Shown here in pieces: positions 1-64,000 of a stretch of 64,000 nucleotides of DNA. A program made the translations under genes and the position numbers. This stretch comes from Desulfogranum japonicum DSM 18378 (GTDB taxonomy: Bacteria; Desulfobacterota; Desulfobulbia; Desulfobulbales; Desulfobulbaceae), in assembly GCF_000429945.1 (NCBI RefSeq), contig NZ_AUCV01000004.1, positions 124,001 through 188,000 of the forward strand, given 5' to 3'. Under the pieces are notes generated by a model that did no database searches, was not told where the DNA came from, and saw only the letters and a program-made list of their open reading frames with translations. Each line of letters starts with the position of its first letter. Positions within the stretch are counted from its first letter, which is position 1.

Positions 1-431
1 ATATATAGCCGGTATCTGAATTGTAATCAGGACTTTACTCAAATTCAGGGCTACAAACAATACAAGCCCTCATTTCTCATCATTTTATGAGTATTAACGA
101 AATGCAGCCATACTTTTTTACATGACCCCGGACAGAAGGTTGTGTCATACACACCATCGGAACAGCTTACACACGACCAACCAAGTGCAACTGAATTTGT
201 TTGCCAACAACTTCATGTTGGGAGCAATCGTTGAACCCGCTGAATACATAAGATTGGACAAATCCATTTTGGCGAGATAGGTCAGCTTGAAATTCCGCTG
301 CATTGTGTGACGGGTTACAGATGCCTGTAATTTTCGCAAGCAGGGTGATTGCATCGGACCATACGTAAGGGGCAGGAAAAAATCATGCAACTGCAATCAG
401 TCAGAAGATCTGCAAATAAAGGGGATGCAGG
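1..431. other. gene-free left edge
   Basis: I see no credible gene here; the only open frame of size (145-396, minus) has no ribosome-binding site and no recognisable domain. The segment holds a partial copy of the dispersed repeat family A at about 310-372. At 74-100 it also has a weak resemblance to the short family C segment found at 7298 and 41524. It probably contains the 3' flank of the sigma-factor gene that ends at 432. Confidence 0.5.
310..372 (+). repeat. dispersed repeat family A, partial copy
   Basis: This stretch runs from a GGGTTAC core through TTTTCGCAAGCAG to CCATACGTAAGG. It aligns base by base with the fuller copies at 1845-1955 and, on the other strand, 57957-58068. By eye identity is about 70 percent, and the outer part that ends in CTGTGAGCAGT is missing. 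No coding potential is apparent. Confidence 0.6.
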
Positions 432-1628
432 CTAAGCCACAGCAGATCTGTTTTTTTTCGTCTTCATCTTTCCATCGGACAGCTGTACAGCCAATGTGGC
501 AAGAGCTTTTTTTTCCAGTTGATAAATACTCCCCCTGGTCACGCCATAGACATCACTGATCTGGATAATGGACTGGGGCTGGCCATGATATGGACCTATT
601 CCATATCTTCGTTTGATGATATCCGCTGATTTTGGGGTCAGCACCATATCGATGGCAGCATACATTTTTTCACTCATCTGTTTCTGCTCAGTCGAGTGGG
701 CTGGATCATCCGATGTATACTGATCGAGAAAGTCTGGGTGGTCACCAAGTGCCACAGTGGCTCTTGCCAAGGTATGCAGGGCTTCTTTCTCTTGCTGGCC
801 GTCACCAGACCTGTTTGCCCTGGAAATTTTTTCTACCAGGGATGTTGAAATGCGAATCAGCCGGCTGTGGAGGGCCTGCCTTTGAATTTCTTTGAGTATC
901 CAGCGTGAAGCATACGTGGAAAAACGAACACCAAAGGAAGGATGATAACGATAAGCGGCCCTGGCAACTCCAAAAGTGCCAATTTGGGAGGCATCTTCGC
1001 TGGTTATGGACTGACTATAGGTGGAATTAATACGCGAGGTTATTTTTGAAACCAGTCGTATAGTCAATAACATGTAAATGTTTCTCAGGGTATTCAACGC
1101 CATTACTACTCTTTCAAGTTCTTTGAAGGCAGCAGATTGCAGGCATTCATGATCAGCTTTGTAAAGGATCCGGGCCCATATTCTTGCAAGAATGAGATGC
1201 TGAAGCGTCTTTTCCAGAGGAATCGAAACCTGATGTAAAGGCTGGCTGAATAGCCTGAGAGCCTCCTGGCGCTCCTGTTCCGTCGAGCCACGGGAGGTAC
1301 TGAAGAAAATTTTTCTTTCTTTGCAGAGATAAATATTTTGAATGATTGTCAATGCTGCCTGGCGGAAAACCACATTTGAGGCCACCAGCTCGGTGAATCT
1401 GTGCCGCATGAGCAATACTTCAGTTGCAAGCTCTTTTTCATTTTCCCCTGTAAGGTACAGATGTTTTCCATATGTATCTTCAGTTTTCAGGAACAATTCG
1501 GCGTCCATGCACTTTTTTTCCAGATCGGCGCTCAAGCCGAGTTCCTGAACCTGTTCAAGAAAAGATGTTCCTGATTGTTCCACCACTAGTATATCCACGA
1601 TATTCTGCTTTGCTACATGTTCTCTCAT
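432..1628 (-). CDS. divergent sigma-70 family RNA polymerase sigma factor
   Basis: The 398-residue product is a sigma-70 family subunit that should direct core RNA polymerase to a subset of promoters. Region 2 lies at about residues 178-262, and its core helix VRFSTYASRWILKEIQRQ matches the FSTYAxxWIRxAIxR signature of regions 2.3-2.4. Region 4 with a helix-turn-helix lies at about 322-380 (RYGIG, then ISDVYGVTRGSIYQLEKKAL). Residues 1-170 only weakly recall region 1.2 and the non-conserved region, and the stretch between regions 2 and 4 is not a clear region 3. It is too divergent to be the housekeeping RpoD, so it is more likely an alternative group 2/3 factor. It is the last gene on the minus strand after the two-component block, 559 bases downstream of its nearest neighbour, so it probably has its own promoter. 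The target regulon cannot be read from the sequence. Confidence 0.85.
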   Translation of the reverse strand: MREHVAKQNIVDILVVEQSGTSFLEQVQELGLSADLEKKCMDAELFLKTEDTYGKHLYLTGENEKELATEVLLMRHRFTELVASNVVFRQAALTIIQNIYLCKERKIFFSTSRGSTEQERQEALRLFSQPLHQVSIPLEKTLQHLILARIWARILYKADHECLQSAAFKELERVVMALNTLRNIYMLLTIRLVSKITSRINSTYSQSITSEDASQIGTFGVARAAYRYHPSFGVRFSTYASRWILKEIQRQALHSRLIRISTSLVEKISRANRSGDGQQEKEALHTLARATVALGDHPDFLDQYTSDDPAHSTEQKQMSEKMYAAIDMVLTPKSADIIKRRYGIGPYHGQPQSIIQISDVYGVTRGSIYQLEKKALATLAVQLSDGKMKTKKNRSAVA

Positions 1629-1844
1629 CGGATCCTATCTTTGAGGTATATGACTGTTGAGCGGTGCAGCCACCAACTCGGCCTCTCATTCAGTATAGCA
1701 CAGGGGATGTCTAAACAATGAAGCAAGAAAAGTGAGAATCGCATTTTTCTTCAGAAAAAGGCACTCGAGTCACATCTAAAGATTGCTGATGATGCACCAT
1801 GCACTGAAAGCATGAACAATGAATACAGGTGAAAGCATCCCGCA

Positions 1845-1955
1845 TGTGTAACTGGTTAAAGGTACCTGCAGTTTTCGCAAACAGACTGATGCAGTGAAGG
1901 TCATACGTAAGCCAGGCTGGTCGTGGACAGATCAGGTATACTGTGAGCAGTGACG
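1845..1955 (+). repeat. dispersed repeat family A, full-length copy
   Basis: The copy starts at GTGTAACTGGTTA, continues through CAGTTTTCGCAAACAG and GGTCATACGTAAGCC, and ends near TATACTGTGAGCAGTGACG. Its reverse complement aligns over about 110 bp with 57957-58068, with both outer ends (ACTGCTCACAG and GTAAC..GTTA) shared. It lies between the sigma-factor gene and the G-rich hairpin at 2025. No open frame is associated with it. Confidence 0.75.
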
Positions 1956-2024
1956 TTATTTCTTACAAGAGGAAGTGGTGAGGACTGGGTCACCAAAAGG
2001 AGCGAGAAGAGACAGAAGCCTCAA

Positions 2025-2090
2025 CCGTCACAGGAAAACTCCGGGGTTTGGGTGGAGGTGGGTGGGTGGGGGGTGGAGACCCTGTGACGG
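2025..2090. other. 10-bp perfect stem with G-quadruplex-forming loop
   Basis: CCGTCACAGG at 2025-2034 is the exact reverse complement of CCTGTGACGG at 2081-2090. The 46-base loop contains G tracts at 2043-2046, 2050-2052, 2060-2062, 2064-2066 and 2068-2073. Two of the spacers between tracts are a single T, the spacing expected of a stable parallel quadruplex in the plus strand. The surrounding 1629-2187 stretch holds no credible gene, so this could be part of a small RNA or a DNA structural element. Direction of transcription is unknown. Confidence 0.6.
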
Positions 2091-2187
2091 CATCCGCTTA
2101 CAACTGACTCTGCTTTCTACAGTACAACATATTTTTTTGTTTCTGACATTTCCCAGTTTCAGGACACGTCAGATATTTGCCGTCAAC

Positions 2188-2586
2188 TCAGTTGATTTTC
2201 GAACTACCGGCAAACATTTTTTCAACCACAGCTACGGTCTCCTGGACCGCATTGTTCCCATAGGCAATATGCCTGGGACTGAATTGACGGCAAAAGGACA
2301 ACAGCACATTATCAGGATCGCTGTCTTCCAGACAGATAATCTTCCGGAAGCATTCAAAGTCGTCCTTCAGTCCCATGAGAAACTGAAGTTCCCTGATATT
2401 CAGCACGTGCAGGATTACGACATCACCACTGCGTAAAGCTAATGAAAGAGGAGCGATAAACCCTGTTCCTGCAGGCATTTCCCTGATACTACAGTTTGTA
2501 ATCTTACGCTGCAGTTCAAGAAGCACACGGCTGCTTTGCACGCTGTTTGTTATACTGTAAAAGAAGAGGTTCATACTTCTATCCAT
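2188..2586 (-). CDS. hypothetical protein beside response regulator
   Basis: I do not recognise this 132-residue protein. It has alternating hydrophobic strands and helices (for example GDVVILHVLNI around residues 55-65) that loosely recall a receiver or STAS-like alpha/beta fold, but there is no clear phosphoacceptor aspartate pattern. It has no signal peptide and no membrane segment. It lies 269 bases downstream of the NtrC-type regulator on the same strand, so it may belong to the same signalling block. The start is ambiguous: a second methionine four codons in is equally plausible, and neither start has a strong ribosome-binding site. An accessory role in signalling is inference from position only. 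Confidence 0.5.
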   Translation of the reverse strand: MDRSMNLFFYSITNSVQSSRVLLELQRKITNCSIREMPAGTGFIAPLSLALRSGDVVILHVLNIRELQFLMGLKDDFECFRKIICLEDSDPDNVLLSFCRQFSPRHIAYGNNAVQETVAVVEKMFAGSSKIN

Positions 2587-2747
2587 ACCTTAAATCCAAC
2601 AACTGCACCTTTCCTTACAGAAAATGTGCCAATTAGAAGAGCGAACCTATAAAAAAAATAAAATCTCTATAAAAAAAACACCTTATGAAGAAAATGGCCA
2701 GACAATCACGGCCTCAGGAAAATTTTGTTTCTCAAAAAGCGGAACGT

Positions 2748-2767
2748 GTCGAGCTGGTAAGCTCGAC
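2748..2767 (-). terminator. possible hairpin after response-regulator gene
   Basis: A perfect 7-bp inverted repeat, GTCGAGC and GCTCGAC with a 6-base loop, lies about 90 bases beyond the stop of the minus-strand NtrC-type gene. Read on the minus strand, a T run follows only after nine further bases, so this is a weak terminator candidate at best. Confidence 0.3.
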
Positions 2768-2855
2768 GGCAAAAAAGATAAAAAAACAATGCTATTAAAG
2801 CACATTGCGACCCAAACAAAGAAAAACTCCTGAACACAAGCAACAGTCTGAAAAA

Positions 2856-4262
2856 TCAGACTGTCTGTTTTTCCGGACCGGCTGTCTCTTTTCTCAACAG
2901 CTCATATAATCTTGCCCGGGATATTCCCGAGACTTCGCATGCTGATTTAACATCACCTTCACAATAGGCCATGAGCTGCTTGATGTATTGAGATTCCATA
3001 TCCTCCTTATACTGTTTCCATTTCTGCGGCCTTGTGGCAAAAAGCTTTTTGCTTCCAGAGGCGGGAATATGTTCAGCGTTTAAGCTAGATTGGGCCGCCT
3101 TGATACGAATTCGCCCAGGGAGGTGAAAGGCAAAAAGAGTTTGATGGCCCTGGGATCGGGCAACAACTTCTTCCAGTGTCTGCTGCAATTCACGCACATT
3201 GCCCGGCCAGTCGTACAATTCCAGATAGTCCAGACATTCACCGCTTATGGCCTGGGGCGCCAGGTGCTGACGCTTCCACAGTTTTTCCAGAATGTATTTC
3301 GTCAGCTGAGGCACATCTCCTTTCCGTTCTCTAAGGGGTGGAAGTTCTATAAAAAAAGATCTGAGCCTGAACAGCAGGTCTTCTCTAAACTCCCCTTTAT
3401 CCACCATGGTTTCGAGATTTCTGTTGGTAGCGGCAATGACGCGGAAATTCGAGGATATTTCCATTGTACTCCCCACTGGTCTGTAGCGCTGTTCCTGGAG
3501 CACCCTGAGAAATTTTTTCTGTATGTCCAATGGCAACTCTCCTATTTCATCTAAAAACAGAGTGCCTCCATCGGCATGGACAATCAGCCCTTTACTCTCC
3601 TTCTCCGCACCGGTAAATGCCCCCTTGGCATGCCCGAACAGGGTGCTCTCAATCAGGGTTGAGGGCAGCGCCGCACAATCCACTACAATAAAGTTATGAT
3701 CCCGTCTTTTTGAATTGTCATGGATGGCATGGGCAAACACCTCTTTTCCCGTACCGGTTTCACCGGTTATGAGTACAGCAGCATCACTGCCCGAGGCAAA
3801 AGCTACCTGCTCCAGACTTTTAGTGATGGCATCACTGTCACCAATGATATGCTTACGCTGCAGAATGACAGGCGTGGTAGCAATTTTGTTTTTTTCTTCC
3901 CTGTACTGCAAAGCCCTGGTTACGGGCAGCATGATTTCCCTGATGATGTTCACTTTCTCCAGATAATCCCATGCTCCGGATTCAATAGCTTTACGAGCAC
4001 CGTCTGAATCGGCGTCCCCGGTCATGATAATTATTTCCGGATGTGATGAAACGGCAGCAAAACGTGGCATATCTTCCAGACCGTCACCGTCGGGAAGTTG
4101 AACATCAAGCAAAATAATGTCGAAATTACCGTTAACCGCTTTGTCATACCCATCATCAAGACAGTGAACGTATTGCGTGGTGTAGCCCGATGTATCCAGT
4201 AGTCCGGAGATCATTGAACAAAGAGTCTGGTCATCATCAATAATGAGTATATTTTTTGCCAC
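2856..4262 (-). CDS. NtrC-family sigma-54-dependent response regulator
   Basis: This 468-residue transcription activator remodels RNA polymerase-sigma-54 at distant promoters after phosphorylation. The domains are in canonical order: receiver (1-120, phosphoacceptor Asp53 in LLDVQLPDGDG), AAA+ ATPase (about 140-375) with Walker A GETGTGKE (167-174) and the sigma-54-contacting loop GAFTGA (214-219), and a C-terminal Fis-type helix-turn-helix (about 424-462). Every key element is intact, so it should be a working activator. It lies downstream of the hybrid kinase (gap 249 bases) on the same strand. Together with the two kinases and the periplasmic binding protein it probably forms one pathway. 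Targets are unknown. Confidence 0.95.
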   Translation of the reverse strand: MAKNILIIDDDQTLCSMISGLLDTSGYTTQYVHCLDDGYDKAVNGNFDIILLDVQLPDGDGLEDMPRFAAVSSHPEIIIMTGDADSDGARKAIESGAWDYLEKVNIIREIMLPVTRALQYREEKNKIATTPVILQRKHIIGDSDAITKSLEQVAFASGSDAAVLITGETGTGKEVFAHAIHDNSKRRDHNFIVVDCAALPSTLIESTLFGHAKGAFTGAEKESKGLIVHADGGTLFLDEIGELPLDIQKKFLRVLQEQRYRPVGSTMEISSNFRVIAATNRNLETMVDKGEFREDLLFRLRSFFIELPPLRERKGDVPQLTKYILEKLWKRQHLAPQAISGECLDYLELYDWPGNVRELQQTLEEVVARSQGHQTLFAFHLPGRIRIKAAQSSLNAEHIPASGSKKLFATRPQKWKQYKEDMESQYIKQLMAYCEGDVKSACEVSGISRARLYELLRKETAGPEKQTV

Positions 4263-4511
4263 GTGTTGTGCCTTATTGTATAAAATCGGAAATCATCTCC
4301 ATAAACACGCTCTTTTTACGCAGTAGTCCACTGCGGCATAGCATATCAATGGAGCAATGCCTGTTTTTCTTGACCTGCAAGAAATGTTGATCGAACGCCA
4401 CTGCTCGAAGCGCGCCAAAAGAGAAAATTGTAAATGAAAGCAAGTGATTACATACAATGCAACCTGATGCAGATAATTGCAGCAGAGTAGTCTTGCCTGG
4501 GGTGAACGGAA

Positions 4512-6971
4512 TCAGCTGTCAAGAACTTCCCGTATCGCGTACCCTAACGTATCTAGAGAAAGCGGTTTATTTAAAATTTTTCTAATCCCTAAAGCTGTAG
4601 CCCTTGCCGGGTCTATTTTATCAGTGTAACCACTACACAGCATTATTGGCAATTCCGGTCTGAGATTGTGAATTTCCAGGGCCAGCTGCATCCCCTTTAA
4701 GTCCGGCATATCGTAATCACTTAAAACAATATCAAATCGATCAGGATCCTGTTTAAACAGTTCGAGGGCCTTCACACTTTCAACAACCCCCGTAACTTTA
4801 TATCCCAGATGATATAACAGTTCCGTGGTAATTTGCACCAGGGTTTCTTCATCATCTACCACAAGTACATGCTCGGTACCAGAAGGAATCTTTTGTCCGC
4901 TTTGCGCAACTTCAGTGACGGCAGCCTCGCTTACAGGCAAATACACGTGAAAAACAGTTCCTTCACCCGGAGTACTGTCAACAGTGATTTCTCCCTTATG
5001 CTGCCGAACGATACTGTGAACAATGGCAAGTCCCAGCCCGGTACCTTTTATTTTTTCTTTTGTTGTGAAATAAGGCTCAAAAATCCTGCCGACAATTTCC
5101 GGATCAATACCTGTACCTGTATCGGCAATACTCATACGGATGTACCCCCCCTGCTCCAGGTTAGGAAGCATGCTGAGTTGTTGCTTTTCTATTTCAATCT
5201 CTTCCACGGTAATGGACAACACCCCTCCAGAGGTCTGCATGGCATGATAAGAGTTGGTACAGAGATTCATTATAATTTGGTGGATCTGTGTCGGATCACC
5301 AACAATTGATCTTCTGGTCTTCAGGTTGGTCTTTATAGAGATATCTGCCGGCAATGATGATTTGAGTAATTGCGTTACTTCACGCACCACAGGCACAATG
5401 TTCATGGGTATCTGCATTTGTTGCTGCATTCGGCTGAAAGCCCGAATCTGTTCAACCAAATCTTTGGCCCGTTGCGCAGCGGCCTTAATGGACTCCAGCT
5501 TTCCATAAATCGAGGTCGCCTGATCATGTAATTCAAGTAACCCCAGGTCCGCAAATCCTATAACCGCGCTGAGAATATTGTTGAAGTCATGGGCCACACC
5601 ACCTGCAAGCGTGCCAAGGGCTTCCATCTTATCTGCATGCAGCAACTGCTTCTGCAGAGCTTCTTTCTCTTCTTCCGCTTTGATTTGCTCACTGATATCT
5701 ATTATGCATTCAATATATGATTCGCGGCCCTCGATTTTAGCAAGAGAAACTTCCCGCAATACGACCACTTCTCTGCCATTGACATGTAACAGGAGTTGTT
5801 CCGCTGGATCACTCTTCTCCGAACTACCAGACACCCTCTGGGCCTGTAGGACATCTGTATAGGTATGCCCCACAATACCTGTTGACTGTTTGCCAAGAAG
5901 AGAGGCTGCATATGGGTTCGTGTATTGAATGGTCTCTGTCTCCACATCAACAATAAATATACCCACAGGAAGAATATCAAGTATCTGACGTAATCGTTTT
6001 TCATTTTCTGCCAACTGCTCATTGGCCTTTACCGCTCCCAGTGCTTTACTGCTGTATGAAACTAGAATATTGCCGATTTCGATATCCTGCTCTCCAAATG
6101 CAGAACCAGAACGATTATTAAACATTATAATGGCTGCAATCCCCTTTTCTTCGTCGGGCAGCGGAAAAACCAACGCACATTCACTTTCCCCTCCCTTTAA
6201 GCCATGGGGAAAAACGGAAGTATCCTGACCGATGTTTTTCTGCAGAAAAGGCCTGTTTTCTTCAAAGGCCCTGGAAAAAACAGACTGTTCAGCTAAAGGA
6301 AAAGGAATAAAACGGGCAGCATCTCCCCCCTCCAAAGTATGGATAAGACGGAATCCATTCGTCTCCCTGAGATACAGGGAGCCATCGGCTGCCTGCATAT
6401 GCATGCTGAATTCTTTCAGCAGTAATTCACCAAATGCCTGTATTTCATTGCAAGAAGAGAGGGCCCTGATGGTCTCGACAATATCACGCAAACGTTGATT
6501 GAACTGCTCAAGGTGAACATTCGCCTGCTTTAACTCAGCAGTTCGCTCTTCAACCAGTTTTTCCAGATATTCTTTATATTCCAGGTTCTCTTTTTGCAGA
6601 CGAGACTTTTCAAGTGCAGTTTCCACAGCATGCAAGAGCAGGGACAAATCTTCAACGGGTTTAAGCAGATAGTCCCAGGCACCATTGTGCAGAGCTTCGG
6701 CGGCATCCCCCACACTACCTGTTCCGGATACCACAATCATAGGAGTCATCGGAGAAAAGGATGATACTTGCGCCAGCACTTCAAGCCCTCCCACCTTGGG
6801 CATGCGAAGATCCACCAGGATAAGATCCGGTTGCTCACTGTGTGCAAGCTCCAGCCCCTGACGGCCATTGTGGGCTGTGAGTATTTCATACCCATAATCT
6901 TCCAGATATTCCTGAAACGAATCAAGGATCGCCTGCTCATCATCAATAATCAAAATACGTGAAGCATTCAT
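4512..6971 (-). CDS. hybrid sensor kinase, REC-GAF-PAS-HisKA-HATPase-REC
   Basis: This is a soluble 819-residue hybrid histidine kinase. An N-terminal receiver (Asp54 in LVDLRMPK) is followed by a short coiled coil, a GAF-like domain (about 170-320), a PAS domain (about 330-435), HisKA with phosphoacceptor His461 in GGVAHDFNN, an HATPase with GTGLGLAIVHS, and a C-terminal receiver (Asp752 in LSDYDMPD). I start it at 6971, where the methionine opens the receiver (MNASRILIIDDE) and AGGA sits six bases upstream. The frame stays open to 7022, but that extension runs into an intergenic repeat. With receivers at both ends it can take phosphate from another kinase, plausibly the membrane kinase encoded upstream, and pass it to the NtrC-type regulator downstream. 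That routing is inferred. Confidence 0.93.
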   Translation of the reverse strand: MNASRILIIDDEQAILDSFQEYLEDYGYEILTAHNGRQGLELAHSEQPDLILVDLRMPKVGGLEVLAQVSSFSPMTPMIVVSGTGSVGDAAEALHNGAWDYLLKPVEDLSLLLHAVETALEKSRLQKENLEYKEYLEKLVEERTAELKQANVHLEQFNQRLRDIVETIRALSSCNEIQAFGELLLKEFSMHMQAADGSLYLRETNGFRLIHTLEGGDAARFIPFPLAEQSVFSRAFEENRPFLQKNIGQDTSVFPHGLKGGESECALVFPLPDEEKGIAAIIMFNNRSGSAFGEQDIEIGNILVSYSSKALGAVKANEQLAENEKRLRQILDILPVGIFIVDVETETIQYTNPYAASLLGKQSTGIVGHTYTDVLQAQRVSGSSEKSDPAEQLLLHVNGREVVVLREVSLAKIEGRESYIECIIDISEQIKAEEEKEALQKQLLHADKMEALGTLAGGVAHDFNNILSAVIGFADLGLLELHDQATSIYGKLESIKAAAQRAKDLVEQIRAFSRMQQQMQIPMNIVPVVREVTQLLKSSLPADISIKTNLKTRRSIVGDPTQIHQIIMNLCTNSYHAMQTSGGVLSITVEEIEIEKQQLSMLPNLEQGGYIRMSIADTGTGIDPEIVGRIFEPYFTTKEKIKGTGLGLAIVHSIVRQHKGEITVDSTPGEGTVFHVYLPVSEAAVTEVAQSGQKIPSGTEHVLVVDDEETLVQITTELLYHLGYKVTGVVESVKALELFKQDPDRFDIVLSDYDMPDLKGMQLALEIHNLRPELPIMLCSGYTDKIDPARATALGIRKILNKPLSLDTLGYAIREVLDS

Positions 6972-7008
6972 ATATTCCTGATTCTCTGCAAGTTCATTGA
7001 TAGCTGGT

Positions 7009-7089
7009 GTGTGTCCATACATGAGGATTATTGTTCAAGTTTAAGCATAACGCAAAAACTGGGCAAAAAGACTATTGCTGGACAGGCAC
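7009..7089 (+). repeat. MITE-like repeat family B, short copy
   Basis: An 81-bp copy lacks the internal hairpin module. The left end TGTCCATACATGAGGATTAT and the right end ACTATTGCTGGACAGGCAC are imperfect inverted repeats of each other. The body TTCAAGTTTAAGCATAACGC joins the two conserved end blocks seen separated by extra sequence in the copies at 36020 and 47409. It lies just upstream of the hybrid-kinase gene. Confidence 0.65.
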
Positions 7090-7297
7090 TAGCCCGGATT
7101 TCTCACGAGTATATTTTGCAGTAGATGCAAGGCACCGGACATGCAGCTATAGTGAACTACTGCAAATGTTCGGTGACAAAGCAGGTACTGTAAAATCTGC
7201 TCGCCCCATGGGGGACTTTTTTGAATCTCCCTGAAAAACATGCTGTTTTCCTGGGATGTTCAGCAAACGCTTTCATTTTAGTCAGTTAAGCACTTAA

Positions 7298-7325
7298 TCA
7301 AAAAAATCATGAGAAATGCAGGCTA
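7298..7325 (+). repeat. short shared segment, family C
   Basis: TCAAAAAAATCATGAGAAAT followed by GCAGGCTA recurs with few differences on the opposite strand at 41524-41553. It overlaps the stop codon of the large kinase gene. Only two good copies are visible, so it may be a chance or ancient duplication. Confidence 0.4.
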
Positions 7326-10300
7326 ACTGACACTCAGCCTGTCTTTAGGCAACTGAATCACGAAGGTAGTTCCCTGACCTGAAATCGACCGAACATGCAT
7401 TTTACCTCCGTGGTTTTCTGTAATGATATAATAGGAAACGGACAACCCCAATCCGGTTCCTTTTCCCACCTCTTTGGTTGTAAAAAACGGTTCAAACACC
7501 CGTTTTCTTGTGGCCTCATCCATACCAGGGCCATTATCCTCTATTTCAATGGTTGCCCATTCCCCCTCTTCGTATACTCGAAGGATAAATTTGGGAGGTA
7601 CTGTCTTTGGCCCTTCGGACATTGCCTCGGCACCATTTTTCAGGATATTGAGAAAGACCTGCTGTACTTTGCTGCCATCGCAGGAAACGACAATTTCATT
7701 GTCATACTTCCGTATGATCTCAATGGAACGGAAGTCATATTCCTTTTTCATGTCATAATCTGTTCTGGCCAGTTCAATGGACTGATCAAGCATTCCGGTA
7801 ACTTCATGGCGGCTGAAAACATCTTCACTTTTCCGTGCAAAACTGAGCATATTGCTGACGATGGAGGCAATTCGCGTACCGGCGTCCTGTATGTGCCCGA
7901 GCAAGCGTGGCATCTTTCTGGCATCCATGTACCTTCGCAGCACAGTGAGATCAAGCCCAACTTCCAGGGCTGTTTTTGTATTGGCAGGGATATCACCATA
8001 CAACCTGTTTTCCAGCACCTGCGTATTCTGAAGCAATCCGGCCAGGGGATTATTGATCTCATGGGCCATACCAGCGGCAAGTCCTCCGATGGAGAGCATT
8101 TTCTCACTCTGGATCATTACCTCTTCCATATGCACGCGTTTGGTCGAATCCTCTATACGAATGACAGCGCCTTCCTTTCCACCCATAATAGGGTAAACAA
8201 TTATATCCTCATACAAATGTTTCCCGTTTTTGGTGACTGGAACTTTCGCAGTTATGACAGGTTGACCTGTTGCAATGGATCTCTTAATATTGTTTTCCTG
8301 ATCAGCCAGTCTCGGAAAAACATCAACCAATCGCTCCAAGGCTGCATCTGCCAAAGTGATTCCGGTATATTCTTCAGCTACTCTATTCCACTGGGTTACC
8401 CGCAAATCCCGGTCTACTCCAACAAACACCATGGGCAAGGAGTTATACACATTGGTAAGAAAAGTCCGCAGTTTATTGACCTCACGCTCAGCTTTTTTTC
8501 GTTCCGTATTATCGAGAAACATAATCCGTATACCGCTGAGCTGTCCTTCCGTATCATATTCAGAGATAGCATCAGCTATCACAGCAACCACTTCATTATC
8601 CCTTGTCACCAGTTCACGCTCCACAGGCAACGAACTCTTTAACATCTCTTTCTGTGAAGTTGGACTGTAATAGTTGGTCAAGGGGGTGTTCAAAACACTG
8701 TCACGATCATATCCAAGTCGGTTGAGAAATGTATCATTCACATCAACGATCATCAATTTGTCCTGAACATCGGTTATCACATACATCATGGGCGCATCGT
8801 TGAACAGACTTCGAAACCTCCGTTCACTTTCCTGGAGATCCTGTTGCCATTTTTTTCGTTCTGAAATATCTGTGACAAAGCAGACAGCCAATTCCTGGTC
8901 TTCAAAGGAGATATAATTGACGAATATCTCCACAGGGTATAAACGACCACTCTTATGCCGATGCCACGTTTCGAGTCTATAATGTGGAGTGATACGAAGC
9001 TGGCGGAATATCTCAGTAATCATTTCCCCGGAATATCCCGGATCTATGTCAAATACCGTCATCTGAGTCAACTCGGTCTCACTATAACCGAGTTGAGAAC
9101 AGGCCATTTCATTTGCACTTGTTATCTGACCACCCGGCTTTGCGTAAAAAATACCAAAAGAGGCTCTATCAAAGCAGAACTGGGTGAGGCGAAGAGAACT
9201 TTCCAGCCTTTTTCGCTCGGTAATGTCAGTCAACACTCCGTAATACACGATGGTTTCTCCATCGGACTTAGGATTTGCCTGGGCACTGAACCAGATCATT
9301 TCTCCGTCAGGGCGAAGAAAATGCCCTTCATAATTCCAGGGAGCAACCTGATCGATGGCCTCATACATGGATTGCCTGTAATGCTCTTTTTCATTGTCAG
9401 GAATACAGGCATAAAACTGTTCCTGTAAATTTTCTGCATCAGGGTCCAGGCCAAAAATTTCACTTGTCTTGGCACTCAGAAATTCATTTTGATAAATGTG
9501 ATCCTGTGTAGTTCTGATTTGTATGACAGCTCCTGGAATATTATCGGTCAGTTGTCGCAGTCGACTCTCGTTTTCCCGTATAATCAATTCCTGGGTATGC
9601 GCCTCAGTGACGTCACGAAACACAAGGACCACACCAACAATGTTCCCAGATACATTCAAAATCGGAGAAGCGTTATCTATGATAAGATACTCATAACCAT
9701 CTCTATTGATCAGTATGTTGGACTCTGCGCGATCATAGGTGTTTTTTGTGGCCAGTACCACGTCAACCGGATCAGCTACACTTGCTCGTTCCACAGGGTC
9801 AACAACCTGAAAAACATCCATCAAAGGATGTCCAAAAGCCACAATCTTACTCCACCCTGTGAGGCGTTCAGCAGCCGGATTGAGTCGTGTTATGGTTCCA
9901 TATTCATCCGTAGTTATGACGGCATCGGCAATGGCATCCAGGGTAATACGCATGTGGTTTTCACTGGCTATCAATTCCTGCTCGCGCCGTTGAATCTCTT
10001 CAGCCATCTCCTGGAGACGCAGTGCGAGTATTTGATACTCTCTGATTTTGAATGCAGGCCATTCTTTATCATATTCCCCATCGGCGACCGCCTGAGCATA
10101 GTCGATGTAGTGACCGATCTGGGCAGCACGGTGTTCGCCCTGGAGCAGGGAGATAAAGGTAATAAAAACCAGACTTATCAGTAATCCTGCCCCGATGATG
10201 AACAAAGTCATCTGTATGGGTTGGTAAGCAAGGGCAAAAGGCTGTGCCACCTGAACTGTCCACCCCAGTTTGACGATGGGCATGGTGGAGCCGACAAAAT

Positions 10301-11045
10301 GTTCTCCGGCCAGATAAAAGGACTGCAACCTTTCTTCCTGCTCCGTATCAGAAGAAAAAGATAACGGCCCGGTCAAATGCTGCCCGGCCAGATTCAGCCG
10401 GGAGTCCGCTACAATACGCTGTTTTCTGTCCCAGACCAGTATCTCAAACTGTGCTTCAAGGGGAACATTACTGGTAAACGATGAAAGGTGTTCCAGGGTA
10501 ACCTCACCGATAAGCAGTCTGTCAGACAGAGCAATGATCAGGGCAATGGCCTGCCTGCCGCTCACGGTGGAAAGAAATGGTTCAGACCAGAGAAACTGGC
10601 CGGGACGAAGCTTTTCTTTATAGAAATCACGGTTTGAAATATCAATACCGAGGTAATCATTGCGCTGGTAACGACGATAACTGACCAGGCCAACGTTGAG
10701 AATACGTGTTTCTTCGGCTTTGATTATATATATGGTTTCAAACAACTCACCATTGCCGCAGTTGAAATCAAGAAACGATGTTATTTCCCAATCAGGGTAA
10801 AGGTCGACGTCTTTGCTCCCTATTATGCCCGCCAAAGCACCAAGTTGACGTTCTGCACCGGTGAGGTGGGCGGAAATTTGTCCGGCCACGGTGCGGGCTA
10901 ATGATTGATTCTGATTGGATATACTGTCACGAATAATGGGGGAAAGGCCAAACCAGACCAGGCCGGTAATGATAACAACCGGCACCAGGGTAACCATGGC
11001 AAAACGCTGGGCGGTGTAAAGGTGGATTGAGGTGCCTTGCGCCAT
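7323..11045 (-). CDS. membrane sensor histidine kinase, dCache plus multiple PAS
   Basis: This 1240-residue sensor kinase autophosphorylates in response to an extracytoplasmic or redox signal. A membrane helix (about 13-35) and a second one (about 278-302) bracket a large periplasmic region of dCache type. Then follow about five PAS/PAC modules (roughly 365-980), HisKA with phosphoacceptor His995 in GMAHEINNPLAG, and an HATPase with the N box near 1134 and a GTGLGLSV G box. There is no receiver domain, so phosphate must go to a separate protein; the hybrid kinase immediately downstream and the NtrC-type regulator are the obvious partners. Its start is only 3 bases after the stop of a substrate-binding lipoprotein gene, so the two are co-transcribed. 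The lipoprotein may present a ligand to the dCache domain. Confidence 0.93.
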   Translation of the reverse strand: MAQGTSIHLYTAQRFAMVTLVPVVIITGLVWFGLSPIIRDSISNQNQSLARTVAGQISAHLTGAERQLGALAGIIGSKDVDLYPDWEITSFLDFNCGNGELFETIYIIKAEETRILNVGLVSYRRYQRNDYLGIDISNRDFYKEKLRPGQFLWSEPFLSTVSGRQAIALIIALSDRLLIGEVTLEHLSSFTSNVPLEAQFEILVWDRKQRIVADSRLNLAGQHLTGPLSFSSDTEQEERLQSFYLAGEHFVGSTMPIVKLGWTVQVAQPFALAYQPIQMTLFIIGAGLLISLVFITFISLLQGEHRAAQIGHYIDYAQAVADGEYDKEWPAFKIREYQILALRLQEMAEEIQRREQELIASENHMRITLDAIADAVITTDEYGTITRLNPAAERLTGWSKIVAFGHPLMDVFQVVDPVERASVADPVDVVLATKNTYDRAESNILINRDGYEYLIIDNASPILNVSGNIVGVVLVFRDVTEAHTQELIIRENESRLRQLTDNIPGAVIQIRTTQDHIYQNEFLSAKTSEIFGLDPDAENLQEQFYACIPDNEKEHYRQSMYEAIDQVAPWNYEGHFLRPDGEMIWFSAQANPKSDGETIVYYGVLTDITERKRLESSLRLTQFCFDRASFGIFYAKPGGQITSANEMACSQLGYSETELTQMTVFDIDPGYSGEMITEIFRQLRITPHYRLETWHRHKSGRLYPVEIFVNYISFEDQELAVCFVTDISERKKWQQDLQESERRFRSLFNDAPMMYVITDVQDKLMIVDVNDTFLNRLGYDRDSVLNTPLTNYYSPTSQKEMLKSSLPVERELVTRDNEVVAVIADAISEYDTEGQLSGIRIMFLDNTERKKAEREVNKLRTFLTNVYNSLPMVFVGVDRDLRVTQWNRVAEEYTGITLADAALERLVDVFPRLADQENNIKRSIATGQPVITAKVPVTKNGKHLYEDIIVYPIMGGKEGAVIRIEDSTKRVHMEEVMIQSEKMLSIGGLAAGMAHEINNPLAGLLQNTQVLENRLYGDIPANTKTALEVGLDLTVLRRYMDARKMPRLLGHIQDAGTRIASIVSNMLSFARKSEDVFSRHEVTGMLDQSIELARTDYDMKKEYDFRSIEIIRKYDNEIVVSCDGSKVQQVFLNILKNGAEAMSEGPKTVPPKFILRVYEEGEWATIEIEDNGPGMDEATRKRVFEPFFTTKEVGKGTGLGLSVSYYIITENHGGKMHVRSISGQGTTFVIQLPKDRLSVS

Positions 11046-11048
11046 GGT

Positions 11049-12179
11049 TTACTCCAGCACAACAAAATGACTGCCCGATATTATACTCATTCTCGAGTTA
11101 CTTTTTTTTCTTTCTCCATATTCATCAAAACTGATAGGCATCTGCAAGCCCTGAATCTCAGCCATCTGATCAATGGCCTCTTTCAGGCTTTGTCCCTTTT
11201 TGCGGATTTTCAACGCATGGACAACAACCTTTGCCGCGTCATATGCCAATACACCGCCAAACCCAGGTTCTTCCTGAAACCGTTCCAGATACGTTTCCCT
11301 GAATTGTTGAAAATAACTGCTTGGATCGGCCCTGTCAAAAACTTGAATGGCAGTAGCTCCTTCCACTGATTTTCCACCAAGTTCAAGAAGACGCTCAGTT
11401 GCTCCCCAGTCAGCCAGGGTAATGTAGACATGCGTGTTTGCCTTTCGAATCTGCTGACAAATCAAGGCAGAATCCATTGAATTGCCGATAACCAGTATCC
11501 CCTCGGGATTCACTGCCAAAACCTGGTTAACCGCCTCACTGAAAACATCTCCGGCAGTGGCATCAAAGCCCAGAGATATAATAATTTGCCTGTCTTTTTG
11601 TTCAAACTCTTGTCTGAAATATTTCAGCCAGTTTGTGCTATATGCCTGATTGTTCAGATCATAGAGCACGGCCAGACGATGTATTTTCCCTGTCCGGGCA
11701 TGATAGGCTCCGCTCTGCGAAGCATTGTTTTTTGTTGTTGCAGTAACCCTGAAAAAATAATCATTCTTCCCGGAAAGCTTCTCTGTACTGACAGTCGGGG
11801 AAACGCAGACTATTTTCGCTCTGTTCAACTCCGGAACAATAACCATGGCCATATCACTGGTCATGGGCCCGACAACAACCTCAACCTGTTCTTCAATGAG
11901 CTCGGCCACTGCCTGCCTGGCCTTTTCCTCGTTTTGTTGATCATTTTTTATAATGAGCTGAAGGGTGCGCCCGTTGATTCCCCCCTCCAAATTTACTTCC
12001 TCCACTGCCAATTGTATCGCGTCGCGCCCCGAAATACCGAGGTCGGCAACCCGTCCCGTGGTCCCACCGATAAATCCTATCTTAATCGGTTCAGGGGGAT
12101 GGCACCCAACAAGAAATACAGAAAAAAAAGAGCACAAAGACAACATGATCAGACAATTAAACTTTTGCATCCTTTGCAT
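11049..12179 (-). CDS. Leu/Ile/Val-type substrate-binding lipoprotein
   Basis: This 376-residue periplasmic-binding-protein-fold type I protein belongs to the branched-chain amino acid/amide receptor family. A lipoprotein signal ends in LVGC (Cys26), so it is anchored at the periplasmic membrane face. The hallmark start KIGFIGGTTGRVADLG and the segment INGRTLQLIIKNDQ match the family. No permease or ATPase gene of an ABC transporter is nearby; instead the gene is fused operonically (3-base gap) to the dCache kinase. A role as a ligand-sensing co-receptor rather than a transporter subunit is therefore likely, though that is inference. The ligand cannot be predicted. Confidence 0.9.
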   Translation of the reverse strand: MQRMQKFNCLIMLSLCSFFSVFLVGCHPPEPIKIGFIGGTTGRVADLGISGRDAIQLAVEEVNLEGGINGRTLQLIIKNDQQNEEKARQAVAELIEEQVEVVVGPMTSDMAMVIVPELNRAKIVCVSPTVSTEKLSGKNDYFFRVTATTKNNASQSGAYHARTGKIHRLAVLYDLNNQAYSTNWLKYFRQEFEQKDRQIIISLGFDATAGDVFSEAVNQVLAVNPEGILVIGNSMDSALICQQIRKANTHVYITLADWGATERLLELGGKSVEGATAIQVFDRADPSSYFQQFRETYLERFQEEPGFGGVLAYDAAKVVVHALKIRKKGQSLKEAIDQMAEIQGLQMPISFDEYGERKKSNSRMSIISGSHFVVLE

Positions 12180-12308
12180 CTGGCAGGCCCCGGAAAATAA
12201 TTCATCACATTACGTGCATAGCATTTTTTCTCTAGACACCTGTAGAATACCACAGAATGACGGGGAAACAAAAATGTTCCCTGATAAGTGCAGCGGCCTT
12301 TATATACC

Positions 12309-12357
12309 GGGTACCGGATCTGTGCAGAAAATAGCCACAGTGACATATCCGGTACCC
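12309..12357. terminator. bidirectional hairpin between binding-protein and EF-hand genes
   Basis: GGGTACCGGAT (12309-12319) pairs exactly with ATCCGGTACCC (12347-12357), and CTGTG/CACAG continues the stem with an internal bulge. It lies 39 bases beyond the stop of the EF-hand gene and upstream of the binding-protein gene on the same strand. There is no adjacent T run, so it could be a pause site, a processing site or an attenuator rather than a classical terminator. Confidence 0.45.
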
Positions 12358-12395
12358 CTGGTACCCTGCTGCTTATGGAAGCAAAATGGATTGTA

Positions 12396-13685
12396 TTATG
12401 ACAAGCTGTTACCTTTATAATCTGCAGAAAGGAACTTCAGTCTCTCCACCAATTCATCCACCGGAGTTCCCAACCGCTTATTCGCCAGCATCATCTGCAA
12501 ACGAAACCGTTGCCAAAAAATAATTTCTCGCAGCCTTTCCACTGCTGCGAAAACAGGTTCATCACCCTCCGGAGCTTCTACTGTTTGCCCGAATTCCTGA
12601 TCTTGCCTTGCTGTCTGCCCCAATTCCTGGTCTTGCCTCGGTACAAGATCAATTTCCTGGAGGGATCTCGGCTCTCCATTTTCCATAAGAAACAGCCCAT
12701 TGGCCCGGACAATACCCTGCACTTGCCCATTTTCGTCTTCCAGGGTGAATTGGGTGCCGACATTGGCTACGGAAATAGCACCCACTCCCGCTTCCCTCAA
12801 GCTTACCAACCGTTCCTCTTCCCCACCGGCTGCGAACCAGACCTTTAAATGATCAAATATAGCGTCATTTTCATCAATCCAACCGTTTCCATCATCATCC
12901 AGTTCCGCCAATTCCGCGAACCCACTCCCCGTTGAGGGACCAAAAAGCTCCAGGCCATTACTAATCAGCCCATCGTGATCCCTGTCAAGGGCGAGGAAAC
13001 CACTGCCACTCCCAAGTCCCGGAATTTCCTCACACGTGCCATCCCCATCAAGATCAAAAGAAAAATAGGTCTGATCACACAAAGATACGTCATCTTCAAA
13101 ATTGAGCACTATGGGATCTATGCCCTGAATAGTTTGGGACAATCCAGCCCATTGTATGGCAATTTCCTGTCGCTGCATCTGTACTCCCATGGAGAAGGAA
13201 ATCGTCTCACCGTTGTCTGTCTGCACAGCTCCCTGAGCATGAAAACTGACCGATTCCTGTTCAACGTGCACAGCCGAGGCATAAAAACTGGCCTGGTTAA
13301 CAAAGGTATTCCCGGTAATTCCGGAAGAGGCGTCCTGAACGTTTTGAACCTGATTTACCTGTACCGAGGCACCTGTGACCTGTTGCACCATTGCCGACAA
13401 TGCATAGCCCTGGGCATGCTCAGAAACAGCAGATGCTGGTGTAGAAATATCATCAGTGATATTTTCTCCAGAGGTGATGGAACAGGTTCCAGATTGACTA
13501 CTGCTGCTGGAAGACTGAAGAAGGGTAAAAAGCCGTTGCTGAAAGGTAGCTCCTGAAGAGCTCAATGAGGTTTGAGAAAAAGAAACAGGGGTGATATTTC
13601 CCTGTTGCCAGCCTGTGTTGTACTGATCTACTTCCGTGTAGTTTCTCGCTGCATCCATGCTGACCATAGTCGCAGCTATTTTCAT
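12396..13685 (-). CDS. EF-hand-like calcium-binding protein, function unknown
   Basis: I do not know a named function for this 429-residue protein. Residues 211-275 carry three Asp-rich calcium-loop motifs (DLDGDGTCEE, LDRDHDGLISNG and DDDGNGWIDEND) of the EF-hand/dockerin kind. The first 100 residues are Ser/Thr/Gln-rich, and a short tandem duplication (RQDQELGQTARQDQEFGQT) lies near residue 350. There is no classical signal peptide. The start is well set by a strong AAAGGAGG site 10 bases before the ATG. Similar low-complexity EF-hand proteins occur in other delta-proteobacteria as uncharacterised proteins. A surface or secreted role is possible but unproven. Confidence 0.75.
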   Translation of the reverse strand: MKIAATMVSMDAARNYTEVDQYNTGWQQGNITPVSFSQTSLSSSGATFQQRLFTLLQSSSSSSQSGTCSITSGENITDDISTPASAVSEHAQGYALSAMVQQVTGASVQVNQVQNVQDASSGITGNTFVNQASFYASAVHVEQESVSFHAQGAVQTDNGETISFSMGVQMQRQEIAIQWAGLSQTIQGIDPIVLNFEDDVSLCDQTYFSFDLDGDGTCEEIPGLGSGSGFLALDRDHDGLISNGLELFGPSTGSGFAELAELDDDGNGWIDENDAIFDHLKVWFAAGGEEERLVSLREAGVGAISVANVGTQFTLEDENGQVQGIVRANGLFLMENGEPRSLQEIDLVPRQDQELGQTARQDQEFGQTVEAPEGDEPVFAAVERLREIIFWQRFRLQMMLANKRLGTPVDELVERLKFLSADYKGNSLS

Positions 13686-13903
13686 GGTAAGAAAACCTCC
13701 TTTAGATATAAAGATTAAGAATTTTAGACTCCATCATTCTTCTCGGCTTCTCCACGCATTTTCTTTACCAGGTCCATCATGAGGTTAAGGTCACGGGAAA
13801 TTACCATTTGACAGTTTCCACATTGATTCATATCAGTGTGTGTACTTTTCTTATTCTACCTGCTGTTGCAATCAACCCCACAGTTCCGCAATAGGAGATC
13901 ATC

Positions 13904-14803
13904 ATGAGAGAAAACACCAAAGCTGCCGTTCTCGCTTCCTTTGCAGCCGATTCGCTAGCCCTTGGGGCTCATTGGATATATGACACCAAACTCATTGCAC
14001 AGACGTTTGGTACTCTTGACACCTTCCATGCCCCCCTGCCCAACTCCTTCCATGCTGGCAAAAAAAAAGGTGACTTCACCCATTACGGGGATCAGAGCCT
14101 TGTATTGCTGGAGTCCCTTGCTGAAAATGACGGATTTGTATTGCAGAATTTTGCGGCATCCTGGAAAAAATTGTTTACCGACTCATATAATGGCTATGTG
14201 GACAAAGCAACCAAAGCTACGCTGGACAATCTGAACAAGGGGAAAGGACCTGGAGAATGCGGTTCCACCTCCACAGACCTTGGTGGGCCTGCCCGGATGG
14301 CCCCATTGCTTCTCTGGTATGGAGACAATAGCGAACTCCTGTTAAAATACACCAAAGAGCAGACCTCCATGACCCATAATCACCCAGCCACTCTGGCCGG
14401 TGCAGAATTTCTTGCTCGCTCGATGTATGTAATTCTCCAGGGGACAGCCCCACTGCAGGCAATGGAAGAGGCACTTGAACAGGGTGTTGCAGATCTTGAT
14501 CTGGATATACGCATTCGTTCAGCACTGGATTCCGCAGACAAAGATTCACTCGAGGTAATTCAAAATTTCGGCCAGATGTGCGGAATCGCGTCTGCTCTCC
14601 CAGGTGCTATTCACCTGGTTGCCCGCTACCCGCACAACCTGAAAGAAGCGCTTGTCTCCAACGTCATGGCAGGAGGGGATTCGTCAGCACGCGGAATGGT
14701 TGCGGCCATGATGCTTGCCGCACATCTTGGCCCTGACAGTGTCCCCCAACCCTGGCTAGAAGGACTCAACCATGGAACTGCCATCCAGAGTCTATTGAAA
14801 TAG
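13904..14803 (+). CDS. ADP-ribosylglycohydrolase family protein
   Basis: This 299-residue protein is of the ADP-ribosylglycohydrolase/J1-crystallin family, all-helical enzymes that remove ADP-ribose from proteins or small molecules with a di-magnesium centre. The family landmarks visible are the N-terminal ASFAADSLALGAHWIYD, the metal-region-like YGDQSLVLLES, and the late GGDSSARGMVAAMMLAAH, which resembles the conserved GGDxDT metal site with Ser-Ser in place of the usual Asp-Thr. That substitution may alter metal binding or substrate. A GGAGA site precedes the ATG. It is probably monocistronic. Whether it acts on a modified protein or a free nucleotide is open. Confidence 0.8.
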   Translation: MRENTKAAVLASFAADSLALGAHWIYDTKLIAQTFGTLDTFHAPLPNSFHAGKKKGDFTHYGDQSLVLLESLAENDGFVLQNFAASWKKLFTDSYNGYVDKATKATLDNLNKGKGPGECGSTSTDLGGPARMAPLLLWYGDNSELLLKYTKEQTSMTHNHPATLAGAEFLARSMYVILQGTAPLQAMEEALEQGVADLDLDIRIRSALDSADKDSLEVIQNFGQMCGIASALPGAIHLVARYPHNLKEALVSNVMAGGDSSARGMVAAMMLAAHLGPDSVPQPWLEGLNHGTAIQSLLK

Positions 14804-15065
14804 AAATCAAATATCAGCGCAGACTCCGGGATCAGCCATATACCAGTGGTAATCTTTTACGTGTGCTCCGGAGTCGTTGCTGAGCTGTCGGCCGTTAAAA
14901 AACCTCTTGCATGGACACCCAAGACGTCCCTTACCCAGAGGTTGCCTTGTGACGAACATGGGAACACAGAAAGATATACAGAATATGATAGAGAGATTGC
15001 TTGACGCTTCCTGCGATAAAGATTATCAATCACAATTCATATTCTCCATCACCACTGGGTAATGT

Positions 15066-15515
15066 ATGCACTGTAAGGATATACAACAACAGCTCAAAAA
15101 ATTTGAAACCACCTGCAGAAACCTGAACCTCAAGGTGACGCATCAGCGCCTGGAAATCTTTCACCAACTCCTCCTGGCCGATGACCATCCCACTGCGGAA
15201 ATCCTTCACAGCAGACTGGCAGAGTCATTGCCAACCCTTTCCCTGGATACTGTATATCGAACTCTGACAACCTATGAAAAACATAATCTGATCCGGCGGA
15301 TAGAGACCAAAGAAAGTCATGCCAGATATGAAATAGCGACGACACTCCATCACCACTTTATCTGTGATGACTGTGGCCAGGTAAAAGACTTCTTCTGGCC
15401 GGATTTTGACACCATGCCGGCTCCAGGAACTGTAGCCGAATTAGGCCAAATAAGGAGAAAAAACGCTGTGATCCATGGTATCTGCCCTGAGTGCAGTAAA
15501 CATAACAGTGAATAG
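15066..15515 (+). CDS. Fur family regulator, PerR-like
   Basis: This 149-residue ferric-uptake-regulator family repressor has an N-terminal winged helix (LKVTHQRLEIFHQLL, then LSLDTVYRTLTTYEKHNLI) and a C-terminal dimer/metal domain. The latter carries HHHFICDDCGQ and a second CPEC pair near the end, which together form the structural zinc site. In this family PerR senses peroxide and Fur senses iron. The next two genes downstream are rubrerythrin and thiol peroxidase, and both have Fur-like AT-rich palindromes upstream, so a peroxide-responsive role is the better guess. It is a shorter-than-average Fur with the usual domain order. No ribosome-binding site is strong. Confidence 0.85.
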   Translation: MHCKDIQQQLKKFETTCRNLNLKVTHQRLEIFHQLLLADDHPTAEILHSRLAESLPTLSLDTVYRTLTTYEKHNLIRRIETKESHARYEIATTLHHHFICDDCGQVKDFFWPDFDTMPAPGTVAELGQIRRKNAVIHGICPECSKHNSE

Positions 15516-15984
15516 TTCCATTCCTATCATTGTCCAACCAGCAACAAGTGATTGCATGCAAACAACCTTAGCCCAGATATACACAGGGTAATGCCTCCAG
15601 CATACGTTGGCCAAGGGAGAAAAATTGTCCTCATTCCAATATTTTGATCTCTGAACAACGGTTATCAATTTCTCATCAAGAGAAGAAATTACCCTCCACG
15701 GTCAGTTAGGTTTGAATTTATAGAACAGACCAATTACACTTTGAAAGTAAGGGTCACAGAAAAAATAAATTATCCAGTCTTGTTTGTCTCTCAACTCGGT
15801 AACGTCGTCGCGTAAATGGCTCAATACCGCCAGTATGGAACCATTGACGCGATGACGTTACCAAACCGATATCCTACGCAATTTTTGGATATTTATTATT
15901 TTCCGCGACCCTAAACGTTTTCGTAGAAATTCAGTCACGACATAGAATACCCGCCAGATTATCTTTTTGGCAAAATCCACATTT
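15516..15984. other. long regulatory spacer without genes
   Basis: No credible coding frame is present. The spacer contains a 65-bp inverted repeat at 15798-15862, followed by a smaller one (ATATCC..GGATAT near 15872-15894). It leads into the Fur-like palindrome before rubrerythrin. Confidence 0.5.
15798..15862. repeat. 22-bp near-perfect inverted repeat
   Basis: The left arm 15798-15819 (GGTAACGTCGTCGCGTAAAT then GG) and the right arm 15841-15862 pair with two mismatches around a 21-base loop that itself holds ATAC..GTAT. No T run follows in either direction. It sits midway between the Fur-family gene and rubrerythrin. Confidence 0.6.
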
Positions 15985-16027
15985 AATAATAATTATTATT
16001 TGCAAACCATTCTCTTTATAGTATGCT
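15985..16027 (+). promoter_or_regulatory. Fur/PerR-like palindrome and promoter of rubrerythrin
   Basis: AATAATAATTATTATT (15985-16000) is a perfect 16-bp AT palindrome of Fur/PerR-box character. It abuts a possible -35 (TTGCAA, 16000-16005), 16 bases from a possible -10 (TATGCT, 16022-16027). The arrangement would let a bound repressor block the promoter. Box assignment is by eye. Confidence 0.45.
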
Positions 16028-16151
16028 TACGCGCAAAACTCGCAAACAGATCAAGCCCACATGTTGATCTGTCATGAAACACTATAAGGCATACAAAACT
16101 GACAGCCTTGAGCTGACAGATTTTTTAAAGACACCTAGAAAGGAGACTGAC

Positions 16152-16727
16152 ATGGCTTCACTGAAAGGCACACAAACAGAAAAAAACATTGTAACAGCTT
16201 TTTCCGGAGAATCACAGGCACGTAACCGTTATACCTACTTTGCTGCACAGGCAAAAAAAGACGGTTATGTACAGATTTCCGATATATTCGAAGAAACAGC
16301 AAATCAAGAAAAAGAACATGCCAAACGGTTGTTCAAAATGCTTGAAGGCGGTGAAGTGGAAATCACAGGGTCCTTTCCGGCAGGCGTTATCGGCACCACC
16401 CTGGAAAACCTTGAAGAAGCAGCGCAGGGAGAACATCATGAGCACACCGTCATGTACCCTGAATTTGCAGTAACTGCAAGGGCAGAAGGTTTCCAGGAAA
16501 TTGCCGATGTTTTTGAAGCCATTGCCGTTGCAGAAAAACAGCATGAGAAACGCTACAGAGATCTGAAAGCAAATATTGAAACCAATAAAGTCTTTACCCG
16601 TGAAGAAAAAGTTACCTGGCGTTGCAGAAACTGCGGGTATCTCCATGAGGGAAACAGCGCTCCTGACCGTTGCCCGGCATGCGATCACCCCAAAGCGCAT
16701 TTTGAGCTGCTTGGCGAAAACTGGTAA
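16152..16727 (+). CDS. rbr: rubrerythrin
   Basis: This 191-residue rubrerythrin reduces hydrogen peroxide in anaerobes using a di-iron ferritin-like site and a rubredoxin-type iron centre. The N-terminal four-helix domain carries the diiron ligands (FSGESQARNRYTYFA, NQEKEHAKRLF, HTVMYPEFAV, AEKQHEKRYRDL). The C-terminal rubredoxin knuckles are CRNCGYLHEG and CPACDHPKAHFE. I start it at 16152, where GGAG is six bases upstream and the length equals the usual 191; the frame stays open 26 codons further upstream. It is followed directly by a terminator, so it is transcribed alone, probably under the Fur-family regulator encoded upstream. Confidence 0.95.
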   Translation: MASLKGTQTEKNIVTAFSGESQARNRYTYFAAQAKKDGYVQISDIFEETANQEKEHAKRLFKMLEGGEVEITGSFPAGVIGTTLENLEEAAQGEHHEHTVMYPEFAVTARAEGFQEIADVFEAIAVAEKQHEKRYRDLKANIETNKVFTREEKVTWRCRNCGYLHEGNSAPDRCPACDHPKAHFELLGENW

Positions 16728-16754
16728 CAGGAAATCAACAGCCTGTTACTCTCT

Positions 16755-16803
16755 GCAGCCGCCGCTCTTTAACAGTTAGCCCCGAGGCCGGCGGCTGCGA
16801 TTT
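16755..16803 (+). terminator. rho-independent terminator after rubrerythrin
   Basis: GCAGCCGCCG (16755-16764) pairs perfectly with CGGCGGCTGC (16789-16798), followed by GATTTTT. It lies 28 bases after the stop. Confidence 0.8.
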
Positions 16804-16876
16804 TTCTTTAAATTTTCCAAAATATCTCAAAGCGTTACCTGACTGTAAAAATATTTTTTCCATGCTTTACAGGTAA

Positions 16877-16913
16877 AGAAGAATGATTATCATATGCAAC
16901 AAGTTATTCTTCT
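16877..16913 (+). promoter_or_regulatory. Fur-like operator upstream of tpx
   Basis: ATGATTATCAT (16883-16893) is an 11-bp odd-centred palindrome matching half of the classic Fur consensus. It is enclosed by an AGAAGAAT/ATTCTTCT inverted repeat (16877-16884, 16906-16913). It lies about 100 bases before the thiol peroxidase start, which suits repressor control. Confidence 0.45.
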
Positions 16914-17009
16914 CAGCCCATAGCGATCTCTGCACACGAAACAGCATTATTAGCAGAGGAAACAGTGCGTCGAAGGGCGTAACCAAACTATAATGTAAGG
17001 AGATATATC

Positions 17010-17510
17010 ATGGCCCAAATCACACTCAAGGGGAATGCAATTGAAACCGTTGGAACGTTACCGGCTACAGGAGATGCAGCACCTGCATTTACCCTGGTAA
17101 AGACCGACCTCTCCGAAGCAACCTTGGCAGAGTATGCTGGTAAACAGATCGTCCTCAATATATTTCCCAGCATCGACACCCCTGTTTGTGCATCCTCGGT
17201 TCGTAAATTTAATGAGGTAGCCTCTCAAAAGGATGATACTGTTGTTCTCTGCGTTTCCGCAGATCTCCCTTTTGCCCATCAACGTTTTTGCGAAACCGAC
17301 GGTCTGAAAGATGTCATTCCGGTGAGCGTTTTCCGTTCTCCTGAGTTCGGTAAAGATTATGGGGTCACTATTTCCACCGGCCCTCTTGTTGGGTTACTGT
17401 CCAGGGCCATTGTAATTATTGATAGTGCTGGAAAGGTTGTCTATACCCAGCAGGTTCCTGAAATTACAGACGAACCTGATTATGACGATGCTCTTGCCGC
17501 CCTTGGTTGA
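17010..17510 (+). CDS. tpx: thiol peroxidase Tpx
   Basis: This 166-residue atypical 2-Cys peroxiredoxin of the Tpx family reduces peroxides, including lipid peroxides, at the expense of thioredoxin. The peroxidatic cysteine is in FPSIDTPVCASSVRKFN and the resolving cysteine in AHQRFCETDGL, both at family spacing. FKDYGV-type and GLLSRAIVIID segments complete the fold, and the length is typical. AAGGAG lies 8 bases before the ATG. It sits downstream of rubrerythrin and carries its own Fur-like box and terminator, consistent with a small peroxide-defence regulon. Confidence 0.96.
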   Translation: MAQITLKGNAIETVGTLPATGDAAPAFTLVKTDLSEATLAEYAGKQIVLNIFPSIDTPVCASSVRKFNEVASQKDDTVVLCVSADLPFAHQRFCETDGLKDVIPVSVFRSPEFGKDYGVTISTGPLVGLLSRAIVIIDSAGKVVYTQQVPEITDEPDYDDALAALG

Positions 17511-17568
17511 TCCAGCGTGACATAGTTGATTCCAATACTGGTACAATTCACATATTGATCACCAGCAA

Positions 17569-17597
17569 AGGGGCAGGTTCATTCCTGCCCCTTTTTT
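17569..17597 (+). terminator. rho-independent terminator after tpx
   Basis: AGGGGCAGG and CCTGCCCCT form a perfect 9-bp stem with a 6-base loop, followed by a run of T. Confidence 0.9.
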
Positions 17598-17780
17598 CTT
17601 GCCATGAAGACTCCTTGTAATTTCAATACATTTCCTCTTTTCCCTGGCAGGCGACCTTTCGCAATACGCAAATTACCCCTAGCTTTTTTACGGAATCAAC
17701 AAAAATAATCTTTTCAGTTGAGCACTTCAGCATTTGGAGCTATGATTAATAATAGCAAGATATCACATGGAGCTGAAGCA

Positions 17781-18266
17781 ATGAACATAGATGCCGTCAA
17801 TATAGCCATTATTAATCTCCTGAAAAACGGCAGAACTCCCTATAAACAAATCGCAGATAAACTTTCTTTATCCGAGGGAACTGTTCGCTCCAGGGTAAAA
17901 AAGCTTATAGATGAAGGAATTCTCTCCATCAGCGGCCTGGTGAATCCCCAGGCGCTTCCTGATCAGCAGATCGTTATGGTAGGCGTACAGGTCAAAGATA
18001 TGGACCTGGTTAAAAAAGGAGAGGAATTCAGCAAGCTTCGAGGTGTAATCTCTGTCTGTGTGGTCACAGGCCGGTTTGATCTTATCGTAACCGTCATGCT
18101 TGACAATGACTTTGGTTTGCTCGAATTCTTTACAGAGGAAGTTGCCACCATTGACAATGTCCGATCAGTGGAAACCTTTGTGGTCTATAAAAGTTTTAAC
18201 CTGAAAGTCCCTCTGGACAACAACGGCCATCCCCGCTCAACACTATCCTGTCAGGGAAATCCATAA
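17781..18266 (+). CDS. Lrp/AsnC family transcriptional regulator
   Basis: This 161-residue feast/famine regulator has an N-terminal helix-turn-helix (YKQIADKLSLSEGTVRSRVK) and a C-terminal RAM ligand/dimer domain (VVTGRFDLIVTVM, then VRSVETFVVYKSFNL). I start at 17781 because MNIDAVNIAIINLL is the usual family start; an ATG at 17742 with a GGAGC site would add 13 residues. It is 24 bases upstream of gcvT and co-oriented, so it is probably the local amino-acid-responsive regulator of the glycine cleavage operon and may be its first gene. The ligand (glycine, serine or another amino acid) is not shown by the sequence. Confidence 0.88.
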   Translation: MNIDAVNIAIINLLKNGRTPYKQIADKLSLSEGTVRSRVKKLIDEGILSISGLVNPQALPDQQIVMVGVQVKDMDLVKKGEEFSKLRGVISVCVVTGRFDLIVTVMLDNDFGLLEFFTEEVATIDNVRSVETFVVYKSFNLKVPLDNNGHPRSTLSCQGNP

Positions 18267-18290
18267 ACGGCACCTTACAAGGAGCATACC

Positions 18291-19565
18291 ATGAAACAAA
18301 CCCCTCTTCACAGTTGGCATATGCGGCAAAGTGCCAACATGGCGGAATTCGGTTCATACGAAATGCCACTCTGGTATCCTTCCGGTGCCAAGTCAGAACA
18401 CCTGGCAGTCATTACCTCCGCTGGCCTGTTTGACACCTCGCATATGTCTGTCCTCACCATTCATGGCAAAGACAGTCGCCTCCTGCTCCAGAGATGTTTT
18501 ACCAAGGATCTGGACAACTGCATTGGTCCTAAAAAAAATGAACTGGTGGCAGGACGATGCGTTTACGGTTTATTTCTTGATGAACAAGCCCATGTGATTG
18601 ACGATGCCATTGTCTACCAGTTTGCCACAGACTCCTATATGCTGGTTGTCAATGCAGCTATGGGCGCCCCCATAGCAGAACATCTCAGACAACACAGCAA
18701 AAAAACAGAAGAGGTCACGGTAACCGACCTGACCGACAAAGTCGGCAAGATGGACATCCAGGGCCCGGCATCAACTCGTATTCTCAGCCGCTTGCTGGCT
18801 AACTGGCAAGCTGTATTTGACAAGATGATCTACTTTTCTTTCAAGGGAACGTTTGATCCTCATCTCCTTTCAGCTGAACAGGTGCATTTGCAGGACGGTA
18901 CGCCGTTGATGGTCTCCCGCACAGGATATACAGGAGAATTCGGCTTTGAACTCTTTGTCGCACCGGAACATATCCAATCTGTCTGGAATCAGATCCTCAC
19001 AGCAGGGAAGGACGAGGGATTGATTGCCTGTGGGCTTGCCGCAAGGGATTCATTGCGTGCCGGAGCTGTTCTGCCGCTTTCGCACCAGGACATCGGCGCC
19101 TGGCCATTTATGCACAATCCATGGCTTTTCACCCTGCCAACGGATACCGATGGAGGGTTCAGCAAGCAGTTTCTTGGAGCAGAGGCGTTATTACATCCTG
19201 GCGAATCCATGTGGACCTACCCTTTTGCGGGATTTGACCTGCGGAAAATAGTGATCACTGAAAAAAGTTATGTCGTCGACGACCAGGGAAACAACATCGG
19301 GACCATTCTCACCTGCGCCACAGACATGGCAATAGACAGGATTCAAGGCACTATTGTCAGCCTGGCAACACCAGAGGATGATGGTAAGCCCGAGGATTTT
19401 GCCCCCCGTGGCCTCTGTTGTGGATTTATTCGCGTAAACCGGCAAATGGAACCGGGCGCACAAGTTACTCTGACTGACGGCAAGCGAAAGATTCCTGTGG
19501 AAATACGAACCGATGTTCGCCCACATCGAACCGCGCGTAAACCCATGGCCGCCATGCTGCCATAA
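18291..19565 (+). CDS. gcvT: glycine cleavage system T protein (aminomethyltransferase)
   Basis: GcvT (424 residues) moves the methylene carbon of the H-protein-bound aminomethyl group to tetrahydrofolate and releases ammonia. Family landmarks are LFDTSHMSVLTIHGKD near the start, KVGKMDIQGPAS, the folate-binding SRTGYTGEFGFELF, and CGLAARDSLRAGAVLPL. It is longer than the typical 360-375 residues. A good AAGGAG site precedes the ATG. It begins the gcvT-H-PA-PB-lipB-lipA run. The 129-base gap before gcvH contains a GGTTAC..GTAACC inverted repeat but no gene. Confidence 0.94.
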   Translation: MKQTPLHSWHMRQSANMAEFGSYEMPLWYPSGAKSEHLAVITSAGLFDTSHMSVLTIHGKDSRLLLQRCFTKDLDNCIGPKKNELVAGRCVYGLFLDEQAHVIDDAIVYQFATDSYMLVVNAAMGAPIAEHLRQHSKKTEEVTVTDLTDKVGKMDIQGPASTRILSRLLANWQAVFDKMIYFSFKGTFDPHLLSAEQVHLQDGTPLMVSRTGYTGEFGFELFVAPEHIQSVWNQILTAGKDEGLIACGLAARDSLRAGAVLPLSHQDIGAWPFMHNPWLFTLPTDTDGGFSKQFLGAEALLHPGESMWTYPFAGFDLRKIVITEKSYVVDDQGNNIGTILTCATDMAIDRIQGTIVSLATPEDDGKPEDFAPRGLCCGFIRVNRQMEPGAQVTLTDGKRKIPVEIRTDVRPHRTARKPMAAMLP

Positions 19566-19694
19566 TCAATCGAGCATCATGCCTGGTTACAACGAGAGGG
19601 AAGTTACAAGCGTATTTGACTTCTCAACGAGTAGTAACCATGCATTAAGAAAACACGTTCTATAAACAAGTTCTGCAACCAGTGAGGCATATCA

Positions 19695-20090
19695 ATGAAA
19701 GAAATAGATGAACTGCAGTTACCTGAAGATCTCGGTTATACCGATGAACATGAATGGGCAAAGGTAACTGGAGATACTATCCGTATAGGTGTGACGGACT
19801 ATGCCCAGGATCAGCTTGGAGACATTGTCTTTGTTGAGCTGCCAGCTGTAGGTGACAGCTTTGAAAAAGGCGATGAATGCGGCACGCTGGAATCGGTTAA
19901 AGCGGTATCAGAGCTGTATCTCCCTATGTCCGGGGAAGTAGTTGCAGTGAACACAGACCTGGAAGATTCCCCGGAATTGCTCAACCAGGATCCATACACC
20001 AACTGGATACTTGAAATCAAACCAGCCAACAGCGATGAGTATCAGGAGCTGTTGTCTGCCTCTGCTTATCTTGAACTGCTCAAAGGATAA
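19695..20090 (+). CDS. gcvH: glycine cleavage system H protein
   Basis: GcvH (131 residues) is the lipoyl carrier that shuttles the aminomethyl group between P, T and L proteins. The lipoylation lysine lies in GTLESVKAVSELYLPMSG, the canonical ESVKA site, and the biotinyl/lipoyl-like beta fold spans the protein. It is five bases upstream of gcvPA. The lipoylation genes lipB and lipA lie in the same operon, which makes this H protein their obvious substrate. Confidence 0.97.
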   Translation: MKEIDELQLPEDLGYTDEHEWAKVTGDTIRIGVTDYAQDQLGDIVFVELPAVGDSFEKGDECGTLESVKAVSELYLPMSGEVVAVNTDLEDSPELLNQDPYTNWILEIKPANSDEYQELLSASAYLELLKG

Positions 20091-20095
20091 CCGGT

Positions 20096-21430
20096 ATGAG
20101 ATACCTGCCCCACACCCAGGAAGAAATACAGGATATGCTGGAGAAAACCGGGCACAGCAGCCTGGAAGATCTCTTCGCATCGATACCTGCAGATTGCCGC
20201 ATGAACACCAGCTGGGATCTGCCGGAGGCAATGACCGAATGGGAACTCAATGACCACATGGCTGCCCTGGCAGCCGGCATGAAGGTTAATGAGCGTTCCA
20301 AAGTTTTTGTCGGGGCAGGCTCTTATCATCACTATATGCCCGAAACTGTACGTCACCTGATGGGAAGGTCTGAATTCCTTACCGCCTATACCCCTTACCA
20401 GCCTGAGATGGCGCAGGGAACGTTGCAGGGAATTTTTGAGTACCAGACTCTGACCGCACGACTGCTGGGAATGGATGCCGTCAACGCCTCCATGTACGAT
20501 GGCGCCTCTGCCCTTGCCGAAGCCCTGCTCATGGGGTTGCGTGTTGCAAAGAAAAAAAATAAAGTTGCAGTCTCCCAGGCGATCCATCCCCACTATAGGG
20601 CTGTGGCCCAGGCCTATCTGGCACCCACTTCCTATGAGCTGGTGGAACTTCCGATCCTTGAAGATGGCCGCACCGATCTGAGCAGTCTTACAGATATGGA
20701 TGACCTGGCAGCCGTGGCCCTGCAGTCTCCAAACTTTTTTGGAGTGATTGAGGATCTGGAACAGGCAACACAGGTGATCCATGCAGCAGGCTCCCTTAGC
20801 ATCACCTGTTTCAGTGAAGCATTTGCCTATGGACTGCTGAAAAATCCCGGTCAATGCGGGGTCGACATCGTCTGTGGCGAAGGCCAGAGTTTTGGATTGC
20901 CCCGTTCACTGGGAGGTCCGGGGCTTGGCATGTTCGGATGCCGTCAGAAACTGGTACGGAACCTGCCAGGCCGCCTGGTGGGTGAAACTAAAGACCTGGA
21001 TGGTAAACGGGGCTTTGTTCTGACCCTGGCGACCAGGGAACAGCACATCCGCAGAGAAAAGGCAACATCCAACATCTGTTCCAACCAGGGCATCTGCGCC
21101 ATGACGGCGGCAGCCTACATGGCCTCTCTTGGACGCACAGGATTGCGGGAAATGGCCCGGCTCAATTATGACAAGTCTGAATACCTTAAAAAGGAACTCA
21201 TCAAAGCAGGTGCGCAGCTTACCTTTTCCGGCCCTACATTCAACGAATTTGTAGTGCATTTCACAGATGATTTCAGACCAGTGTACGATCGTCTGCTGCA
21301 GAAAAACATTGTTGCCGGACTGGAACTGGGTACATGGTACCCCAAACTGCAATCCCACTATCTGTTCTGTGTCACTGAAACTCTTTCCAGACAAGACATG
21401 GATACCATCATCGAGGAGATCAAGGCATGA
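20096..21430 (+). CDS. gcvPA: glycine dehydrogenase (decarboxylating) subunit 1
   Basis: GcvPA (444 residues) is the N-terminal half of the split P protein. With GcvPB it decarboxylates glycine using pyridoxal phosphate and loads the aminomethyl group on GcvH. Characteristic segments are FVGAGSYHHYMPETVRHL, YTPYQPEMAQGTLQGIFEYQ and LPRSLGGPGLGMFGCR. The split form is usual in anaerobes and Gram-positives, whereas E. coli has one fused chain. It overlaps gcvPB by four bases (ATGA), so translation is coupled. Confidence 0.97.
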   Translation: MRYLPHTQEEIQDMLEKTGHSSLEDLFASIPADCRMNTSWDLPEAMTEWELNDHMAALAAGMKVNERSKVFVGAGSYHHYMPETVRHLMGRSEFLTAYTPYQPEMAQGTLQGIFEYQTLTARLLGMDAVNASMYDGASALAEALLMGLRVAKKKNKVAVSQAIHPHYRAVAQAYLAPTSYELVELPILEDGRTDLSSLTDMDDLAAVALQSPNFFGVIEDLEQATQVIHAAGSLSITCFSEAFAYGLLKNPGQCGVDIVCGEGQSFGLPRSLGGPGLGMFGCRQKLVRNLPGRLVGETKDLDGKRGFVLTLATREQHIRREKATSNICSNQGICAMTAAAYMASLGRTGLREMARLNYDKSEYLKKELIKAGAQLTFSGPTFNEFVVHFTDDFRPVYDRLLQKNIVAGLELGTWYPKLQSHYLFCVTETLSRQDMDTIIEEIKA

Positions 21431-22902
21431 ACAAAACACCTGGAACCAGCGGTTTGATACTCGATGAACCTCTGCTTTGGGAAAAGGGAAAGCCGGGACG
21501 TCACGCCATGTCCATCCCTTCCAGTGACGTACCTGCCGCGCCCATGGATGAAAGCCTCCTGGGTGCAGAAGTTGATTTTCCCGACCTGAGTGAAGTTGAT
21601 GTGGTTCGTCATTATACCAGACTGAGCCAATGGAATTTTGGCGTGGATACAGGCATGTACCCACTGGGGTCGTGTACCATGAAGTATAACCCCAAGATCA
21701 ATGAAAAACATGCAGCCACACCTGCCTTTGCAGCAGCACATCCAATGCTTGGGGATACGCATATTCAGGGAGTGCTGCAGATCATGTATGAACTGCAGCA
21801 CTTTCTGGCTGAGATTACAGGGCTTGACGCAGTTTCTCTACAACCTGCAGCCGGAGCACATGGCGAACTGACCGGTATGCTGATTTTTCACAAATATCAT
21901 ACCAGCCATAATTCCAGACGCAGCAAAATCCTCATCCCGGATACGGCCCACGGTACCAACCCCGCCTCAGCAGCCCTGTGCGGATACAAGGCCATTCCGG
22001 TTAAATCCAATGCACGGGGTATGCTGGATAAAAATGATGTGGCCGCGTTAATGGATGAAGACACCGCCGGCATCATGCTCACCAATCCCAACACCCTTGG
22101 CCTTTTTGAGCAGCAGATTCGAGAAATTGCGGATATTGTCCATGCCAAAGGCGGGCTCGTGTATGGCGACGGCGCAAACATGAATGCAGTTCTTGGCGTA
22201 GTGGATGCAAAAAAATGCGGTATTGATGTGCTGCATCTGAATCTCCACAAAACCTTTTCCACGCCCCACGGAGGTGGTGGTCCTGGAGCAGGTCCGGTCT
22301 GTGTGACAAAAGATCTCGAGCAGTTCCTTCCCGTGCCACGGGCGGTCAAGGAAGGTGATACGTATCGGCTGATGACTGACCAGTCTCAATCAATTGGCAG
22401 GGTGCATGGTTTTCACGGAAATTTTGGCGTATTGATCCGGGCATACAGCTACATCCTGTCCATGGGAGCCAAAGGACTCAACATGGCGAGCCAGCTGGCT
22501 GTGCTGAACGCAAATTATATCAGAGCGCATCTCAAAGACACCTTTCACCTTGCCTACGAGACACCCTGCATGCATGAATGCGTCTTTTCTGACAAAAATC
22601 AGCATGACTACAAAGTATCGACCCTGGACATCGCCAAACGACTCATTGACTATGGTTTTCATCCTCCCACCATTTACTTTCCTCTGGTAGTACCAGGTGC
22701 GATCATGATCGAACCAACAGAGACGGAATGTAAGGATGATCTGGATCAGTTCATAGCCACCATGAAACGCATTGCACATGAAGCGGAGCACCAGCCGGAA
22801 CTCCTTCACAATGCCCCCAGCCGATGCAAAGTCAAACGGTTGGACGAGGTTACTGCAGCCCGTTGTCCATGTCTGATTGGAACAGCGCAGGCCGATGACT
22901 GA
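21427..22902 (+). CDS. gcvPB: glycine dehydrogenase (decarboxylating) subunit 2
   Basis: GcvPB (491 residues) carries the pyridoxal-phosphate lysine in LHLNLHKTFSTPHGGGGPG. Other family landmarks are YPLGSCTMKYNPKINE, QPAAGAHGELTGMLIF and PDTAHGTNPASA. It pairs with GcvPA to form the active heterotetrameric P protein. It overlaps the upstream gene by four bases, and its stop codon shares one base with the lipB start (TGATG), so the operon is tightly coupled. Confidence 0.98.
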   Translation: MNKTPGTSGLILDEPLLWEKGKPGRHAMSIPSSDVPAAPMDESLLGAEVDFPDLSEVDVVRHYTRLSQWNFGVDTGMYPLGSCTMKYNPKINEKHAATPAFAAAHPMLGDTHIQGVLQIMYELQHFLAEITGLDAVSLQPAAGAHGELTGMLIFHKYHTSHNSRRSKILIPDTAHGTNPASAALCGYKAIPVKSNARGMLDKNDVAALMDEDTAGIMLTNPNTLGLFEQQIREIADIVHAKGGLVYGDGANMNAVLGVVDAKKCGIDVLHLNLHKTFSTPHGGGGPGAGPVCVTKDLEQFLPVPRAVKEGDTYRLMTDQSQSIGRVHGFHGNFGVLIRAYSYILSMGAKGLNMASQLAVLNANYIRAHLKDTFHLAYETPCMHECVFSDKNQHDYKVSTLDIAKRLIDYGFHPPTIYFPLVVPGAIMIEPTETECKDDLDQFIATMKRIAHEAEHQPELLHNAPSRCKVKRLDEVTAARCPCLIGTAQADD

Positions 22903-23591
22903 TGACTGGACAGTGGATAGACCTCGGTCTCACAAGCTACCGCCAGGCCCATAATTTACAGCAACATCTGGTGCAGTTACGCAGACACGAACTGCGCCAG
23001 GATATTTTCCTTCTTCTTGAACATACACCGGTCTATACGCTGGGCAGACGTGGCAACAGGGAAAACCTCTGCGTCAGCGAGGAATTTCTTCACAAGCATT
23101 CCATTGATCTGGTGCATATAGAACGGGGTGGGGATATCACCTATCACGGTCCGGGTCAGCTTGTAATTTATCCAATTATCAGCCTGAAGGAACACCGCCT
23201 GGCAGTTAAAGAGTATGTCTGGAAACTCGAAGAGGTCATGTTGCAGACTACCGCCGATTTTGGGGTTTCCGCCTGCCGTGATCAACGCAATCATGGTATC
23301 TGGGCAGGAGATGCAAAAATGGGCAGTATCGGCATAGCCATTCGCCATGGCGTCAGTTTTCATGGACTTGCACTAAATGTAAACACCGACCTGTCTCCCT
23401 TTTCCTGGATCAATCCCTGCGGTCTGTACAACACCCCCATGACCTCCATGGCAAAAGAATCCGGGGCGCCCTTGGACATGGCTGAAGTCAAAGAAAGCCT
23501 GCGGAACAACTTCACTGAAGCGTTAAACATGGAACTTTGCACAGTTTCTGCCAAAACGCTGGACACATTTCTCAGGAACAGTAAACAATGA
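22902..23591 (+). CDS. lipB: octanoyl-ACP:protein octanoyltransferase
   Basis: LipB (229 residues) transfers octanoate from acyl carrier protein to the lipoyl lysine of H protein and other lipoyl domains. The substrate-binding RGGDITYHGPGQLVIYP and the catalytic-region GSIGIAIRHGVSFHGLALNV with the INPCG cysteine motif are intact. The start overlaps the gcvPB stop and the end overlaps lipA by four bases. Operonic linkage to gcv is metabolically sensible because LipB and LipA build the cofactor of GcvH. Confidence 0.96.
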   Translation: MTGQWIDLGLTSYRQAHNLQQHLVQLRRHELRQDIFLLLEHTPVYTLGRRGNRENLCVSEEFLHKHSIDLVHIERGGDITYHGPGQLVIYPIISLKEHRLAVKEYVWKLEEVMLQTTADFGVSACRDQRNHGIWAGDAKMGSIGIAIRHGVSFHGLALNVNTDLSPFSWINPCGLYNTPMTSMAKESGAPLDMAEVKESLRNNFTEALNMELCTVSAKTLDTFLRNSKQ

Positions 23592-24478
23592 CCAGGCCAT
23601 CAAGAACCGGTAAACCAGCGTGGCTGAAACGCAGACTCCCAACAGGCGGAAGTTATGAAAAAATACGCAAACTGGTAGCATGCAGCGGCCTGTCCACAGT
23701 CTGCCAGGAGGCCATGTGCCCCAACCAGTTTGAATGCTTTGGCAAAGGCACGGCCACCTTCATGATTTTAGGCGATCACTGCACCCGTGACTGCCGATTT
23801 TGTGCCGTTCAACATGGGCCCAAAGGTCCACCTGATCCTGGCGAACCGGAACGTGTCGCCCATGCTGTTGCCACCATGCAACTGCACTATGCAGTGATCA
23901 CTTCCGTGACCCGTGACGATCTGCCAGATGGTGGCGCAGCCCATTTTGCAGCAACTATTGCCGCTGTCCGTAAGGCGGTTCCCGAAGTCCTGATTGAAGT
24001 ATTAATCCCTGACCTGCAGGGAGATCTCAAAGCCCTGAAAACTGTTATCGACGCAGCGCCTGATGTCCTCAACCACAACATGGAAACCGTTGAACGGCTG
24101 TATCCCACTGTGCGTCCCCAGGCAATCTACCGTCGCTCCCTTGAACTACTCCGCAATGTAAAAACAATCCAGCCGAAAATGATAACCAAATCAGGCATTA
24201 TGGTCGGCCTGGGAGAAACAGTACAGGAACTTGAACAGCTTTTCGCAGACCTGGCAGCACAGCAGTGCGACATTCTGACCATAGGCCAATACCTGCAACC
24301 ATCTGATACCCACCTTGAGGTGGCCCGCTTTGTACCACCGGAAGAATTTGATGAATTGGAATGCAAAGCCAACGCAGCAGGCTTTGCTGCTGTGGCGTCT
24401 GCTCCTTTTGTCCGCAGTTCATACCAGGCGGAAACACTCTATATGCAGGCACGGCAAACTGGTGCGAATTTCCCGTGA
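23588..24478 (+). CDS. lipA: lipoyl synthase
   Basis: LipA (296 residues) is a radical-SAM enzyme that inserts two sulfurs into protein-bound octanoate. The auxiliary-cluster cysteines are in CQEAMCPNQFEC, and the SAM-cluster motif CTRDCRFC is intact. The terminal R-SS-Y type motif is present as FVRSSYQAE. It closes the gcv-lip operon; a 12-bp hairpin follows shortly after its stop. Confidence 0.97.
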   Translation: MTRPSRTGKPAWLKRRLPTGGSYEKIRKLVACSGLSTVCQEAMCPNQFECFGKGTATFMILGDHCTRDCRFCAVQHGPKGPPDPGEPERVAHAVATMQLHYAVITSVTRDDLPDGGAAHFAATIAAVRKAVPEVLIEVLIPDLQGDLKALKTVIDAAPDVLNHNMETVERLYPTVRPQAIYRRSLELLRNVKTIQPKMITKSGIMVGLGETVQELEQLFADLAAQQCDILTIGQYLQPSDTHLEVARFVPPEEFDELECKANAAGFAAVASAPFVRSSYQAETLYMQARQTGANFP

Positions 24479-24489
24479 CTTTTTTTGAA

Positions 24490-24532
24490 AAAGAAGTATT
24501 TCATAACATTCATATATTACAAATACTTCTTT
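24490..24532. terminator. AT-rich hairpin after lipA
   Basis: AAAGAAGTATTT (24490-24501) and AAATACTTCTTT (24521-24532) are perfect 12-bp arms around a 19-base loop. There is no following T run, so termination strength is uncertain. Confidence 0.5.
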
Positions 24533-24575
24533 ATCAAACTGCAAAGACACTCCAACTCACCACATCAAAAGTCCC

Positions 24576-25763
24576 ATGGCCTCACAACAGCACTCATCAC
24601 CGGACCTTGTTTCCTCCCCCTTTCAACTTCCCAAAGTCCTGCTGCTCTCGTTTAGTCACTTTATCCATGATGTGTATTCCAGTTTCCTTGCCCCCCTGCT
24701 GCCGCTGTTGATAGAAAAACTGTCTCTCAATCTGACTCAGGCAGGGTTCCTGACCACCATCATCCAGATACCAGCCCTTGCAAACCCGTACCTCGGGAGC
24801 CTGGCGGATAAACTCAATGTCAGGTATTTCATTATTATCGCACCAGGGCTCACAGCCCTGAGCATGAGCCTGATTGGCATGGCCAGCAGTTATGCTTCGC
24901 TCCTTCTGCTCCTGTTTGTTTCTGGTTGCAGTACTGCAATCTTCCATGTACCGGCACCGGTTCTCATTTACAGGTTTGCAGGCTCCCGCAAAGGGCTTGG
25001 CATGAGCTTTTATATGACAGGCGGAGAACTGGCGCGAGCTGTGGGGCCCCTGATTGCCGTGGCAGCAGTGAGTCTTGTCGGACTGGAAAACATGTATCCT
25101 GTTATGGTCATAGGATTGCTGACCTCGTTCATTCTTTACTATCAGTTCAAAAACATTCCTGTACACACCGTTTCAAAAGAACCGCCGTCCCTCCGCAAGG
25201 CATGGGCTTCTGCCTCACATGTTTTGCAACCCATTACAGGCATTCTGGTTTTTCGAGGATTCATGCACGCCTCCATAGGGACCTTCCTGCCTACATTTAT
25301 CAACCAGAATACAGCCAATCTCTGGCTCGCCGGTATCAGCCTTGCGATATATGAAACCTCTGGCGTGGTCGGTGCCCTGACCTGCGGTCACCTGAGCGAT
25401 AAAATCGGCAGACGTACAACCCTGCTCCTGTCACTGCTGCTCGCCCCTCCATTCCTGTTTCTGTTCCTATGGATGAAATCAATCTGGCTGCAGGCTCTGT
25501 GTTTGATAGGACTAGGCTTTACCGTGTTATCCACAACACCGGTCATGCTTGCACTGGTCCAGGAAAATGCCGGTGACAACCCTGCCACGGTGAATGGATT
25601 TTTTATGATGATCTCCTTTCTTGCACGATCTGCGGTGGTCGTTCTGGTAGGAGCTATTGCTGATTTCATCGGTCTGGGAAACACCTATTACCTGAGCGCA
25701 GGACTTGGCCTGCTGGCTTTGCCGTTTATCTTTTCCCTTCCAAAGGAACAAACACAAAAATAA
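24576..25763 (+). CDS. MFS transporter, fosmidomycin-resistance-like
   Basis: This 395-residue major facilitator has about 12 membrane segments. The first (FSHFIHDVYSSFLAPLLPLL) and the loop motif GSLADKLNVR, with CGHLSDKIGRR after helix 7, are typical of the Fsr (fosmidomycin resistance) subgroup. These proteins are proton-driven exporters. The natural substrate is unknown, and antibiotic resistance should not be assumed from family alone. It follows the gcv-lip operon by 97 bases with a hairpin between, and may be transcribed separately. Confidence 0.85.
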   Translation: MASQQHSSPDLVSSPFQLPKVLLLSFSHFIHDVYSSFLAPLLPLLIEKLSLNLTQAGFLTTIIQIPALANPYLGSLADKLNVRYFIIIAPGLTALSMSLIGMASSYASLLLLLFVSGCSTAIFHVPAPVLIYRFAGSRKGLGMSFYMTGGELARAVGPLIAVAAVSLVGLENMYPVMVIGLLTSFILYYQFKNIPVHTVSKEPPSLRKAWASASHVLQPITGILVFRGFMHASIGTFLPTFINQNTANLWLAGISLAIYETSGVVGALTCGHLSDKIGRRTTLLLSLLLAPPFLFLFLWMKSIWLQALCLIGLGFTVLSTTPVMLALVQENAGDNPATVNGFFMMISFLARSAVVVLVGAIADFIGLGNTYYLSAGLGLLALPFIFSLPKEQTQK

Positions 25764-25862
25764 TAGAAGGGAATCCCATATCAAATCAGCCGATTTTTCG
25801 GGGATACAGAGAGTCTTCTCCTTGTTATCAGCACTTTTTTGACACCCCCAAGCAAAAAAGTG

Positions 25863-25891
25863 TTGACAGATTATATGTCCGCGTTTAATCT
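25863..25891 (+). promoter_or_regulatory. sigma-70-type promoter for the EF-G leader
   Basis: TTGACA (25863-25868), a 17-base spacer and TAATCT (25886-25891) make a good promoter candidate. It is placed just before the structured leader and 229 bases before the EF-G start codon. Confidence 0.55.
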
Positions 25892-25897
25892 ATTGTG

Positions 25898-26060
25898 TTG
25901 CTAACTTTTTAGAAATAGCTGAAGGTTCAGCATACCGACGCACCAAACCGAAGTGGGTGACAATTGCTGGATACAGGGGGTCCTCCTATCCCTGTTCAAC
26001 CACTTCCCATGAACGAAACAAGGAGTTGCAGAGCCACTGTAACTCCTTTTTTATTTACTC
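25898..26060 (+). ncRNA. structured leader with internal terminator upstream of EF-G
   Basis: The segment after the promoter folds by eye into nested stems: GAAGTGG (25950-25956) with CCACTTC (26000-26006), and inside it ACAGGG (25973-25978) with CCCTGT (25990-25995). It then ends in a terminator-like hairpin, GGAGTT/AACTCC with a second CAG/CTG stem (26022-26046), followed by TTTTTT. The EF-G gene starts about 65 bases later. It could be an attenuator or riboswitch of EF-G, or a free small RNA that ends before the gene. I could not match it to a known RNA family, and it is not the signal-recognition RNA. Confidence 0.5.
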
Positions 26061-26119
26061 CACAGGTATTATACATTGAATGTGCAAGCGGCCTGATAGC
26101 AGCACTTGAGGAACGCGTG

Positions 26120-28204
26120 ATGAAAAAAGATTTGGGGAAAGTACGTAACATAGGAATCAGTGCCCACATTGATTCTGGAAAAACAACTCTTACCGAGCGT
26201 ATTCTTTTCTATACGCAACGTATCCATGCCATCCATGAAGTACGTGGCAAAGACGGCGTAGGAGCGACCATGGATTCCATGGAGCTGGAAAAAGAGCGCG
26301 GTATCACCATCCAATCTGCAGCTACATACTGCGACTGGAAGGACTACGCGATCAATATCATCGATACACCAGGCCACGTTGACTTCACCATTGAGGTGGA
26401 ACGTGCTCTGCGCGTTCTCGATGGTGCGGTTCTTATTCTCTGCTCCGTTGGCGGTGTACAGTCACAGTCCATTACCGTTAATCGCCAGATGACAAGGTAC
26501 AAAGTTCCACGAATCGCCTTCATCAACAAATGTGACCGTACAGGTGCCAACCCCTATCGTGTTACCCAGCAGCTGCGAGACAAGCTTGATCTCAATGCCG
26601 TCATGCTGCAGCTGCCCATCGGCCTTGAGAGCGACCTGGAAGGTATGGTTGACCTTGTGACCATGAAAGCCATCTACTTTGACGGCGAACAGGGTGACTC
26701 CATACGTATCGAGGAAATTCCTGACAACCTGCGTGATGAAGCCGAAGAAAAACGGGAGGAACTCCTGGATGCTGTTTCCATGTTTTCCGACGAACTCATG
26801 GAAGCCATGCTGGAAGAAGAGGAAATTGATGAAGCTCTGATCCATGAAGCAGTTCGCAAAGGCACATTGAGCCTGGAACTGACACCGGTTTTCATTGGTT
26901 CTGCCTATAAAAACAAAGGTGTGCAGCCACTGTTGGATGCGGTAACCTCATATCTGCCTTGCCCCACCGATGTTGAGAACACAGCTCTTGACCTGGATAA
27001 GGGTGAAGAGGAAATCGTAGTTACCAACGATCCTGCTGATAATCTTGTAGCCCTTGCCTTTAAACTGGAAGACGGACGCTACGGCCAGCTTACCTACATT
27101 CGTACCTACCAGGGCACCCTGAGCAAAGGCGACACCATCATCAATACCAGAACCGGCAAAAAAGTAAAAGTCGGGCGTCTTGTGCGCATGCACGCCAATG
27201 AGATGGAAGAGATCGAAACCGCAGGTTCCGGTGACATTGTTGCACTCTTTGGTGTTGACTGTGCATCCGGCGATACCTTCTGCAACGACAAAATCAACTG
27301 GTCCATGAGCTCCATGCATGTACCAGCACCGGTTATCTCTCTGGCGGTTACCCCTGTGGACAACAAGGCACAGATTAACATGTCCAAGGCCTTGAACCGT
27401 TTTACCAAAGAAGACCCAACCTTTAAAACTTTTGTGGATCACGAGACCGGTGAAACCATCATCTCCGGTATGGGTGAGTTGCATCTCGAGGTATACATTG
27501 AGCGTATGAAACGCGAGTATAAAGCCGAGGTTGAAATTGGTGCACCCCAGGTTGCCTACAGGGAGACCATTCTCCAGCGTGCTGACTTTGACTATACCCA
27601 CAAAAAGCAGACGGGTGGTTCAGGTCAATTTGGTCGGGTTGCGGGCTACATTGAACCTCTTGAAGAGGGCGAATACGAATTTGTCGACCAGATTGTGGGT
27701 GGAGCAATCCCCCGTGAATTTATCAGCTCCTGTGACAAAGGTTTCCAGAAAGCCCTGGCCAAAGGCATCCTTACAGGCTCTCCCATTACCGGTATCCGTG
27801 CGGTCATCAATGATGGTAGTTTCCACGCCGTTGACTCCTCTGATGTTGCTTTCCAACTTGCAGCAATAGGTGCTTTCAAAGCCGGCTATCCCAAAGCAAG
27901 CCCTGTTATCATGGAGCCGATCATGAAGGTTGCCGTCGAAGGCCCTAGCGAATTCCAGGGTGCTGTCATGGGAAGTTTGAATCAGCGCCGTGGTGTCATC
28001 ATCGGTACTTTCGAAGAAGGGAATTACACGGTTGTCGAATCAGAGGTTCCTCTCTCAGAAATGTTTGGCTACTCAACCACTCTGCGTTCTCTGACCCAGG
28101 GAAAAGCGGAATTCACCATGGAATTCTCAACCTACAAACAGGTACCGAAAAGCGTGGCTGATGAGCTGATAAAAGAGTTCGAAGCACAGAAAAAGGACGC
28201 ATAA
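26120..28204 (+). CDS. fusA: elongation factor G, spd/mitochondrial type
   Basis: This 694-residue translational GTPase moves tRNAs and mRNA through the ribosome. The GTPase motifs [17 protein letters not shown] and NKCD are intact and domains II-V follow in normal order. The switch region [20 protein letters not shown] and [21 protein letters not shown] resemble mitochondrial EF-G1 and the spirochaete/planctomycete/delta-proteobacterial (spdEFG1) class more than standard bacterial EF-G. I start at 26120, where GAGG sits eight bases upstream and the length is right; the frame runs open to 25964 through the leader RNA. It is outside any str operon here. The leader with a terminator suggests regulated expression. 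Confidence 0.93.
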
Positions 28205-28271
28205 ATCCTATTATTGGGTATACTCCTTAAGTACGAGACAAAATACGATACAACCCTGATGAGGTAAGATA

Positions 28272-28967
28272 ATGGGATACGAACCACTGGTAAGCCAAAA
28301 TCCACTTCGTGCATTTAATATAGGCAGGACCGGCAATCAGCTGGGCCTGGTCATGGCAAGAGCTGGTCTCGGTAAAACTGCTCTGCTTGTGCAGATCGCG
28401 CTTGATGCGATTCTGCGCGGAAAAAATGTTCTCCACGTATCCATTGGAGAAACAATAGATAAAACCCGTCTCTGGTATGATGATATACTGCAGCTCATTC
28501 TGCAGGAGCACAGCGTTAATCGTCCGCACGAGCTCATTGAGATGGTTGCGCAACATCGCATGATCATGACATTCAACGAGTCTTCTTTCAGCCGTCCGCG
28601 CCTGGAAGAACGCCTCAACGATCTTGTTCTCCAGAATATATTCGTACCAAACTGCATAGTCATCGATGGATTTGACTTCGAGAATACCGAACGTCAGGTA
28701 CTTGAAGACATCAAGGATCTCACGGAAAACATGAGCCTGCAGGCATGGTTTTCAGCCATCAGCCATCGGGAAGACACTCGTTTTTCACCTGCAGGAGTGC
28801 CTGCTCCTTGCCACGAGATAGACGATCTGTTTGATACCATCATTCTGCTGAAACCAGAATCAGATTCCTCCATCAATCTTGAAGTCATCCGCAACAGCGG
28901 TGAAAAAGTGGAAAATGGGAAAGAGCTCAAACTTGATCCCACCACCATGATGGTCAAGGAAATATAA
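28272..28967 (+). CDS. RecA/KaiC-like P-loop ATPase
   Basis: This 231-residue protein has a Walker A (ARAGLGKTALLVQIALD) and a Walker-B-like NCIVIDGFDF in a RecA/KaiC-type ATPase core. A single-domain protein of this length cannot be assigned a role from sequence. It has no DNA-binding or membrane domain. It follows EF-G by 67 bases with a GAGG site before its ATG and ends before a strong terminator, so it may be co-transcribed with EF-G. Similar lone ATPases are conserved in sulfate reducers as uncharacterised proteins; I recall this only as a general pattern. Confidence 0.7.
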   Translation: MGYEPLVSQNPLRAFNIGRTGNQLGLVMARAGLGKTALLVQIALDAILRGKNVLHVSIGETIDKTRLWYDDILQLILQEHSVNRPHELIEMVAQHRMIMTFNESSFSRPRLEERLNDLVLQNIFVPNCIVIDGFDFENTERQVLEDIKDLTENMSLQAWFSAISHREDTRFSPAGVPAPCHEIDDLFDTIILLKPESDSSINLEVIRNSGEKVENGKELKLDPTTMMVKEI

Positions 28968-29018
28968 CTGCTGCTCATCCGGAAATGATATCTCCGGCTT
29001 GCGGCTGACAACTTCATC

Positions 29019-29056
29019 AAGGGGCTGTCCGGTATATCCGGCAAGCCCCTTTTTTC
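29019..29056 (+). terminator. rho-independent terminator before hisA
   Basis: AAGGGGCT and AGCCCCTT pair around an inner CCGG..CCGG stem, followed by a run of T ending at 29055. It lies directly in front of the hisA start at 29061, so hisA must have a promoter within or before the ATPase gene, or depend on read-through. Confidence 0.8.
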
Positions 29057-29060
29057 TGCC

Positions 29061-29822
29061 ATGCGCTTCAGACCCTGTATAGACCTCCACGACGGTCAGG
29101 TAAAACAGATTGTCGGCGGTACCTTATCAGATACTGCCCGAAAATCCCTGGCTACTAATTTCACATCCCGTCAACCTTCCTCCTATTATGCCCGCCTCTA
29201 CCAGAGTGACAACCTCACCGGTGGTCATGTCATCATGTTGGGCCCTGGAAACGAACAAGCTGCCAGGGAAGCATTGGCTGCCTGGCCGGGAGGCCTGCAG
29301 GTCGGCGGAGGAATCAATATTGATAATGCCACTCTCTGGCTGGACCGGGGTGCGTCCCATGTCATCGTCACATCCCATGTTTTCCACGACGGTTTGCTTG
29401 ATTTCACCCGCCTTAAAGCACTTGTAGCTAAGATCGGCCGTAACAGACTTGTTCTTGACCTCAGCTGCCGCTGGAGGGAAAATGGTTACTACGTTGTCAC
29501 TGACAGGTGGCAACAATTTACAGAACTCTCCATATCCTCACAAACGCTGGAAATGCTCAGTGCATACTGTGCTGAATATCTCATTCATGCCGTGGATGTA
29601 GAAGGAAAATCCATGGGCATAGATGAGAAACTTCTCGGCCTGCTTGCCCAGGGGTCACCCGTTCCCATGACATACGCGGGAGGTGTCTCCAGCATGGCAG
29701 ATATCAACAAAATTCGTACAGCAGGAATGGAGCAGATCGATTACACTGTAGGCTCTGCTCTGGATATTTTTGGTGGCTCCGGCCTACGTTATCAACAACT
29801 CGCGCAATTACACAATGAATAA
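29061..29822 (+). CDS. hisA: HisA-type isomerase, eukaryotic class
   Basis: This 253-residue phosphoribosylformimino-AICAR-P isomerase, a TIM barrel, performs the fourth step of histidine synthesis. The N-terminal FRPCIDLHDGQVKQIVGG and the later LQVGGGINIDNA, DLSCRW and YAGGVSSMADI match the eukaryotic (yeast His6/plant) class more than the ordinary bacterial HisA (which begins MIIPAIDL). That class is known from some bacteria. No other his genes are in the window. It ends with an eight-base overlap to a small downstream gene. Confidence 0.85.
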   Translation: MRFRPCIDLHDGQVKQIVGGTLSDTARKSLATNFTSRQPSSYYARLYQSDNLTGGHVIMLGPGNEQAAREALAAWPGGLQVGGGINIDNATLWLDRGASHVIVTSHVFHDGLLDFTRLKALVAKIGRNRLVLDLSCRWRENGYYVVTDRWQQFTELSISSQTLEMLSAYCAEYLIHAVDVEGKSMGIDEKLLGLLAQGSPVPMTYAGGVSSMADINKIRTAGMEQIDYTVGSALDIFGGSGLRYQQLAQLHNE

Positions 29823-30006
29823 TCCACAGGATAACACCGGGCCCTGCTCACTGGATGAACTCAGCCAGATCAAACTCTTTGTTCCCCCGAACCTGTACAG
29901 CGCTTTTCATCGTTGCGTATGGATCAGGGTGAACGAAACAGGCAAAAATCAACTTGAAATAATGCAGGAGATGGTTGAAGAGTTCCTCAAGAAGCACCAA
30001 TGCTGA
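29815..30006 (+). CDS. small conserved-looking hypothetical protein
   Basis: I do not recognise this 63-residue protein. I start it at the ATG at 29815, which overlaps the hisA stop (ATGAATAA), an arrangement that suggests translational coupling. The sequence is soluble and mixed-charge (residues such as KLFVPPNLYSAFHRCVWIRV) with no cysteine pairs that would mark a metal site. Its length and the coupling make it plausible, but there is no homology evidence. Confidence 0.55.
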   Translation: MNNPQDNTGPCSLDELSQIKLFVPPNLYSAFHRCVWIRVNETGKNQLEIMQEMVEEFLKKHQC

Positions 30007-30429
30007 ATACCTCCTCTTTTCCTGGTATTCACTCAGGATAATCTTCGCTTTCTTTGCGGAAACAAGGTATTTGTATACACCATACCCGTAGCGTTTTAAC
30101 CAGATGCTTAATATTACGGGGGCCTTGTTGCTGAGACTTCTCAATCAACCTTCATAGCTTGACCCCTGAGCACCTGTCTTTTACAATACATATCATAGTG
30201 AACTCGCGGGGAGGTTGCCTAATAATAGACATTTTTCAGGTCAAGGCATTTTAGATTTAAAAAAAGCAAGCGCAGTCATATAATCAACATTACAAGCATT
30301 ATTCTCTGAAACAACACCGAGTCGGGGAAGAAGGGCACTCTCACGCCTCCCAGTGACCAATTGTGCAATTATACTTCGTTACACCCCTTAAGAGTTATTC
30401 GATTCCAGTGAAAATCGAACCGTGCTACT
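30007..30429. other. gene-free spacer before HDOD gene
   Basis: I see no gene here; a minus-strand open frame over 29848-30144 overlaps the small gene and looks spurious. An AATACC..GGTATT inverted repeat near 30006-30029 lacks a T run. Nothing else stands out. Confidence 0.4.
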
Positions 30430-31287
30430 ATGACAGAACGTGAAAAAAAACTGCAAAAAATCCAGTCTGTTGTAAAGAAAATGCCCAGCCTTTCCACTAC
30501 GGTGAGCAAGGTATTGGAAATCTGCAGCCGCACCGACACCTCTCCCAATGACCTCAACAAGGTTATCTCCCTGGACCCCGTTCTTACCGGCCAGGTTCTT
30601 AAACTCATCAATTCAGCCTATTACTCCCTGGTAAATAAGGTTACCTCACTCACCAGGGCCATTATCATGCTTGGTTTGAACACAGTTAAAAACCTTGCTC
30701 TTTCCACTGCCATTATCCGTAGTGTCGGCCAGGCTAAGAAGTCCAGGGCACTCCCCATAAAACAATTCTGGGCACATTCCATCGGAGTTGGTGTCATGGC
30801 GAAACTTCTTGCTGCTGAACAGGACGTACCCATTGGGGAGCGAGAAGAATATTTTGTTGCCGGGCTGCTCCACGATCTGGGTAAAATTCCATTTGGTGAT
30901 GAATATGCGGAGGTAATTAGAGCCGCACGCCTGGAAATGATCCCACTGGTGAAGCTAGAACTCAAAATGATGGAACTCAGCCATGAAGATATTGGCCTGT
31001 TAATTGCTGAAAAATGGAAACTCAACCAGGCACTTACAGATGCAATCCATTATCACCATAATCCTACTTCGGCACATCCGGACAATCAACGCCTGGTCTC
31101 CACAGTGGCTCTTGCTGATTTTTACGCCTGCCTGTTTGATATCGGCAATGCCGGCAATAGATTTCCGGATGAAGAAAAACTTCCGGAATTACTTTCTATG
31201 ACAGGCTTGAGCTGGCTCGATATTCATAAATTATCAGAAGTGGTAGACCAGGAAATTACTAAGGCAGAAATTTTTCTCCAGGTTTAA
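30430..31287 (+). CDS. HDOD domain signalling protein
   Basis: This 285-residue protein is a single HDOD domain, a relative of HD phosphohydrolases lacking full catalytic residues and found in bacterial signalling and stress proteins. Matching segments are MPSLSTTVSKVLEIC near the start, ISLDPVLTGQVLKLINSAYY, the HAD-like HDLGKIPFGDEY and DAIHYHHNP. It is not fused to any output domain. It precedes a metallo-hydrolase gene by 24 bases, so the two are probably one operon. The partner is unknown. Confidence 0.9.
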   Translation: MTEREKKLQKIQSVVKKMPSLSTTVSKVLEICSRTDTSPNDLNKVISLDPVLTGQVLKLINSAYYSLVNKVTSLTRAIIMLGLNTVKNLALSTAIIRSVGQAKKSRALPIKQFWAHSIGVGVMAKLLAAEQDVPIGEREEYFVAGLLHDLGKIPFGDEYAEVIRAARLEMIPLVKLELKMMELSHEDIGLLIAEKWKLNQALTDAIHYHHNPTSAHPDNQRLVSTVALADFYACLFDIGNAGNRFPDEEKLPELLSMTGLSWLDIHKLSEVVDQEITKAEIFLQV

Positions 31288-31311
31288 ATAGATGAACAAG
31301 GTGAGGATGAC

Positions 31312-32238
31312 ATGATACAAGTCAAATTCTGGGGTGTTCGAGGATCCATTCCATGCCCAGGTCCTACAACCATGAAATATGGCGGAAATACTGCCTGTAT
31401 AGAGTTACGTTTTCCCGAAGTAAACCGCCACATTATCATTGATGCCGGATCTGGTATCCGTGACCTGGCAAATTACATGTTACAGCATGACCTTCCCAAA
31501 GGCCCTATCTCCACAGAGATTTACCTGTCCCACACTCACTGGGATCACATCATGGGATTTCCTTTTTTCGTACCGGCATACATCCCCGGATCTACGATTA
31601 AAGTCTTTGGCCCCGTCACCTATGAAGACGAACCGCTGGAAGAAATCGTCGGTGGGCAGATGAAATATCGCTACTTTCCTGTCAATATGGGAGAGCTTGC
31701 CGGAAATATCAGTTACCAAAGACTCAAGGAAAACCCCAGTATAGACATTGGTGACGGAATCATGCTGTCAACCTGCATCATCAATCACCCGATCACCGCA
31801 TTGGGATACAGGTTCCGTTTCAAGGGGGCAACCTTCTGCACAGCCTATGATACAGAACCTTTCCGCAACCTATTCGTAACTGACCCCGAAGACCCCAGTT
31901 ACGACGAAATTATGGCCCATGAAGGAGAGTTGGCGGCTCAAGAACAGAATCAGGTCCTTGAAAATTTCTTTCATGGAGCCGATTTGCTGGTTCACGACGC
32001 CCAATATACCAAAAAGGAATACGAGCAGAGCAAAATAGGCTGGGGGCATACCCCCATTGAAGATGCCATAGCTGCAGCTAAAAGGGCAGAGGTAAAAAAA
32101 CTCGCTCTTTTTCATCACGATCCTGAACGTTCCGATACTCAGCTTGACGAAATGACCGATCACTATTGCACTCAGGAGCTCACGGGAAACATGGAAACCT
32201 TTTTCGTCAAGGAAGGAGAAGAAATCATTCTCGAGTAG
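31312..32238 (+). CDS. metallo-beta-lactamase fold hydrolase
   Basis: This 308-residue hydrolase of the metallo-beta-lactamase superfamily has N-terminal KFWGVRGSIPCPGP and NTACIELRF, the metal motif SHTHWDHIMGFPFF (HxHxDH), and later metal ligands DAQYTKKEY and LALFHHDPERSD. The fold and the RGSIPCPGP start resemble a group of uncharacterised hydrolases encoded near signalling genes and related to cyclic-nucleotide phosphodiesterases. The substrate is not predictable. It is probably co-transcribed with the HDOD gene 24 bases upstream. Confidence 0.88.
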   Translation: MIQVKFWGVRGSIPCPGPTTMKYGGNTACIELRFPEVNRHIIIDAGSGIRDLANYMLQHDLPKGPISTEIYLSHTHWDHIMGFPFFVPAYIPGSTIKVFGPVTYEDEPLEEIVGGQMKYRYFPVNMGELAGNISYQRLKENPSIDIGDGIMLSTCIINHPITALGYRFRFKGATFCTAYDTEPFRNLFVTDPEDPSYDEIMAHEGELAAQEQNQVLENFFHGADLLVHDAQYTKKEYEQSKIGWGHTPIEDAIAAAKRAEVKKLALFHHDPERSDTQLDEMTDHYCTQELTGNMETFFVKEGEEIILE

Positions 32239-32366
32239 CAGGAAACATGCCCCTGCATTATCACTTTGCCGCAATACTCTATCAGCAAGATACGGACAGC
32301 CTCTGCCACCGAACACCTGTCCCTGCGAAACGCTATCGAAAATTATACATCAGCAAAAGGAACAAC

Positions 32367-32984
32367 GTGAAACCTACCACACTAGACTGCCTTGGCCTAC
32401 CGTGCCCCCAACCTGTTATTCAAACCAAAGATGCTCTTGAATCCGGAGCGCCTGTGGTTGAAGTTCTGGTTGACAACGAGGCATCTCAAAATAACATTCT
32501 CCGGTTTGCCAAAAGCCGGGGATGCGATGCGGAAGCAGAAAGCACCCCTGAGGGTAACTATAAAATTACAGTGCACAACTCAGGAGAACCTTCAGAAAAA
32601 GATGATTTCGATCCAGCAGCATATCAATGTTCCATTCCTCCCCAAAAACACCTTATTTATGTCATTTCAGCCGATGTTATGGGTAAAGGCAGCGAGGAAC
32701 TTGGCTGGGCGCTGTTACAGACATTTATCCAAACCATCAAAGACGTCACGCCACTCCCACAGAAAATACTATTCTATAACAGTGGAGTACGATTGGTGAC
32801 TGAAGAATCCGGAGCCCTGGGTGCACTCCTTGCACTCCAGAAACAAGGTGTAGAAATTTTAGTCTGTGGTACATGTCTGGATTTCTACCGACTTCAAACG
32901 GCTATCAAAGTGGGCCAAATCTCCAATATGTATGATATCATGAATGCCATGGCCGAAGCTGATCAGGTTATCAGCCCCCATTGA
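32367..32984 (+). CDS. yedF: sulfurtransferase-like protein YedF
   Basis: This 205-residue protein has an N-terminal TusA/SirA-like domain with the CPQPV motif (LDCLGLPCPQPVIQTKDAL, Cys in CPxP) and a C-terminal DsrE-like domain ending in a CGTCLDFY motif. YedF proteins are associated with selenium and sulfur trafficking. I start at a GTG at 32367 with AAAGGA upstream, because the frame upstream of it lacks domain content. In a sulfate reducer a role in sulfur or selenium delivery is reasonable, but the acceptor is unknown. Confidence 0.85.
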   Translation: MKPTTLDCLGLPCPQPVIQTKDALESGAPVVEVLVDNEASQNNILRFAKSRGCDAEAESTPEGNYKITVHNSGEPSEKDDFDPAAYQCSIPPQKHLIYVISADVMGKGSEELGWALLQTFIQTIKDVTPLPQKILFYNSGVRLVTEESGALGALLALQKQGVEILVCGTCLDFYRLQTAIKVGQISNMYDIMNAMAEADQVISPH

Positions 32985-33166
32985 GATTATCGGATTGATG
33001 GTTATAATAGTGTTTCACGAACAAAAGAGGGGCAACAGGTACAGTTTATTGTCTCTCGAAACTACTTTTTTACGCTAAACCCAAAACGATTTTAGCCTGT
33101 AATCAGCTGTCGGCATTCTGTATGCACAGCCTTAGGCACAGGTCATCGCCCCCAAAGGTGAGTTTT

Positions 33167-35287
33167 ATGCGCCGCGCTTTACCAAACCTGCTGTTTGTTG
33201 TTTGTCTTCTCCTCGTCCAACCATGTTGGGCAAAGGTCTTTCCTGCCGAGTTCAATGCAGGCCGCAATCAGCTGATTGCGTATATTCTCAGCCATCAATT
33301 ACCGGCACAGCATTTCTCCCATGAACCGTTTGATGACGCTCTTTCCAGGGTAGCCTTTGATCTTTACATCCGACAGCTTGACCCTCGAAAACGTTTTCTC
33401 CTCCGATCAGACATTGAGCAACTACAGGCGTTTGCCGATCATATTGACGATGAACTCAAACGAGGCAGAATAATTCTTGCCGATGCCGGAGCAGAATTGC
33501 TTAATGACCGCATCAGGCAGGTACAGGGATTCATCGATGAGTTGATTGACCAACCGATTGATCTCAATAAAGAGGAGTACCTTGAGGGAGATGTTGAAAA
33601 AATTGCCTGGGTCAGCGATGCGCAGGCATTACAAAGTCGCTGGCGCAAGATCGTAAAAATGCAGATCCTGGATTCCTATTTCGATCAATATGAGCAGGAC
33701 AACAAGGATTCAGAGCAAGCGGAGAACGATACATATAAACCTGTTCCATTCCCAAATCAGGAGCAGGTAAAGAAGGCCACCGAGAAGGTTCGTACGCGTA
33801 TTCATAGATCTCTTGACCGTTTACTCACCCAAACCAGGCAGGATCATTATAACCGGTATTTTGACGCTGTTGCCAGGGCATTTGACCCGCACACCAGTTA
33901 TATGCCTCCAACGTCAAAAGAAGATTTCAATATTCACATGAGTGGGTCGCTGGAGGGCATCGGTGCACTGCTTCGGGAAGATGACGGATTGATCAAAGTT
34001 GTACGGATAATCCCCGGGAGTGCTGCCGAACGCCAGGGAGAACTCGGGGCCGAAGACACCATCCTGGCTGTCAGCGAGAAAGACGGCGAGCCTGTTGAAG
34101 TTTCCGATATGCGAATTCGTGATGCGGTCAGCTATATACGCGGCCCCAAAGGGACAGAAGTCATCCTCAGTGTGCAAAAACCCGATGGCAGCAAAAAGAA
34201 TATTCCCATCGTCAGGGACGTCGTTCAGATCGAGGAGACCTACGTGAAGTCCGCGGTAATGACGACAGAGGGAAAAAATAAAATAGGATACCTTCGTGTC
34301 CCCTCCTTTTACAGGGATTTCAACGCTGCATCAAATGGTGAAAAAGCACGTAACGCCACCGACGATACCAAGGCGGAATTACACAAACTGATGGCAGAAA
34401 ATGTGCAAGGTATCGTTTTGGATCTCCGTAACAACGGCGGAGGAGCCTTGACAGATGCGGTGTATATTTCCGGCCTATTTCTGCCAGGTGGTCCAGTGGT
34501 TCAGGTAAAGAATTCCCAGGGCATGATAAGGGTACTGGAAGATGAAGATCCTGCCATAGTATATGCTGGGCCACTCGTGGTACTGGTTAACCAGTTCAGC
34601 GCCTCTGCCTCGGAAATCCTTGCTGCAGCCTTGCAGGATTACGGCAGGGCTCTGATAATCGGTGGACGACACACCCACGGCAAAGGGACTGTACAGGCCA
34701 TGCTGGACATGAACCGCAACCTCCCGTTACTGCAGATGAAAAGTTATGATGACCTTGGTGCCCTGAAATTAACCATCCAAAAATTCTATCGCATCAACGG
34801 TGATTCCACACAGGAAAAAGGGGTAACTCCTGATCTTGTTGTTCCATCTGTGCTCGACTACCTGGACAGTGGTGAACAATACATGGACAATCCTCTTCCG
34901 TGGGATCAGGTTGAGAATGTCGGTTACGACCGCTGGCAAGGACCTCACTTTGACCTGAAAAAAGTACACAAACAGGGAGAAGACTGGGTAATACACAGTT
35001 CAAAATTTCAAGAAATAAAACGGGAGGCTGACGAGGCCAAACAGAGAAAAGAAGATACCGAAGTAGCCATTTTTTTCCAAGGCATGCAAAAGGAACGTAA
35101 AGAACTGGCTGAAACCAAGCGCCAGGCAAGAGACGCTGGACTCATTGATGATGACAACACCGCTGACAATGGTCCAGAAGACATACCACTCAGTGATGAA
35201 ATGAAGGATGATCCCTTTGTCCAGATATCACTTTTTCTGCTTGGAGGAAACGCTCTTACCAGTCAATCCATAAGCGAAGCTCATTAA
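33167..35287 (+). CDS. prc: tail-specific carboxy-terminal protease
   Basis: This 706-residue periplasmic S41 peptidase of the Prc/Tsp type trims C termini of envelope proteins. An N-terminal signal (MRRALPNLLFVVCLLLVQ, ending near QPCWA) is followed by an N-terminal domain, a PDZ domain (about 230-325, GSLEGIGALLREDDG), and the catalytic core with the nucleophile serine in NQFSASASEILAAALQDYG and the general-base lysine in THGKGTVQ. I start at 33167, where AAAGGTG lies upstream; the frame is open 15 codons further upstream. The length matches full Prc. It stands alone. Confidence 0.93.
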   Translation: MRRALPNLLFVVCLLLVQPCWAKVFPAEFNAGRNQLIAYILSHQLPAQHFSHEPFDDALSRVAFDLYIRQLDPRKRFLLRSDIEQLQAFADHIDDELKRGRIILADAGAELLNDRIRQVQGFIDELIDQPIDLNKEEYLEGDVEKIAWVSDAQALQSRWRKIVKMQILDSYFDQYEQDNKDSEQAENDTYKPVPFPNQEQVKKATEKVRTRIHRSLDRLLTQTRQDHYNRYFDAVARAFDPHTSYMPPTSKEDFNIHMSGSLEGIGALLREDDGLIKVVRIIPGSAAERQGELGAEDTILAVSEKDGEPVEVSDMRIRDAVSYIRGPKGTEVILSVQKPDGSKKNIPIVRDVVQIEETYVKSAVMTTEGKNKIGYLRVPSFYRDFNAASNGEKARNATDDTKAELHKLMAENVQGIVLDLRNNGGGALTDAVYISGLFLPGGPVVQVKNSQGMIRVLEDEDPAIVYAGPLVVLVNQFSASASEILAAALQDYGRALIIGGRHTHGKGTVQAMLDMNRNLPLLQMKSYDDLGALKLTIQKFYRINGDSTQEKGVTPDLVVPSVLDYLDSGEQYMDNPLPWDQVENVGYDRWQGPHFDLKKVHKQGEDWVIHSSKFQEIKREADEAKQRKEDTEVAIFFQGMQKERKELAETKRQARDAGLIDDDNTADNGPEDIPLSDEMKDDPFVQISLFLLGGNALTSQSISEAH

Positions 35288-35462
35288 TTTTTCCTTGAAA
35301 TCAGTCTCTAATCATGATAGAGCAGATCGTGCATGAATCATCATTCATTTTTATAGATTATATAAGCCTGATGATACGGTTGGATTTGGGAGCTCTTCCC
35401 AAATCCGTTCATTCTTTAAGATAAATGCAGTGCACAAAAAATGGAAGTGTCGATCCTAAAAG

Positions 35463-36020
35463 ATGACCTTCCTGCTACGGATCATGATGGAATTAACAGA
35501 GGCCTTTACCGAAAAAAGAAAAGAGATTCTTTCCCTATGGGTTGAAAGAACTCTCAACAGCTATACTTCTCCCGGTTTTTTCAAAAAAGCCAAAGATCCG
35601 TTTGCCAACCCTGTTGGCGTCAATACCAGTGACGCACTGCATTCCATATACGACTTACTCCTCAGCAATGCTGAACCAGAGGCATACCAAAAGCCTCTGG
35701 ATACGATAGTAAGAATCCGCGCAGTCCAGGAGATTACGCCGAGCCAGGCCGTAGCGCCGCTACTGGAACTGAAATGGGTCGTCAAGCAGGTCTTAAAATC
35801 AGACCGCAAAACATCATCCCTTTTAGCTGACCTAGATAACTTCGACTGCGAAGTAGACCGCATTGCCCTTATTGCATTTGATATTTACACGGCTTGTCGC
35901 GAACAAGTATATCGTGGGCGAATCCGTGAACTGAAAAGCGGCAGTTATCTGCTTACTGATTCAGCCTGTCCTTCTGCATTGCTAAAAGAAGAGCAGAAAT
36001 CACAATCAGAAAGTAACTAG
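35463..36020 (+). CDS. RsbRD-like domain protein upstream of dsrMKJOP
   Basis: This 185-residue protein consists of one all-helical RsbRD-like N-terminal domain (LTEAFTEKRKEILSLWVERT, then FANPVGVNTSDALHSIYDLL) and no STAS or kinase module. The domain is of the RsbR/sensor-histidine-kinase N-terminal type and in sulfate reducers a similar protein often precedes dsrM; I know that as a general pattern. It may bind a signal or redox partner that controls the Dsr complex. The stop codon overlaps a MITE-like repeat that separates it from dsrM. The start is uncertain, since no clear ribosome-binding site is visible. Confidence 0.75.
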   Translation: MTFLLRIMMELTEAFTEKRKEILSLWVERTLNSYTSPGFFKKAKDPFANPVGVNTSDALHSIYDLLLSNAEPEAYQKPLDTIVRIRAVQEITPSQAVAPLLELKWVVKQVLKSDRKTSSLLADLDNFDCEVDRIALIAFDIYTACREQVYRGRIRELKSGSYLLTDSACPSALLKEEQKSQSESN

Positions 36021-36160
36021 TGCCTTTCCATACATGAGGATTTTTGCTCAAGTTTAAAGCATGCGATAAATTTTTCCGCAGACATATAAGTAATATTTCG
36101 AGGATAAAATTTTGAGCATAATGCAAGAATTGAGTAAAAGGACCATTTACGGACAGACAC
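36020..36160 (+). repeat. MITE-like repeat family B in front of dsrM
   Basis: This 141-bp copy runs from GTGCCTTTCCATACATGAGG to CCATTTACGGACAGACAC. The two ends are imperfect inverted repeats of roughly 30 bp. The middle is the hairpin-like GCGATAAATTTTTCCGC. It abuts the stop codon of the RsbRD-like gene and ends 129 bases before dsrM, so it occupies much of the dsr promoter region. Confidence 0.75.
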
Positions 36161-36289
36161 GAACTCAAGCTGCTGTAAGTATCCTGTTGTGTAACAAGCC
36201 AGATGGTGGCAGTACGTGACCTGCTACCTCACAGTCTGGCTCATGCTATAACGTAAGTTATTGTAAATCTGAATGCGAAGGAGTGATCG

Positions 36290-37309
36290 ATGAAGTACGC
36301 CTTCCCACTGGCGGCAGTAATTGCCTTGGTGCTGATCGCGCTAGTTGGTGTGCAGATACCAGGAATGCAATACTTTTTCGGTATTGTCATCCCGTATGCG
36401 GCCATGGCGCTGTTTCTGGGCGGATTTTGCTTAAGAGTAATCTATTGGGCAAGATCTCCTGTTCCCTTTAAAATCCCTACAACCTGCGGTCAGGGTTTTT
36501 CCCTGGACTGGATTAAACAGGATAAGCTGGAAGCTCCCACGAACACCTCCCAGGTGGTCGCGAGGATGTTTCTGGAAATTTTCCTGTTCCGTTCCCTGTG
36601 GCGAAACACCAAATCAACGGTCTATGATGGTCCCAAACTGACCTATGAGTCAAGTAAATGGCTCTGGTTGTTCGGTATCATGTTCCATTACAGCTTCCTG
36701 GTCATTGTCATCAGGCATATGCGTCTGTTTATGGATCCTGTACCGTTTGCGGTATCTTTTACCGAAACCATTGATTCATTGTTACAGATCGGTGCGCCGA
36801 CAATGTACATGACCGATGTGACCATTGTCCTGGCACTGCTTTTCCTGTTTGGCCGTCGTCTGACCAATCCACACGTTCGATACCTTTCCCTGGCAAACGA
36901 TTATTTTCCATTGTTTCTGATTCTGGGTGTTGCAACTACTGGTATTCTGATGCGCTTTTTCCTGCGTACAGATGTGGATATCAATGCCATTAAACAGCTT
37001 GCTGTGGGCCTGGTGACTTTTCACCCGACCATCAGCGCAGACATTGGCGCAATTTTTTATGCTCATCTTTTCCTCGTCTGCACTCTGCTTGCCTATTTCC
37101 CAATGAGTAAGCTCATGCACATGGGCGGTGTATTTTTGAGCCCGACCAGAAACATGGCTAATGATTCAAGGATGAAACGTCACGTCAACCCATGGAATCC
37201 GTCCATCAAGCCGCATTCTTATGCTTCTTATGAGGATGAATTCCGCGAAGATATGGTTGAGCAGGGCATTCCTGTTGAGAAAGAGTTGCCGCCGAAAACC
37301 GACGAGTAA
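36290..37309 (+). CDS. dsrM: DsrM, membrane cytochrome b of the sulfite-reduction complex
   Basis: DsrM (339 residues) is the NarI-like diheme b membrane subunit of DsrMKJOP, which passes quinol or periplasmic electrons to DsrC in the cytoplasm. Six or more hydrophobic helices are visible, including PLAAVIALVLIALVGVQIPG and FGIMFHYSFLVIVIRHMRLF with heme-ligand histidines. AAGGAG lies upstream of the ATG. The downstream gene, dsrK, starts 32 bases after the stop. The order M-K-J-O-P is the conserved one in sulfate reducers. Confidence 0.96.
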   Translation: MKYAFPLAAVIALVLIALVGVQIPGMQYFFGIVIPYAAMALFLGGFCLRVIYWARSPVPFKIPTTCGQGFSLDWIKQDKLEAPTNTSQVVARMFLEIFLFRSLWRNTKSTVYDGPKLTYESSKWLWLFGIMFHYSFLVIVIRHMRLFMDPVPFAVSFTETIDSLLQIGAPTMYMTDVTIVLALLFLFGRRLTNPHVRYLSLANDYFPLFLILGVATTGILMRFFLRTDVDINAIKQLAVGLVTFHPTISADIGAIFYAHLFLVCTLLAYFPMSKLMHMGGVFLSPTRNMANDSRMKRHVNPWNPSIKPHSYASYEDEFREDMVEQGIPVEKELPPKTDE

Positions 37310-37341
37310 GCTCGTAAATTCTAGAGTATAAGGATAACGCA

Positions 37342-38973
37342 ATGGCAGTAGTAAAGGTAGACAAATTGGCACGAAGCGTTGCCGAGGGACCTTCGCTGAT
37401 GACAGGCGCATTTCCAAAACAAGATTGGATGGATGTACCTGCGGTCTTCAAGCCTGGCAACTATGCTTACCCGACCAAACCGGAAAAATTAAAGTATCTG
37501 GATAGTCAGCAAGGGGTAAGCTTTCCCAACGCACGCGAATGGAACCCTGAAGACGATGACTGGAAACTTCCTGAAAACTGGAAAGAGATCATCATCAAGG
37601 GAATTGCGGACCGACTGGATCGTTTCCGCAGTTTAAAAATATTTATGGACTGCTGTGTACGCTGTGGTGCGTGCGCAGACAAATGCCACTTCTTCTTGGG
37701 AACCGGCGACCCAAAAAATATGCCGGTACTGAGAGCCGAGCTTCTCCGCTCCATTTATCGTCAGCACTTTACCAAAGCTGGAAAAATTCTTGGTAAACTG
37801 GCAGGTGGTCGGGAAATGACCTACGGTGTGATCAAAGAGTGGTTTATGTACGCCTATCAGTGTACGGAATGTCGTCGTTGTTCCGTATTCTGTCCCTATG
37901 GTATAGATACTGCAGAAATTACCATGATGCTTCGTGAGTTGCTGCATCTGCTTGGTATTGGTATCAACTGGGCAATGGAGCCTGTTTCTAACTCAAATAG
38001 AACAGGTAACCACATGGGTCTCACACCTCAGGCATTCAAAGGTAATGTTGATTTTCTCTGTGAAGATATTGAGAACCTGACAGGTGTCAAAGTCAACCCC
38101 ACCTTCAACCGTAAAGGTGCAGAGGTTCTTTTCATTACGCCTTCAGCAGACGTCTTCGCCGAGCCGGGTATTTTCACCTGTATGGGATACCTGTTGCTTT
38201 TCGAGGCCATCGGACTGGATTACACCTGGTCAACCTATGCATCCGAGGGTGGTAACTTTGGATTATTTACCTCCAACGAGATGATGAAAAAACTCAATGC
38301 CAAGATGTATGCGGAAGCTGAGCGTCTTGGTGTGAAATGGATTCTTGGTGGCGAATGCGGTCATATGTGGCGCGTTGTGCACCAGTACATGGATACCATG
38401 AATGGACCAGCTGATTTTCTTGAAGTGCCGAGATCTCCAATCACTGGCACGGTATTTGAGAATGCAGCATCCACCAAAATGGTACACATCTCAGAGTTCA
38501 CAGCAGACTTGATCAAAAACGGCAAACTCAAACTTGACAAGAGCCGTAACGCTCATGTGAAAGCAACTTTCCATGATTCCTGTAACCCTGCAAGGGCTAT
38601 GGGGCTCCTCGATGAACCACGCTATATTCTTGACAACGTTGTTGAGCAGTGGTGGGAGATGCCTGAAAATACCATTCGAGAAAAAACCTTCTGCTGCGGC
38701 TCAGGTACAGCTCTCAATACCGACGAGATAATGGAACTGCGTATGCGTTCCGGTCTACCCAGGGCCAATGCCGTCAAGTATGTTCAGGAAAAACATGACG
38801 TTAATACTCTTGGCTGTGTATGTGCCATTGATAGAGCCACACTGACAACCTTGATGGATTACTGGGTACCCAGTGTTCAGGTAGCAGGTCTGAGCGAATT
38901 GGTCGGTAATGCTCTGGTTATCGAGGGTGAAAACAGACAGGAACTCGACGAAGGTCTGAGGACTTTGGTCTAA
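37342..38973 (+). CDS. dsrK: DsrK, iron-sulfur heterodisulfide-reductase-like subunit
   Basis: DsrK (543 residues) is related to HdrD and is the catalytic subunit thought to reduce the DsrC trisulfide. Two ferredoxin-type clusters are in CCVRCGACADKCHFF and CTECRRCSVFCPYG. The CCG-type cysteine-rich domains include CHDSCNPAR-like HDSCNPARAMG and FCCGSGTALNTDEI. It has no membrane segments and should sit on the cytoplasmic face on DsrM. Confidence 0.97.
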   Translation: MAVVKVDKLARSVAEGPSLMTGAFPKQDWMDVPAVFKPGNYAYPTKPEKLKYLDSQQGVSFPNAREWNPEDDDWKLPENWKEIIIKGIADRLDRFRSLKIFMDCCVRCGACADKCHFFLGTGDPKNMPVLRAELLRSIYRQHFTKAGKILGKLAGGREMTYGVIKEWFMYAYQCTECRRCSVFCPYGIDTAEITMMLRELLHLLGIGINWAMEPVSNSNRTGNHMGLTPQAFKGNVDFLCEDIENLTGVKVNPTFNRKGAEVLFITPSADVFAEPGIFTCMGYLLLFEAIGLDYTWSTYASEGGNFGLFTSNEMMKKLNAKMYAEAERLGVKWILGGECGHMWRVVHQYMDTMNGPADFLEVPRSPITGTVFENAASTKMVHISEFTADLIKNGKLKLDKSRNAHVKATFHDSCNPARAMGLLDEPRYILDNVVEQWWEMPENTIREKTFCCGSGTALNTDEIMELRMRSGLPRANAVKYVQEKHDVNTLGCVCAIDRATLTTLMDYWVPSVQVAGLSELVGNALVIEGENRQELDEGLRTLV

Positions 38974-39001
38974 TATCCCGGATATACTAGGAGGTATAAC
39001 T

Positions 39002-39373
39002 ATGTACGATAGTAGTAAAATCATCCCGGGACTGATCATTTTCGTCCTGTTTGTGACCATACCCATCTGGTACAATCATGGCGACGCCGGTGCAGCTCCC
39101 GAAATCAAACTTCCCCAGGATGCGAAAGCCTGTGTCCGCCCCACCGCTGAGATGCGGGCAAGTCACATGCAGCTGCTTAATCAGTGGCGTGACGAGGTAC
39201 TGCGTGATGGTGATCGCGGCACTATTGAGGTGGATGGCAAGCACTATAAAAAAAGTCTGATGCTGACCTGTATGGAATGCCATACCAGTAAAAAACAGTT
39301 CTGTGATAAGTGTCATGACTATGCTTCTGTGAAGCCATATTGCTGGGACTGTCACTTGGCCCCGGTCGAGTGA
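39002..39373 (+). CDS. dsrJ: DsrJ, triheme cytochrome c
   Basis: DsrJ (123 residues) is a periplasmic membrane-anchored cytochrome with an N-terminal hydrophobic anchor (IIPGLIIFVLFVTIPIWYN) and three CxxCH heme sites: CMECH, CDKCH and CWDCH. One of the three hemes in this family has unusual His/Cys ligation. It lies between dsrK and dsrO and should take up or hand over electrons in the periplasm. Confidence 0.96.
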   Translation: MYDSSKIIPGLIIFVLFVTIPIWYNHGDAGAAPEIKLPQDAKACVRPTAEMRASHMQLLNQWRDEVLRDGDRGTIEVDGKHYKKSLMLTCMECHTSKKQFCDKCHDYASVKPYCWDCHLAPVE

Positions 39374-39395
39374 TCGGCAAGGAGGAGATATACTG

Positions 39396-40232
39396 ATGGA
39401 TAAAAAAAGAAGAGATTTCCTCAAGGTTGCCGGTATTTCCACACTGGCTGGTCTTGGAGGAACCGCAGTAGTTGACCGGCTTGTCTCCGGAACGCATCCC
39501 TCTGTGGCAAACGCCTCAGGCGGGCATGGTGAGGAACATGCCGCACCCAAAGAAGAACATGCCGTCCAAGAAGCACCTAAAACAGGTAAGCGTTATGGCA
39601 TGGTCATCGACGTAAAAAAATTCCAGGAAGATCCTGCTCTGGGTGAGAGAATCTCACGTGCCTGTATTCAGGCCCACAACATACCTGAATTTCCAGAGAA
39701 AAAAGATGAGATCAAATGGATCTGGATGACCGGTTATGAAAACGCTTTTCCTGAGAAGAGTACTCTCTATAAGGACGAGACCACCGAAGAGCATCAGGTA
39801 CCTGTTCTCTGTAATCATTGTGACAATCCACCCTGTGTACGCGCTTGTCCTACCAAGGCTACGTTTAAAAATAAAGACGGTATTGTCATCATGGATTTCC
39901 ATCGCTGTATTGGTTGCCGCTTCTGCATGGCTGCCTGCCCATATGGCATGAGAAGTTTCAACTGGCGTAATCCAAGGGACTTCATAACAGAAGTCAACCG
40001 TGACTTCCCCTCACGTATGCGTGGTGTTGTTGAAAAATGCAACTTCTGTGCAGAACGTATCGGTGTAGGGCAGAAGCCCGCCTGTGTTGAGGCCTGTGGA
40101 GACACTGGTGCTATGGTTTTTGGCGACCTGAATGATCCTGAATCGGAAGTCAGAAAGTTGCTCAAAGAGAACTACACCATTCAGCGCAGGCCCAGCCTTG
40201 GAACCCATCCTTCTGTCTTTTACATAGTGTGA
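39396..40232 (+). CDS. dsrO: DsrO, periplasmic ferredoxin-like subunit
   Basis: DsrO (278 residues) begins with a Tat signal (KKRRDFLKVAGISTLAGLGG), so it is exported folded with its cofactors. Four ferredoxin-type cysteine groups are visible, including CNHCDNPPCVRACPTKAT, CIGCRFCMAACPYGM and CNFCAERIGVGQKPAC, consistent with three to four [4Fe-4S] clusters. It pairs with the integral subunit DsrP encoded seven bases downstream. Confidence 0.97.
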   Translation: MDKKRRDFLKVAGISTLAGLGGTAVVDRLVSGTHPSVANASGGHGEEHAAPKEEHAVQEAPKTGKRYGMVIDVKKFQEDPALGERISRACIQAHNIPEFPEKKDEIKWIWMTGYENAFPEKSTLYKDETTEEHQVPVLCNHCDNPPCVRACPTKATFKNKDGIVIMDFHRCIGCRFCMAACPYGMRSFNWRNPRDFITEVNRDFPSRMRGVVEKCNFCAERIGVGQKPACVEACGDTGAMVFGDLNDPESEVRKLLKENYTIQRRPSLGTHPSVFYIV

Positions 40233-40239
40233 GGTCGCC

Positions 40240-41412
40240 ATGTTTGAAAAAGCGTTAAAAGGAAACAATTACTATTGGATGTGGCTCGCCTTTCTCGGGT
40301 TCTTCGTAGGTATTGCCGTGATCTGTTATCTGCGGCAGTACTTCTACGGACTTGGCCTTACAGGCATGAGCCGCGATGTATCCTGGGGATTATACATTTC
40401 CCAGTTCACATTCCTGGTCGGTGTTGCAGCGGGGGGTGTTATGCTTGTCCTCCCCTATTACATTCACAATTACAAGGCATTTGGCAAAATTACGATTTTA
40501 GGTGAGTTTCTCGCCATTTCTGCCTTGCTGATGTGTCTGATGTTCATCATGGCCGATCTTGGACAACCCTTGCGTGGCCTGAATGTTCTGTTACACCCAA
40601 CACCAAATTCCATGCTGTTCTGGGATATGTGCGTTCTGTGGGGATATCTGTTACTCAATGCTCTCTGTGGCTGGGTAATCCTTACAGCTGAACGTAAGCA
40701 GGTTGCGCCACCAAAATGGATTTATTTCTTTGTGTATATTTCCATTCCGTTTGCGTTTTCTATTCATACAGTAACAGCCATGCTGTACTGTGGTCTGCCT
40801 GGCCGTCACTTCTGGCTTTCAGCAATCATCGCGCCTCGATTCCTGGCATCTGCTTTTGCTGCCGGACCTGCTCTGATTGTTATCATGGCACTGATTCTGA
40901 AACGTGTCGCCAACTTCGACGCAGGCAAACAGGCAATAGATAAAATGGTCACCATTATTATCTATGCTGCAATTGCCAATATGTTCTTTGTTGGCCTTGA
41001 GTTTTTTGTTGGCTACTACTCCAACATCCCAGGTCATTACCACACCCTGCAGTACCTGTTCTTCGGGCTGGAGCATCACGGCCACGTTTATAACAACCTG
41101 GTACCCTTCATGTGGGGCTTCCTGATTCTTTTTGTGATCGGGTTCTTCCTGATTTGTAACCCACAGACACGACGCAACAACGACCTCTGGCTCGGTATTG
41201 GTTGCGCCTCTATCTTCTTATCCTTCTGGTTGGATAAGGGTATTGGTTTCGTATTGGGTGGCTTTGTACCAACACCTCTTGAAGAGATTACTGAGTATTA
41301 CCCCACTGCCAATGAGCTGTTCATAACCATCGGTATCTGGGCTGCCGGATTCTTTATCCTGACCATACTCTACAAGATAGCAATTGGGGTTGAGCACGAA
41401 GTAGAAGCGTAA
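40240..41412 (+). CDS. dsrP: DsrP, NrfD-type membrane quinol subunit
   Basis: DsrP (390 residues) is an NrfD/PsrC-family integral membrane protein with about ten hydrophobic helices, for example FLVGVAAGGVMLVLPYYI and IYFFVYISIPFAFSIH. It is expected to oxidise or reduce menaquinone and exchange electrons with DsrO. It ends the operon; a strong terminator follows within 30 bases. Confidence 0.97.
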   Translation: MFEKALKGNNYYWMWLAFLGFFVGIAVICYLRQYFYGLGLTGMSRDVSWGLYISQFTFLVGVAAGGVMLVLPYYIHNYKAFGKITILGEFLAISALLMCLMFIMADLGQPLRGLNVLLHPTPNSMLFWDMCVLWGYLLLNALCGWVILTAERKQVAPPKWIYFFVYISIPFAFSIHTVTAMLYCGLPGRHFWLSAIIAPRFLASAFAAGPALIVIMALILKRVANFDAGKQAIDKMVTIIIYAAIANMFFVGLEFFVGYYSNIPGHYHTLQYLFFGLEHHGHVYNNLVPFMWGFLILFVIGFFLICNPQTRRNNDLWLGIGCASIFLSFWLDKGIGFVLGGFVPTPLEEITEYYPTANELFITIGIWAAGFFILTILYKIAIGVEHEVEA

Positions 41413-41437
41413 AACTTCATAGCACCCCTTGAGAGTA

Positions 41438-41472
41438 AAAGGCCCGTGGCAGAAAGCCACGGGCCTTTTTTA
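41438..41472 (+). terminator. rho-independent terminator of the dsr operon
   Basis: AGGCCCGTGGC (41440-41450) and GCCACGGGCCT (41456-41466) make an 11-bp perfect stem with a 5-base loop, followed by T residues. Confidence 0.95.
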
Positions 41473-41523
41473 TTGTTCCCTGAATTTGTGGCAAATGGCA
41501 TTGGCTGCAGCCATCAAGTCATA

Positions 41524-41553
41524 GCTACCCCGCATTTCTCATGACTTTTTTGA
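41524..41553 (-). repeat. short shared segment, family C
   Basis: On the minus strand this reads TCAAAAAAGTCATGAGAAAT followed by GCGGGGTAGCT, nearly identical to 7298-7325. It lies in the 379-base spacer between dsrP and the prepilin peptidase gene, where I see no gene. Confidence 0.4.
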
Positions 41554-41671
41554 ATACATGTTAAGGGTCACGGAAAGAGCCGTACAACTCCTTAACATCA
41601 AGACAATAGACAGGCAGACAATTATCACAAACAGTCATTTTTCAGCTGAGGTAAGCGTCCCCATCCGTGCG

Positions 41672-41698
41672 CCATGTAACCGATTACGCATACAGTTG
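41672..41698 (-). repeat. dispersed repeat family A, end fragment
   Basis: CATGTAACCGATTACGCATA (plus-strand reading) corresponds to the GTAACYRGTTAC end block of family A, with the rest of the repeat missing. The internal GTAA..TTAC inverted repeat is retained. Confidence 0.5.
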
Positions 41699-41791
41699 AG
41701 TTGTCACCCATAGTCGAAATATCCTCTATGGGAATTGCCTGTGGAAATACCATCAAAAGTCACTCACCTCAGAACTGCAGCCTTACAGAGG

Positions 41792-42580
41792 CTAATATTT
41801 CCCTAAAGCCTGAAGATACATCTGCCAGATCTGATAAATACGGTCCTGATAGAAAAGAAAGAGATAACCTGCCACAGCCAGGAAGGGGCCATATGGTATA
41901 CGCGTTTTTCCTCCTTTTTTTTGTTTAACCATGGCAGCAATCCCGACAATGGAGCCGGTCAGTGAACTGAAAAAAATGATAAACAACAGACTCGGCCAGC
42001 CTAAAAAGGCACCCAGCATACCAAGCAATTTGACATCACCACCTCCCATGCCATCCTGGCGGGCTATTTTGAAATACACAAAGCTGACTAAAAAGAGTAT
42101 GCCTCCCCCAAATAAAACCCCAAAAACAGATTGCTGCCAGGTGATATTTTGACTAAAAAAGGAACCGGCAACTCCTATCGCAATGCCAGGCAGGCTGATT
42201 ACGTCAGGAATTATTTGATGATGGATATCAATAAATATGATAACCAATAAGCAGGCCACAAAAAACAGGTAGTAGAAAAAGTCAAAGCCGAGACCAAACT
42301 GCAGGAAGGTCGCTGCGGCTAAAAGTGCCATACATGCTTCCACCAGTGGATACTGAATGGATATCCGCTCACTGCAGTTCCTGCACTTGCCCAGCAGCAT
42401 GCAGTAACTCAATATGGGAATATTATCGTACCATTGTATCGGTGTTTTACACTGTGGACAATGGGACGCAGGATAAACAATAGAAGCTCCCTCTTCCGGT
42501 AGGCGAAGGATTACTACATTTAAAAACGAGCCAATAACGGCTCCGAAAACAGCGACAATACCTGCAATAAAAAGTTCCAT
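41792..42580 (-). CDS. pilD: prepilin peptidase/N-methyltransferase
   Basis: This 262-residue membrane aspartic protease of the type IV prepilin peptidase family cleaves and methylates pilins. An N-terminal zinc-type domain carries paired cysteines (CPQCKTPIQWYDNIPILSY and CRNCSERI). Catalytic aspartates fall in FIDIHHQIIPD and MGGGDVKLL. The membrane helices and length are typical. It stands alone, convergent with dsrP, so the pilin operon must lie elsewhere. Confidence 0.94.
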   Translation of the reverse strand: MELFIAGIVAVFGAVIGSFLNVVILRLPEEGASIVYPASHCPQCKTPIQWYDNIPILSYCMLLGKCRNCSERISIQYPLVEACMALLAAATFLQFGLGFDFFYYLFFVACLLVIIFIDIHHQIIPDVISLPGIAIGVAGSFFSQNITWQQSVFGVLFGGGILFLVSFVYFKIARQDGMGGGDVKLLGMLGAFLGWPSLLFIIFFSSLTGSIVGIAAMVKQKKGGKTRIPYGPFLAVAGYLFLFYQDRIYQIWQMYLQALGKY

Positions 42581-42824
42581 TCACGTATACCACAAGGCCA
42601 GTGTTCAGGAAACACAGCCTTTTCTTGAGTTATCATTACATATTTCAGGTTAACGAGTGTTCATCCGAAACTGTTTTGTCAGCCACAATTTACAATATGC
42701 GTAACACGTTGATCATTCAACACGAAAGAGATGACTATGCGTCTCATATGCCGTAAATTGCAGCAGACTTTTCATTTCTGGCAAGACACAATTACCACCA
42801 TTACTTTTATTTGTAGCGTGTTAC

Positions 42825-43610
42825 ATGCCCAACTTCCAGGAAAAAGCTCTTGTGCAGGCACATGAACAGCTTGCACCCGATATTTTTAGATTAACTGTCC
42901 ATTCTCCGCAGATTGCCCAGGCTTCCGCACCAGGTCAGTTTGTCATGATTAAAAGTTCGAATACCAGTGACCCTCTGCTGAGACGTCCATTTTCTATCCA
43001 TGATGTTACCTCAGGAGGAATGCTCCATCTCCTCTATAAAGTGATAGGTAAAGGGACACGTTGTCTGCAAAACCTTTCTCCCGGAGAGCAAACCGACCTG
43101 ATTGGTCCTCTGGGACATGGTTTTCAGTTTTCTGTCCAGGAACCCGCCTGTCTGCTTGGAGGAGGCATGGGCATTGCGCCTCTCCTCTATCTTGCCAAAT
43201 CACTGCAGAATGTCAGCTCTCCAAGACAGGATCACCAGATTCTTCTGGGAGCAAGAACCTCTGTAGAGCTCGCACCCCTTGTAGATGATTTTCAGCAACT
43301 TGGTTATACAGTACAGGCTGCCACCGACGATGGCAGCCTGGGACACCACGGTTTTGTCAGCGAACTACTCGAAGAAGTTCTGCCCAGTGTGCGTACAGTG
43401 TATGTCTGCGGCCCACACCCGTTGATGGCTGCAATTGCCAGACAATGCCAGGCTGCTGATGTGCCGTGCCAGGTATCCCTTGAAACACATATGGCCTGTG
43501 GTCTTGGAGCATGTCTTGGCTGTACCATCTATGCTCCTGATAAAAGTTATCGCCATGTTTGCAAGCATGGTCCGGTATTTGATGCAAACGAGGTGTTATG
43601 GACGCTGTAA
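42825..43610 (+). CDS. pyrK: dihydroorotate dehydrogenase electron-transfer subunit
   Basis: PyrK (261 residues) carries FAD and a [2Fe-2S] cluster and takes electrons from PyrD-FMN to NAD. An FAD-binding LLRRPFSIHDVTSGG, an NAD-type GGGMGIAPLLYLA, and the C-terminal cysteine set CGLGACLGCTIYAPDKSYRHVC are present. It overlaps pyrD by 13 bases, so the type 1B enzyme pair is translationally coupled. Confidence 0.96.
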   Translation: MPNFQEKALVQAHEQLAPDIFRLTVHSPQIAQASAPGQFVMIKSSNTSDPLLRRPFSIHDVTSGGMLHLLYKVIGKGTRCLQNLSPGEQTDLIGPLGHGFQFSVQEPACLLGGGMGIAPLLYLAKSLQNVSSPRQDHQILLGARTSVELAPLVDDFQQLGYTVQAATDDGSLGHHGFVSELLEEVLPSVRTVYVCGPHPLMAAIARQCQAADVPCQVSLETHMACGLGACLGCTIYAPDKSYRHVCKHGPVFDANEVLWTL

Positions 43611-44545
43611 AAACTATTCCAAAAGCCGATCTGCAAGTCAACATTGGTGGACTCCCCCTTCGCAACCCTGTCATGACAGCGTCAGGAACTTTTGGCTATG
43701 GACGTGAATTTGAAAACCTGGTCAATCTCCATCGTCTTGGAGGTATTGTCGTTAAGGGTATTTCCATACAACCTCGACCGGGAAATCCTCCCCCACGCAT
43801 TGTTGAGACATCCAGCGGGATGCTCAATGCCATTGGCCTTGAAAATGTGGGTATAGAACGATTTTTAACAGAAAAAGTCCCATATTTGAAGACATTGCGA
43901 ACCAAAGTGGTGGTCAATATCCTTGGTGACTCTCTGGACGAATATGCCTATCTGGCAGAAAAACTCAGTGGTCACGAAGGTATCCATGCTCTTGAGGTGA
44001 ACATTTCCTGCCCCAATGTCAAAAAAGGAGGTGTTGCCTTCGGGGTTGATCCGGAAATGGCCAAGGCTGTTACTGCTGCGGTTAAAACCGCTACTGATCT
44101 GCCTGTCATGATTAAACTTTCACCCAATGTCACAGATATCGCATCCATGGCGCAGGCCGTTGAACAAGGTGGCGCAGACAGTGTTTCCTTAATCAACACC
44201 CTCATTGGTATGGGCATAGACACCTCCAGCCGAAGGCCAAAATTGGCCAATGTTATCGGAGGATTATCTGGGCCAGCCATCAAACCTGTTGCCCTGCGAA
44301 TGGTCTGGCAGGTTGCCCAGGCTGTCTCCATTCCCATTGTTGGTATAGGCGGGATTGAAACCGCAGAGGATGCCATTGAATTTCTCCTGGCCGGAGCAAC
44401 CGCCATTCAAGTCGGAACAGCCAATTTCTACGATCCACAGGCCACGGAAAAAATTATCACCGGCCTCCATCAATACCTCTATGAGCAGAAGGAAATCTGT
44501 GTACGGAGTATCATCGGCACTATTCGACTGGGGAGTAGCACATGA
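43598..44545 (+). CDS. pyrD: dihydroorotate dehydrogenase, class 1B catalytic subunit
   Basis: PyrD (315 residues) oxidises dihydroorotate to orotate in pyrimidine synthesis using FMN. Landmarks are NPVMTASGTFGYG, NISCPNVKKGG with the catalytic cysteine region, MIKLSPNVTDI and GVGGIETAEDA-like GIGGIETAEDAIEFLLAGA. The C terminus is slightly longer than usual. It overlaps aroD by four bases (ATGA) and pyrK by 13, linking pyrimidine and shikimate genes in one run. Confidence 0.96.
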   Translation: MDAVKTIPKADLQVNIGGLPLRNPVMTASGTFGYGREFENLVNLHRLGGIVVKGISIQPRPGNPPPRIVETSSGMLNAIGLENVGIERFLTEKVPYLKTLRTKVVVNILGDSLDEYAYLAEKLSGHEGIHALEVNISCPNVKKGGVAFGVDPEMAKAVTAAVKTATDLPVMIKLSPNVTDIASMAQAVEQGGADSVSLINTLIGMGIDTSSRRPKLANVIGGLSGPAIKPVALRMVWQVAQAVSIPIVGIGGIETAEDAIEFLLAGATAIQVGTANFYDPQATEKIITGLHQYLYEQKEICVRSIIGTIRLGSST

Positions 44546-45234
44546 TTCCAGGAAAGCTCTGCGTAGCACTCACCGGTTACGATGCAGAAGCCATTGCCAA
44601 GCAAATTACACCGGTTACAGATCACTATGATGTAGTTGAAATACGTCTGGATGGTATGACCCATCCAGATATACAGGCCTGCCAGCAAAAAATTACAGGA
44701 CCACTTCTTTTCACCCACCGCCCACTGTGGGAAGGCGGTACCTACAGAGGATCAGAACAGGATCGTCTTGCCCTTCTCGAACAGGCAATAGACGTCGAGG
44801 CGGCCTACATAGATATCGAACTTGAAACCGAGGCAGTGCTCCGTTCAAAAATTCTCAACAAAGCTCGGGCAGGAAAAACCAAATCCATTGTTTCCCACCA
44901 CAATTTTTCCGGCACCCCTGGTCAGAATGAACTGGTCAACATACTACGCAGAATGCAGAATAGCGGTGCTGATATAGGTAAGATTATCACAACCGCAAAT
45001 AACTCAACCGATGTTTCCCGGGTACTCAGTTTAATTCATAATGCACAGGAATTAGACTTTCCGCTGATCACTTTCTGCATGGGAGAGGCTGGCAGAATCA
45101 GTCGTTTTGCCACTATATACATGGGAGGGTTTATGACGTATCTTGCACTTGATGAAGCACAGTCGACAGCTCCCGGACAATTCAGCCTGAAACATTTTCA
45201 CTCTCTCCTCACCCTATTTAACACAAAACAATGA
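44542..45234 (+). CDS. aroD: 3-dehydroquinate dehydratase, type I
   Basis: This 230-residue type I dehydroquinase forms a Schiff base with dehydroquinate. Signature elements are VVEIRLDGM, LFTHRPLWEGG, the catalytic histidine in SHHNFSGTPG, and the Schiff-base lysine in IGKIITTANNSTD. The type I form is shorter than fused versions. It overlaps aroE by four bases. The shikimate pathway is thus run together with pyrK-pyrD. Confidence 0.95.
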   Translation: MIPGKLCVALTGYDAEAIAKQITPVTDHYDVVEIRLDGMTHPDIQACQQKITGPLLFTHRPLWEGGTYRGSEQDRLALLEQAIDVEAAYIDIELETEAVLRSKILNKARAGKTKSIVSHHNFSGTPGQNELVNILRRMQNSGADIGKIITTANNSTDVSRVLSLIHNAQELDFPLITFCMGEAGRISRFATIYMGGFMTYLALDEAQSTAPGQFSLKHFHSLLTLFNTKQ

Positions 45235-46064
45235 CCATTAACGGCTCAACACGCTTGTTTGCCATTGTCGGCAATCCGGTACATCACTCGCTCAGCCCGG
45301 TGATGCATAACACAGCCTTTCAGGCTCTGAACTATAATGGGGTCTACGTTCCTCTCCATATCCTCGATATCCAGGCCGGTTTACAGGGCATGCGACATCT
45401 CGGATTCAAGGGGGCTTCCATTACTGTTCCACACAAAGAGACTGTGCTGCCATTGGTAGATGAAGTTGACGAAATAGCTAAAGAAATCGGGGCTGCCAAC
45501 ACCCTGGTTTTCACCCCGTCAGATATCCCTGGTATCGGCAAGGTGAAAGCATACAACACAGACTGGCTCGGCTCCAATCATGCACTGGAACAACACATTT
45601 CCCTTCAGGGAAGTTCTGCCCTGGTGCTCGGCGCAGGAGGTGCTGCCAAGGCTGTTGCTTATGGCTTGCTGCGTGCCGGCGCCAAAGTCACTCTCTGCAA
45701 CCGAACCCAGTCCAAAGCTGAAGAGCTGGCTCAGGCCCTGCAGTGCCAATGGATCCCCCAGGAAGCGTTGGCTGCCTGTACAGGGGATATCCTTATCAAT
45801 ACAACTACTGTGGGCATGACTCCCAATGTTGATCGGTCACCCTTTCCTGCAACTCAACTCCGCTATTTTCAAGTTGTAATGGACATTGTGTATGCACCAT
45901 TGGAAACACAACTTTTAAAGGATGCACGGGAGCAAGGATGCAAAACCATTGACGGGCTTGCCATGCTCCTGTTCCAGGGAGTTGAACAATTTTCCTTGTG
46001 GACCGGCCAAAAACCTCCTGTTCAACTCATGCGACAGGCTCTTATTGATGCATTACCCGCTTAA
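45231..46064 (+). CDS. aroE: shikimate dehydrogenase
   Basis: AroE (277 residues) reduces 3-dehydroshikimate with NADPH. The substrate motif VGNPVHHSLSPVMHN, the catalytic lysine in GASITVPHKET, the NADP motif VLGAGGAAKAVAYGL and NRTQSKAEELA are all intact. It is coupled to aroD by overlap and precedes aroA by 26 bases. Confidence 0.97.
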   Translation: MTINGSTRLFAIVGNPVHHSLSPVMHNTAFQALNYNGVYVPLHILDIQAGLQGMRHLGFKGASITVPHKETVLPLVDEVDEIAKEIGAANTLVFTPSDIPGIGKVKAYNTDWLGSNHALEQHISLQGSSALVLGAGGAAKAVAYGLLRAGAKVTLCNRTQSKAEELAQALQCQWIPQEALAACTGDILINTTTVGMTPNVDRSPFPATQLRYFQVVMDIVYAPLETQLLKDAREQGCKTIDGLAMLLFQGVEQFSLWTGQKPPVQLMRQALIDALPA

Positions 46065-46090
46065 TTCAGATCACAGAGATTTTACATATC

Positions 46091-47368
46091 ATGATTAGCA
46101 TTCAACCCGTTACCACCATCGACAATACCATAACTGTCCCCGGGTCAAAAAGTCTTACCCAGAGAGCCTTGATAGCAGCAGCCCTTGCCCAAGGTACTTC
46201 AACCCTCTATGGCCCTCTTGCCAGTGAAGATACGGCCTATACCATCAAAGCTTTACATCAGATGGGTATAGAGGTTGATGACAATAATCCTGAACAATGG
46301 CTTGTCCATGGACAAGGCGGATCCATTGCCACTCCTGATTCTCCTATTTTCCTTGGCAATAATGGCACAGCAACCCGTTTTCTGACCTCTGTGGCCTCCC
46401 TTGGTCATGGTACAATGCATATTACGGGGAGCGAACGTATGGCAGAGCGTCCCATTTTACCCCTGATGGAAGCTTTGAAAGGCTGGAATGTAGACATCAA
46501 CAGCGATGCTGGTACCGGCTGCCCTCCTTTGACTATCAAAGCCAAGGGTATAACCGGAAACTTCACCACCCTTCCAGAAGGGAAATCCAGCCAATATCTC
46601 TCCTCCCTGTTGCTGGTTGCTCCTTATGCTGCATCAGCGGCAGAACTCAAGGTAGAAGGAGACGTTCTATCTCAGCCCTACGTGCACATGACGCTGGCTG
46701 TTATGGCTGACTTTGGCATCAGGGTCGAGGCGGCTCCAACTCTGACCTATTTCCGTATTCCCCAGGGCCAATATCAGGCCAGAGAATATCATGTAGAAGG
46801 TGACGCCTCCGGTGCATCGTATTTCTGGGGAGCTGCAGCAGTCACCGGTGGCAAGGTAACCGTTGCCAATGTTCCGGTTCCATCTCTGCAAGGTGACGCA
46901 AATCTGGTACCTCTACTTGCCAGAATGGGCTGTGAAGTGACACAGACGGGTACTGGCGTGACGGTTCAAGGGCCTGAGCGCCTGGAGGGAATTGAAGTGG
47001 ATATGGGAGACATGCCCGATGTGGCACCAACCCTTGCGGTGGTTGCGGCCTTTGCTGAGGGAACCACCACCATTAACAATATTGCCCACTTGCGAATCAA
47101 AGAATGCGACCGTCTCTCTGCTGTAGTAACAGAGCTGCGAAAAATGGGTGCCGAGGTGGAGGAAGAACAAGATCGAATGATTATCCACGGAAAGGCTGGC
47201 GGTTCCAATCTCCATGGTGCCTCAATAAACACATATGAAGATCACCGTATGGCCATGTGTTTTGCCGTAGCTGGCCTGAGAATCCCTGGGGTTACGATCA
47301 CTGGCGAAGATTGTGTGGTAAAATCTTTCCCCCGTTTCTGGGAAGTATTCGCTCAGCTTGGAAAATAG
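46091..47368 (+). CDS. aroA: EPSP synthase
   Basis: AroA (425 residues) joins shikimate 3-phosphate and PEP, the target of glyphosate. The PEP-binding GSKSLTQRALIAAALAQG (variant of GSKSxTNR), the loop FLGNNGTATRFLTSV, and the C-terminal KESDR-like IKECDRLSAVVTELRKMG are present, as is the final EDHRMAMCFA. It ends the aro run and a MITE-like repeat follows. Class and glyphosate sensitivity cannot be judged by eye. Confidence 0.96.
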   Translation: MISIQPVTTIDNTITVPGSKSLTQRALIAAALAQGTSTLYGPLASEDTAYTIKALHQMGIEVDDNNPEQWLVHGQGGSIATPDSPIFLGNNGTATRFLTSVASLGHGTMHITGSERMAERPILPLMEALKGWNVDINSDAGTGCPPLTIKAKGITGNFTTLPEGKSSQYLSSLLLVAPYAASAAELKVEGDVLSQPYVHMTLAVMADFGIRVEAAPTLTYFRIPQGQYQAREYHVEGDASGASYFWGAAAVTGGKVTVANVPVPSLQGDANLVPLLARMGCEVTQTGTGVTVQGPERLEGIEVDMGDMPDVAPTLAVVAAFAEGTTTINNIAHLRIKECDRLSAVVTELRKMGAEVEEEQDRMIIHGKAGGSNLHGASINTYEDHRMAMCFAVAGLRIPGVTITGEDCVVKSFPRFWEVFAQLGK

Positions 47369-47408
47369 ATTGCACGACAATGGTTGCATCCAGATAATAC
47401 CTGTCCGG

Positions 47409-47604
47409 GTCTTCCCATATATACGTTTTTTGCTCAAGTTCAGGTAAGCGAAGACTCTATGCCTGCGATACATTGTATCGCAGGCATAGAGTTGATATCG
47501 GCGTCTTCGCTTACCTTCGAGAATACAATTTTAAGCACAGCGCACAAATTGAAGGACAGGTAAGCAAGGAACGAGACTCTAAAAAGACTATTTATGGACA
47601 GGCT
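47409..47604 (+). repeat. MITE-like repeat family B, long copy with palindrome
   Basis: This copy of about 196 bp starts near TCTTCCCATATATACG and ends near GACTATTTATGGACAGGCT. The conserved left block TTTTTTGCTCAAGTTCAGG and right block match the copies at 7009, 36020 and 49726. Its centre holds a nested palindrome (47443-47515). It lies between aroA and the SAM hydroxide adenosyltransferase gene, which faces it. Confidence 0.75.
47443..47515. repeat. nested palindrome with 39-bp perfect core
   Basis: The outer arms GGTAAGCGAAGAC (47443-47455) and GTCTTCGCTTACC (47503-47515) are exact inverted repeats. Inside, 47454-47492 is a 39-bp perfect odd-centred palindrome whose arms begin ACTCTATGCCTGCGATACA. 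The structure can extrude as a cruciform or fold as a long RNA hairpin. It belongs to the inner module of the family B repeat. Confidence 0.85.
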
Positions 47605-47616
47605 CCTATTGAACGG

Positions 47617-48408
47617 TTAGAGCGCACGCAACTTACACACCACCTCGTCACCAACTGTTACATCTAGTAAACTTACAGCTTTGCACTGATTTGCAGCGAC
47701 TTCGATGAAACCATCACTGTCTATCAGGAATGCTGTTTCTCCAGAGGGAATTTCTGCATACGTGCGACAAAAAGTGGAGACCTTCTTTTTCCTGATTGTT
47801 AGCCATCGAACCTCTGCGTCAATATCTCCAAATTCTTCCCCACGCAATGACGTCCTGATATTGCCAAAATGATCAATACGGACCACGTGACCAATTACCA
47901 ACTGCCCTTTACGCTTGACCTGACGCGGAAGACACCGGACACATGCATCCAGAGCCATTGCCTGGCCCAATTTCTCGCAGGGTTCTCCTCTGGCGATCCT
48001 TCCTGCAAGAGGAGCCATAATATCGCGGCCATGAAAGGTATGACTTTTTGCCTGCCCATAGGATGCTGCGTAGACGCGCTCAATCGTTTCCTGTTCCACT
48101 AGCGGTGAGAGAATTCCATTATCCGGACAAACAAACACATGCCCGTTACCTTCGGCGATCAGAATATTCCGGTCACTTCCTACTCCAGGATCTACAACTG
48201 CCAGGTGAACGGTACCGGCTGGAAAGTGAATATAACTCGCAGAAAGCGCATATCCTGCGCCTGTTATATCATGGGGCTGAATAGCATGCGTGATGTCCAC
48301 AATACAAAGATCCCTGGCAATGGAAAGCAGCGCACCTTTCAATTGCCCAACGTAGGGATCCTCGAGTCCAAAGTCCGTTATTAATGTCACTATGGATAAG
48401 CTTTTCAT
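47617..48408 (-). CDS. SAM hydroxide adenosyltransferase (DUF62)
   Basis: This 263-residue enzyme of the DUF62/fluorinase-like superfamily hydrolyses S-adenosylmethionine to adenosine and methionine with hydroxide. Landmarks are LITDFGLEDPYVGQLKG, HAIQPHDITGAGYALS, FPAGTVHLAVVDPGVGS, CPDNGILSPL and the VRIDHFGNIRTS motif that distinguishes this group. It stands opposite aroA. The cellular role of these enzymes is still debated; toxic-SAM control is one idea. Confidence 0.93.
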   Translation of the reverse strand: MKSLSIVTLITDFGLEDPYVGQLKGALLSIARDLCIVDITHAIQPHDITGAGYALSASYIHFPAGTVHLAVVDPGVGSDRNILIAEGNGHVFVCPDNGILSPLVEQETIERVYAASYGQAKSHTFHGRDIMAPLAGRIARGEPCEKLGQAMALDACVRCLPRQVKRKGQLVIGHVVRIDHFGNIRTSLRGEEFGDIDAEVRWLTIRKKKVSTFCRTYAEIPSGETAFLIDSDGFIEVAANQCKAVSLLDVTVGDEVVCKLRAL

Positions 48409-48481
48409 ACCGCAGTTCTCCAGTCACAATGTCTACAGCCCCGGTAAGGGCCCGGAGAACGGGTGATATGCGATTGCAGGG

Positions 48482-49630
48482 TCAAATATTTTTAGGCAAT
48501 AAAACGTACAGCGCTCCCTGCTGCTTCACCCTGCCGGCAGCTACTCCGGCCTCAGGGCCTCTACCCCAGAAAAAATCCAGTCTCTTTGCCCCTTTAATCG
48601 CTGATCCGGTATCCTGAACCAGGGCAAAACGGTGCATTTCCCCGAACCCAATTACCCGACCATGTTGAATTCGGGGCATACGTGCTTTCAGAAACCCAAC
48701 CACGCCAAGTGGGTATATGGTGCGATCAGCAGCAAGAGTTCGACCAGCGGACACCGGTTCCCCCATACTACCTATGGCCTCAATGGTATCTGACCAGCGA
48801 AAAAATATATAAGACGCATTGTGATTCAGAATTTCTTCTCCTTGCTCAGGATGCTCCTGAAGATAATGGCGAATTCTATCAAAACTGGCCTGCTCAATCT
48901 GCATGCGCCCTGTATCGACCATATATTTGCCAATACTGCTGTATGGATGTCCATTTCGATTTCCGTAGCCTATACTGCGCAGAGAGCCGTCTTCAAGGCG
49001 GATAAGCCCTGATCCCTGAATATGCAGAGAAAACGCATCTATCGGGTCTTTGAGCCACACTATCTCTTGACCGACCAGTTTCTGCTGCTGTTCTATTTCG
49101 CTTCGACTCCAATACGAAACAAATGCACCATTCTGCAGACGCCCTATTTTACCATCACCACGTTGGGCCAGAGTATCAGGGATTCTATACAGCGGATAAC
49201 GAAACTCATTATCCGCTTTAAGGCGACCTTCCAGTATCGGTTGATAGTACGCTGTCACTAGAATGTCCCGCTGATGGATGTTTCCTGTATCTGCAGCAAC
49301 CCGATACAGGGAACACTGTCGTTGTATGCTTTCCCGTAACTGCTCTGCGGATAGTCTCCTGGCAACAAGACGCTTCAACAATGTATTTACCTGTAGAAGC
49401 TGATCAACAGTAACGGTTTGCTCTCCAACATATAGCTGTTTTTCACCTGCTTGCCTTTGCAGATAACGTTCACTGATGGACAACGCATGAATCAGTCCGC
49501 CATAATCAAGATCATCGACTAATTCCGGCCATTCACGTAGCGGTACCTTGTGTAAACGAGGTTCCGCAGAAACGATGGAACAGGTACAAAACAGCAGCAC
49601 GGCAAAAAGAAAACAAACGTATCGGTGCAT
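48482..49630 (-). CDS. mltA: membrane-bound lytic transglycosylase A
   Basis: MltA (382 residues) cleaves peptidoglycan glycan strands with formation of anhydro-muramic acid. An N-terminal signal peptide (VCFLFAVLLFCTCSIVSA) is followed by the MltA domain and a C-terminal 3D domain with DTGSAIKGAKRLDFFWGRG, whose aspartates form the catalytic site. The motif LVTAYYQPILEGR is typical. It has no obvious lipobox beyond the CTCS cysteines. It is followed on the same strand by the SAM adenosyltransferase gene. Confidence 0.93.
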   Translation of the reverse strand: MHRYVCFLFAVLLFCTCSIVSAEPRLHKVPLREWPELVDDLDYGGLIHALSISERYLQRQAGEKQLYVGEQTVTVDQLLQVNTLLKRLVARRLSAEQLRESIQRQCSLYRVAADTGNIHQRDILVTAYYQPILEGRLKADNEFRYPLYRIPDTLAQRGDGKIGRLQNGAFVSYWSRSEIEQQQKLVGQEIVWLKDPIDAFSLHIQGSGLIRLEDGSLRSIGYGNRNGHPYSSIGKYMVDTGRMQIEQASFDRIRHYLQEHPEQGEEILNHNASYIFFRWSDTIEAIGSMGEPVSAGRTLAADRTIYPLGVVGFLKARMPRIQHGRVIGFGEMHRFALVQDTGSAIKGAKRLDFFWGRGPEAGVAAGRVKQQGALYVLLPKNI

Positions 49631-49961
49631 GTATCAGAGTCTGAATAAAAAAGGAATCAAAGGCAAGACAGTATCACAGACAATATGACACTGAACAGAA
49701 AAGACAGCATATACCAACTCTAGCGAAGTCTTTCCATACATGAGAATTTTTGCTCAAGTTTAGGTAAGCGTAGACTCCGAGGCATGCGATAAATTTTACC
49801 GCAGACATAGAGTTGATATTGCCAGACAAGCGTGGAGCACAGCATAAGTGGCTACAGTTGCCAGGTTATGCCTGTTGTTTCATGCCCTGGTAAACAAGTC
49901 ACAACATTTTATCGCATACCCCCGTGAACACACGAGCCATTCAGTCTGTGTAGAATATGTG
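49631..49961. other. spacer holding a MITE-like repeat
   Basis: No gene is apparent between mltA and the DHH gene. The family B copy at 49726-49845 fills the middle. Confidence 0.5.
49726..49845 (+). repeat. MITE-like repeat family B, degraded copy
   Basis: The left block TTTCCATACATGAGAATTTT followed by TGCTCAAGTTTAGGTAAGCG matches the other copies closely. The internal GGCATGCGATAAATTTTACC and AGAGTTGATAT module corresponds to the long copy at 47409. The right terminal block is not recognisable. Confidence 0.65.
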
Positions 49962-50930
49962 TCAGTTTGCCGTAAAATGGCTGGAAAGCGCCTCTATAAA
50001 AAGTATTTTCTGCTCAGCTGGCAATGCATTGATGCCAGCGGCAGCTGCTCGCCCGCCCCCGGTTGGATATTGCCTGCACAACGCATCTGCACCTTTACGG
50101 TTGTTCAAAGGGGCGCGTACGCTCACCCGTTGGCTCCCATCTTCATTGAGAATCATTGTTGCATGTGCTTTTTCTGGCTTTTCCCGAGCTATCTGATTGG
50201 AAAAGACACCTACAATTCTGCGAGCCCAGGCAGCATTGGGTAACTCAAAAACACGCGCTGATTCGGTTTCAACAGTAGCACGGAGGGCCTCAGCCTGGGC
50301 GATATCTTCTTTGTACCCATTCCTGAGGGTTTCAAGAACAGCGCTTTGGCGGAAAAATTCAAATACGTCAGAATACTGTCGGACCTCTTTGTAGAGAATT
50401 GCCGGTGATACGTGAAGATCGTCCAGGGAAAAACCATACCCATTATAATTCAGTAATACACCGACTTCCTGCAATATGGTTGTCTGTTCCTGACTCAAAC
50501 CTGCTTGCATGGCCCTGCTCAGGGCCACTTCATTGAGATTATCACCAAAAGCACCTGTAATGGCCCAGGGAAGATACATATCTTCGAGCAACCCACTGAT
50601 AATAAGGGACGTGCAGGTTTCAGGTTCCGGATGGATATGAAGCTCCAGCCCTTCGCAGACAGGCAGATCACCACTGTAATGGTGATCTGCATAAAATACG
50701 GAATTGCCATTTGCAAGCAGTCGGTCTAGTGGACTGCGGTTTTTATCCAGGGATATATCGAGCACTGTAATCGCTGTATCAACGACCTTTTCAGCTGCAA
50801 GAACATCAAGTAGCCGTATATCTCTTTTTACACCGGTCAATAACCTGGCAGACGGACGAGGTTGATGCAAACGCAACTGATGCAGTGCACAGATGCCGTC
50901 AGCATCTCCATTAAACACATCAATGTACAT
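49962..50930 (-). CDS. DHH family phosphoesterase
   Basis: This 322-residue DHH-superfamily phosphoesterase uses metal ions at DxD-type motifs: DVFNGDADGICALHQL near the start, FYADHHYSGDLP (the DHH signature), and DVLAAEKVVD-type TVLDISLDKNR. A DHHA1-like C-terminal end GGGRAAAAGI is visible. I start it at 50930, where the family start MYIDVFNGDAD appears; the frame is open further upstream only by overlapping lptD. It follows lptD by 16 bases, so they are co-transcribed. The substrate (nanoRNA, cyclic dinucleotide or other) is not settled. Confidence 0.88.
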   Translation of the reverse strand: MYIDVFNGDADGICALHQLRLHQPRPSARLLTGVKRDIRLLDVLAAEKVVDTAITVLDISLDKNRSPLDRLLANGNSVFYADHHYSGDLPVCEGLELHIHPEPETCTSLIISGLLEDMYLPWAITGAFGDNLNEVALSRAMQAGLSQEQTTILQEVGVLLNYNGYGFSLDDLHVSPAILYKEVRQYSDVFEFFRQSAVLETLRNGYKEDIAQAEALRATVETESARVFELPNAAWARRIVGVFSNQIAREKPEKAHATMILNEDGSQRVSVRAPLNNRKGADALCRQYPTGGGRAAAAGINALPAEQKILFIEALSSHFTAN

Positions 50931-50946
50931 GGAAAATCGACTCCTG

Positions 50947-53274
50947 TTAATTTGGCAGATGAACGCCAAATGGGTTGCCGATATTCGCAAGCCGGAACAC
51001 AACCAAATACTTATGATCGTTTTCTGAGTAATTGGAAAGGAGTTCTACGGACCAGCAGGCCGGTTGATAGACCAGACGGACATTTTCTTCTACGGTTATA
51101 TCATCGGAAAGAGATTTGGATAATTCATAGCCAAAGTAAAAATTATAAGGCAGAACCAGCCAGGCATCACCGCTTACGGACTCGGTATTACTTGCGTCAT
51201 TAAACTTGTAGGTTGCAGAAAGGTAATCGCCCCTGTTACTTCGCATGGCCGCTTCTACGGAATGCCAATAGAAACCGTCAGCATATACGTCTGCTCTGGT
51301 TTTATATTTCAGCCACATATTGGGAAGCGGGTAGTAACCGAGATTGATATATACGGGAGTCAGCGGTTCATCTTCGTCTTCACTCAACAGGCTGTACCCC
51401 TGATAGATCTTAAAATAGCCATAATTTCGTTCCCTGAGATTACCGCTTGGTCCACTGAAAACAGTAAAATAGTTATCCGTGCCATAATAAATGGTGCTTT
51501 CATCGGCAATGGTATCAGTACTGTCCATATACGGGATCTCGTCCTGATCGGCATCGGAAACGAAATTATACTCAACATATGGCCGAAAGGTGTGCGTCCA
51601 CGGGGTTTCACTTCCCATGAAGGTATCAAATTCACCAATCATGGTGGTCCCGATCTCGGCATTAAAATCCGCAAGAAGACGATTTTCAGTATCACCATCC
51701 TCGAATTCTACAGCCGTACCTTCTCCATTGGTACTTTGAGTGGTATCGCCATTCACCTGAAGGCCATAGAAAGTATCCCGGACACCTGCTGTAACCGTTG
51801 TCTCAAGATACTGACTCAGAGGCAACGATGTTGAAAGTTGAGGATGCAGGTCAAATCGATGGGCACCAACACCTTCTTCACGATAATAATTCACATAATC
51901 GGCGTCCCATGAAAAATCCACACTACTTCCATCATATAGCGGGACCAGACCTGTATATGTCAAACCTGGCAGTTTCCACAATTTGGAAGGAATGGTTTCA
52001 GCTTCGCTGATGTCGTCAATGATGACCACATCGCCCTGCAAAGACGTTCCATTATCAAAGGAGCGAAGTATTTTAAAAGAGTTGGTACGGTACCGGTTGG
52101 TATCATTTTCAAAACCACGTCCGAAAATTTCCTGAAAACGATCCTCAGTGTTATCGTAGCCAGTATTGCCGCTATCGAATTCCAGTAAATAGTCCTGATC
52201 TGAAACCAGGTCGATATCCAATCGTGAGGTCCAGTCACCAATATCCTGGTCTGCTTTGGCACGAACCCAATACCTGGACTGATTGGTGTGCTGGTAGCCG
52301 GTCTCTGTATAATACTCAGTCTCCGATGGATCACTCAACTCGTCTGACAGATAGTTGCCCATGATCATACCTTTATCGTCAACATCGACCATATAACGGA
52401 ATTCCGCACCGACCATCACCCCGCGCTCAGCCATGAAATATGGATACAGTGTCAGGTCGCTGCTGGGAGAGAGGTTGATGAAAAAAGGCAATTCAACACC
52501 AAACCCATCACGGTCGGAGTAGGACATGGAAGGGAACAGGAATCCCGTCTGCCGCTGTCGTTTTGCAGGAAGGATCATGTAAGGTGTGTAAAGAACAGGT
52601 ATACCTTTAATTCGAAAAGTCGCGTGTTTCAGGTAGGCATAACCACCATCGGTGATCTCGGTGTCTGCAGCAGCAAAACTCCAGGGCGCTGTTTCATCAT
52701 CTTTGAGTTTACAGGTGATAATCCAGCCATCCTCAATATGATAGGTAAGGTCACCGGTTTTTTCTATAACCTTGCCTTCGATGTGCATGTCTTTGTACTC
52801 CCGTATAATCGACGCACCTTCAAAGGTTCCGGTTTCTTCATTGAGGTTCACAACCCCTGAATCTGCGGCCAGTTGATCAGGGCCGATATCAATGAGCAGG
52901 TTTCCCCGGGCTTTTACACGCCCCAGGTCAACATCGTAAACCATCCAATCGGACTTAATCTTGGTCAATACCTTGGTGGTGGTGACCACATTTTCCTCGC
53001 CCTGTTCTTCAGGCTCCGCGGCATCTTCCCCTAAAAGGTCAGCCCAGCCGGCTGATTCTTTTTTGATCGCCCGGGTAACGGCCTCCCGTTTTTCCAAAAC
53101 TACATTTCCCTCAGCGATGATACTGGGAGGATCTTCATAACGGGTTAATTTGTCGGCGGTAATCTCCCATTGTAGGGCGTCAACTGATTCGGCACAAACC
53201 TCACCGGCACTTGAACAGACGACAAAAACAAGAAGAAGGTTGAGGATCGGGGACCTGGTTATATATTGCTTCAC
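50947..53274 (-). CDS. lptD: LPS-assembly outer-membrane protein LptD
   Basis: LptD (775 residues) inserts lipopolysaccharide into the outer leaflet of the outer membrane with LptE. A signal peptide (ITRSPILNLLLVFVVCSSAG, ending near EVCA) leads into the N-terminal LptA-like OstA domain (ADKLTRYEDPPSIIAEGNVV), followed by the LptD-C barrel with the YTPYMILPAKRQRQTGFLFP motif. I start at a GTG (53274) preceded by AAAGGAG at a good distance; the open frame extends 17 codons upstream without a signal. The barrel is of normal size. Cysteine pairing of E. coli LptD is not conserved by eye. Confidence 0.92.
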   Translation of the reverse strand: MKQYITRSPILNLLLVFVVCSSAGEVCAESVDALQWEITADKLTRYEDPPSIIAEGNVVLEKREAVTRAIKKESAGWADLLGEDAAEPEEQGEENVVTTTKVLTKIKSDWMVYDVDLGRVKARGNLLIDIGPDQLAADSGVVNLNEETGTFEGASIIREYKDMHIEGKVIEKTGDLTYHIEDGWIITCKLKDDETAPWSFAAADTEITDGGYAYLKHATFRIKGIPVLYTPYMILPAKRQRQTGFLFPSMSYSDRDGFGVELPFFINLSPSSDLTLYPYFMAERGVMVGAEFRYMVDVDDKGMIMGNYLSDELSDPSETEYYTETGYQHTNQSRYWVRAKADQDIGDWTSRLDIDLVSDQDYLLEFDSGNTGYDNTEDRFQEIFGRGFENDTNRYRTNSFKILRSFDNGTSLQGDVVIIDDISEAETIPSKLWKLPGLTYTGLVPLYDGSSVDFSWDADYVNYYREEGVGAHRFDLHPQLSTSLPLSQYLETTVTAGVRDTFYGLQVNGDTTQSTNGEGTAVEFEDGDTENRLLADFNAEIGTTMIGEFDTFMGSETPWTHTFRPYVEYNFVSDADQDEIPYMDSTDTIADESTIYYGTDNYFTVFSGPSGNLRERNYGYFKIYQGYSLLSEDEDEPLTPVYINLGYYPLPNMWLKYKTRADVYADGFYWHSVEAAMRSNRGDYLSATYKFNDASNTESVSGDAWLVLPYNFYFGYELSKSLSDDITVEENVRLVYQPACWSVELLSNYSENDHKYLVVFRLANIGNPFGVHLPN

Positions 53275-53344
53275 CTCGATCGGCTCCTTTGTAAAAGAGG
53301 TAACTTGGGGGTGGTTACGGTTCAATAAAGATTTACAGATAGTA

Positions 53345-53372
53345 TTGACTGCTCTCTAATTATCTGCATAAT
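53345..53372 (+). promoter_or_regulatory. promoter candidate for the radical-SAM gene
   Basis: TTGACT (53345-53350), a 16-base spacer and CATAAT (53367-53372) fit a sigma-70-type promoter. It lies in the divergent spacer between lptD and the radical-SAM gene, about 250 bases before the latter's start. No gene is seen in the remaining spacer (53275-53618). Confidence 0.35.
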
Positions 53373-53618
53373 TGTATTATATAGGCGCAATCAAACGAGA
53401 GCAACGTATTAGAATAACGTGTATAAAAATTACACATACAATGCGTCGGAATGTACGCCCATGGCTGTGTTGTGTCAAGACAAAACTCGTAGAATTGCCT
53501 TGCACTACAGGCCAATTTAGTTTAATAAACGGCAGGTTGAGGGGCAGGCAAATATCAAAGTCTCAGTGATTTGACCAAATGCACCTGCCATCAATATGTA
53601 GCCCAGCATACCCATTTT

Positions 53619-54608
53619 ATGAAATATATCTTTGGCCCGGTACGTTCCAGGCGGCTAGGTCGATCACTCGGTATCGATCTTTTTCCATCAAAAATCTGTA
53701 ATTTTGACTGCGTTTACTGCGAGGTTGGCCCCTCGCCGGCACTCTATCATATACGAAAAAAATACTCTCCCACCAAAGATATTCTGCTAGAAATCACAAC
53801 CGCTTTTCAGGACGAATCGTTCAGCGACCAGATAGATGTATGTACGTTAACGTCCAGCGGCGAACCTACTCTGCATAGTGATTTCGGGCTTATTCTATCT
53901 CATCTCAAACAGACATCGTCAAAACCGGTGGTGGTTCTGACAAACGGAAGTACCATGGATTCCCCCCAGGTCCGACAGGAACTCTCCCTGGCAGACATTG
54001 TCATCCCCTCCCTGGATGCGGCGACACCTGCTGCATTTCAACGGGTGGACCGCCCCCACGCCGCTATTGAGGTAGAAAAAATAATTGAGGGATTAACAGC
54101 CTTTTCCCGGTCTTTCACCGGTCAGCTATGGCTCGAAGTGCTTTTTGTACAGAACATGAACGACAGTATTGAAGAAATTGAGGCTTTGACCCGGGCAATT
54201 GAAAGCATCCGCCCGGACCGGCTCCAGCTTAATACAGTGTTCAGGCCTCCAGCTACATCTTCGGCGCACCCTATCTCAGGTGACCAAATGAGGAAAATTG
54301 CAGATCTCCTCAAACAAAAGTTATCCACCCCCATTGATCTACCAGCCCCGAGCAGTCAAGTTGAAACCCCTGCCTGTGCAGAGGATAAGGACGAAGCTGC
54401 GTCGTCGGCTCAGGTAAGTATTGATGGGATTCTTCAAATGATTCAACGCAGACCGTGTACGGCTGCAGATATCAGCAAAACACATAATATAGGAAGTTCG
54501 AAAAAAGTTAAGCAACTTCTTGAACCGCTGGTATATGAAGGAAAAATTCGAACATATACTCACGAAGGACACTTATTTTACCAGTACGTACAATCACTCA
54601 ACGCATAA
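53619..54608 (+). CDS. radical SAM protein
   Basis: This 329-residue radical-SAM enzyme has the cluster motif CNFDCVYCEVGP (CxxxCxxC spacing), the N-terminal YIFGPVRSRRLGRSLGID, SSGEPTLHSDFG and VVLTNGSTM. It resembles the group of uncharacterised radical-SAM proteins with a PVRSRRLG start. I start at 53619, where the conserved segment begins; an upstream extension with a CTCHQY motif is unlikely. A C-terminal winged-helix-like tail (ADISKTHNIGSSKKVKQLL) may bind nucleic acid. The substrate is unknown. Confidence 0.85.
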   Translation: MKYIFGPVRSRRLGRSLGIDLFPSKICNFDCVYCEVGPSPALYHIRKKYSPTKDILLEITTAFQDESFSDQIDVCTLTSSGEPTLHSDFGLILSHLKQTSSKPVVVLTNGSTMDSPQVRQELSLADIVIPSLDAATPAAFQRVDRPHAAIEVEKIIEGLTAFSRSFTGQLWLEVLFVQNMNDSIEEIEALTRAIESIRPDRLQLNTVFRPPATSSAHPISGDQMRKIADLLKQKLSTPIDLPAPSSQVETPACAEDKDEAASSAQVSIDGILQMIQRRPCTAADISKTHNIGSSKKVKQLLEPLVYEGKIRTYTHEGHLFYQYVQSLNA

Positions 54609-54743
54609 ATACGGCTGGAAACCAAATAATTCGTTGCATATGTTCGCACCCCTCACGGGAAGCGGCCTGCATACTCAGGCTTTTTTCATACACGCGAAAG
54701 GTTCAGGAAGCCCTGCTTGTACTCATTCAAGTAAGGTTACAAT

Positions 54744-56924
54744 ATGACAGAAGAAAAAAACAAGGAAACACCCAAAAAGAAACAAACCATCAGAAAAGCC
54801 AGTACCGGCGCATGGTGGAAAAGCATTGTTCCGGAAATACAAAAAGAAAAACAAAAAAGTGCAGAGATAAAAGCGAATAATCAATCGCAACCTGCTTCTC
54901 AGGCAGAGGAAGCTGAACCGGTTGAACCCATCGCTCGTCCTACCTCCCAGGAAGCGACCAACTCGCCTGCGATTACTCTGCCAGAGCCAGACAAGGCCAT
55001 GGTTGAAGCGTCTTCAGAGTTTCCTCAAGAGCCTCCTCACGCTATAGAGCCATCACGGGAACAAGTTGAAACACAGGAAGAGGATGCATCCGAAATACCG
55101 GCTGCTGCAGAAACCGGTCAAGACACGGATGTGGAGGATTCATCACCTGAGCCGCTAGAACAGGAAAAAACGGATTCTGAATCGACAGCTCCTGAAGAAA
55201 CAACTGAAGATGAGAAACCCAACGAGCCTAAAACTGTTGAAGAAAGGCCTAGAAGAGCTAAAAAATCGAAAAAACAGGGTAGAAAAAAGAACGACAATAG
55301 AAAAAGGCCACAGCCTGAAGTTGAGCAGGAAGAAGAAGAGGATGAAGAGGATGAGGAGCTGGAGCTGGAGGATTTCGCTGAGCAGTCCAAATCCGTACTG
55401 ACAAAACTGCTTATCAATGCAGAAGAACCTGAAGAGTGTCGTATCGCTCTGGTGGAAGACGGCAAACTGGAGTCTTTCCATGCTAACACCGTATCTCGGG
55501 AAAGAACCAAGAACAATATCTATAAAGGAACCATTGTTTCCATAGAACCTAACTTGCAGGCAGCTTTTGTAGATATGGGCACTGGCAGGAATGGTTTTCT
55601 CCCCTTCAACGAAATACATCCTGAATATTACCGTCAGGACATCAGTGAACGTAATAGACAGCTCATTGCTCAACACCAGTGGAAAAAACTGAAGATTGAA
55701 GAGGTGGTAAAGAAGGGGCAAGAGGTCCTTGTGCAGGTAGTGAAGGAGGTCACCGGCAATAAAGGCGCTAACATCACCACATATCTTTCCCTGCCCGGAC
55801 GTTTTCTGGTGCTCATGCCAGGAAGCGACAGTGCAGGCATTTCCCGCAAGATTACGGAGGAAGAGCGTCGCTCTGATTTGCGTCAGATGATGGCCTCCTT
55901 TAATATTCCGGAAGGGATAGGCTATATCATTCGTACTGCCAGTGCAGAGATAACCAAAACAGCTTTTCACAAAGACCTGCGCTACCTTCTTCGCCTGTGG
56001 GATGAGATAAAAACCAAAGGCCAGGAACAACCTGCTCCAGTGCTGGTGTATGAGGAAGAAAATACAGTTATCCGTTTTCTGCGCGACCACTACACACCTG
56101 AAATCAGCGAAATTCATGTAGATACTTCCATTTCCTATGAGTATGTAAAAAATTTCGTCCGACTTCTGCCTGCTTCACAACGTAAGGTGAAGATTAAAAT
56201 GCACCGAGGTGCCAAACCAATCTTCAACCAGTACAATATCGAAGAACAGATTGAATCCATCTTCAAGCCTCAGGTGACCCTTCCTTCCGGTGGATCTATT
56301 GTTATCAACCCCACAGAAGCACTTGTTGCCATTGATGTTAACTCTGGACGTACCTCTAAAAATGCCGACTTTGAGGAAACTATCTTTCTGGCTAATATGG
56401 AGGCGGCGGCAGAACTGGCCCGTCAATTACGCCTGAGGGATCTTGGTGGACTGATTGTTGTAGACTTCATAGACATGCGTAATAAAAAGCATATACGCGA
56501 AGTTGAACGGCAAGTTCGCACAAGCATGAAGCGGGACAAAGCGAAAGTGGACACCAGCAGAATTTCCCGTTTCGGCCTCATGCAAATCTCACGTCAAAAG
56601 ATGGGAGCTCCTATTGAAAAAGGCAGCTACAGAACCTGTAGTCATTGCCAGGGACGAGGGGTAGTTCGCTCTGTGGAAACCATGGCACTCTTCTACCTGC
56701 GGCGTATTCAGACAGGTATCAGTAAAAAGAAAATCGGACTGGTGACCTGCAGAATTCCACTGGATGTAGCTGAATATCTCTTGAATAAAAAACGTGCAGA
56801 ACTGTATGACCTGGAACAGAAGCATAATGCAAAAATAGAAATCATTGCCAGCACACATCTTAAACCAGGCGAGAACCAGATAGACTTTATCTCCAGTACC
56901 CAAAATGACGAAAGCGCAGAATAG
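54744..56924 (+). CDS. RNase E/G family endoribonuclease
   Basis: This 726-residue single-strand endoribonuclease of the Rne/Rng family processes rRNA and mRNA. The catalytic region starts near residue 215, with an S1 domain (NNIYKGTIVSIEPNLQAAFVD), then an RNase H-like fold ending in DVNSGRTSKNADFEETI and the zinc-link CSHCQGRG. The first 210 residues form a strongly acidic, low-complexity Glu/Pro/Ser-rich extension with a basic RRAKKSKKQGRKKN patch; E. coli RNase E instead carries its disordered tail at the C terminus. Classification as RNase E or G is not settled. tRNA-Arg lies just downstream. Confidence 0.9.
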   Translation: MTEEKNKETPKKKQTIRKASTGAWWKSIVPEIQKEKQKSAEIKANNQSQPASQAEEAEPVEPIARPTSQEATNSPAITLPEPDKAMVEASSEFPQEPPHAIEPSREQVETQEEDASEIPAAAETGQDTDVEDSSPEPLEQEKTDSESTAPEETTEDEKPNEPKTVEERPRRAKKSKKQGRKKNDNRKRPQPEVEQEEEEDEEDEELELEDFAEQSKSVLTKLLINAEEPEECRIALVEDGKLESFHANTVSRERTKNNIYKGTIVSIEPNLQAAFVDMGTGRNGFLPFNEIHPEYYRQDISERNRQLIAQHQWKKLKIEEVVKKGQEVLVQVVKEVTGNKGANITTYLSLPGRFLVLMPGSDSAGISRKITEEERRSDLRQMMASFNIPEGIGYIIRTASAEITKTAFHKDLRYLLRLWDEIKTKGQEQPAPVLVYEEENTVIRFLRDHYTPEISEIHVDTSISYEYVKNFVRLLPASQRKVKIKMHRGAKPIFNQYNIEEQIESIFKPQVTLPSGGSIVINPTEALVAIDVNSGRTSKNADFEETIFLANMEAAAELARQLRLRDLGGLIVVDFIDMRNKKHIREVERQVRTSMKRDKAKVDTSRISRFGLMQISRQKMGAPIEKGSYRTCSHCQGRGVVRSVETMALFYLRRIQTGISKKKIGLVTCRIPLDVAEYLLNKKRAELYDLEQKHNAKIEIIASTHLKPGENQIDFISSTQNDESAE

Positions 56925-57032
56925 TTGCTACTGCCTTTTACTTCATGGAGTAAAATCAAAAAAAGAGTGCAACCTATAAAAAAACACTTGCCCAGAAATA
57001 TAACATCGTGTATACATGGGCACCACATTTAT

Positions 57033-57109
57033 GCGCCAGTAGCTCAGCTGGATAGAGTGCCGGACTACGAATCCGTAGGTCGGGAGTTCGAATCTTCCCT
57101 GGCGCGCCA
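57033..57109 (+). tRNA. tRNA-Arg(ACG)
   Basis: The 77-base cloverleaf is complete by eye: acceptor stem GCGCCAG/CTGGCGC, D arm GCTC/GAGT, anticodon loop CTACGAA with anticodon ACG, T arm CGGGAGTTCGAATCTTCCC, and encoded CCA end at 57107-57109. The ACG anticodon reads CGU/CGC/CGA through inosine. An integrase remnant follows, as is common at tRNA genes used as attachment sites. Confidence 0.95.
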
Positions 57110-57117
57110 GTAATCCC

Positions 57118-57153
57118 AAGGGGTTAAGTCATTTTGGCTTAACCCCTTGTTTA
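57118..57153 (+). terminator. terminator of tRNA-Arg
   Basis: AAGGGGTTAAG (57118-57128) and CTTAACCCCTT (57138-57148) form an 11-bp perfect stem, then TGTTTATTT. A second, near-identical hairpin occurs at 59840-59880. Confidence 0.85.
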
Positions 57154-57402
57154 TTTGGTGTGAGAAAAAGTGTGAGACTTTTGTCTCGCAGCCTCATAAT
57201 CGCGCACCGCCTGTTTCTCCAGTTCTGAAAAACTGTGCAGATATATTTCCGTCGTCCTTCTGTTTTCGTGGCCTAAAATCTTTTGTATCGCTCCGATAGG
57301 CACATTCACACTGTCCATCAGCGACGCCCCTGCATGTCGAAGGGCGTGATATCTGAAGTAAGGCACCCCTGCCCTTTCGCAAAGATTCCGCATTAGATAC
57401 TT
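57151..57402 (-). pseudogene. tyrosine recombinase/integrase C-terminal remnant
   Basis: The minus-strand frame encodes the end of a phage-type integrase. It reads KYLMRNLCERAG followed by YFRYHALRHAGASLMD (catalytic His-x-x-Arg) and a final GHENRRTTEIYLHSF (His and Tyr). An in-frame stop directly upstream cuts off the rest, and no N-terminal domain is found, so it is not functional. It lies beside tRNA-Arg, so the element probably used that tRNA as an attachment site. Confidence 0.85.
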
Positions 57403-57504
57403 TCAACACCTTTTATTATATTTTTAGGGCTAAGAATGGGTGATTAATCAGGGGCTAACGAGAAAAGATCTTCCAGAGAATGAATCAAATCTCGTTGATT
57501 GGTG

Positions 57505-57858
57505 CTATACCGATTCAAGCCGCTGCTCAAAGGTATCACCCCATTCCCTAAGACTATTAAGGACAGGCAAAATGGTAAGTCCGAACGTGGTCAGGGAATA
57601 CTCTACCTTGGGCGGCACCTGGGCGTAGACCTCCCGGTTCACAAGTCCGTTCTGCTCAAGTTCCCGTAATTGTTGGGTCAACATTTTCTGGGTGATGTTT
57701 GGCATGCTTTTTTTCAGTTCCCCGAACCTGAGGCAGTCTACCCTGGAAAGATGATAAAGGATAACGGGTTTCCACTTGCCGCCAATGACCTGAAGAGTTA
57801 ATTCCACTGTACAGGAATAGCTCCGATTTCCATTATGCTTAATGGTACATTCTTTCAT
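57505..57858 (-). CDS. HxlR family transcriptional regulator
   Basis: This 117-residue regulator of the HxlR/MarR-like winged-helix family has the typical CTVELTLQVIGGKWKPVILY start of the DNA-binding domain and the segment MPNITQKMLTQQLRELEQNGLV. Such regulators respond to aldehydes, quinones or redox-active compounds through a conserved cysteine; a cysteine occurs at CTVE near the start. It is divergent from a flavin-reductase and nitroreductase pair 446 bases away, a common arrangement for its targets. Confidence 0.88.
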   Translation of the reverse strand: MKECTIKHNGNRSYSCTVELTLQVIGGKWKPVILYHLSRVDCLRFGELKKSMPNITQKMLTQQLRELEQNGLVNREVYAQVPPKVEYSLTTFGLTILPVLNSLREWGDTFEQRLESV

Positions 57859-57877
57859 TTTTTAATCAATCTCTCAT

Positions 57878-57897
57878 TAGTATACAAATACATACTA
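57878..57897. promoter_or_regulatory. HxlR-like operator candidate
   Basis: TAGTATACAAATACATACTA is an inverted repeat with 6-bp arms (TAGTAT..ATACTA) spaced by eight bases, 20 bases upstream of the HxlR-family start on its promoter side. HxlR-family proteins bind such palindromes. The assignment is inference. Confidence 0.4.
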
Positions 57898-57956
57898 CCA
57901 TACAAAAAGGTGCCTACTTTCTTTTTCTACTATATGCGTGTAATAGATTCAACAAG

Positions 57957-58068
57957 GTAACTGCTCACAGTGCACCTGACCTTTCCGCGTTCAGCCAGGC
58001 TTACGTATGATCCGTACACTGCGCCAGCCTGATTGCGAAACTCTCAGGTACCATGTAACCAGTTACAA
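57957..58068 (-). repeat. dispersed repeat family A, full-length copy
   Basis: Read on the minus strand this goes from GTAACTGGTTAC to CTGTGAGCAGT and matches 1845-1955 over nearly its whole length, including TTTCGCAATCAG and GATCATACGTAAGCC. It lies between the HxlR-family gene and the flavin reductase gene. No gene occupies the rest of 57859-58304. Confidence 0.75.
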
Positions 58069-58304
58069 ATACGAGGGAGTTTTACATTTATCCATTTCCC
58101 TTATGAGGAGTTACTCAACACGTTGATCATGCCTGAAAAAAAATTCATGCCAGGCTGAGCAAAGGTGCTCGGCCCTCAAACAAGGCATTGAACTTACGGC
58201 TACAAGTGGCAGGACACCAAACAACCAAAGAAGTCAAACTTCTCAAGTATCATGTTGTAGTGTGGCCAAACTTACTATTATCTCAATTGAAATAGGAATA
58301 ACGA

Positions 58305-58868
58305 ATGAAGCCAATTGGTCCAACTAACGCCTTATACCCCATGCCTACAACTCTGGTAGGCGTAACTGTGGACAGCAAACCCAATTTCCTCGCAGTAGCC
58401 CACGTGGGAATTATGAACCATGGAACCCCACAATATCTTTCCGTCGGCCTTAATAAAGACCACTATTCCAACTCGGGAATCCATGAAAACAAAACATTCA
58501 GTATTTGCCTGCCTTCTGAAAATCTTATGAAAAAAACTGATTATTGCGGAATTATGACCGGCAAAAAGACAGACAAGGCCGCCCTGTTTGATGTTTTCTT
58601 CGGAAAACTTAAAACCGCGCCCATGATACATGAGTGCCCTGTTAACATGGAACTGAAATTACAGGATGTACTAAGCCTTGGAAAACACGAAATATTTATC
58701 GGTGAACTTGTGCAGACCTATGCAGATGACTCTGTGATAACCGAAGGCAATATTAATATTGCTAAACTTTCCCCTCTTCTTTTTGACATGGCAAGCAAGA
58801 AATACTGGGCTCTTGGAGAACCATTGGGCGACTGCTGGAATATTGGTAAAGAATTAAAAAACAACTGA
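58305..58868 (+). CDS. flavin reductase-like domain protein
   Basis: This 187-residue protein has an FMN-binding split-barrel fold of the flavin reductase/FMN-binding superfamily (TLVGVTVDSKPNFLAVAHVG, MNHGTPQYLSVGLNKDHYSN, and TFSICLPSENLMKKTDYCG). It is of the group found in anaerobes that binds FMN and transfers electrons. A GAAATAGGA site precedes the start. It is followed by a nitroreductase gene by 19 bases, so they form one operon. Both are near an HxlR-family regulator that may respond to a redox-active compound. Confidence 0.85.
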   Translation: MKPIGPTNALYPMPTTLVGVTVDSKPNFLAVAHVGIMNHGTPQYLSVGLNKDHYSNSGIHENKTFSICLPSENLMKKTDYCGIMTGKKTDKAALFDVFFGKLKTAPMIHECPVNMELKLQDVLSLGKHEIFIGELVQTYADDSVITEGNINIAKLSPLLFDMASKKYWALGEPLGDCWNIGKELKNN

Positions 58869-58887
58869 CAACAGAGGAAGAACGAAT

Positions 58888-59682
58888 ATGACTTTTATTA
58901 CTATAGATTCGGAGAAATGCAATCAAGACGGCTTATGCGTGCAATCGTGCCCCGTAGCTATTATTGATCAGAAAAAGGGAGGCTTTCCATTTGCAGATAC
59001 CACCAAAATAGAAAACTGCATTGCTTGTGGTCATTGTGTCGCAGTATGTCCAAAAGGCGCACTCACTCACAGCTTGCTATCCAGTGAAGATTTCCTTACT
59101 GTCCCCAAAAATCAACCCGATCCTGAATCCCTTGAAGCTCTGCTAATATCCAGAAGGTCCATACGTGGTTTTCAAAACATGCCGATCCCACACCATCAAC
59201 TGGAAAGACTATTGGAAATCTCCAGACGAGCGCCTACGGCATCCAATTCACAGAAAATCAGCTGGAATATGATAGAAAGCTCTGATCGTCTGGAACAAAT
59301 ACGACAACTTACCCTTGAATGGTTGGCAACCGATCCAACACCAACACGTGCACATTATCTTGAAACAGCGACAAAGGGCCGAGATGTGATATTGCGAGGA
59401 GCTTCGGCCTTAGCAGTTACCTATTGCCCGGAAGATTATGTCTGGACCGAAACTGACTGTTCTATTGCCCTGACCTATATGGAGCTTTTAGCAGCATCGA
59501 TGCAACTGGGGGCATGCTGGGCGGGACTAGTGACTATGGCGAGCAGACATCTCCCTCAACTTAAAGAAATTCTCGGCATCCCTGAACGACACAATATAGG
59601 CGGCGCCTTGATGCTAGGACTACCTCGACAAAAGCATTATCTCATACCACCACGAAACAAAGCTCATGTAACCTGGCTATAA
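58888..59682 (+). CDS. ferredoxin-nitroreductase fusion protein
   Basis: This 264-residue protein joins an N-terminal two-cluster ferredoxin domain (CNQDGLCVQSCPVAII, CIACGHCVAVCPKGAL) with a nitroreductase-type FMN domain (ISRRSIRGFQNMPIP, LEISRRAPTASNSQKISW, and GACWAGLVTMASRH). The built-in ferredoxin suits electron delivery to the flavin. Such proteins reduce nitro or quinone compounds or other oxidants. It is co-transcribed with the flavin-reductase-like gene. Confidence 0.93.
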   Translation: MTFITIDSEKCNQDGLCVQSCPVAIIDQKKGGFPFADTTKIENCIACGHCVAVCPKGALTHSLLSSEDFLTVPKNQPDPESLEALLISRRSIRGFQNMPIPHHQLERLLEISRRAPTASNSQKISWNMIESSDRLEQIRQLTLEWLATDPTPTRAHYLETATKGRDVILRGASALAVTYCPEDYVWTETDCSIALTYMELLAASMQLGACWAGLVTMASRHLPQLKEILGIPERHNIGGALMLGLPRQKHYLIPPRNKAHVTWL

Positions 59683-59839
59683 CAAGGGCTGTTTACGCTT
59701 TTTGCGCTAAGGGTTTTCTTCGCCTGTACTCCCTGAGTTTATGCACAAACACTTTGATTATTGCCAGCGAGTTGGACGAAAAAAATGCGATATTTTTCAA
59801 TCCAAAGTGAGAACGCAACAAGCATTAACTCAACCTGAA

Positions 59840-59880
59840 TGGGGTTAATTCATCTTGACTTAACCCCTTGTTTTTTTTGT
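59840..59880 (+). terminator. second copy of the tRNA-Arg terminator hairpin
   Basis: GGGGTTAA/TTAACCCC repeats the tRNA-Arg terminator hairpin (57118-57153) with three changes in the paired region, followed by TTGTTTTTTTTG. It lies 158 bases after the nitroreductase gene, and could serve as its terminator or mark the far end of the integrated element. Confidence 0.6.
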
Positions 59881-60072
59881 TCTCTCTTTGTACAACTCCC
59901 GTATGATCATTGTCAGCCCTCGTTTGCAACATTTCCAGTCATCCGTATGAGTAATGCTCTGTGTGGGTGTTTAACTTGCTGCTGCAAATTTTCTGCCCAC
60001 GCTTACGGCGCCATCCTGGGTATGGCCATGTAAACCCAACGCATATTTTGAACAAATACATACGACTATATT

Positions 60073-60276
60073 ATGCACCTATCACTGTTTGTCATACTGG
60101 GAGTTATACTGCTGATACTCGGAGGTATTGGTTTGCTTAACGGAAAAGTTATGGCAGGCTCAAAAGGACTAAAACCAAATTATTACGACAAGGCCCATAC
60201 CCCAGTTTTGTTCTATCTTTTTGTGATTATGTATATCGCCATCGGCGTCTTTGTTATCATTCAATCAATACAATGA
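60073..60276 (+). CDS. small two-helix membrane protein
   Basis: This 67-residue protein has two hydrophobic helices (LFVILGVILLILGGIGLLNG and LFYLFVIMYIAIGVFVIIQS) joined by a polar loop. I do not recognise a family. It precedes the RlpA-like lipoprotein gene by 64 bases. Whether it is translated cannot be decided by sequence alone; a ribosome-binding site is weak. Confidence 0.5.
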   Translation: MHLSLFVILGVILLILGGIGLLNGKVMAGSKGLKPNYYDKAHTPVLFYLFVIMYIAIGVFVIIQSIQ

Positions 60277-60340
60277 CCCCAAAAAGCCTTGTGCACTCAA
60301 AAATATAATCAAAAAATCGAATACTCTTTCCGTGCATAGA

Positions 60341-60754
60341 ATGAGCACCCTCAAAAAACTCATCGGCAGTGCCCTTGCCCTGACGCTCACAGTCATGCTT
60401 GTTCATCTGCTGTATGGCTGCACCCAGTTTCAGCATGCCACGCCTCGTCCAAAAAACATGCAATACTCGGAAACGGGCATTGCCTCATTTTATTCCCAGA
60501 AATTGCAATCAAGAAGAACGGCGAGTGGAGAAAAGTTCAATAACCAGGCAATGACAGCAGCACACAGAACTTTGCCGTTCGGCACCAAGGTTCTGGTTAC
60601 CAATGTTGCAAACAACAAATCTGTATCCGTAAAAATTAATGATAGAGGCCCTTTTGTCAAAGGAAGGATTATTGATCTCACCCGCTCAGCCTTTTCCAGA
60701 ATCGCTCACACGAATAAAGGGAAAATCAAGGTCAGAATTCAAGTTATTCCATAG
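60341..60754 (+). CDS. RlpA-like double-psi beta-barrel lipoprotein
   Basis: This 137-residue protein is a lipoprotein: the signal MSTLKKLIGSALALTLTVML ends before LLYGC. The double-psi beta-barrel core includes ASFYSQKLQSRRTASGEKFN, AHRTLPFGTKVLVTN and the catalytic ITDRGPF-like NDRGPFVKGRIIDLTRSAF. RlpA is a septal peptidoglycan lytic enzyme in other bacteria; this short form lacks the SPOR domain. I start at 60341, since the frame upstream is low in hydrophobic signal. Confidence 0.9.
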   Translation: MSTLKKLIGSALALTLTVMLVHLLYGCTQFQHATPRPKNMQYSETGIASFYSQKLQSRRTASGEKFNNQAMTAAHRTLPFGTKVLVTNVANNKSVSVKINDRGPFVKGRIIDLTRSAFSRIAHTNKGKIKVRIQVIP

Positions 60755-60775
60755 TACCTGTATGAAAGACACCGA

Positions 60776-62377
60776 TTACATGTAAGAGCCGTCTTCATGC
60801 ACAGCGGGATTTTCCATTTTTTCACAAACGTGATTGGCAAAGCCTTTTCCAGCCTCAGAATTGATATTGTACACCAGATCGGCACCAGCCTTTTTGAGTC
60901 CGGCGATCTGGTCATCAAAGGCAACCACTGAAGCAACTGTAACGTTTGCGTACTTTTGTTTTATCCGCTCCGAAGCATAAAGATTAGCTGTATAACTGGG
61001 CATGGCTAAGAGCAAAACCTTAACGCCACCTTCTTCAATCTCGAACCGCTCCCAAAAATCGTAGTCAATGGCATCACCTTGAAATACAATACGGCCATGG
61101 TCTTTATGCAAGCTGACCTGTTCCTGATCATGATCCACGCCTACCACATGCTTGCCATAGCGTTCGCGTAAAACTTCATAGGCAGCTGTACCTGTCCTTC
61201 CCATACCGAATACCGCTGCATCAATCCCTTGTATTGAGACTATTCTGTCATCCGGCAACCTTTCTTTGCTTTCGAAGTATTTCAAGAGAAAACGAAATCG
61301 CTGGTACAGTACATGTGCTGAACTGTTTAATGGAGACGCAAAAATAAAACTCACAGAGATAGACAAGGCAAAAACAATCAACCATTCAGTGGAAATCCAG
61401 TTATTCTTTGATGCCAATGCCCCGACAATCAAGCCAAACTCTGAATAGGTTGCAAGATTCAATGAGGAGAAAAGAGCCGTTCTTGCCCGCAATTTAAACC
61501 GCGTCAGGAACAGATAAAACAATATAACTTTTATTGGTATAACACAGGTGATGAGCAGCGCGGCGCCCAAACTGGAGAGAGTAGGCATACCTGATAGTCC
61601 AATAGTAAGAAAAAAACCTACCAGCAACAGGTCTTTGAACCCCATAATGGTTTTGGCCAGTTCATCAGCCTTTTCATCATCGGCAAGCAGCATACCTATT
61701 AACAGCGCACCCAGATCAGGTTTAACACCAAAGACCTCAAACAGGGTTGCTGCGGCAAAAGGAATAAGAAAACCGAGAAGAATCTGTAATTCGCCGTGTC
61801 CGCTTCGCCGTATCAACAGCAGAATCGGTCGTTTAAGCAAAGGGAGCAAAAAAAGACAAATACTCCAGGGCGATGGCAGTTTACCACTTGATAATGTGAG
61901 AAAAAGGACCGCAAAAAAATCCTGTAAGATCAGGATACCGATGGCGATACGGCCATGTTTGGCCCCCATCTCCCCCCTCTCTTCCAAGACTTTAACAGTA
62001 AAAACAGTGCTTGAAAAACTGAGTGCAAAAGATAGCAGAAGCGCTGTCTGCCAGTTGATCTCAGAAAATGCTGTTATCGCAGTATAGGATAGCAGCGTAA
62101 TAAAGGCACCAATCAGCACCACACTTGCCAGCATGTGCAATGTCGCTACAGCCCATATTTCTGCTGCCAAAAGATTTTTGACCCGAACTTTTAATCCAAT
62201 ACTGAAAAGCAGCAGCATAATACCTGTATCAGCTACTCTCTGCAGCATTGGGCCTCCTTCGACGCCCAAACCATGTAAGGCAAATCCAGCTGCAAGAAAT
62301 CCCAGAAGTGGTGGCAATCCTATCTGCTTGACCAGAAACCCGAGGATAAAAGCAGCCAGTAGCATGGTTGCATCCAT
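60776..62377 (-). CDS. Kef-type monovalent cation:proton antiporter
   Basis: This 533-residue CPA2 family antiporter has about 12 hydrophobic helices in its first 370 residues (VADTGIMLLLFSIGLKVRVK with the ion-site region, FSLNLATYSEFGLI-like). A C-terminal TrkA-N (RCK) domain carries the nucleotide motif VFGMGRTGTAAYEVLRERYG and VGVDHDQEQV. Kef proteins export potassium in response to electrophile stress; the RCK domain binds NAD(H) or glutathione-type regulators. It faces the RlpA-like gene. Confidence 0.9.
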   Translation of the reverse strand: MDATMLLAAFILGFLVKQIGLPPLLGFLAAGFALHGLGVEGGPMLQRVADTGIMLLLFSIGLKVRVKNLLAAEIWAVATLHMLASVVLIGAFITLLSYTAITAFSEINWQTALLLSFALSFSSTVFTVKVLEERGEMGAKHGRIAIGILILQDFFAVLFLTLSSGKLPSPWSICLFLLPLLKRPILLLIRRSGHGELQILLGFLIPFAAATLFEVFGVKPDLGALLIGMLLADDEKADELAKTIMGFKDLLLVGFFLTIGLSGMPTLSSLGAALLITCVIPIKVILFYLFLTRFKLRARTALFSSLNLATYSEFGLIVGALASKNNWISTEWLIVFALSISVSFIFASPLNSSAHVLYQRFRFLLKYFESKERLPDDRIVSIQGIDAAVFGMGRTGTAAYEVLRERYGKHVVGVDHDQEQVSLHKDHGRIVFQGDAIDYDFWERFEIEEGGVKVLLLAMPSYTANLYASERIKQKYANVTVASVVAFDDQIAGLKKAGADLVYNINSEAGKGFANHVCEKMENPAVHEDGSYM

Positions 62378-63065
62378 CAGTTCTCCTCCTTTTGCTATGA
62401 GGCTGTTTGATTATTTATAACTGCTCACAGGTACACCATCACAAAATATGCAAAGATGATGTTGCAAATACACAGCATTATAATTGGATTTCCCTTTGCT
62501 GCGACCGAATTGAGAAGCAGACGTACAAATCGCTGACCGACAATGCATGGAGTATCCCGGACACCAGCCTTTCAGGAAGTTCTTACGACGCAGGTGGCCC
62601 TATTCAATATCTATGGTAAAATCCGAATACTTGTTTCAATTGTATTTCTGCAAAAAAGACGATTGCAGAGCAACTCAACCACGGAGACTGTTGTTTGATT
62701 TCACTGATGCCAACACTGCGACGGACCTCAAGCACTTCACATCGTCCAAAGTACAAAGAGCTTATAAGTTAACGAGTTCTGAATACTATATACCAGGTCA
62801 TACCAATAAAGCTGGCACATTCAGTTGAACAGAAAAAATAACCAGAAAGTGGCAAACCTGCATGCAGTAGATCACACACCTCAACGTCTGTTAAATTAGT
62901 ATTTACCATTTGCGTCCAAATTTTAATAGTGGTAACTATGAAATAGCAGTCTGTTCATGTGAGTAAAAAATGATGTCGTCCTAATACCTTCATCTCAAGA
63001 GCAGGAAGAAGTATACAGGTGGGTGGCCTGTAATCTTGCTGCAAACTCTCTATGAGGTTCAGATT
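62378..63065. other. long spacer without credible genes
   Basis: A 688-base region between the antiporter and the Dcu fragment holds two short overlapping frames (62407-62619, 62547-62828) with no ribosome-binding site or recognisable domain. ACTGCTCACAGGTACACC near 62418 matches the end block of repeat family A. Nothing else stands out. Confidence 0.45.
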
Positions 63066-63512
63066 ATGTTCTGGGTGCACTTGCTGTTGCTACTCATCGT
63101 TATTTTTATAGGTATGAGGTATGGCGGGGTTGCTTTTGGACTGCTGGGTGGCCTTGGTATTGCTGTTTTTGGCATAGCGCCAGGAACTCCGCCGGTCAGC
63201 GTTATGCTCATTATTCTGACTGTTGTTGCTGCTTCAGCCACCCTGGAAGCAACCGGCGGTCTGGATCTTCTGGTAGAATATGCAGAGCGATTATTACGGC
63301 GATATCCGAATAGGATTGTCTACCTGGGCCCGTTTTGTACCTATTCCCTCACCATGCTGGTCGGCACAGGCCATTCAGTCTACCCTCTTCTTCCTGTTAT
63401 TTACGATGTTGCCTATAAAAAAGGTATTCGTCCGGAAAGGCCCATGGCTGTCTCCACGATAGCCAGCCAGATGGGAATCACCGCAAGCCCGATCGCGGCT
63501 GCAGAAATCTGA
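63066..63512 (+). pseudogene. truncated anaerobic C4-dicarboxylate transporter (Dcu)
   Basis: The frame encodes the first 148 residues of a DcuA/DcuB-type fumarate/succinate exchanger: IFIGMRYGGVAFGLLGGLG, AASATLEATGGLDLLVEYAE, VGTGHSVYPLLPVIYDVAYK and IRPERPMAVSTIASQMGITA. Members have about 440 residues. It stops at ASPIAAAEI with an in-frame TGA, exactly within a conserved membrane region, and no continuation follows. A frameshift, deletion or recombination is implied. Loss of one Dcu transporter copy is not necessarily harmful. Confidence 0.8.
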
Positions 63513-63644
63513 ATCACCTGTGACCACGTTTCCGGGATAACAAGACACTTTATCGACAGAAATTCTGCAAAAAGCTCAAGATACCTAAAAGGATTCCGAT
63601 AAAAATATACTTACGATTTTTAAGACTCTACATAGGGGATAAAC

Positions 63645-64000
63645 ATGGCAAAGAGAATCTTTTTTTCAGCATCCGTTGTGGTTCTGTTTTGTATGCAAAC
63701 TGTCTATGCCTTGGACCCGATTCCACAGGAATCGGGGTTCAGCGGCTTTGTCCGGGCCGGTGCAGGAGGCATTTGGTTTAAAAATAACCTGGTTGCCGGG
63801 AATTCTCTTATGGATATTGGTAATGAGGTGATCAGCGACTTATACGACTCGCCTGATTCGGATACCACGGCCAGTGGATTATTTAATTTTGAAGCAGCAT
63901 ATACTTTTTCAGAAACACGAACCCAGATTACCCTAGGATCCCAAATAGAGGATCTCGCCCAAATGGAGTTAAGTCAGCAACTTGCTGTAAAACAGGAGTT
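63645..64000 (+). CDS. outer-membrane protein, DUF2860-like (5' part)
   Basis: The gene is cut by the window end; 118 residues are visible. A signal peptide (MAKRIFFSASVVVLFCMQTV ending near YALD) leads into a predicted outer-membrane beta-rich start (ESGFSGFVRAGAGGIWFKNN) and acidic segments. It resembles DUF2860 outer-membrane proteins seen in Vibrio and related bacteria, which may be porin-like, but I am judging that from a short segment. GGGGAT lies upstream of the ATG. Confidence 0.65.
   Translation, partial: MAKRIFFSASVVVLFCMQTVYALDPIPQESGFSGFVRAGAGGIWFKNNLVAGNSLMDIGNEVISDLYDSPDSDTTASGLFNFEAAYTFSETRTQITLGSQIEDLAQMELSQQLAVKQE

Follow-up and report, generated by a model that had tools for sequence, protein, structure and literature searches.

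The described systems that come closest to the repeats analyzed here are MITEs and REP/REPIN repeats. MITEs such as Correia/NEMIS and ERIC are short, dispersed and non-coding, with terminal inverted repeats and a target duplication; a MITE of Porphyromonas, BrickBuilt, carries an internal 23-nt short repeat unit, according to the accessible part of PMC4596501. REP/REPIN repeats, together with TnpA-REP (RAYT), are small stem-loop-like units with a variable upper stem or loop, high copy number and a mostly intergenic location. In the accessible portions of the respective papers, a TnpA-REP from Marinomonas has CT and CA as its cutting sites (PMC8266576), the octamer GGTAAGCG occurs in REPs listed for Citrobacter koseri and Enterobacter sakazakii (PMC2817692), and some GTAG- or CGTC-tagged repeat families are reported to be inserted within palindromes (PMC3733652). 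The locus described here shares features with both kinds of systems, and its analysis separates two things that were once seen as one, namely a simple MITE and a much shorter unit, termed cassette, which appears to have landed in many MITEs.

We analyzed a window of 64,000 nucleotides (positions 124001-188000 of contig C4 in the 5.8-Mb genome G000); coordinates below are window positions unless a contig is named. All four copies of the MITE-like repeat family B that an earlier note had placed in this window are present, with slightly corrected limits for copies 1, 3 and 4. The copies and their cassettes are located as follows:

7007-7089, plus strand: family B copy 1, 83 bp, both ends, without cassette, short form; flanks TAGCTG and TAGCCC (4/6 bases identical)
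36020-36160, plus strand: family B copy 2, 141 bp, both ends, cassette sites I-III all empty; flanks TAACTA and GAACTC (4/6 bases identical)
about 47407-47605, plus strand: family B copy 3, about 199 bp, left end decayed, right end recognisable, sites I-III all filled
47443-47459, plus strand: cassette in site I of copy 3, 17 bp, final two bases altered, GGTAAGCGAAGACTCTA
47454-47492, no strand: perfect palindrome of two 19-bp arms separated by 1 nt, centre of copy 3
47499-47515, minus strand: cassette in site II of copy 3, 17 bp, opposite orientation, GGTAAGCGAAGACGCCG
47559-47581, plus strand: cassette in site III of copy 3, 23-bp form GGTAAGCAAGGAACGAGACTCTA, CA directly before
49726-49819, plus strand: family B copy 4, left half only, start near 49726, similarity stops near 49819, remainder lost
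49763-49779, plus strand: cassette in site I of copy 4, exact 17-bp GGTAAGCGTAGACTCCG

The left block, which the earlier note had ascribed to all four copies, was recovered with up to three mismatches in copies 1, 2 and 4, the only matches in the window (0 in each of 100 shuffles), while no intact TCCATACATGAG remains in copy 3; the placement of the right block in copies 1, 2 and 3 was confirmed. The "long palindrome" reported for copy 3 combines the inverted cassettes at 47443-47459 and 47499-47515 with the perfect palindrome of 19-bp arms that lies between them. A search of the whole window against Rfam at the gathering threshold returned nothing beyond a tRNA (57033-57106). Two terminator-like hairpins (57120-57159, directly after this tRNA, and 59841-59880) are 88% alike over 40 nt. 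The window also holds an inverted repeat pair at 1818-1960 and 57951-58096 (60 nt at 82% and 41 nt at 73%), words of which recur in two cassette-bearing contexts (L168, L198); this pair probably represents a further MITE family, whose ends resemble GTAACTGG.

On the genome scale, the consensus end GTGYCTGTCCATAAATG gave 189 matches at up to two mismatches (91 + 98 on the two strands), compared to 2 (0 + 2) for the reversed pattern. Copy 2 used as a query yielded 48 alignments at E ≤ 10 and 39 at E ≤ 1e-6, counts that refer to 40 scored candidates of 118 from a first look and include one place listed on both strands. Within the first 308 kb of sequence put together from the fetched places, 51 inverted end pairs were found within 320 bp (each end with up to four mismatches), spanning 75-269 bp and mostly less than 200 bp, next to 49 end matches that remained unpaired. 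Across the 51 pairs, flank identity over 6 bp was 0.585 compared to 0.397 in 1000 shuffles (z 7.6); the agreement peaks at a length of 6 and a shift of 0, with z of 2.8 or less at other lengths (2.8 at a length of 2) and no peak at another offset, and the duplicated target has the consensus TARYTA. Family B is a dispersed MITE whose copies typically measure 75-200 bp; it has imperfect terminal inverted repeats and was inserted with a 6-bp duplication at TARYTA. The proposal of a non-autonomous mobile element is thereby borne out by its terminal inverted repeats, dispersed copies and target duplication. Neither the lack of further copies nor the loss of end similarity on alignment, both named beforehand as outcomes against this reading, was observed. 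Relatives of family B occur elsewhere in the order (Desulfobulbus rhabdoformis L188, E 1e-33; L203, E 2e-32).

The transposase with matching ends that had been anticipated was not recognised at the places examined, where ORFs near the ends were judged mostly by eye, and the 88 ends with 0-1 mismatch among those listed of the 189 matches gave long end pairs without matching flanks. The family B transposase is thus absent or unrecognised at these places. An ORF adjoining a family B end (L318, IS4-like by eye) was set aside as a candidate autonomous element; it apparently has inverted repeats of its own, and a 150-aa stretch of this ORF matched no family in Pfam.

The cassette has the form GGTAAGCG-core-AGACTCCG, with lengths of 17, 18, 23-25 and 27 bp and rarely about 33 bp. 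In 59 family B copies (those of 76 extended matches with at least 60 aligned bases), the centre contains three sites at which a block is present or absent, exact to the base. Site I reads AGTTTA^AGGCAT with or without GGTAAGCGTAGACTCCG (25 copies filled, 12 empty, 22 unreadable). Site II, flanked by AA and ATATC, takes the same 17-mer in reverse orientation (33 filled, 13 empty, 13 unreadable), and site III reads GGCA^AAAAG with or without the 23-bp form GGTAAGCGAGGAACGAGACTCCG (14 filled, 28 empty, 17 unreadable). The 27 copies readable at all sites comprise 8 with I and II, 7 with all, 6 with none, 3 with II only, 2 with I only and 1 with II and III filled, that is 6/8 possible combinations. 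As these alignments show, the variable centre of family B is made by the presence or absence of a discrete cassette that also sits in many other repeats. The "modular centre" of the earlier note holds insofar as the centre varies, but this variation is mostly the gain or loss of a second element and not internal to the MITE. Two 84-bp derivatives of family B (L083 on contig C1 and L085 on contig C17 of G000) consist of two ends with one 23-bp cassette between, and look like products of recombination between site I and site III cassettes.

Outside family B, the cassette is frequent. The 17-mer gave 80 + 81 matches in G000 at up to two mismatches (reversed control: 0 + 0); many lie in another MITE-like family, GTAACTGGTCACAGG..., and some are tandem 17-bp copies, as also seen in other fetched sequence. 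In G000, TGAGTC often stands in front of a second MITE-like family (GTAACTGGTCACAGGTGC...; L064-L080 and further loci), suggesting a fixed left-side target. Altogether, 443 cassettes were counted in the 1.63 Mb fetched (public contigs as well as G000 and relatives); they fall into 262 flank-context clusters, a number that may overstate independent events, since some clusters are possibly related MITE families; 53 of the clusters have an exactly empty counterpart. Among 758 junctions with both 45-bp flanks matched and duplicate contexts removed, the distance between the flanks was 0 in 196, 17 in 347, 18 in 35, 23 in 38, 24 in 19 and 25 in 45 cases. When the positions were moved by 40 bp within these elements as a control, a distance of 0 occurred in 2/1335 cases. 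An earlier run of the junction test on less data and its two repeats on more data, this one included, all agree.

The junctions are exact to the base and lack a target duplication. The cassette is preceded by A in 399/442 cases, with CA (238) as the commonest dinucleotide and GA in 90, and the target over 146 context representatives reads C(66%) A(89%) ^ A(66%). Cassettes nested at CA within another cassette also occur (G008:C170, L167). Only 34 of 234 cassettes tested lie wholly within ORFs of at least 110 aa, though such ORFs make up 79% of the sequence. A preference for hairpin loops (42/146 sites versus 19% of other positions) was too weak to claim. Genome G008 harbors a near-perfect hairpin repeat, TGGTTCCCAAGCTCCAGCTTGGGAAC, with 85 matches at up to two mismatches (22 exact) and 76 distinct uninterrupted places, whereas G000, G010, G018 and G020 have no match. 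At 7 fetched places in G008 a cassette splits this hairpin after CCCA, and 3 of these hairpins are otherwise exact. Since the hairpin is uninterrupted at 76 places and split at 7, the filled state looks derived and the empty form ancestral. Several of these hairpins are arranged as inverted pairs 85 bp apart (e.g. C9:5123-5233, C112:193-303). In the sample fetched with the 17-mer, 48 left arms have no right arm within 400 bp; none of them showed a longer, gene-carrying cassette, and at least 30 are decayed cassettes or chance matches.

The distribution of the cassette is centered on one order. Arms with a core of 1-20 nt occur in 122/193 sampled Desulfobulbales genomes and 51/62 genera, with up to 301 copies of the arm pattern per genome and few or none in many genomes; the reversed arm pattern gave a total of 6 matches. 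In a phylum sample, the exact 17-mer was present in 4/297 genomes, all 4 among the 12 members of the order (0/285 others). Public contigs contain at least 80 loci of the 17-mer; among the matches listed, 78/80 are titled Desulfo-, Deltaproteobacteria or Proteobacteria, and the two exceptions, a Nitrospirae MAG and a Phycisphaerae MAG, have it inside ORFs. Viral contigs yielded 17 and 6 stretches, and the flanks were examined for the 17. In a context recurring across several viral contigs (L280-L296), the 17-mer follows CGA in runs of AATCGAATAACGAAC-type words. No published mention of the exact 17-mer strings or of such repeats in this order was found in open-access PMC.

The core lengths are quantised, and the cores resemble A-stem-loop-stem'-G, for example CC GAA GG, AC GAA GT, CT GCA AG, AT GAA AT and GC AAA GC; longer stems have three (GGT GAA ACC) or five pairs (GCCAT GTA ATGGC). 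In 44 cores of the 25-bp form, taken from the matches listed and not a random sample, 33 stems are fully paired compared to 12.4 in 20,000 shuffles, which leave relatedness in and of which none was as high. Four slid controls stayed close to chance, one of them being mildly raised (16 full stems versus 11.6, 80/3000). The covariation sets comprise 24- and 25-mers and include a few cores with an arm mismatch. For 41 distinct 25-mers of these 44 cores, 91.5% of the cells for the two inner pairs are paired versus 61.7% in shuffled sets, 20 versus 5.8 cells are changed on both sides, and the covariation score is 0.733 versus 0.225 (slid versions up to 0.142), while 2/5 measures did not exceed the shuffles (double-change pairs, 2 versus 1.8; further pair types, 5 versus 5.0). 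For 23 distinct 24-mers, 38/46 pairs form compared to 28.4 expected (2/20,000 shuffles as high).

The loops are GNA in 19/44 cores, and DNA mini-hairpins of the GNA-triloop kind are very stable; the free ninth base of the 17-mer would be the N of such a triloop closed by C7-G11. Nearest-neighbour energies were unremarkable for the majority of forms: predicted as DNA, both 17-mers have no stable fold (0 kcal/mol), and among eight folded forms only the 27- and 33-mers recovered the expected stem, none beyond z -1.6. A test of the lower stem with relaxed arms supported only positions 2 and 15 (13 joint changes versus 1.5 expected), a signal that may reflect one subfamily; the other searches fixed exact arms by construction, so lower-stem pairing there is uninformative. 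Overall, the cassette would fold, when single-stranded, into an imperfect stem-loop, with covariation supporting the upper stem of the longer forms only.

As a joint explanation, we favor a family B MITE together with a cassette that spreads independently as a single-strand micro-element moved in trans, and consider this reading reasonably probable. The cassette would fold as a single-strand imperfect stem-loop, and a putative trans-acting enzyme would cut and join it beside CA, more rarely GA, leaving no target duplication, in the manner of REP/IS200-type single-strand transposition. Cassette loss and the 84-bp derivatives would arise by recombination between cassettes within one copy. Mobility is suggested by the filled and empty sites, and insertion appears preferable to repeated loss because identical inserts lie in non-homologous flanks and interrupt hairpins. 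The single-strand intermediate is likewise deduced from sequence, because the core is paired and a double-strand circle of 17 bp is physically unlikely. Three other origins of this pattern have to be weighed. If the cassette could not move by itself and were an ancient component of related MITEs that recombination between copies removes and restores, the MITE-like nature of the contexts examined in G000, the separate variation of sites I-III, which copy exchange would also give, and the resemblance of the 84-bp derivatives to recombination products would all be expected. We regard this as unlikely: exchange requires common flanks, which are absent here, and it has to face the 53 context clusters with exactly empty counterparts, the cassette in the stem of the unrelated G008 hairpin and the cassette nested inside itself. 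If a reverse transcriptase wrote a small structured RNA into DNA, covariation would be equally expected and insertion could be exact and free of duplication, but 17 nt is, to our knowledge, very short for any known target-primed system, and this origin seems improbable. Even less credit goes to a selected protein- or RNA-binding site (e.g. a terminator or processing site) placed by replication slippage; exact arms in 51/62 sampled genera would suit such a site, but slippage does not account for 17-bp inserts that are identical and exact to the base in flanks without homology.

A trans-acting enzyme could also be a known one, making the cassette a true REP family moved by a RAYT of the order, with merely a changed tag. 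The short hairpin-like form, the high copy number, the location mostly outside genes, the CA-adjacent insertion and the occurrence of GGTAAGCG in the two enterobacterial REP sets (accessible part of PMC2817692) speak for it. Against it, neither a GTAG nor a CGTC head precedes the cassette. Moreover, 33 Y1 places (part of the Y1 matches; 96,231 bp) contain 4 cassettes, never more than one per place, and are not flanked by them. The genome richest in cassettes by summed counts among 37 genomes (G020, a 94%-complete draft) has 192 17-mers at up to one mismatch and 84 longer cassettes and no Y1_Tnp match, G012 has 11 Y1_Tnp matches and zero cassettes, and Y1 and cassette numbers across the 37 genomes gave rho 0.28 (p 0.09). 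Y1/RAYT as the mover was set aside with no clear link across these genomes, and we consider the REP-family explanation doubtful, though with some weight. Somewhat better, yet still tentative, stands the possibility that the cassette represents a new class of mobile DNA, spreading across the order as a stem-loop unit of 17 bp or longer by means of an enzyme unrelated to known REP transposases. Such a class would have two fixed 8-bp arms, a core free as long as it is paired, and an insertion after CA that is exact to the base and free of duplication, often into other selfish repeats and into itself.

If the cassette is mobile, it would set a new lower size limit for mobile DNA, and its natural library of tolerated hairpin cores would be a built-in mutational scan of the recognition by its mover. 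With so many exact filled and empty sites to compare, the way in which REP-like repeats spread would also become open to testing. Should the new-class reading be true, few mobile DNA units described so far would be as small as the cassette.

Compared with known systems, family B adds to a known class, the MITEs. It shares terminal inverted repeats, shortness, dispersal, non-coding nature and target duplication with Correia/NEMIS, ERIC and others, but differs in having no recognised parent transposase at the places examined and a centre that holds cassettes common to other repeats. BrickBuilt is likewise a MITE with an internal short repeat unit; as described in the accessible part of PMC4596501, however, this unit is a tandem minisatellite of one MITE, whereas the cassette is common to many different repeats. 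With IS200/IS605-type insertion, the cassette shares the lack of a target duplication (196 exact empty junctions) and CA/GA fixed on one side. The insertion within palindromes reported for some GTAG/CGTC-tagged repeat families is also seen for the cassette, which lacks the tag; the accessible text of PMC3733652 on these repeats contains no mention of "Desulf". REP/TnpA-REP systems appear to be the nearest working model. The cassette resembles them as a small stem-loop-like unit of high copy number with a variable upper stem or loop and a mostly intergenic location, sits beside CA, where cutting is documented for one TnpA-REP (accessible part of PMC8266576), and has GGTAAGCG in common with two enterobacterial REPs (accessible part of PMC2817692). 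It differs in its length of down to 17 bp and its exact insertion in other repeats and in itself. Thus, the cassette seems to work like a REP but is not filed as one, because it has no GTAG head, does not flank the Y1 genes examined and does not clearly track Y1 numbers; we regard it as REP-like, and see a real possibility that it is something new.
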